Notes under the pieces: generated by a model
What the model saw: only the letters and a program-made list of their open reading frames with translations
Told to the model about the DNA's origin: nothing
Databases searched by the model: none
IMG/VR virus record: IMGVR_UViG_3300030102_003764
Span: 1 to 20,355 of that record
Origin: a virus
Strand: one strand, 5' to 3'
Length of the DNA stretch: 20,355 bases
In this document: in pieces, positions 1-20,355 of the stretch
Numbering within the stretch: position 1 is the first letter of the stretch
Layout: each line of letters starts with the position of its first letter
Made by a program: the position numbers and the translations under genes

Positions 1-947
1 GTCTTGTAATTAAAATACAGTAAGGTGGCTGTGTCTCTATAGAACGTATCATTCTGATAATACTGCTGAACATTGTAATAGTTATACCAGTTCTGACTAT
101 ACTTAGATATCTTCTCTAAGTCTTCTTGCGTTAGTGATGGGTCAATCTTGACAAGCTCAGTAATAGGAACTGTTTTTATCTCTCCCCAATAGAAGCAATC
201 ATTGAAGTATGGGTCTTCGGTATAACTGTGAATTACATTTGCAGGGTCAACATACTTAACCTCAACCCCAGAACCAGGATTGAACTCGTGTTTTGCAACC
301 GCCATACCCAACACTGCCAAGTCGTAATCTATACGCTTTCTAGTGTCATCATAATCATTGTCTTCAAGAATAGTATTAATCGCTGTCTCCTCTGCAATCT
401 CTATCGCAGGCTTATAATTTAACTGAAGATGGATGTTTAATTCGTCATCATTGGCAGGTATCTGCTCAGGGTCTATGTTAAATGTATCAATGCCAAACTC
501 ATCCTTTATTTTTTGAAGAACAGGCTGAGCAATCATATCCGCCTTTACCATCTCTTGGTATGCGTTCTTCTCGTCGGCAGACATTGCGTCTTGCGCCTCT
601 GCCTTAACGGTAAACGGTCTACTAGACATACCATTAACCACAATGTCAACAAACTTTGGAAGTATAGGTACAGGTGTCCAATCTAAATTTAGGTAGCTAA
701 GGTCTCCATCTACGGCTAGTTCTTTTTTGTACTTACTTATAGATTGTTCTCCACGAGCATATAGTCTTAACTTATGGAAGTTTCGATACCTATCGTAGTA
801 TCTACCGTTGTTACCGTCTCTTCGAAACCATTCATATTGAATTGCTTGGCCTATTTTTAATCCATACTCCAAACTAGCCTTTTCCTCATCCGAAACAAAT
901 TGGCTAGGGAAGTACATTGACGGAATGTTTACTTTGACATCTTTCAT
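1..947 (-). CDS. Portal protein (N-terminal part, runs off the window)
   Basis: An open frame of 315 codons starts at ATG 947-945, directly after the large-terminase stop (TAA 950-948), and continues past base 1. The product begins MKDVKVNIPSMYFPSQ. A basic/aromatic segment follows (RRDGNNGRYYDRYRNFHKLR), then NLDWTPVPILPKFVDIVVNG at about residues 100-120. This arrangement resembles portal proteins of crAss-like phages. A portal forms the dodecameric DNA-entry ring at one capsid vertex and docks the terminase. The position immediately behind the terminase on the same strand is the usual terminase-portal order, which strengthens the call. Seen: the open frame, its start and its neighbour. Inferred: portal function, from position and remembered motifs. 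The C-terminal part is outside the window. Confidence 0.75.
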   Translation of the reverse strand, partial: MKDVKVNIPSMYFPSQFVSDEEKASLEYGLKIGQAIQYEWFRRDGNNGRYYDRYRNFHKLRLYARGEQSISKYKKELAVDGDLSYLNLDWTPVPILPKFVDIVVNGMSSRPFTVKAEAQDAMSADEKNAYQEMVKADMIAQPVLQKIKDEFGIDTFNIDPEQIPANDDELNIHLQLNYKPAIEIAEETAINTILEDNDYDDTRKRIDYDLAVLGMAVAKHEFNPGSGVEVKYVDPANVIHSYTEDPYFNDCFYWGEIKTVPITELVKIDPSLTQEDLEKISKYSQNWYNYYNVQQYYQNDTFYRDTATLLYFNYK

Positions 948-3191
948 TTAGTTCAGCAATTCGCTTATGTTCCCCTTGTTATTATACCTTGCAAAGTTAA
1001 TCTTTATTTTTGATTGCTTAACCTCAGGTCTATATAGGTGTCTTTGGTTAGCCATTATAGCCAATCCAGAGCTAATCGACGCATCGTATTTTGTACGATT
1101 ATTTATATCAAACTTAGCCCAATCTTCTAGTGTGGTTGTAAAAGGCATAGACCCCATGTCGCCCGCATCCCTATACTCACCCGTAGTATCTAGGCCCACA
1201 TGCTTTTCTATGTACGACTCTATAGCTGCTGCGTGAGACTGCTTTATGTCCTCAGATGAGTTAGGTATACCACCCAACTCTTTCTCAGTCTTAGAGAGCT
1301 TGTTAAGGTCCTTGTCGGGCCTGTTCATAGAGTACGCCCTATACCCTCTATTCTTGAAGTGGTATAATAGTCTCGGTTTATTGTTCTCCGCAAGTATTGG
1401 CATCCCATAGAATATACATGCCATAAGAACATCCTCGAAGAATATCTCTGCTGTCTGTGGTCTTGCTATATACTCCAAGAAGAATTCATTAGAGGGCCCC
1501 TCGTCCATATGGAACTTAGTCAGTCCGTGTAGTGAGCCGTTTGACGAGCCTCCGCCAACAGTGCCTGATATGTCGTAGGGGTCACACCCAAAAGAACCCA
1601 TATGTTCGTTGCCTGGTCTTTTCCTACCACCCTTCTCTACAATCTTGTTTTGAAGATGTCTAGGCGGAATCCAAGACACTAGAAACCTACCCCTACTATC
1701 AGGACTCCAAACAACCCTACTGTCAGGCCCATCCTTCCAATAGAACTTACCCCTTGTAATATAGTGGTCTCTTATAACCGAGTCGTTATAGTCTATCTGC
1801 TGATATATCTTAGTTAGATTAAATATAGATGACTTACTCTCGTCCCTAAAAGCGTGAGACTCTGTCCTAGGAAACTGACGATAGAACTCGTTCAATGCGT
1901 CCGCATCGTTCTTAAGAGACTTTACTTCGTTATCCCAATACGTAATAGCACCCGTAGATATCATCTCCCCATCGACACCCTCTAGAGCCGTGGTAGGGTT
2001 TTCAAATACTGGCCACCCAAACTTATTTATATAACCCTCAAAGTTCCACTCCATTGGAATAAACAATGAATACAAGCCACTCTTGGTTTGGCCGTTGGGG
2101 TTTCTTGTAGATGGGTCTGAGTCCGTGTATAGTTTCTTGAAGTTGTCACCCCCCTTGTTTAGCGCATTACAGGTTGACCCCATCATACACTTACCAACGA
2201 CACGGCTACCTAGCCTCAAACAGGTCTTGGTCACACGCCAATTATTTAGAATGTTCTCAGGCTTCTCCCACTTACCACTCTCGTCGTGTACTAGCAGTTT
2301 CAGTTTCTCACCATCATAGCTATTATCTGCCGTATTCTTCCAGTCAATAGTGGTGTCGAGGCCATCCATATCATCATCCATAACCTCGTGCATATTCTTC
2401 TTTGTAATCTTGGACGCAGGCACACGAAACGCCAACTCAGTCTTCGGCTTGTCCATACCATCCTGAATAGGCTTGAAGAAGAACGGGTAGTTGTTTGATA
2501 TGGGTACAATCTTGTCTACGAACAACTTCTTGGCATCACCCCCTGTCTTCGATAGTACACCAAGCCTAGAGTCTTTGGCTAGCGTCCCTATGTTAACTGA
2601 TTCCGAGGCCCCCATAAACGAGAAACCTGAACGACGAATCTTTAGGTAGCACATACCAAAACTTCTCTTGTCCGCCTTGCACGCCTCCCAAAAGATGTAG
2701 AATATTCTATTGGCCTCTCTGAAGTCAGGATACCCAACGTCAATCTTAGTCCACTGCAAGTACATATAGTGAGAGCCTGTTAAGTAGGTGGGCTTGCCGT
2801 GATTCATATACCAGAACCCATTCTCCCTATTGTCGAACTCATGCTCTATGTAGTCAACCCACATAGACTTAAAATCAGACGCCATCTCATTCCAATGGAA
2901 GATTGACTTTATTCTGTGTAACTGTTTGGGGTACTCCTTTCGCTCCCAATACTGCTCGTCCTTCTTGTCGCTTCTAGAGTATATCTCCTTGGGGGCTTTA
3001 GGTAGTCCTATGATTAGGCCATTAATATTATATACTTCGCCAAGCGTACCGTCACGAGATATGATTATAATATCGTACTTCTCGTTATAGCCATACTCCC
3101 AACTCTTCCCCTTGTTCTTTTGTCTTATGACCTGCTTGGGGATTCCTGAGTCTACAACTCGATATAAACTATTTTGACCTTCGCTCAGCAA
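948..3191 (-). CDS. terL: Terminase large subunit (DNA-packaging ATPase/nuclease)
   Basis: This 747-residue protein should be the packaging motor: an N-terminal ATPase that drives DNA into the capsid and a C-terminal RNase H-like nuclease that cuts the concatemer. Visible motifs: a deviant Walker A region KIRRSGFSFMGA (about 184-195), which has no classic GxxxxGK[ST]; a Walker B hydrophobic stretch ending in acid residues, KLLVHDE (298-304); a coupling-type GSTC (338-341); a nuclease acid in GCDPYD (535-540, D537); an AENNK segment (601-605); and a late acidic segment LEDWAKFD (688-695). It is somewhat longer than most TerL proteins, as I recall for crAss-like relatives. Its start overlaps the preceding small gene by 23 bases, and the portal ATG follows its stop without a gap, so the genes are co-transcribed and probably translationally coupled. 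Confidence 0.88.
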   Translation of the reverse strand: MLSEGQNSLYRVVDSGIPKQVIRQKNKGKSWEYGYNEKYDIIIISRDGTLGEVYNINGLIIGLPKAPKEIYSRSDKKDEQYWERKEYPKQLHRIKSIFHWNEMASDFKSMWVDYIEHEFDNRENGFWYMNHGKPTYLTGSHYMYLQWTKIDVGYPDFREANRIFYIFWEACKADKRSFGMCYLKIRRSGFSFMGASESVNIGTLAKDSRLGVLSKTGGDAKKLFVDKIVPISNNYPFFFKPIQDGMDKPKTELAFRVPASKITKKNMHEVMDDDMDGLDTTIDWKNTADNSYDGEKLKLLVHDESGKWEKPENILNNWRVTKTCLRLGSRVVGKCMMGSTCNALNKGGDNFKKLYTDSDPSTRNPNGQTKSGLYSLFIPMEWNFEGYINKFGWPVFENPTTALEGVDGEMISTGAITYWDNEVKSLKNDADALNEFYRQFPRTESHAFRDESKSSIFNLTKIYQQIDYNDSVIRDHYITRGKFYWKDGPDSRVVWSPDSRGRFLVSWIPPRHLQNKIVEKGGRKRPGNEHMGSFGCDPYDISGTVGGGSSNGSLHGLTKFHMDEGPSNEFFLEYIARPQTAEIFFEDVLMACIFYGMPILAENNKPRLLYHFKNRGYRAYSMNRPDKDLNKLSKTEKELGGIPNSSEDIKQSHAAAIESYIEKHVGLDTTGEYRDAGDMGSMPFTTTLEDWAKFDINNRTKYDASISSGLAIMANQRHLYRPEVKQSKIKINFARYNNKGNISELLN

Positions 3192-3480
3192 AACCTCTCA
3201 TTGAACCTTTAACCTCATTAAGCGCCTCCTTCTCTGCCTCGATTCTTGATAGTATCTCAAACGCATCGAATATGGCTAGTTTCTTTGTTGCAGCAGCATT
3301 CTTCAGTCTGTCAGCAGCAAGTTCATCATCAGGGTCTGGCTTGATGATATTCTCCTCAGCCACCTTGATAAGTTGCTGTACAGCCTTGTACCCTGCATCA
3401 ATAATTTTTTTCTTTATCTCTGAAGTGTTCACTGTATTTTTTATCCCAGCTCCAGTCTCTTGTTTTTTCGAATTGCTCAT
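3169..3480 (-). CDS. Small protein ahead of terL, candidate terminase small subunit
   Basis: The product has 103 residues and is predicted largely helical, with a charged N-terminus followed by helices around residues 20-45 and 55-90 (ADRLKNAAATKKLAIFDAF, then a Glu/Lys-rich tail). Its 3' end overlaps the terL start by 23 bases. Gene position immediately before terL, small size and helical character are what is expected of a terminase small subunit, which recognises phage DNA and loads the motor. I see no clear helix-turn-helix, so the assignment rests on context. It could instead be an unrelated structural or scaffold-type protein. Confidence 0.5.
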   Translation of the reverse strand: MSNSKKQETGAGIKNTVNTSEIKKKIIDAGYKAVQQLIKVAEENIIKPDPDDELAADRLKNAAATKKLAIFDAFEILSRIEAEKEALNEVKGSMRGFAERRSK

Positions 3481-3577
3481 AAATCCAAATTGCGTCAGGG
3501 CATCTCTGCCATCTATATTTCCCTTTTACTCTTTTTAGTTTGCATCCACACTGAAGCCACCTTTCTATCTTTTCCAA
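3398..3577 (-). CDS. Possible overlapping small ORF, Trp/Cys-rich, TTG start
   Basis: The 84-base gap between the GroES-like gene and the small-terminase candidate is covered by a 59-codon frame. It also overlaps the first part of the next gene in another frame. Its only plausible start is TTG at 3577-3575, just after an in-frame stop. The predicted peptide is Trp-, Cys- and charge-rich, with CGCK and RC groupings that could bind metal (LQCGCKLKRVKGKYRWQRC, then PDAIWIYEQFEKTRDWSWD). It looks more protein-like than a random frame but has no ATG and no recognised family. It may be a real tiny gene in an otherwise gapless operon, or chance. Confidence 0.28.
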   Translation of the reverse strand: MEKIERWLQCGCKLKRVKGKYRWQRCPDAIWIYEQFEKTRDWSWDKKYSEHFRDKEKNY

Positions 3578-4134
3578 TGAATCGTAATGTTTTCAGTGAA
3601 CATTCTATAAAGTTTCTCTTCGTTTATTCTAAACTCATATTCGCTATCGGGGCTGAATGATATTCTATCGCCAACCTGCAACCCCATCTCCAATAGCTCA
3701 TTATTAATATAACGAATCTTACCTACAAGTGGCTGCTCCGTAAAAGAGCTAACCAACCAAGTGTGCTCAGGAGCAACAGGCTCTATGAAGCAATACTTAC
3801 CTGGAGCCTTCCATCCCTTTCCATTATCGTATAGGTAGAATTGGTCGTGGTCAACTAGGAATAGGTCATCCTTGAAGAAACTCTTGCCACTTCGATGCCT
3901 ACCCTTCATGTCGTGGTAGGTTCTAAATACATTGTGATGAACTAAGATTGTATCTCCAACCTTAACATCTCCCTCATAATTAACTGGAACTGAGACAACT
4001 ATGGCCTCTCTGTTTGTAACCGTATGGTCTTCAGGAGATATACTTATAATAAAATCAACGTCACCTATACTTTTGGTGTTGTTGTATCTCCGTCCGCCTT
4101 TAGGTTTAACTAAAAACGAATGAATTGATTGCAT
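3565..4134 (-). CDS. Tandem GroES-like (double-barrel) protein in the late block
   Basis: This 189-residue protein appears to contain two copies of a GroES-like beta-barrel. The first (about 5-102) has REAIVVSVP followed by DVKVGDTILVHHNVF and ends in DLFLVDHDQFYLY. The second (about 112-187) has PLVGKIRYINNELLEMG, then LQVGDRISFS, and a YEFRINEEKLYRM strand pair like the end of GroES. GroES-fold proteins cap chaperonin cages; in phage T4 a GroES-like protein (gp31) is needed to fold the capsid protein. This gene sits in the structural/packaging operon, separate from the groEL-groES pair further right. It could therefore be a head-assembly co-chaperonin or a virion protein that reuses the fold. 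Seen: the two similar motif sets. Inferred: fold and role. Its ATG directly follows the stop of the upstream gene (TAAATG). Confidence 0.5.
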   Translation of the reverse strand: MQSIHSFLVKPKGGRRYNNTKSIGDVDFIISISPEDHTVTNREAIVVSVPVNYEGDVKVGDTILVHHNVFRTYHDMKGRHRSGKSFFKDDLFLVDHDQFYLYDNGKGWKAPGKYCFIEPVAPEHTWLVSSFTEQPLVGKIRYINNELLEMGLQVGDRISFSPDSEYEFRINEEKLYRMFTENITIHWKR

Positions 4135-4353
4135 TTAAAAATTTATATTATATTCTACTGACACAGGCATTGTAGGCCCAAAGGACTTCCACAATAACAC
4201 TTCGTTGTTTTTCTCAACCCAAACCTTGTGCTGATTATCATCAGCCTGTATCAAATGTATTTTATATCCACCACCGAGCACCTCTTGCCCCACGATGTAG
4301 TGCATCGCACTACTCTTGTAGTCCGCCCCTATTGAAATCTTTCTAATTTGCAT
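4135..4353 (-). CDS. Small conserved phage protein of unknown function
   Basis: The product has 72 residues: MQIRKISIGADYKSSAMHYI leads into a glycine-rich turn (GQEVLGGG), then strands rich in His, Val and Trp (LLWKSFGPTMPVSVEYNINF at the end). The composition suggests a compact beta-sheet protein without a membrane segment or signal peptide. I recall similar short proteins near packaging genes of Bacteroidota phages, but no function. It shares one base with the upstream structural gene (TAATG at 4351-4355) and abuts the next, so it belongs to the late operon. Confidence 0.75.
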   Translation of the reverse strand: MQIRKISIGADYKSSAMHYIVGQEVLGGGYKIHLIQADDNQHKVWVEKNNEVLLWKSFGPTMPVSVEYNINF

Positions 4354-4901
4354 TACACTTCTGTTGCAATAACATTTAGATGAGCTAGTGTAAAGTCATT
4401 AGCTGAAGAATTACTAATATAAACTTGAACGAAATCATCCTTTGTCAAACTAACCAAGCATTGGAAGGGAGTAGATACAGCCTTGCCTGCATTAGATGCT
4501 ACTGAGTCCTGCTCGCTAGATGCTATTATAGAAGAGTTCTTGAAAAAAGCAAAATGAATTTCATTGCCATTTCCTGTACTTCCACTACAAGTTGCCTCAA
4601 ACTTAAATGTCTTTGTCTCTGCTCCTGTGTATGTTATCTTGTTGTTGGTGTGAGTTAGATTTCCTTTTGAAAGGTCACTAGTTGTTGTTGTGTTTAGTAG
4701 GGCGAAATCAGTAGTAGATAGTGTAGTAACAGCAAGAGATGTTCCATCAAAATACTCCATGTGCTCGCCAGTCAACCCAGCAATCTCACCTACCTTAAAT
4801 GTTTTCGTGTTATTAGAGTCGCTTATGTCAGTCCCAACAATAAGGTCTCCCGATGCAGGTATTACTGTAGCGTACTTTGAAGTATCAGATATCTTTCCCA
4901 T
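4353..4901 (-). CDS. Virion protein with C1q/TNF-like C-terminal domain
   Basis: The product has 182 residues. The N-terminal part (about 1-45: ISDTSKYATVIPASGDLIVG, then DISDSNNTKTFKVGEI) resembles repeats found in phage tail-fibre and baseplate proteins. The rest (about 65-182) is a Ser/Thr/Asn-rich beta-sandwich with the look of a C1q/TNF-like jelly roll: NEIHFAFFKNSSII, STPFQCLVSLTKDDFVQVYI, and FTLAHLNVIATEV at the end. Such trimeric domains bind receptors or decorate virions. It overlaps the holin gene by 17 bases upstream and shares a TAATG junction downstream. Domain assignment is by pattern recognition only. Confidence 0.6.
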   Translation of the reverse strand: MGKISDTSKYATVIPASGDLIVGTDISDSNNTKTFKVGEIAGLTGEHMEYFDGTSLAVTTLSTTDFALLNTTTTSDLSKGNLTHTNNKITYTGAETKTFKFEATCSGSTGNGNEIHFAFFKNSSIIASSEQDSVASNAGKAVSTPFQCLVSLTKDDFVQVYISNSSANDFTLAHLNVIATEV

Positions 4902-5139
4902 TTTTTACTTTTTCGTATGTTCTCATTCCGCTTAAACCAAGCATTGTTACAAGGACCGTTATTAAATGGTCCATCTGCACAGGCTCTCCCAAGCGTTCTG
5001 TGAAGATAACAATAATATCTCTAGCAATAAAGTTGTATAAAAGTGCCAAGCCACACACCCAACCTATAGTTGGTCTCCAGCCAGCACGAAACATCTCCCA
5101 ACCTTTACTCTCCAGAATTGAGTTCGTAAAGTCTTTCAT
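4885..5139 (-). CDS. Holin-like membrane protein (3-TM holin type)
   Basis: This 84-residue protein has hydrophobic segments at about 22-46 (PTIGWVCGLALLYNFIARDI) and 58-72 (HLITVLVTMLGLSGM), after an N-terminal GWEMFRAGWRP stretch, and ends in the short basic tail RTYEKVKNGK. This WRPTIGW...GLSGMRTYEK layout is typical of the phage 3-TM holin family, whose members make holes in the inner membrane at the end of infection so that lytic enzymes can act. The neighbours fit a lysis cassette: a coiled-coil membrane protein overlaps its start by 35 bases and a spanin-like gene lies next upstream. Family call from sequence look; lysis timing is inferred. Confidence 0.75.
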   Translation of the reverse strand: MKDFTNSILESKGWEMFRAGWRPTIGWVCGLALLYNFIARDIIVIFTERLGEPVQMDHLITVLVTMLGLSGMRTYEKVKNGKDI

Positions 5140-5365
5140 CTAATCTGTCGATTTTAGTATTCATTACATCAAGCTGTCTTTGAATACCATCAAGAGAAAC
5201 TTTAATCTCCTCGGCAGATATTTCTTGTGGAGGCAACGCCTTGGCCTCGTCTATTTCAGCTTTTAATTCAAAGTATGCCACGAATACTGAGAATATAATT
5301 CCCATTATCCATACAAAGGTTGACATTGGCATGCCGACAACGGTCTCTTTCGTTATCAGTTTCAT
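5105..5365 (-). CDS. Small membrane protein with C-terminal coiled coil (lysis-associated)
   Basis: This 86-residue protein has one transmembrane helix near residues 10-33 (MPMSTFVWIMGIIFSVFVAY) followed by a charged helical stretch. The stretch has heptad-like spacing at about 50-82 (VSLDGIQRQLDVMNTKIDRL), which would form a coiled coil. It lies between a spanin-like gene and a holin gene and overlaps the holin by 35 bases, so a role in lysis (holin partner or anti-holin-like) is likely but not proven. Some phages carry XhlA-type lysis proteins with a coil and one membrane helix, but those have the opposite order, so I do not assign that family. Confidence 0.65.
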   Translation of the reverse strand: MKLITKETVVGMPMSTFVWIMGIIFSVFVAYFELKAEIDEAKALPPQEISAEEIKVSLDGIQRQLDVMNTKIDRLDERLYELNSGE

Positions 5366-5386
5366 GCCCTTAAAATTACTATTTTT

Positions 5387-6109
5387 TTACCATTGTAAAA
5401 ACTTAGGCGAATAGTGGATACCCACACCTATGTAATGCCTTGTTTGACCCGTTGTTGTGATGCCTATACCTGTCTGAAAACCAACGCCAAATGATTTTCG
5501 TACCTTAACGAGTTGCTTCGGGTCTACTAGTATAGCGTTGGCGTTATTGAACGTAACTCCTGGGTAGTCAGTTCTCATTCTAAAGAACACTTCGCCTGTC
5601 TTATTGTTCTGCTCCACCGTGTTCTCAACCCATATGTCCTGCTCCAAGTTTATTATAGCATCTGCCACTACCACGCCATCAGTAGGTATAGTCACCTCGA
5701 TAGACCTGTTGCTCTTGCCGAACGTATCCGTGCGCTCCACATATATCTGCTTGTAGAACGTATCGGTGTTTACTATAGTAATTGTGTCGTATATAAACGC
5801 AGGGACTTCAATAGTCTCTCGTATCTCTGTTGTCTGATTGGTTATGGTTACAGGTGGTTGAGACCTATCGACTGCTATACTATCGCCTAACTCATCCAGC
5901 TTTAGGTTCAGTGCCCTGATATCAGCAGCATATAAGCCATCGTCATCCATGTAGTTTCGGATAGTGTCTAGTAGCGCAGCATTATTATTATTGATTCGCT
6001 GTATCTCCTGCTTATACTCCTTCTCTTGCTCACACTTGTTTAATAGCATAAACGCAAGGAATATGCATAACATATATGGTATCGCTTCGTTCCAGTTAAT
6101 CCTCTTCAT
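5387..6109 (-). CDS. Membrane-anchored coiled-coil protein, spanin-like candidate
   Basis: The chosen start (ATG 6109) gives 240 residues and a 14-base overlap with the upstream gene. An earlier in-frame ATG at 6154 would overlap by 59 bases and adds only an unremarkable 15-residue stretch. From the chosen start there is a membrane helix at about 10-23 (IPYMLCIFLAFMLL), then a charged coiled-coil region to about 75, a Thr/Ile/Val-rich middle, and a C-terminal glycine-rich beta segment (FGVGFQTGIGITTTG, then IGVGIHYSPKF). N-terminally anchored proteins with a long periplasmic arm and a beta-rich C-terminus are common in lysis regions of Bacteroidota phages and may act as spanins linking inner and outer membranes. 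Similarity to DUF6808-type proteins is remembered, not tested. Confidence 0.6.
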   Translation of the reverse strand: MKRINWNEAIPYMLCIFLAFMLLNKCEQEKEYKQEIQRINNNNAALLDTIRNYMDDDGLYAADIRALNLKLDELGDSIAVDRSQPPVTITNQTTEIRETIEVPAFIYDTITIVNTDTFYKQIYVERTDTFGKSNRSIEVTIPTDGVVVADAIINLEQDIWVENTVEQNNKTGEVFFRMRTDYPGVTFNNANAILVDPKQLVKVRKSFGVGFQTGIGITTTGQTRHYIGVGIHYSPKFLQW

Positions 6110-6365
6110 CAAACTCAGACCATCCAGGGAAAACAGTAAACGTTCCATCTTCATTGTAACAATACTTACCTACAATATTAGGGTCATCAGGAAATTGTGT
6201 TCCCTCGGGTACATCAACTATTTCTAGTGGGTCTGCTGAGTTAGCTCTTTGCACTTTGTAAGGAGTAGCATCATTCCAAGCATAGTATACATTATCATCT
6301 TCTAATATGATGTTATCTGCCATCAAGCAAATTTGTCTTTCTGGTTGTGTTACTAAAAACTTCAT
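6096..6365 (-). CDS. Small acidic protein following the fibre-like gene, unknown
   Basis: The product has 89 residues and is acidic, with no membrane segment. It contains DDNVYYAWND near residue 25 and ends VGKYCYNEDGTFTVFPGWSE plus an acid tail. The Gly-Lys-Tyr-Cys-Tyr...Gly-Thr-Phe pattern recalls short proteins that accompany tail-fibre genes as caps or assembly chaperones. Its start overlaps the stop of the fibre-like gene (TAATG at 6363-6367), supporting a functional pair, but I do not recognise a family. An internal Met at residue 15 is an alternative start. Confidence 0.65.
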   Translation of the reverse strand: MKFLVTQPERQICLMADNIILEDDNVYYAWNDATPYKVQRANSADPLEIVDVPEGTQFPDDPNIVGKYCYNEDGTFTVFPGWSEFDEED

Positions 6366-7717
6366 TATGAATTTGTTGTTGTGAAAGTATTGGCTACCGT
6401 ACCTCTAAATGAGGTATCACCTCTTGTTACTAAAGATGTTAAAATTGCACCGTTGTCTTTATCTATTTGTCCTATCACAGTTGCCCCTCTAAGTGGATTA
6501 CTTGATGTAGGGTTGCTTGGGTCTTCAATAATTATTTTACTATCAGTAGTATTAAACTTCGATACATCCCAAGTATTTGCTGTTGGATTGTAAACAGCAG
6601 GAAATATATCTATATCTCCTGTATTTGACCCACTATTAAAGAATCCGCCTGATATTATAAATTGTGTAGTACTATCCGATACGTCATTAAAATATTTTCG
6701 TATACCCATAGCAACAGGCTGTCTACTGCTAGCAGTTCCAAAGGTTGCATTAGTACCAATTGTAAATGTTGTACCATCCCACTTACATCCTGCTATATTA
6801 GCAACATTAGCAACTCTATCGTAATATCCTATCAATCCTGTACCATCTGTAATAGAGTCAGAAAAATAATAATTACTATCCTGATTATTGCCTGTTTTAT
6901 AGACAGTATCGCCAACTACCTCAACAAGTGTATTCGTACTTGGATTATATTCATAAACAGCATAGTGAAGTAAACCTGAAAAACTACTACCACCTGTAAG
7001 ATAAAAAGAGGCAAAGCATTTTTTGCCACCTACTTCTCCTAAGTTTGCTATTTGTGTGCCACCGTGACCAGGCGATGCACCTGCACCTCTAGGATACAAT
7101 ATGCCTCTTTGCGTAATTGTTTGTGAGCTTATGTCTAAATCATAAACCCTAACATAAGGTGTGGCGTTACCTCTTGTGAGTCCAGTTGCGGCTAATGTGT
7201 ATACGTTTGCACTTGGCTCATTTATAACGATAAACTTTGTACCTCTATCTATAAGATTTGCAGTATCGCCATCGTTAATAGTAAAGTCAATTGTAACATT
7301 ACTTGTGCCACCTGTATAACTGCAAATTTTAAAGACGTTTCCTGTACCAACTTCAGGACATATCATTGCAAACTTCTCATCTGTTAGTCTTACTATACCT
7401 GCTGCTCCTCCTCTAATATAAGGGTCAAAGTCTGCTGTACCGTTAAACGCAACTAAAGGTGTAGCACTTGTTGTTAGTGTGCCACCACTTTGTGTTATTC
7501 CTGTAACTGTCCAATCTTGATTATTTGAATTTGTTGCTTGACCTAAACTAGATATGTATCTACCTCGTTGCAACTCCAATGCCCATTGATTTGTGGCAGT
7601 GTTGTTAATGCCTGTCAGCACGTTTTGCTGTGTGCCCACTGAGGCAATGCTAGATAGACTAGGAACTAAGTCCGCAAGAACTCTCATACCAACATATATG
7701 GCGTTGGCTATAATCAT
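6365..7717 (-). CDS. Large beta-rich tail/fibre-like protein, candidate receptor-binding protein
   Basis: The product has 450 residues, very rich in Thr, Ser, Gly, Asn and Asp and poor in Lys, which is typical of phage fibres and adhesins. The N-terminus (about 1-30, ADLVPSLSSIASVGTQQNVL) could attach to the virion. The remainder shows repeated short strand patterns with Tyr-Asn-Pro-x-Thr-Asn-Thr type turns (about 255-265 and 395-405), as in beta-propeller or Kelch-like surface proteins. It lies between a small structural-domain protein and its likely partner gene. Exported-adhesin function is inferred from composition and context. No lectin or enzyme motif is recognised. Start and stop overlap or abut the neighbours, so it is inside the late operon. 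Confidence 0.6.
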   Translation of the reverse strand: MIIANAIYVGMRVLADLVPSLSSIASVGTQQNVLTGINNTATNQWALELQRGRYISSLGQATNSNNQDWTVTGITQSGGTLTTSATPLVAFNGTADFDPYIRGGAAGIVRLTDEKFAMICPEVGTGNVFKICSYTGGTSNVTIDFTINDGDTANLIDRGTKFIVINEPSANVYTLAATGLTRGNATPYVRVYDLDISSQTITQRGILYPRGAGASPGHGGTQIANLGEVGGKKCFASFYLTGGSSFSGLLHYAVYEYNPSTNTLVEVVGDTVYKTGNNQDSNYYFSDSITDGTGLIGYYDRVANVANIAGCKWDGTTFTIGTNATFGTASSRQPVAMGIRKYFNDVSDSTTQFIISGGFFNSGSNTGDIDIFPAVYNPTANTWDVSKFNTTDSKIIIEDPSNPTSSNPLRGATVIGQIDKDNGAILTSLVTRGDTSFRGTVANTFTTTNS

Positions 7718-8184
7718 TATCGTAGAGCTATAATATCAGTGGCTGTTGCAGTCTTAACACGAACCACATGAACTGGAATAAAGGTCCCTGCGGGTATGTT
7801 TTTAAATGTTACAGCATCATCCCCAGAAGTTTGAACTGCTATATCTCCTGCTCCACCAACATATAGTAGCGCTGGAGATGGAATGTTTTTATATATAGTG
7901 TAATCTTCTCCAATAATAGTAAAAATATCAGTATCAAGAGTCAATTGAGTGTCACTGTCTACGGATGCCACCCTGGTAATCGCAGGAGTTCCGCCATAAC
8001 TAACAACAATGTCGTCCGCCTCAATACCTAGAGACTCAAAAGACGCAGCACTGTCAATAAGCTTGCCCGTCGAAAGTGATGTGACGTCATTAAATGTGAT
8101 AGCATGAGCTGGAGATGGGATGTCAATGGTTGTGCTAGGAACGACAGGAATCGCTCTTTCTGGTTGTAATTTCTGATTTGCCAT
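7717..8184 (-). CDS. Virion-associated protein with a widespread phage structural domain
   Basis: The product has 155 residues, all beta-like. The C-terminal third reads LLYVGGAGDIAVQTSGDDAV, TFKNIPAGTFIPVHVVRVKT and ends ATDIIALR. I recall this pattern (GxAGDI..T...GD.VTFKN.PAG.F.PV.V.RV..T.AT.I.AL) as common in small virion proteins of many phages, often described as head decoration or spike-type. The middle part (about 35-95) has a separate acidic beta segment (DVTSLSTGKLIDSAASFESL). A TAnnTTTG box (TAACTTTG on the minus strand, 8196-8189) sits just upstream of the ATG. Structural role inferred from the pattern. Confidence 0.65.
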   Translation of the reverse strand: MANQKLQPERAIPVVPSTTIDIPSPAHAITFNDVTSLSTGKLIDSAASFESLGIEADDIVVSYGGTPAITRVASVDSDTQLTLDTDIFTIIGEDYTIYKNIPSPALLYVGGAGDIAVQTSGDDAVTFKNIPAGTFIPVHVVRVKTATATDIIALR

Positions 8185-8197
8185 AGTACAAAGTTAA

Positions 8198-8356
8198 CTA
8201 TTTTCTCTTATACGGAAATAGTCTGTTTAGGGTGTCTCTTCGCTCACCGCATCCACATGGCCTACCTGTTACCTCAGAGGCCTTATCGACGACCTTCTTG
8301 ATTCCCGTAGCCTTAGTAAACTTCTCTATACTATCGCCTAGTCCTCTTGACTTCAT
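8198..8356 (-). CDS. 52-residue Cys-containing phage protein
   Basis: This short frame starts at ATG 8356-8354 inside the stop of the preceding gene (TAATG) and ends with TAG at 8200-8198. The peptide has a basic helix (SRGLGDSIEKFTKATGIKK) and a C-terminal cluster GRPCGCGERRDTLNRLFPYK. The CGCGERR...LNRLFPYK motif is, as I remember, a recurrent ending of small proteins in Bacteroidota phages. The two cysteines might bind a metal or form a disulfide. Function unknown. The overlap with its neighbours and the motif make it a convincing gene despite its size. Confidence 0.75.
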   Translation of the reverse strand: MKSRGLGDSIEKFTKATGIKKVVDKASEVTGRPCGCGERRDTLNRLFPYKRK

Positions 8357-9189
8357 TATCTTACTCCGTACTTACCACTTGTGACAGGTGCTGGGTTGAT
8401 GTAGTATATAGGCTTTCTTCCGCCCCCAATTTGCATTTGCCCCGAACCTCTTCTATTAACCATTCCCTTGAATCCTGCGTCTGGGTTAAACCTCCCTCCT
8501 TTGTATGATTTACCATAAGGATTGCCACTTGAATGCCTTCTTCGCTCCCTTTCTAGTTTCTTTGAATCCCGAAGACTTCCTCCTTGATTTAAGTTGGATG
8601 TTAGTCTTCTGTTTGGATTAAAGTCTTGAACTCCCTGCTTGGCTAGTTTTCTTCTGCTTCTAGAGTATCTACCCATTCCAGATGCTCTTAACTCTTGAGA
8701 GTCACCTATGTCAGCTCCAGACTGAGGTCTGCCTCCACCAGGAAGCCTATATGTGCCTCCATATGATTTAGCACCTCCGTAAGCCCTTGCTCTAGAGCCA
8801 ATAGAAGTATTCATTCTAGATGTCGTAGGCAGATTTTTAGCATCGCCCCTTTGGCTTGTTCTAGTTCTTCTTACTACGTACTCAGCTCCTTTCTCGTCGC
8901 CTGGCGTGTATGCAACTCCTCGACCTCTAGCTCTATCTTTTCTTCTTTGGTTGACGTTTCTATATCTTGTAACAGTCTTTTCAAATCCAACTTGATTTCC
9001 AGCGGCATCAAACACAGGAGTCAATGTTTTCTCTCTGTATGACTTACCCTTGGCTTTTCGCCTAGCCTGAGTAGTTACAGACTGATATCCAACGGTACTC
9101 CCTTGGTCGTTTGTTACTCGATTTAAAACAGTAGTTCTACGTGCTTTCCGACCCTTGCCCTTGTTATCAAATTTTCTTTGCCTATCCAT
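8356..9189 (-). CDS. Very basic Arg/Lys/Gly-rich protein, possible virion or DNA-binding protein
   Basis: The product has 277 residues with a strong positive charge along its whole length and low hydrophobicity, so it is probably largely disordered. Two related stretches occur near residues 19-41 (TTVLNRVTNDQGSTVGYQSV) and 54-76 (EKTLTPVFDAAGNQVGFEKT), suggesting an internal duplication. Later parts are Gly/Arg/Ser-rich (RRLTSNLNQGGSLRDSKKL, GGGRKPIYYINPAP). Such a protein could bind DNA inside the capsid or be a flexible virion component. No family is recognised. A TATATTTG box (minus, 9212-9205) lies 15 bases upstream of the ATG. Confidence 0.65.
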   Translation of the reverse strand: MDRQRKFDNKGKGRKARRTTVLNRVTNDQGSTVGYQSVTTQARRKAKGKSYREKTLTPVFDAAGNQVGFEKTVTRYRNVNQRRKDRARGRGVAYTPGDEKGAEYVVRRTRTSQRGDAKNLPTTSRMNTSIGSRARAYGGAKSYGGTYRLPGGGRPQSGADIGDSQELRASGMGRYSRSRRKLAKQGVQDFNPNRRLTSNLNQGGSLRDSKKLERERRRHSSGNPYGKSYKGGRFNPDAGFKGMVNRRGSGQMQIGGGRKPIYYINPAPVTSGKYGVR

Positions 9190-9212
9190 TGAATGTTGTT
9201 TTTACAAATATA

Positions 9213-9503
9213 CTAGTATTTTCCTTTCCTACTTTTGGGCGAAGACTTGGTTGAACCACCCTTGCCAGCCCAAAGAGTTTTACACGCCCAATATCGAGCG
9301 GTCAACTTACTCTTTGCTGAGCCACACTTGTGTCTTGCCCTAAATGATTTCCTTGCAGCGGCAGAGTAGTTATGCCCATAACCCTTCGCACCGAAATGTA
9401 TCAGCTTCTCCTTGCCTCCTTCACAGGCCTTGACCATCTTCTTCTTGCCAGCCCTGTCTGAAGGCCTAGGCTTGTTACATGGCATAGAAGCTTTATTGGC
9501 CAT
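9213..9503 (-). CDS. Small basic Cys-rich conserved phage protein
   Basis: The product has 96 residues, rich in Lys, Ala and Gly. The core reads KLIHFGAKGYGHNYSAAARK and KLTARYWACKTLWAGKGG, a pattern I remember from short conserved proteins of marine phages and other large viruses (IxFGxKGYxxNYS...R..F.ARH...K..ARYWA..). Cysteines lie at about 9, 27, 60 and 73. Function is unknown; a nucleic-acid or virion role is suggested by charge and by its place among other small basic late proteins. Confidence 0.7.
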   Translation of the reverse strand: MANKASMPCNKPRPSDRAGKKKMVKACEGGKEKLIHFGAKGYGHNYSAAARKSFRARHKCGSAKSKLTARYWACKTLWAGKGGSTKSSPKSRKGKY

Positions 9504-9505
9504 AA

Positions 9506-9922
9506 TTATCTGTTTCTTCTGAACTCCTGTCTAGCCTCTTTAATCTTGCCCTTTTTGTACTGACGCTCGGCCTTACCTGTAAGAACATTACCCTGGTCAT
9601 CATAAGTGAATCCAGTCGCTCCACCCTCTCTGATTCTTTCGATTCTTGCTCTTAAGCCTTGTCTAGTTGTGATAGGCATTTGATTTTCAGGCCTAACTTT
9701 TGTCGCTCCGCCCTCTTCTATATACATCTCGAAGTCTCTTTGTGGATTGTTAGACTTTCTAACGGTCCTAGCTTCTCTACTAGTGTCTTTTCTCTTTCTA
9801 ATGCCTCTTTTTTTCTTTGGGTCTCCCCCACTTTCACCATCGGTAGACATTGTAGATTCTGGCTCTACAATTTTTAACGTGTTAACCGCTCTGTCCCTAA
9901 ATGGTGTTTTTCCGTACATCAT
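9506..9922 (-). CDS. Basic hydrophilic protein, unknown
   Basis: The product has 138 residues, highly charged (Arg, Lys, Glu) and lacking hydrophobic segments. The N-terminal half has a Ser/Gly/Asp stretch followed by the basic run PKKKRGIRKRKDTSREARTV, and the C-terminus is ERQYKKGKIKEARQEFRRNR. A short TYDDQGNVLTG element resembles one in the large basic protein two genes downstream (FDAAGNQVG), hinting at shared ancestry or binding mode. It is probably largely disordered. The start could be either of two adjacent ATGs (9922 or 9919). No known family recognised. Confidence 0.6.
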   Translation of the reverse strand: MMYGKTPFRDRAVNTLKIVEPESTMSTDGESGGDPKKKRGIRKRKDTSREARTVRKSNNPQRDFEMYIEEGGATKVRPENQMPITTRQGLRARIERIREGGATGFTYDDQGNVLTGKAERQYKKGKIKEARQEFRRNR

Positions 9923-9924
9923 GT

Positions 9925-10098
9925 TTACTTTATTAATGATTTAGTTGCAGACCACAACTTTGTGGCAGCAATGCCTAAGCCTGCACCGCCAATAACAGTA
10001 ACACCCTTAGTCAATAAAACTCCTGCAATAATTGCAGCATACACAGCCACAGCTAAATCGCTAGTAGCCCACTTTAAAATTTCGTTTAATTTTTTCAT
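9925..10098 (-). CDS. 57-residue single-span membrane protein
   Basis: A short frame from ATG 10098-10096 to TAA 9927-9925 encodes MKKLNEILKWATSDLAVAVY followed by a hydrophobic, Gly/Ala-rich segment (AAIIAGVLLTKGVTVIGGAG) and a short amphipathic tail. The glycine-rich hydrophobic stretch resembles small holin-like or virion membrane peptides. It sits only two bases from the next gene in a block with no real gaps, which supports it being coding. No family recognised. Confidence 0.65.
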   Translation of the reverse strand: MKKLNEILKWATSDLAVAVYAAIIAGVLLTKGVTVIGGAGLGIAATKLWSATKSLIK

Positions 10099-10114
10099 GT
10101 CTTAAAGATAGTAA

Positions 10115-10369
10115 TTATCCTTTAGTGTATTTCTTAGTCACTTTCCCTGCACGAGTGTTCGCAACAACAGTCTTCCCTCTCGCACCCGCACGTTTCTTCT
10201 TCCGTGCAGTAGCTGCACGTTCCGCCTTGCTCATGCTCCGAGCCTTCGCCAAAGGAAGACATCTGTCTGGATTCTTCTTGTCCTTGCTCGTCCCGCAAGC
10301 ACCCTTTATCGAGCCGTCTGCACCTATCCTTACCCATTTCTCGTCCCTCCATTTCTTAAGCTCCCCCAT
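10115..10369 (-). CDS. Small basic protein, DUF5872-like
   Basis: This 84-residue protein contains KWVRIGADGSIKGACGTSKD directly followed by KKNPDRCLPLAKARSMSKAE, then a very basic tail (RKKKRAGARGKTVV). This KWVRIxxDGxIxGxCGTSKDKKNPxRCLP pattern is one I know from marine phages and large DNA viruses (DUF5872-type), function unknown. Two Cys (25 and 37) flank a basic loop and may bind metal or form a disulfide. Basic charge and the surrounding small basic genes point to a virion or nucleic-acid role. Its start overlaps the upstream gene by 14 bases. Confidence 0.75.
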   Translation of the reverse strand: MGELKKWRDEKWVRIGADGSIKGACGTSKDKKNPDRCLPLAKARSMSKAERAATARKKKRAGARGKTVVANTRAGKVTKKYTKG

Positions 10370-10499
10370 CTTTTTTCTTCTTAGACTTAACTATCTCCGC
10401 CTGCAAATCTGGTGGCAGTGTCTGCTGAGCCTTTGTTAGATATCTATCAATCTGAGCATCCCTCATTGGAATCTTGCTATACTTTACTTTACTTCCCAT
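10356..10499 (-). CDS. 47-residue hydrophilic protein, unknown
   Basis: This frame starts at ATG 10499-10497 within the stop of the preceding gene (TAATG) and ends at TAA 10358-10356, overlapping the next gene by 14 bases. The peptide (MGSKVKYSKIPMRDAQIDRY, then a helix and a KSKKKK tail) is basic and soluble. No family is recognised; the coupled junctions on both sides are the main evidence that it is real. Confidence 0.65.
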   Translation of the reverse strand: MGSKVKYSKIPMRDAQIDRYLTKAQQTLPPDLQAEIVKSKKKKDGGA

Positions 10500-10666
10500 T
10501 ATTTCTTTTTTCTATGAACTTTCTGAATGTCAAAGTTGGCAAACTTAGACGAACCTGTGTGTTTTTTATATCCAGTTGAAGGGTCTTTCATTAATTTTAG
10601 TTTACCGCCCTTACCCTTCATCCAATGAAATCCTTTAGGGGACGGAACTCTTTTCTTATCAGCCAT
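10499..10666 (-). CDS. 55-residue Lys-rich protein, unknown
   Basis: This frame runs from ATG 10666-10664 to TAA 10501-10499, with TAATG overlaps at both ends. The peptide is strongly basic (VPSPKGFHWMKGKGGKLKLM, then GYKKHTGSSKF and a HRKKK end). Proteins with a 'KGxHWMKxKGGKLKLMK' look are common among short late proteins of marine phages as I remember them; function unknown. It could bind DNA or be a capsid component. Confidence 0.65.
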   Translation of the reverse strand: MADKKRVPSPKGFHWMKGKGGKLKLMKDPSTGYKKHTGSSKFANFDIQKVHRKKK

Positions 10667-10755
10667 TAGTATCCTTTTTTAGTTGACTTATTGTTTTTCT
10701 TAGTTGATGTCTTGTTTTTCTTAGTTGATGTCTTGCTTTTCTTTGACTTGTACAT
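10666..10755 (-). CDS. 29-residue Lys/Ser/Thr repeat peptide (histone-tail-like)
   Basis: This frame runs from ATG 10755-10753 to TAA 10668-10666, the stop overlapping the next ATG. The peptide is almost only Lys, Ser, Thr and Asn: MYKSKKSKTSTKKN, a second KTSTKKN, then NKSTKKGY. The KTSTKKN unit is encoded by a perfect 21-base tandem duplication. Both junctions are coupled like those of the neighbouring genes, so a real product is plausible in spite of its size. It resembles DNA-condensing or histone-tail-like peptides; this resemblance is compositional only. Confidence 0.6.
   Translation of the reverse strand: MYKSKKSKTSTKKNKTSTKKNNKSTKKGY
10691..10732. repeat. 21-base tandem repeat inside the 29-residue peptide gene
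   Basis: Two identical, directly adjacent 21-base units at 10691-10711 and 10712-10732, each beginning TTGTTTTTCTTAG, followed by a degenerate third unit to about 10753. The length is a multiple of three, so expansion changes the number of KTSTKKN units without breaking the frame. Confidence 0.85.
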
Positions 10756-10757
10756 AT

Positions 10758-10919
10758 CTATTTCTTTTTATCACCCTTAGCATAGTTAGGGTCTTTACAA
10801 TACTTAGAGGCCGCCATATTCGCATACGCTGATGGGTATGTGTCAAACGTCCTCTTTGCCCACGCTATGCCCGCGGGACAAATTTTGTTTCCTTTCTTTT
10901 TTGTTCTTCCCTTTGCCAT
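10758..10919 (-). CDS. 53-residue basic Cys-containing protein
   Basis: This frame runs from ATG 10919-10917 to TAG 10760-10758. The peptide has a basic head (AKGRTKKKGNKICPAGIAWA) and a compact core KRTFDTYPSAYANMAASKYC with a KGDKKK end. Cysteines at 14 and 41 bracket the YPSAYANMAAS segment, a pattern I have seen in short conserved proteins of aquatic phages. Function unknown; grouped with the other small basic late proteins. Confidence 0.7.
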   Translation of the reverse strand: MAKGRTKKKGNKICPAGIAWAKRTFDTYPSAYANMAASKYCKDPNYAKGDKKK

Positions 10920-10925
10920 TACTAT

Positions 10926-11195
10926 TTAAGGTTCGTATCTATAAATTAATTTATCAATTGCAGCGTTTCGCATTGCAGTTTTTTCCTTTATCATGTCCAC
11001 TTCTTTTTTTGAAGGTCTTGCCGTAGAGCCACTCTTTGACTGCTTAGCAAAAACAATATCAGGCTGATTTGCTGACCCTGTCTCATATTCAAGTTCTTTT
11101 GCATGATTGAAGACATGACTCTTTACTTTTCTGTATTTAGAAATCTTAGTCTTTTTTTTCTTGCCGCCGTCTCTTTTTCCTTTCTCGTTTGACAT
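10926..11195 (-). CDS. Basic hydrophilic small protein, unknown
   Basis: The product has 89 residues. The Lys-rich N-terminus (KGKRDGGKKKKTKISKYRKV) precedes a mixed-charge helical part ending in MRNAAIDKLIYRYEP. No membrane segment, cysteine pattern or enzyme motif is visible. It follows the beta-rich 105-residue gene with four bases between and is in the same late block of basic proteins. Confidence 0.6.
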   Translation of the reverse strand: MSNEKGKRDGGKKKKTKISKYRKVKSHVFNHAKELEYETGSANQPDIVFAKQSKSGSTARPSKKEVDMIKEKTAMRNAAIDKLIYRYEP

Positions 11196-11199
11196 AGTT

Positions 11200-11517
11200 T
11201 TAAAATGTATATCTAATACCCGCAGAGACCTTCTGTGGTCCTTTTGGGTCTACGTTAATATTAAGGTTCAAGTTACCCTTTTTAAATTTCTTGCTGAAGT
11301 TCGCTCCGAAACTTAGTGCGGGCTTGTAACTTAACCCCTGTTTAAATAATAGAGCAGGCCTAGTATTTCTCATAGTAGTGCTGAGCGTAGTCGTGAATCC
11401 TCTTTTGCCACTCATACTTAAGTCTGCCTGCGGAGTGTAATTACTCTGCAAAGGATTAAAGTCCCTAAACCTCATTGAGAAAGGTCCGCTTCTAAATTGT
11501 GGACTTAGCCTGCTCAT
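11200..11517 (-). CDS. Small beta-rich protein, unknown
   Basis: The product has 105 residues. Alternating polar/hydrophobic stretches (ALSFGANFSKKFKKGNLNLN, then VSAGIRYTF at the C-terminus) look like outer-membrane beta-strands, and the terminal aromatic Phe is also typical of beta-barrel proteins. There is no clear signal peptide, so it may instead be a small virion beta protein. It overlaps the upstream gene by four bases (ATGA-type junction at 11514-11517). Confidence 0.6.
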   Translation of the reverse strand: MSRLSPQFRSGPFSMRFRDFNPLQSNYTPQADLSMSGKRGFTTTLSTTMRNTRPALLFKQGLSYKPALSFGANFSKKFKKGNLNLNINVDPKGPQKVSAGIRYTF

Positions 11518-11756
11518 GCCCTACCTCTGTTTCGTGCTCTGTTTTTACTCTGCGCTTCCAAGAACGTAGAGCCATTCCTTCTATGAGACACGTCCTTCTT
11601 GTCGCCATTACCATAAGTACCCTTCTCTCTGTTGAGCCTATTCAGCTCTGCTCTCTTGGCTTTTTGCCCAGGTCGCTTGTTATACTCTTTCTGGTACTCA
11701 AGCCTTTTTTTGCGAGCTTCAGGGTTTTTCTTGTAATATTCCGAGGTGCGACTCAT
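11514..11756 (-). CDS. First gene of the late block, small basic conserved phage protein
   Basis: This 80-residue, highly basic protein starts MSRTSEYYKKNPEARKKRLE and continues with LNRLNREKGTYGNGDKKDVS followed by H and an RNRARNRGRA tail. I recall the 'YYKKNPEA...K...NRxKGTYGNGDxKDxSH' pattern from many marine phages; its function is not known to me. It is the promoter-proximal gene of the roughly 12-kb minus-strand late operon. A TATCTTTG box (minus, 11771-11764) lies eight bases or so upstream, inside the 14-base gap to the divergent winged-helix gene. Confidence 0.75.
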   Translation of the reverse strand: MSRTSEYYKKNPEARKKRLEYQKEYNKRPGQKAKRAELNRLNREKGTYGNGDKKDVSHRRNGSTFLEAQSKNRARNRGRA

Positions 11757-11763
11757 ATATTAG

Positions 11764-11771
11764 CAAAGATA
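11764..11771 (-). promoter_or_regulatory. Possible -7 promoter box of the late block
   Basis: On the minus strand the bases read TATCTTTG, matching the Bacteroidota -7 consensus TAnnTTTG. A convincing TTTG at about -33 is not visible, so this is a half-match. If active, transcription would begin almost at the ATG at 11756, giving a leaderless or near-leaderless mRNA. Confidence 0.35.
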
Positions 11772-12193
11772 TGGAAAATATACTCAAGTACTGGAAGGTG
11801 GTCAGAGAGTGGATGAAAGCCAAGCACGGGCTCACTCAGGCTGACCTAGATATGCTTTTATTCCTCTATGATGAGGGCACATTCAGGCAAGCAGACCTAG
11901 TGAAGTTTGAGAAACTACTATCGTGGGATAGGAAGCGCCAACAGCGCCTTATGGATAATGGATGGATTGCATTGCTGGTAGCAAGAACGCCCAAGCGCAA
12001 CACCACATATAGACTAACAATAAAAGGAAAGAGAGCACTAACAGAAATGTACAAACGCCTCTACGGAGAGGTGTTCGACGAGTCGAACCCCCTCTACCGT
12101 AATGACGCTGGTTACCAAGCCAAAAGATACCGCCGATTTATTGAGAATCTGAATCAGGAGCGCATACAATTACTGCGTCACGGTCACGAATAA
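11771..12193 (+). CDS. Winged-helix (MarR-like) DNA-binding protein
   Basis: This 140-residue protein has a helical start (MENILKYWKVVREWMKAKHG), a DMLLFLYDEGTFRQADLVKF segment, a recognition-helix-like stretch SWDRKRQQRLMDNGWIALLV (about 51-70), and a wing RTPKRNTTYRLTIKGKRAL (72-90). This order (helices, recognition helix, then a Lys/Arg wing with 'YRLTxKGKRAL') is typical of MarR-like winged helices. A gene of this look is common in Bacteroidota phages as I recall. It is divergent from the late block (14 bases between starts), so it may control late transcription. Its 3' end overlaps groES on the other strand by 56 bases. Confidence 0.65.
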   Translation: MENILKYWKVVREWMKAKHGLTQADLDMLLFLYDEGTFRQADLVKFEKLLSWDRKRQQRLMDNGWIALLVARTPKRNTTYRLTIKGKRALTEMYKRLYGEVFDESNPLYRNDAGYQAKRYRRFIENLNQERIQLLRHGHE

Positions 12194-12416
12194 CGGTGAT
12201 AACCATTCCGTCAAACATGGCGTCGTGCCCTGCACTCTTGTCGTAGTAAATAACATCACCCTCCTTTACGCAGGTGACTTTGTCTCCAGCTCCTAGCACA
12301 ATACCTTTATTATATCTGAAATGCAGTGCATCGTCCTCAGACAACAATAAACCGCTCTCGTTTTTGAGCTCTTCCTGAATCTTTTCGATTATTACGTAAT
12401 TATTCACCGCTTTCAT
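12138..12416 (-). CDS. groES: Phage GroES-type co-chaperonin
   Basis: This 92-residue protein fits the GroES fold and length: the N-terminal strand NNYVIIEKIQ, a mobile-loop segment EELKNESGLLLSEDD (about 15-29) with a hydrophobic GLLL tip equivalent to the GIVL of GroES, the core KGIVLGAG then VKEGDVIYYDK, and final strands MVITVIRDRDAVIV. A short polar tail follows. Seven subunits would cap the adjacent phage GroEL to enclose substrate. It follows groEL (17-base overlap), the reverse of the bacterial groES-groEL order. The last 56 bases overlap the convergent winged-helix gene, so the two transcripts could form a short double strand. Confidence 0.88.
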   Translation of the reverse strand: MKAVNNYVIIEKIQEELKNESGLLLSEDDALHFRYNKGIVLGAGDKVTCVKEGDVIYYDKSAGHDAMFDGMVITVIRDRDAVIVCAPDSDSQ

Positions 12417-13998
12417 ATGTTCTTGCTAAAGTTACTATTGCATTTGTACTAAGTATTGTCGTGGCAACCGACACCGCATTCTGTAGTGCGTTCTTCGTTA
12501 CCTTGGCAGGGTCAACGATTCCCATCTCAAACATATCACCATATTGGCTGTTCTTGACGTCATATCCCTGTACACCCCCAAAGAATCCATTCTCGATGAT
12601 GTCTTCTAGGTCGTATCCTGCGTTCTCCACTATCTGAGTGATGGGAGCCCTAAGTGCGTTGCACAAAATCTTACATGCGACACTCTTCTCGTCATCACCA
12701 TCAAATTCATCAACATCACATGTGTTGTTATATAGCGCTACACCCCCTCCAGGGAGTATACCCTCCTCTAGTGCCGACTTAACAGCACACACGGCGTCGT
12801 CTACCCTATCATACAGCTCTTTCTGCTCTATATCGGAGTTACCCCCTACATAAATCACCCCAATGGCTCCTTGGAGCCCTGCAATACGCTTAGAAATGAA
12901 GTCTTTGTCCTGTTTTTTAGACGCTTCCTCTCTTTGAACCTCTAATTCTTCAACTCGCTGCTTGATTTCATCGGTATGCTCATCCCCCCTAATGATAATT
13001 GTCTTATCACGGCTAACAATGACCTTCTCTGCACGGCCTAAGTCCGAAAAATTGGCAAATTGTATGTTGTCACCCGTCTGCTCGGAGAAATACTTAGCCC
13101 CAAGAGCCAATGCAATGTCTCCCATCAGCTCATGCTTACGATATCCGAAGTCTGGTGGTATAATATTGCAGAATTTTAGTCCATTTCTGACCACATTGGC
13201 CGCTAAAGTGTTAATAACGTTGGTTGAGCACGGCCCGATAATCAAAAGTTTCTTTTGGTCGTTAATAATCTTCTTCAAAACGTTCTCTACGCTTATCAGA
13301 TTCGATATCTCTTGGTCTGTTACAAGAACATGCACGTCTTCGAGTATACACTCGTCCCGCTTCTGGTCGTTTACAAACAATGGAGAGGTGTACCCCCTAT
13401 CTAACTGTATCCCTTGAGTAACCTCAGAGGTGGTGTTAGGGGTCTGACTCTTCTCTACAGTAACAATTCCATTCTTTAACCCTACTTTCCTGTAGGTGTC
13501 TGCAATAATCTTCCCTATCTCCTCATCATTATTCGCAGATATGGTGGCTACGTCCTGTAGTCTACGTTGGTTTATCTTAACTGAGTCTTTATCAAGGGCC
13601 TTTATGATGCTTTGCGCCTTCTTATTAATCGCACGTATCACCTCCGTCACATTATGATGGGGCTCAATCAGCCTTAGTCCCTCCATTACAATGGCTTCCG
13701 TCAATACGATGGCTGTTGTAGTTCCATCACCAGACGATAGGGCCGTCCTATCGGCTGCTTCCTTTACCATGCGAACAGCGAGGTTCTCGACAGGGTCGAG
13801 GAGCGCGATGGAGCGAGCCACGGTGACTCCATCCTTTGTGACTGTAATGCCATGCGTATGCTCGTTAGATTCTATAAGGACCGTACGGCCTCTTGGGCCG
13901 AGGGTTGACTTCACTGCCTTAGCTATCTGTTTAATGCCACTAACTAAGCGTTCTCGTGCCTTGTCATCGAAAGACAAGTTCTTTGGTTGGTAATTCAT
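12400..13998 (-). CDS. groEL: Phage GroEL chaperonin (full length)
   Basis: This 532-residue ATP-driven folding cage protein has all main family signatures: LGPRGR (33-38), KDGVTVA (55-61), GDGTTT (90-95), the apical RGYTSPLFVND (201-211), and RVDDA with the ATPase aspartate (D401, equivalent to D398 of E. coli) before GILPGGGVAL. The C-terminus reads TLARTYESGE and lacks the usual Gly-Gly-Met tail that lines the cage floor. Apical substrate/GroES-binding positions are partly conserved. It is the first gene of a minus-strand groEL-groES unit with its promoter presumably in 13999-14060. Phage groEL genes are uncommon and are thought to fold virion proteins. Chaperonin identity is certain; the client is inferred. 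Confidence 0.95.
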   Translation of the reverse strand: MNYQPKNLSFDDKARERLVSGIKQIAKAVKSTLGPRGRTVLIESNEHTHGITVTKDGVTVARSIALLDPVENLAVRMVKEAADRTALSSGDGTTTAIVLTEAIVMEGLRLIEPHHNVTEVIRAINKKAQSIIKALDKDSVKINQRRLQDVATISANNDEEIGKIIADTYRKVGLKNGIVTVEKSQTPNTTSEVTQGIQLDRGYTSPLFVNDQKRDECILEDVHVLVTDQEISNLISVENVLKKIINDQKKLLIIGPCSTNVINTLAANVVRNGLKFCNIIPPDFGYRKHELMGDIALALGAKYFSEQTGDNIQFANFSDLGRAEKVIVSRDKTIIIRGDEHTDEIKQRVEELEVQREEASKKQDKDFISKRIAGLQGAIGVIYVGGNSDIEQKELYDRVDDAVCAVKSALEEGILPGGGVALYNNTCDVDEFDGDDEKSVACKILCNALRAPITQIVENAGYDLEDIIENGFFGGVQGYDVKNSQYGDMFEMGIVDPAKVTKNALQNAVSVATTILSTNAIVTLARTYESGE

Positions 13999-14212
13999 AT
14001 TAAATTTAATTTATGCCACTAATATAGAAATAAAACATGACGACCTGACAACTTTTTTACACTATATACTCTCTTATATATTTTCTTCTCAAATATTTTT
14101 TTAATACTAAATTTTTGACTACTAAAGTCGTCATCTTGTCATAAATGTTGATATATAAGGATATTCTCATCATAAAGTCGTCATAAAATATGATAACTTT
14201 CGTCATAATACT
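13999..14212. promoter_or_regulatory. Divergent intergenic region between groEL and the tRNA block, with CGTCAT repeats
   Basis: These 214 AT-rich bases separate a leftward and a rightward unit and have no coding frame I would trust. They contain AAAGTCGTCAT twice (14124-14134 and 14174-14184, exactly 50 bases apart), a third TTTCGTCAT at 14198-14206 and an inverted ATGACG at 14037-14042. A TTGTCAT at 14137-14143 is a near-copy. The copies flank both start regions, so they look like binding sites for a regulator or for a dedicated polymerase. On the minus strand a TTGTCA followed 19 bases later by TATATT could serve groEL. No canonical TTTG/TAnnTTTG pair is evident. Confidence 0.5.
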
Positions 14213-14286
14213 GCTCCTATAGCTCAACTGGATAGAGCAACTGCCTTCTAAGCAGTAGGTTTCAGGTTCGAGTCCTGATGGGAGTA
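14213..14286 (+). tRNA. tRNA-Arg (anticodon UCU)
   Basis: The cloverleaf can be drawn by hand: acceptor GCTCCTA with TGGGAGT (G1-U72 and one U-G pair), D-stem GCTC/GAGC, anticodon stem ACTGC/GCAGT with loop CTTCTAA giving anticodon TCT, variable AGGTT, T-stem TCAGG/CCTGA with loop TTCGAGT, discriminator A at 14286. CCA is not encoded (CGA follows), so the host CCA-adding enzyme is needed. It would read AGA/AGG codons, common in AT-rich phage genes. It is on the plus strand four bases before the next gene and probably shares its transcript. Confidence 0.93.
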
Positions 14287-14290
14287 CGAG

Positions 14291-14527
14291 GTGAAAACTT
14301 TATTATTTTTTTTGATTACGTCTTGTTGTTACGCACAACATTCGTATTTTGGATTAACACAATCGCAGCTCATGAAGGAATCCAATCGTGACGGCTATCG
14401 GGTTATGACCCAACTTGTATACAGTAATGTCGTCTATACCCTTACTAATGGATGGGACAAAATCATAGTGTCCTACGTTCCTGGTAGAGAGTTGCCATCA
14501 TATATCATATATAGAAAAGAGGAATGA
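14291..14527 (+). CDS. Small secreted protein, probable lipoprotein
   Basis: This 78-residue protein starts at GTG, chosen because it gives a complete signal sequence MKTLLFFLITSCCYAQ. ITSC fits a lipobox, so cleavage before Cys12 and lipid attachment is likely, though ordinary cleavage after Ala15 is possible. The mature part (YFGLTQSQLMKESNRDGYRV, then VVYTLTNGWDKIIVSYVPG) is a small mixed alpha/beta domain that I do not recognise. It follows the tRNA by four bases and overlaps the M23 peptidase start (ATGA at 14524-14527), so the two are translationally coupled. An outer spanin, an exclusion protein or a lysis accessory are all possible roles. Confidence 0.7.
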   Translation: MKTLLFFLITSCCYAQHSYFGLTQSQLMKESNRDGYRVMTQLVYSNVVYTLTNGWDKIIVSYVPGRELPSYIIYRKEE

Positions 14528-15186
14528 GAAATTTTATTTTTAATGTAGTAGTATGCTCCTTTATTGTGGGGCTAATGTTGATTAACGTATATATGTCTAT
14601 GCCTAATACACATACCTTAGAGACGGATTTCTCTTTATGTGTAGGTGAGGGGGGTGTGGATACCACTGAGGTTGAAACTCCCCCTCTCTTTTTGGACACT
14701 ATGTACTCTGAGTATTGTCCGTATATACACTATAGACACGACAGCACTGTTGACTCTATAACACTATACCTAGACTCGTTTGAGTTCCACTCAACGGGTC
14801 ATGTATCTAGTGGCTATGGATGGAGATGGGGTCGTATGCACTACGGAATAGACTACGCAGGATGTAACCGAGACACCTCTCGCTCCGTATGGGATGGAGT
14901 AGTGCGGTATGCTGAGAGAGGGTACAATGGTGGGTACGGGAACTTAGTTGTAGTGAGACACTTCAATGGGTTGGAGACTTACTATGCTCATCACTGGTCG
15001 CTACTTGTGGAGGAGGGTGACACCCTGAGCGCAGGCGATGGGATAGGGATAATAGGGTCGACAGGCAGGTCAACAGGGCCACACCTCCACTTCGAGGTTC
15101 GGTTCCTGGGTGTGCCTATAGACCCTGACCTAGTGAAAGGAGACACGTTAAGATTAATAAAAGATAGATACGACTATGGGGTTTAA
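14524..15186 (+). CDS. M23 (LytM-type) zinc metallopeptidase, cell-wall lytic enzyme
   Basis: This 220-residue protein has an N-terminal hydrophobic segment (about 4-24, FIFNVVVCSFIVGLMLINVY) that would serve as a signal anchor. The catalytic domain (about 90-205) shows the M23 metal ligands: RMHYGIDYA (H106, D110) and GPHLHFEV (H187, H189), with the catalytic YAHHW (H156) between. These enzymes cut peptide crosslinks in peptidoglycan. It could be the phage endolysin or a virion/periplasmic enzyme for entry. The holin genes are in the separate late block. The start overlaps the lipoprotein gene (ATGA), and its stop overlaps the next gene by 11 bases. Confidence 0.9.
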   Translation: MRNFIFNVVVCSFIVGLMLINVYMSMPNTHTLETDFSLCVGEGGVDTTEVETPPLFLDTMYSEYCPYIHYRHDSTVDSITLYLDSFEFHSTGHVSSGYGWRWGRMHYGIDYAGCNRDTSRSVWDGVVRYAERGYNGGYGNLVVVRHFNGLETYYAHHWSLLVEEGDTLSAGDGIGIIGSTGRSTGPHLHFEVRFLGVPIDPDLVKGDTLRLIKDRYDYGV

Positions 15187-15376
15187 GATATTAAAGGAGG
15201 TCTGCGTGGGAGCGGAGACCGTTAAGGTGTATATGCTTGATGAGCTGGGCGAGGTGCTTGAGATGGAGACTACTCAAAAGGCGCTAGACTTCATAGCCAT
15301 ACTTAATCGCAATTCAGATAATAATACAACCTATAAACTAGTATCATGCAAAACCCACACTGGAACGAAAGAGTAA
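15176..15376 (+). CDS. Small conserved phage protein, unknown
   Basis: This 66-residue soluble protein overlaps the peptidase gene by 11 bases. The pattern VKVYMLDELGEVLEMETTQK, then ALDFIAILNRNSDNNTTYKL resembles small phage proteins in which a short strand pair is followed by a helix and an 'N(K/R)NSD...YKV' end. No catalytic motif or membrane segment is present. The next small gene begins inside its 3' end (15346). Confidence 0.6.
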   Translation: MGFKILKEVCVGAETVKVYMLDELGEVLEMETTQKALDFIAILNRNSDNNTTYKLVSCKTHTGTKE

Positions 15377-15519
15377 CTCCCTTCACGGATGCTGCCAAGG
15401 AGAGGGGTGCATCCAAGGAGAGATATTACATCGCTAACAAGATTAACGACATCATAAATAACTCCAAGGACGATAGACAAGCAATTAACTTAATAATAAA
15501 TTTCCTTAAAAATGCTTAG
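15346..15519 (+). CDS. 57-residue protein, unknown
   Basis: This frame runs from ATG 15346-15348 to TAG 15517-15519. The peptide (MQNPHWNERVTPFTDAAKER, then a helical SKERYYIANKINDIINN and IINFLKNA) is soluble and mostly helical. It overlaps the preceding gene by 31 bases and the SET gene by eight, fitting the dense packing here. No family recognised. Confidence 0.55.
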   Translation: MQNPHWNERVTPFTDAAKERGASKERYYIANKINDIINNSKDDRQAINLIINFLKNA

Positions 15520-15922
15520 GGTAGATACTTATTTAAAGAATATAGAGGGGAAGGGTATATCATTAATTTCTAATGAAAAAATAAAAAAGGGTAGCACTGT
15601 GTGGGTTTTTGACCCAATGTTGGATATTATAATTCCATCCTCAATAGTAAAGTCAATTAAAAAAACAGACCATAGCGGAAACTTTACTAAGCTAATAGAA
15701 ACATACTCTGCTTACGATAAAACTAAAGACTGCTATTATCTTAGTATAGACAATTGCAGGTTTATAAATCATTCTTCACAACCAAACATAGAGGAAGACC
15801 CACTAGACAATGAAAGGTTTATAGCTAAACACAACATAATGCCTGGAGATGAAATAACGATTGACTACGAAGTGATATGTGACATTGACAGAGAAAATGG
15901 AACACCTGAAAATTATATATAA
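15512..15922 (+). CDS. SET-domain protein (candidate protein lysine methyltransferase)
   Basis: The 136 residues are essentially one SET domain. Visible: the N-terminal glycine motif IEGKGISLISNEKIKKGSTV (11-30), the central motif CRFINHSSQPNI (82-93, compare RFINHSCxPN), and the active-site/knot motif PGDEITIDYE (111-120) with the usual tyrosine. SET enzymes transfer a methyl group from S-adenosylmethionine to lysine. No pre-SET domain or post-SET zinc cysteines are present, as in other minimal bacterial and viral SET proteins. The substrate is unknown: the lysine-rich small late proteins and host proteins are candidates. It overlaps the upstream small gene by eight bases and abuts the downstream gene. 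Confidence 0.85.
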   Translation: MLRVDTYLKNIEGKGISLISNEKIKKGSTVWVFDPMLDIIIPSSIVKSIKKTDHSGNFTKLIETYSAYDKTKDCYYLSIDNCRFINHSSQPNIEEDPLDNERFIAKHNIMPGDEITIDYEVICDIDRENGTPENYI

Positions 15923-16573
15923 ATGGCTTACATAGAATCTAGTTTCCCACCTGTAGATGTGTGGGTACGTGCTGAATACTTATACGATATGAAATCTCAT
16001 CACGGTGATTTCTTTCTAGGGCGACTCGTATCCGTGAGATGTCTACCAGGGCAAGTGCCCTTATTCCAAGTTCTTCTTGAGAATGGTGTTATGAGAGATA
16101 AGCTCCCATGTTCTGCACTGATAGATAGAAACAAGAATCCTAACGATGTGCCACATATGCCGTTTCATCAGCTGTGCCTATGGAATAGTTTCAGTAAGAC
16201 GTTCTCCGTTGTGAAGCTGGCATATGTAGGAGAGGCAGTGACCTCTGTGTTTATGAAGGACCGAAAGTGGTATGACGGTGAATACCTATGTACGATACAA
16301 TGGGCATCGGAGACTAATGAGAATGCTGATATGTCGCTAAGTGAGACTCCTCACGAGCATAAGTCACATCACGTCATAATACTGGATAACGGTTGCTTCG
16401 CATTACAACCTAATAATAGGGTGCGATGGATTGAACCATCATTCACCACGAAAGATTTTCCAAAGAAGCCTGACTACAAGGTATGCACCCAAACATACAA
16501 TGCTGAGTCGCACGGCAAGTGGATTACTGAGGATAGCGACAACTACTTCTATACTACATGTAACGTTCTCTAA
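15923..16573 (+). CDS. Conserved phage protein of unknown function
   Basis: The product has 216 residues. It opens AYIESSFPPVDVWVRAEYLY and contains SHHGDFFLGRLVSVRCLPGQ, FQVLLENGVMRDKLPCSALI, LQLWNSF-type and VFMKDRKWYDGEYLCTIQWA segments, ending FALQPNNRVRWIEPSFT and WITEDSDNYFY. I remember this protein as widespread in phage genomes from several environments with no assigned function. It is soluble with no signal peptide, and the regular alternation of strands suggests a compact enzyme-like or structural fold. The ATG directly follows the SET stop. The last 20 bases overlap the convergent gene 16733-16554. Confidence 0.75.
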   Translation: MAYIESSFPPVDVWVRAEYLYDMKSHHGDFFLGRLVSVRCLPGQVPLFQVLLENGVMRDKLPCSALIDRNKNPNDVPHMPFHQLCLWNSFSKTFSVVKLAYVGEAVTSVFMKDRKWYDGEYLCTIQWASETNENADMSLSETPHEHKSHHVIILDNGCFALQPNNRVRWIEPSFTTKDFPKKPDYKVCTQTYNAESHGKWITEDSDNYFYTTCNVL

Positions 16574-16733
16574 ACTCATCCATCATGTCTTTGCGTTTCA
16601 TCGCTGAAGTCATCATAGATATCTTCTCTTCCCTCTTCTGCATCTTTTTAAGGGCAGCCAATCGCTGAATCTCAGTTTGGCCTGGTCGAGCGGTGCTCAT
16701 CATACCCTGTGGTGTTAATCTTAGGTCTGTCAT
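16554..16733 (-). CDS. Small Met/Lys-rich helical protein, unknown
   Basis: I chose ATG 16733 (59 residues); the longer frame to 16748 would need a TTG start. The sequence is MTDLRLTPQGMMSTARPGQT followed by helical, Met-rich charged stretches (LAALKKMQKREEKISMMTSA). It stands alone on the minus strand between two plus-strand blocks and overlaps the end of the left one. Its upstream DNA (16734-16890) is AT-rich with several inverted repeats. No family recognised. Confidence 0.5.
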   Translation of the reverse strand: MTDLRLTPQGMMSTARPGQTEIQRLAALKKMQKREEKISMMTSAMKRKDMMDEFRERYM

Positions 16734-16890
16734 AGGGTAAAGGTACAAATTTGACGAGACACTCAGGGGTAACGGGTTATACAGCGCTTTTGTAAAATAT
16801 TTTGCAAAAAGAAAATGATTTTTTTATTGATAGGGGGGGTCTAAAATAAAATATGGTCGGGTAAATTTTTTTGCTTTTTTTACCACCCCA

Positions 16891-16919
16891 GCACAATAAT
16901 ATATAAATGTATACGTTAC
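16891..16919 (+). promoter_or_regulatory. Bipartite promoter-like element, copy 1 (non-coding region)
   Basis: GCACAATA (16891-16898), 14 bases, then ACGTTA (from 16913). Spacing is the same as in the copies upstream of genes at 17903 and 18953. Unlike those, no gene follows; a sequence rich in inverted repeats does. Confidence 0.5.
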
Positions 16920-17012
16920 TGCCTTCTTGCAACGTGGTTGCGTCTAGACATTACGCGTCTTGTTTAGAATGATTCTAATTAAGCAACTGCAAACCTAGCC
17001 ACCTAAAAATAT
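16920..17012 (+). ncRNA. Candidate structured small RNA (downstream of promoter-like copy 1)
   Basis: Starting just after the promoter-like element, the sequence can fold into a three-way arrangement. A closing helix TTGC/GCAA and GTTGC/GCAAC is formed by 16927-16941 with 16983-16992. One hairpin is AGAC/GTCT (16946-16960), and a second comes from the perfect palindrome TTAGAATGATTCTAA (16964-16978). An alternative hairpin GCAAC-GTG-GTTGC competes with the closing helix. No strong terminator with a U-run is visible; AAAAATATTTTT at 17005-17016 is the nearest candidate. It does not match tRNA. The boundaries are inferred from the repeats and are not measured. Confidence 0.3.
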
Positions 17013-17022
17013 TTTTATTCCT

Positions 17023-17051
17023 GCACAATATAGTCGGACGTTTTACGTTAC
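17023..17051 (+). promoter_or_regulatory. Bipartite promoter-like element, copy 2 (non-coding region)
   Basis: GCACAATA (17023-17030), 14 bases, then ACGTTA (from 17045), in the context TACGTTAC shared with copy 1. The two copies start 132 bases apart with different bases between the boxes, so only the boxes and the distance are kept. Confidence 0.5.
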
Positions 17052-17230
17052 CGCGATTTATTCGCTACGTCCATAGATGCGATATAAGGCCTTTTTCCCT
17101 TTCGATGAACAAACACCTTAGGCACTTCGACTTTTGCGCTTAGACGCAATTTAGCCTTTTTTATAACCCCACACGCACACGCACACGAATATTTCAAACT
17201 TTTTTTGCCTTGTAACTTATTGATTATCAA
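17048..17230 (-). CDS. Doubtful small basic ORF in the non-coding stretch
   Basis: A 60-residue, lysine-rich frame with a Cys-Ala-Cys-Ala-Cys run that is simply the translation of a CACACG repeat. It lies on the strand opposite a promoter-like element pointing the other way, and I recognise no family. No neighbour gene competes for the space, so it cannot be excluded, but a plus-strand RNA is an equal explanation. Confidence 0.25.
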   Translation of the reverse strand: MIINKLQGKKSLKYSCACACGVIKKAKLRLSAKVEVPKVFVHRKGKRPYIASMDVANKSR

Positions 17231-17344
17231 CGACTTATAAATTAATTTAAAAAAAATGTAATATCACACAATATACCATGCACTTATGGCGTCTTTATAG
17301 TGACAAAGGCACAAAGCCGATTATCTAACAAACAAACAATAAAG

Positions 17345-17620
17345 ATGAATAACGGATTTAGAAAAGGGGTAGACATGGAATGGACAAAGCAATTAATGAA
17401 GGTATTGGGACAGGACGCCCAATGTCTCGAAGCAATGGTGACTATTTTACCAAAGGAAACAGATGAAGAAATCATTAACGATTGTAAAGAAGCCATTGAA
17501 GAGTTAATCCTCAACATGATTGGAAACGCTCAAGACTTAGTGTCTACACTACAACAGGACAGACTAAATACCAGTCAAGGGAGGTTTCATGTAGAGGAAA
17601 ACGAATTCGCAGGAGAGTAA
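17345..17620 (+). CDS. Small acidic helical protein, first gene of the early-type block
   Basis: I chose ATG 17345 (91 residues) over the GTG at 17300, because it follows an A-rich leader AACAAACAAACAATAAAG like those of the genes downstream. The protein is acidic and helical (MEWTKQLMKVLGQDAQCLEA, then ETDEEIINDCKEAIEELILN) without membrane segments. A degenerate promoter-like element (CACAATA at 17267, GCGTCTTTATA at 17289) lies upstream. A G/C hairpin follows its stop. Unknown family; small acidic early phage proteins often bind host factors, but this is inference. Confidence 0.7.
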   Translation: MNNGFRKGVDMEWTKQLMKVLGQDAQCLEAMVTILPKETDEEIINDCKEAIEELILNMIGNAQDLVSTLQQDRLNTSQGRFHVEENEFAGE

Positions 17621-17629
17621 ACCAAAAAA

Positions 17630-17645
17630 GCCCCCGCAAGGGGGC
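17630..17645. terminator. G/C hairpin with GCAA loop after the first early-type gene
   Basis: GCCCCC (17630-17635), GCAA loop, GGGGGC (17640-17645). Six bases of A precede it, so on the minus strand it reads as a classical hairpin plus TTTTTT terminator. On the plus strand no U-run follows. It may block antisense transcription or act on the plus strand by another mechanism. The following promoter-like element begins in its last base. Confidence 0.6.
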
Positions 17646-17686
17646 AATAAAACCAAACAACAGAACGTTATAATATAAAACAAACA
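17645..17686 (+). promoter_or_regulatory. Bipartite promoter-like element, copy 3
   Basis: CAATA (17645-17649, first box overlapping the hairpin), 15 bases, ACGTTA (from 17665), then TAATATAAAAC and AAACA leader, ATG at 17689. Confidence 0.55.
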
Positions 17687-17688
17687 AT

Positions 17689-17865
17689 ATGAATAAGCAA
17701 GATAAAATTTACAACGCAATAGAGAACGCCAAAACATTACGCAATGAAATTCTATGGAAAGGACTAACAAGCGACGAAGAATTAAGCGAAGACTTGCAAA
17801 TAGCTTTTGAAGATGTAAGCCTAGCAATAGTAGAACTTCAAAGAATTTACGAGCGAACACAATAA
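17689..17865 (+). CDS. 58-residue acidic helical protein, unknown
   Basis: This frame runs from ATG 17689 to TAA 17863-17865. The peptide (MNKQDKIYNAIENAKTLRNE, then SDEELSEDLQIAFEDVSLAI) is acidic and helical. It is preceded at fixed distance by a bipartite promoter-like element, and its last codons (ACA CAA TAA) form the first box of the next copy. No family recognised. Confidence 0.65.
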   Translation: MNKQDKIYNAIENAKTLRNEILWKGLTSDEELSEDLQIAFEDVSLAIVELQRIYERTQ

Positions 17866-17900
17866 ACCAAAATCTTAAACGTTAATATATAAAACAAACA
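17858..17900 (+). promoter_or_regulatory. Bipartite promoter-like element, copy 4
   Basis: CACAATA (17858-17864, overlapping the end of the preceding gene), 14 bases, ACGTTA (17879-17884), ATATATAAAAC and AAACA leader, ATG at 17903. Confidence 0.6.
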
Positions 17901-17902
17901 TC

Positions 17903-18196
17903 ATGAAGAATTCAATTAAAACAGAACTATTAGAGCATATCAATGAAAGTCAAAAGGATGGATTAAAAACCCATGATGAAATGTTCAATCAAGACTATTA
18001 CATCATAGGATATTACCAAAGTAGCCAATGGTTAAAAGAGCATGGATTAGGCGAACTTGAGGCGGCAAACATTTGCTATGAATTTCAACGTTCACACATT
18101 GGAGAGGTGACCACCTTTGACAATACCGAAACATTGGTTAATCATTTGGTCTATTGGTACGGTCTTGAATTGTGCAACGAATTAAACATTGACTAA
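17903..18196 (+). CDS. 97-residue protein, unknown
   Basis: The protein is soluble and mixed alpha/beta (LLEHINESQKDGLKTHDEMF, QDYYIIGYYQSSQWLKEHGL, then LVNHLVYWYGLELCNELNID). Several aromatic residues and one Cys near each of residues 58 and 92 are visible; no catalytic motif is evident. It has its own promoter-like element at fixed spacing. Such short acidic proteins are common early or accessory phage products. Family not recognised. Confidence 0.7.
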   Translation: MKNSIKTELLEHINESQKDGLKTHDEMFNQDYYIIGYYQSSQWLKEHGLGELEAANICYEFQRSHIGEVTTFDNTETLVNHLVYWYGLELCNELNID

Positions 18197-18197
18197 A

Positions 18198-18240
18198 CAC
18201 AATAAACTGAAAACATTAAACGTTAATATATAAAAGCAAT
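18198..18240 (+). promoter_or_regulatory. Bipartite promoter-like element, copy 5
   Basis: CACAATA (18198-18204), 15 bases, ACGTTA (18220-18225), ATATATAAAAGCAAT leader, ATG at 18245. The leader differs from the AAACAAACA type. Confidence 0.55.
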
Positions 18241-18244
18241 AGAT

Positions 18245-18415
18245 ATGATACATTTTTCAAAGGAAGATTTACAGGTGATTGTCAAGGTATACCGAGAGCA
18301 TTTCAACTACCCACCTGTCGAGGGGGATGATGTTTTGACTCAACATGACTTAGACGCGCTATACAAGAAAATAGCAATAGAGGATATTTCGAGATTATTT
18401 AACACTAAACAATAG
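18245..18415 (+). CDS. 56-residue protein, unknown
   Basis: This frame runs from ATG 18245 to TAG 18413-18415. The peptide (MIHFSKEDLQVIVKVYREHF, then VEGDDVLTQHDLDALYKKIA) is acidic and mostly helical. It is followed six bases later by a short membrane protein without its own promoter-like element, so these two are likely one transcript. Confidence 0.6.
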   Translation: MIHFSKEDLQVIVKVYREHFNYPPVEGDDVLTQHDLDALYKKIAIEDISRLFNTKQ

Positions 18416-18420
18416 AACAC

Positions 18421-18543
18421 ATGAACACAATTTATTTAACAATCGGATTAGCTATGGGTTCGCCTGTAGTGTTTGGGGTGGCAAAAATTTTCTACACCGT
18501 ATTTAGTGGCAATATGCCCGATTACTGGATGTCTACAATTTAA
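18421..18543 (+). CDS. 40-residue membrane peptide
   Basis: This frame runs from ATG 18421 to TAA 18541-18543. One hydrophobic span (MNTIYLTIGLAMGSPVVFGV) is followed by an amphipathic part ending PDYWMSTI. It lacks its own promoter-like copy and lies six bases after the preceding gene, so they are probably co-transcribed. It could be a small inner-membrane exclusion or inhibitor peptide, which is speculation. Confidence 0.55.
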   Translation: MNTIYLTIGLAMGSPVVFGVAKIFYTVFSGNMPDYWMSTI

Positions 18544-18600
18544 TTGTTTGTTTGTGCATCCCCCCTAAGGGGGGGGTGTTCACACTCACGCACACAATAA
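18544..18600 (+). terminator. Terminator-plus-promoter cassette, copy A (TTTG repeat, G/C hairpin)
   Basis: TTGTTTGTTTGTGC (18544-18557), hairpin CCCCCC-TAA-GGGGGG (18560-18574), then GTGTTCACACTCAC, leading into the next promoter-like box. An almost identical cassette is found at 19670-19726. No U-run follows the hairpin. Confidence 0.6.
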
Positions 18601-18637
18601 ACTTGAAACACAAACGTTATAATAATAAATAGAACAC
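18593..18637 (+). promoter_or_regulatory. Bipartite promoter-like element, copy 6
   Basis: CACAATA (18593-18599), 14 bases, ACGTTA (18614-18619), TAATAATAAATAGAACAC leader, ATG at 18638. Confidence 0.6.
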
Positions 18638-18904
18638 ATGGAACGCAAACAACAAATAGAGAGAATGTGGGAATTAAGTCAAAAATGTCGTAAAATATAC
18701 GAGGGTATTGATTTAGATAGATATCATGACTGGATGGTATATCAACTAGAGGGGATGTACGAACATATACAGGAAGCAGAAGTAATAGAACTTGAATATT
18801 TTGAAAGCTATGTAAAAGATATTGAAGATACTTACAAGTGGTTTCAACACGTTAAAAAGATATGGGAACTTGAAACCTCTTTACCTGAATCAATTTTTGG
18901 ATAA
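18638..18904 (+). CDS. 88-residue acidic protein, unknown
   Basis: A helical, Glu- and Trp/Tyr-rich soluble protein (MERKQQIERMWELSQKCRKI, YHDWMVYQLEGMYEHIQEAE, then DIEDTYKWFQHVKKIWELET). The long regular charge pattern suggests a helical bundle or coiled coil. It has its own promoter-like element after the hairpin cassette. Family not recognised. Confidence 0.7.
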   Translation: MERKQQIERMWELSQKCRKIYEGIDLDRYHDWMVYQLEGMYEHIQEAEVIELEYFESYVKDIEDTYKWFQHVKKIWELETSLPESIFG

Positions 18905-18907
18905 TAG

Positions 18908-18950
18908 CACAATAAACTAGAAAACTAAACGTTATAATATAAAACAAACA
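18908..18950 (+). promoter_or_regulatory. Bipartite promoter-like element, copy 7 (most typical copy)
   Basis: GCACAATA (18907-18914), 14 bases, ACGTTA (18929-18934), TAATATAAAAC and AAACA leader, ATG at 18953. Confidence 0.65.
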
Positions 18951-18952
18951 AC

Positions 18953-19660
18953 ATGAAAAGTTATACATACACAGACGGGAAAGTCATCCATTCGCTAGAC
19001 TTGAAAGTATCGCAAAATTCTAAAATTGGTATCGGGTTGGTATTGCAGACATATCATTTTAGCCTTGAACAGGTGCAACAAAACGACTTCACACTTGACG
19101 CTTCAAACTGTTTAGATTGTCCCTTTAGTTACAATCAAAATAACGGCAAATCTGGAGGGTGCTACACTCACAAAGGATTGCAGTTGATGGGGTTAAAATC
19201 TAAACTTCGAAGCCTTAACAAGAAACTAAGCAACGGCAAGTTAAAACAATTCGACGCAAAGGAATTCAAGAAATTTATTGACTTCGCAAAGAATAAGGTT
19301 AGCCCTAAATTAATTCGCTTCGGGGCGTATGGCGAAGCCGTAACGCTTGAAGCCCCAATACGTGACGCGCTTTTTAGATTGGCTAGCGACGTACGGGCAA
19401 AAGTTACGGGATACACCCATCAATGGCATAAGGTAAGTGAGACACGTTTCATGGCATCGGCTCACACCCTTGCAGAGATGGTTGAGGCTAGGGCTAGGGG
19501 TTATCGCTCATTCATTGTGAGTGATGATGAAATTTCGGAGGGTTTCAATTGCCCTGCGTCCGCTGAAAGTGGCAAGAAAAAAACGTGCCTGGAGTGTGGT
19601 TTATGTAGCGGCACCTTCGGCGGTAAAAAGAAAAAGGATATATATATCCTTCAACATTAG
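18953..19660 (+). CDS. Seven-cysteine conserved protein of phages and plasmids (DUF7227-like)
   Basis: The product has 235 residues. Cysteines lie in two groups: NCLDCPFS (C53, C56) with GGCYTHKG (C70), and FNCPASAESGKKKTCLECGL with CSG (C200, C212, C215, C218). Between them are RFGAYGEAVTLE (122-133), GYTHQWHK (153-160) and FMASAHTLAEMVEARARGYR (166-185). I remember this family (often as DUF7227) from phages and mobile plasmids, with 'xRFGAYG', 'TGYTHQW', 'MAS' and 'CPAS..GK...C..C.LC.G' conserved. The cysteines suggest a metal (zinc or iron-sulfur) site. Its reaction is not known to me. It has its own promoter-like element and is followed by a hairpin cassette. Confidence 0.75.
   Translation: MKSYTYTDGKVIHSLDLKVSQNSKIGIGLVLQTYHFSLEQVQQNDFTLDASNCLDCPFSYNQNNGKSGGCYTHKGLQLMGLKSKLRSLNKKLSNGKLKQFDAKEFKKFIDFAKNKVSPKLIRFGAYGEAVTLEAPIRDALFRLASDVRAKVTGYTHQWHKVSETRFMASAHTLAEMVEARARGYRSFIVSDDEISEGFNCPASAESGKKKTCLECGLCSGTFGGKKKKDIYILQH
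19634..19651. repeat. 18-base perfect palindrome at the end of the Cys-rich gene
   Basis: AAGGATATATATATCCTT lies in the last codons (Lys-Asp-Ile-Tyr-Ile-Leu), nine bases before the stop. It could be a transcript hairpin or a protein-binding site. Confidence 0.8.
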
Positions 19661-19669
19661 ATGTTTTGT

Positions 19670-19726
19670 TTGTTTGTTTGTGCGCCCCCTCCTGGAGGGG
19701 GGGTGTTCACACTCACACACACAATA
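19670..19726 (+). terminator. Terminator-plus-promoter cassette, copy B
   Basis: TTGTTTGTTTGTGC (19670-19683), hairpin CCCCCTCC-T-GGAGGGGG (19685-19701), then GTGTTCACACTCAC and CACAATA of the next promoter-like element. It shares the flanks of copy A but has a different hairpin sequence with pairing preserved, which supports function of the hairpin. Confidence 0.6.
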
Positions 19727-19762
19727 AAAGAATAAACACAACGTTATAATATAAAACAAACA
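19720..19762 (+). promoter_or_regulatory. Bipartite promoter-like element, copy 8
   Basis: CACAATA (19720-19726), 14 bases, ACGTTA (19741-19746), TAATATAAAAC and AAACA leader, ATG at 19765. Confidence 0.6.
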
Positions 19763-19764
19763 AC

Positions 19765-20127
19765 ATGAATAAAAATAAATTAAAATGTCAACTGGATAAT
19801 ATTACAGCGTGTGACATAGTAGTGAGTAGGATATTTGACTGTGTATCTTATTGGAATAGGGAGGGCGATTCGATATTTCAAAGGGAGGTATTGGGCAGGA
19901 TAGATTCTGAGGATGCTGAGCAGTACGCCATAAAAAATGCAACAAGTCACTGGCTAATGGATATGATATACAAAGATTGCGAATTCGTAATGAGCTATGC
20001 CCATGAACTTGCTGAATGCAGTAAAGGGGCGTATGAATTCGGAAGGTCTGGGTCACATATATGGTTGCATAAGGATGGCGAAAGGATTGCAATGATAACC
20101 TGTATTAACAATAAACTTGAAAACTAA
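19765..20127 (+). CDS. 120-residue protein, unknown
   Basis: A soluble, mixed-charge protein (LDNITACDIVVSRIFDCVSY, DSEDAEQYAIKNATSHWLMD, then GRSGSHIWLHKDGERIAMIT). Several Cys (8, 16, 26, 72, 85, 113 or so) are scattered rather than arranged as a metal site. Its last codons (Asn-Asn-Lys-Leu-Glu-Asn) are also the first box and spacer of the next promoter-like element, an overlap of coding and regulatory sequence. Family not recognised. Confidence 0.65.
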   Translation: MNKNKLKCQLDNITACDIVVSRIFDCVSYWNREGDSIFQREVLGRIDSEDAEQYAIKNATSHWLMDMIYKDCEFVMSYAHELAECSKGAYEFGRSGSHIWLHKDGERIAMITCINNKLEN

Positions 20128-20150
20128 ACGTTAAACTATTAAACAATAAA
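20107..20150 (+). promoter_or_regulatory. Bipartite promoter-like element, copy 9
   Basis: AACAATA (20107-20113), 14 bases, ACGTTA (20128-20133), then an A/T-rich AACTATTAAACAATAAA leader, ATG at 20153. The first box and spacer are inside the preceding gene. Confidence 0.5.
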
Positions 20151-20152
20151 TT

Positions 20153-20355
20153 ATGAATGATAACAAACTAATCGCAGAATTTATGGGTATTGAATGCGGA
20201 GATTATATTACTCCACATTACCATTGTAATTGGGAGGAGTTGATTAAAGTGGTGGCTAAGATAACACGAAATGAAAAGTATTTGGGGAATGATTACCGAG
20301 AACATCTAATGGATGTTGTTCCATACGGATACGTAGAAGATACCTACGATGCAGT
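20153..20355 (+). CDS. Small conserved phage protein (N-terminal part, runs off the window)
   Basis: The open frame from ATG 20153 continues past the right edge; 67 codons are visible. The start MNDNKLIAEFMGIECGDYIT followed by HYHCNWEELIKVVAKITR matches what I remember of a short family common in Bacteroidota phages ('NKLIAEFMG...Y..sW..LM.VV.KI'), function unknown. It has a promoter-like element at fixed spacing. The C-terminal part is not in the window. Confidence 0.7.
   Translation, partial: MNDNKLIAEFMGIECGDYITPHYHCNWEELIKVVAKITRNEKYLGNDYREHLMDVVPYGYVEDTYDA

Follow-up and report, generated by a model that had tools for sequence, protein, structure and literature searches.

A bipartite element ahead of phage early genes as a putative target of a host ECF sigma factor

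In the 20,355-nt stretch of phage DNA analyzed here (the window, a 20-kb fragment), seven genes are preceded by two short boxes, ACAATA and ACGTTA, held 14 or 15 bases apart. Comparison with related phages and with host genomes suggests that (i) each element is likely to serve an early transcription unit as its core promoter, with host RNA polymerase carrying a host ECF sigma factor as the reader; and (ii) the phage probably borrows a host ECF switch instead of using an RNA polymerase of its own. The promoter nature of the element is well supported, and its action would fall early in infection. Phages usually start infection with copies of primary host promoters or with their own polymerase. 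If the proposed reading is true, the start of infection would be tied to the stress state of the host, which might help to explain resistance or delayed infection in some flavobacteria, and the early/late switch would occur without any phage factor. A literature search, incomplete in its coverage, gave no direct precedent, among the titles listed, for the use of ECF sigma factors at early promoters of phages.

Position and architecture of the element in the window

The window contains eight exact ACAATA-N14/15-ACGTTA matches, all on the + strand, compared with 0.03 expected by chance, and none of 100 shuffles reached eight. An earlier note on this DNA had described the element and its box variants before seven genes, with a spacing of 14 bases in five and 15 in two; all of this was verified by coordinates (Table 1). 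Its count of seven copies stood, but it had missed two exact copies (16893 and 17025) and, at 17268, a CGTC variant. Box 2 was found as ACGTTA, as the note had it, but not as an invariant box, since the consensus across orthologs and other sites is nCGTT[A/t/c], with ACGTTT or ACGTTC at some sites. The statement that box 1 at times lies in the end of the preceding gene holds at 17859, where it overlaps that end, and at 20108, where it lies wholly inside the gene. No copy precedes gene 18421, which resembles a downstream member of an operon.

Table 1. Promoter-like sites and surrounding features of the window
Feature	Position	Strand	Details
Terminase large subunit	948..3191	-	puts the phage close to MW202828.1, Elemovirus and Cellulophaga phages
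Conserved non-coding control region	16750..17340	.	three tandem promoter-like sites; alignment with G049 and G050
Gap copy 1, no nearby gene start	16893..16918	+	exact match; host-derived matrix score 19.8
Gap copy 2, no nearby gene start	17025..17050	+	exact match; score 18.1
Variant ACAATA-N15-GCGTCT	17268..17294	+	tentative; host matrix score low, 9.0
Early block	17300..20355	+	small genes, mostly of unknown function, differing among close relatives
Putative promoter, gene 17689	17644..17670	+	GCAATA 17644-17649, N15, ACGTTA 17665-17670; score 19.3
AT-rich tract and A/C-rich leader before ATG (example)	17671..17688	+	TAATATAAAACAAACAAT
Putative promoter, gene 17903	17859..17884	+	ACAATA, N14, ACGTTA (box 2 from 17879); score 22.2; box 1 overlaps stop codon of 17689
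Putative promoter, gene 18245	18199..18225	+	ACAATA, N15, ACGTTA (box 2 from 18220); score 21.2
Putative promoter, gene 18638	18594..18619	+	ACAATA, N14, ACGTTA (box 2 from 18614); score 22.2
Putative promoter, gene 18953 (DUF7227-like)	18909..18934	+	ACAATA, N14, ACGTTA (box 2 from 18929); score 22.2
Putative promoter, gene 19765	19721..19746	+	ACAATA, N14, ACGTTA (box 2 from 19741); score 22.2
Putative promoter, gene 20153	20108..20133	+	ACAATA, N14, ACGTTA (box 2 from 20128); score 22.2

The end of box 2 is 18–19 bases from the ATG at the seven window gene sites; in the relatives G001 and G050 the distance is 17–22 bases, or exactly 7. When spacers of 13–16 bases were allowed, 14 or 15 were observed at 42 of 43 sites. 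The spacers are free in sequence and fixed in length, a behavior as for DNA-bound sigma factors. The tract and leader at 17671–17688 are likely a start site followed by a leader suited to Bacteroidota translation. Hairpins are present at three of the seven window sites.

Two exact copies lie in a gap. The copy at 16893 is kept in G049, and G050 keeps it with ACGTTT as box 2; it may act as a promoter for an untranslated RNA or for the early block. The copy at 17025 is kept in G049 (ACGTTT) and G050 (ACGTTC). The variant at 17268, ∼50 bases 5′ of the first early gene (ATG 17346), is likewise kept in G049 and G050. An Rfam search of the control region gave no family above threshold, and nothing but one tRNA was above the gathering score in 14000–20355.

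The promoter reading of the earlier note gains from gene-start position, strand bias, ORF-less copies and a host intergenic match. An RNA-level element of the 5′-leader (a translation enhancer, a processing site or a protein-binding site) would account for the short fixed ATG distance at many phage sites and for a box 1 inside a preceding gene. It is nevertheless a very improbable reading: the ATG distance varies (7, 17–22 or, in hosts, 24–30 bases), the boxes are not mutually complementary, their spacers keep length and not sequence, and a promoter is favored over a translation signal because the two conserved gap copies have no nearby gene start.

Distribution among related phages

A search of the window and its relatives, of the kind suggested in the earlier note, showed the motif to be enriched over chance on the coding strand, immediately 5′ of gene starts. 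The motif is common to four records only (the window, G001, G049 and G050), phages of flavobacteria-like hosts in which it precedes most early genes; the excess over chance and the single-strand placement seen in the window recur in G001, G049 and G050. It was absent from 46 other terminase relatives. De novo motifs of other relatives were rejected as the same element: that of MW202828.1 is a palindrome, and the others are the host-type TATCTTTG.

Late genes are preceded by the host-type TAnnTTTG, which is absent from the early sites, in agreement with the earlier remark that the element is unlike the primary Bacteroidota elements. The opposite strand of the element was also considered as a sigma-ABfr promoter and rejected, since by inspection TAnnTTTG is not there.

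Early gene content differs between relatives while their late DNA is 85–93% alike. The earlier claim of selection, and not duplication alone, is borne out by orthologous promoters, which retain the boxes while the spacers differ. The G001 and G050 orthologs of the gene 17903 promoter keep both boxes without the same spacer; that of gene 18638 has N15 and an ATG at 7 bases in G001; and the G001 ortholog of the gene 18953 promoter has GCGTTA as box 2. Some spacer types recur before non-orthologous genes, e.g., AACCAAAATCTTAA at window 17903 and G001r 3042, so copying or recombination also contributes to the repeats. That recent duplication of gene cassettes is the whole explanation, with the likeness to host sites a coincidence, is hardly credible: recurrent spacers and shuffled early gene content speak for it, but boxes and spacing persist where most spacers differ, also between orthologs, and a matrix built from host sites only selects exactly these sites (see below).

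The element downstream of a host ECF sigma gene

A scan of 84,980 genomes with the phage-derived motif gave 42 matches, 35 of them in Bacteroidota. Of the independent ones, 15 of 26 lay before a gene start. Control sites did so in 3 of 24 cases, and the matches in other phyla in 0 of 7. Two matches correspond to a small Flavobacteriaceae gene, MAKLY, whose homologs were then gathered by protein and not by motif. In 26 of 28 loci an ECF sigma-factor gene lies directly upstream of MAKLY on the same strand, and in Flavobacteriaceae it is placed between uvrA and MAKLY; its proteins match Sigma70_r2 and r4_2.

A motif-free alignment of the DNA 3′ of the sigma stop codon has only two conserved parts, ACAATAAA (acAATAaa) and CGTTA (CGTTa), 14 bases apart. 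The host spacer is 14 bases in 23 of 24 sites and 15 in one. For the host matrix, the alignment was anchored on.CGTT plus the best ACAATA match, which is a mild bias; CGTT is present in 24 of 24 aligned sites by construction of the anchor, and is conserved in the motif-free alignment too. The matrix built from host sites only ranked first exactly the nine window sites, at the seven genes and the two exact gap copies (scores 18.1–22.2, the next being 14.2). Across the four phages (155 kb) it found 33 sites, vs. one across six relatives (357 kb). On the window and G050 it gave 14 matches, concentrated at spacers of 14/15, where column-permuted matrices averaged 0.1. Host sites differ in their distance to the ATG (24–30 bases) and in spacer composition, which is T-rich in hosts and A-rich in phages.

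The link between this sigma factor and the promoter is putative, and is suggested by position and conservation; neighborhood alone is no proof of recognition. The phage's own host is presumed to have the sigma factor, given that related phages infect Flavobacterium, Cellulophaga, Tenacibaculum and Maribacter. The element is proposed as a target promoter for a conserved, apparently uncharacterized Flavobacteriaceae ECF sigma factor beside uvrA.

A -10 CGTT together with a spacer of narrow, fixed length fits ECF promoters, and those of group 4, e.g., Bacillus SigW/SigM, serve small target sets that typically include the gene adjoining the sigma gene. The element shares with them two short boxes, the near-fixed distance, a CGT-core -10 box and its presence at the gene adjoining an ECF sigma gene. 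It differs in that box 1 (ACAATAAA) lacks the usual AAC-type -35, in that its sites precede many phage genes, and in that recognition is putative. A multi-gene host regulon with motif excess was not found: in 60 Flavobacteriaceae genomes ACAATAAA-N12-14-ACGTTA had 15 matches vs. 38 for the reversed control, and a stricter motif had 2 matches vs. 2 control matches in 395 Bacteroidota genomes. A large host regulon was rejected for this lack of excess, and any regulon would be very small.

Proposed reading and known systems

Box 1 (ACAATAAA) would lie at about -33 and box 2 (nCGTTA) at about -12 to -8, and both would be bound by host RNA polymerase with the ECF sigma factor of the uvrA/MAKLY locus of Flavobacteriaceae. 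Transcription is predicted to start ∼7–8 bases 3′ of box 2, so that the leader would measure about 10 bases, and the message would be leaderless where the ATG is at 7. Late genes would use primary-sigma TAnnTTTG promoters, and early and late classes would be separated by which host sigma factor reads each. We give about even chances to a broader reading, in which a lytic lineage has entrusted nearly its whole early program to a single host ECF (stress-type) sigma factor and its late genes to the primary one, with a host envelope- or stress-sensing switch as the infection trigger and the regulon of the sigma factor, otherwise almost invisible, exposed by the phage.

The earlier note had also offered a phage RNA polymerase or an altered host polymerase as the reader. 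Neither an RNA polymerase nor a sigma factor was found among the proteins of the near-complete relative G001, used for these scans, with Pfam and PHROGs, and the first proposal was not upheld. A virion-carried or early polymerase of the N4, crAss-like or P23-45 type, with late genes left to the host enzyme, is most doubtful. An early promoter class of its own beside late host-type promoters does resemble the logic of N4. In relatives, a virion-block protein of 1800–3900 aa stands at the end of the late block, and the vRNAP of P23-45, with its AT-rich promoter, offers an example (PMC10770324). The giant protein is, however, poorly conserved and mosaic, and a polymerase confined to phages would not account for this element downstream of a host ECF gene. 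As an RNA polymerase the giant protein was rejected: it has no DxDxD motif (G001) and no RNA polymerase match in PDB, Pfam or PHROGs. The promoters of N4, P23-45 and crAss-like vRNAPs are alike in forming an early class distinct from the late one; here no polymerase gene was found and the element exists in hosts.

An early or virion-carried phage protein, sigma-like or an activator, might instead reprogram host RNA polymerase by imitating or displacing the ECF sigma factor. Many early proteins have no known family, G001 has HTH proteins of DnaA-C type, and some virion-block proteins are clade-specific. This alternative is unlikely, though somewhat less so than a phage polymerase: homologs of the host sigma factor were not found in the phages (best E 0.65), the G001 scan gave no sigma factor, and no such protein is needed, given that hosts already have the boxes. 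With the same boxes and spacing conserved behind the host ECF gene, the host ECF holoenzyme in its unaltered form is the simpler candidate.

The primary sigma-ABfr promoter of Bacteroidota has -33 TTTG and -7 TAnnTTTG (PMC7366714). The element is similar to it in box positions (about -33 and about -10) and in the use, as proposed, of host RNA polymerase, but neither box sequence matches, and in this phage TAnnTTTG precedes late genes instead. PM2, a second promoter class of Bacteroides thetaiotaomicron, is described as near-palindromic (PMC7366714); its elements lie at -10 and -30, and its factor is unidentified (PMC11697453). Both PM2 and the element would represent a second Bacteroidota promoter class, a likeness drawn from description only, since the letters of PM2 are in a figure.

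As a possible parallel, T4 cassettes place a recurring early promoter, frequently next to a hairpin, between genes in a region of shuffled small genes. The early promoters of T4 copy the host primary sigma promoter, whereas those proposed here are of ECF type, and hairpins accompany them at some sites only. For T4-type phages, such units are termed mobile regulatory cassettes (Arbiol 2010, as cited in PMC4177764).

Early motif copies and gene layout

The terminase of this 20.4-kb phage fragment is 73% identical to that of MW202828.1 and ~46% identical to that of an Elemovirus of Flavobacterium, with other matches in phages of Cellulophaga, Tenacibaculum and Maribacter. The minus strand holds structural genes together with GroES and GroEL, and a plus-strand block starting 17.3 kb into the window carries small early-type genes.

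Eight copies of ACAATA-N14/15-ACGTTA, all on the plus strand, were found in the window (0.03 expected). The seven genes to which an earlier note had assigned the element were confirmed when a GCAATA variant is counted, as was the spacer of 14 in five and 15 in two. Besides these seven sites, three copies had been overlooked, two of them among the eight; they sit in a non-coding gap conserved in the related phages G049 and G050, and the two exact ones have no gene start downstream. T-runs follow two ORF-less promoter-like sites in this gap, a possible source of small RNAs. GC-rich hairpins found just 5′ of three promoters have no T-run after them on the plus strand; comparable hairpins precede early genes of two sequences without the motif (L122 and L124).

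Features of the window and of related records
Feature	Position	Strand	Remark
GroEL and GroES-like gene	12138-13998	minus	conserved in relatives
tRNA-Arg (TCT)	14213-14287		also in G001, G049 and G050
ACAATAAAGG element	14546; G049r 23945	minus	orthologous; full-scoring in G049, box 2 decayed (ACATTA) in window
SET-domain protein	15512-15922		Pfam E 7e-11; in a bacterial virus
Conserved non-coding region	16893-17340
Gap copies	16893, 17025	plus	exact
Gap copy	17268		weaker, CGTC
Gene promoter	17644		GCAATA variant
Hairpins	17630-17645, about 18560-18576, about 19684-19703
Palindrome GTGTCGTTAACGACAC	MW202828.1 43747-55156		14 sites, 16 bp, early region

In a viral collection the extended pattern matched G001 (58 kb), G049 (27 kb), G050 (49 kb) and one more contig, where the match seems accidental. 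The search of relatives proposed earlier was positive in these three phages, and negative in 46 other terminase relatives. When spacers of 13 to 16 were allowed in the four phages that carry the motif (the window, G001, G049 and G050), 42 of 43 sites had 14 or 15. Comparison of orthologous early genes between the window, G001 and G050 bore out that boxes are kept while spacer bases change; one G001 ortholog has GCGTTA as box 2. Late DNA is ~85–93% identical among the window, G049 and G050. Because early gene content differs strongly and certain spacer types reappear before different genes, cassettes also appear to move.

A conserved host site next to an ECF sigma gene

CAATA-N14/15-ACGTTA-WWATATAAA was scanned over 84,980 prokaryote genomes, and 35 of the 42 matching stretches were in Bacteroidota. 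Fifteen of 26 independent Bacteroidota sites were 5–60 bases upstream of a gene start, compared with 3/24 AT-rich control sites taken from the same sequences and 0/7 sites in other phyla. The motif was not in excess genome-wide in hosts, so targets there must be few, as is common for ECF factors, and this leaves the argument with one conserved host site.

Two matches lie before orthologs of a 47-residue protein beginning MAKLY. This gene was first spotted via the phage motif, and its homologs and sigma neighbour were chosen independently of it. Homologs, gathered by protein similarity, occur in 28 of 41 Flavobacteriaceae genomes, and both boxes are present upstream of them too. At 26 of the 28 loci an ECF sigma gene (194–196 residues; matching Sigma70_r2 at E about 1e-13 and Sigma70_r4_2 at about 1e-12) is directly upstream, flanked on its other side by uvrA in 5/5 wider regions. 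The promoter-like element starts immediately past the sigma stop codon, and in a motif-free alignment from there acAATAaa and CGTTa alone stand out.

A matrix built solely from 24 host sites (spacer 14 in 23) was applied to the phages. Its top nine window positions corresponded one for one to the seven gene promoters plus both exact gap copies (scores 18.1–22.2; next position 14.2). At threshold 16, it gave 33 sites in ~155 kb of the four phages, 30 on the early strand, and one in 357 kb of six relatives without the motif. It also picked up the G001 GCGTTA promoter, missed by the phage-derived pattern. Column-permuted matrices averaged 0.1 sites vs. 14 for the real matrix, and matches disappeared at other spacer lengths.

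A Prevotellaceae-type repeated element with CAATA-N15-ACGTTA-WAATATAAACATCTGC was seen in seven compared sequences (L135, L146, L148, L150, L157, L164 and L173), near contig ends in several genomes.

Polymerase and proposed control

The early sites lack TAnnTTTG, in line with the noted unlikeness to known Bacteroidota elements, and such host-type boxes precede late genes, in the window as well as in G001 and the relatives. The phage RNA polymerase suggested earlier was not found: scans of 62 G001 proteins and the giant virion protein recognised replication, recombination and structural proteins, and no RNA polymerase or sigma factor. In the giant virion protein the DxDxD signature is absent, and a PDB search gave no polymerase related to it. 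A phage protein may, less probably, modify the host polymerase. The simplest reading is that host polymerase with a Flavobacteriaceae-type ECF sigma factor would transcribe the early genes. Recognition by this factor is inferred from gene neighbourhood and sequence identity, at loci of Flavobacteriaceae. The factor for promoter motif 2 (PM2) of Bacteroides thetaiotaomicron has been termed elusive (PMC11697453).

Because TAnnTTTG-like sequences lie upstream of the ECF sigma gene (by eye, in the regions read), we propose a chain in which the primary sigma factor would drive the ECF factor, and the latter MAKLY and the phage early genes; late genes would return to the primary factor. We infer a start 7–8 bases past box 2. 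This would give leaders of ~10 bases at common sites, whose A/C-richness would suit Bacteroidota translation, and leaderless messages where ATG is 7 bases past box 2.

In MW202828.1 (L091/L093), the GTGTCGTTAACGACAC palindrome is frequently 30–37 bases upstream of ATG and also occurs within genes; it is perhaps a candidate operator.
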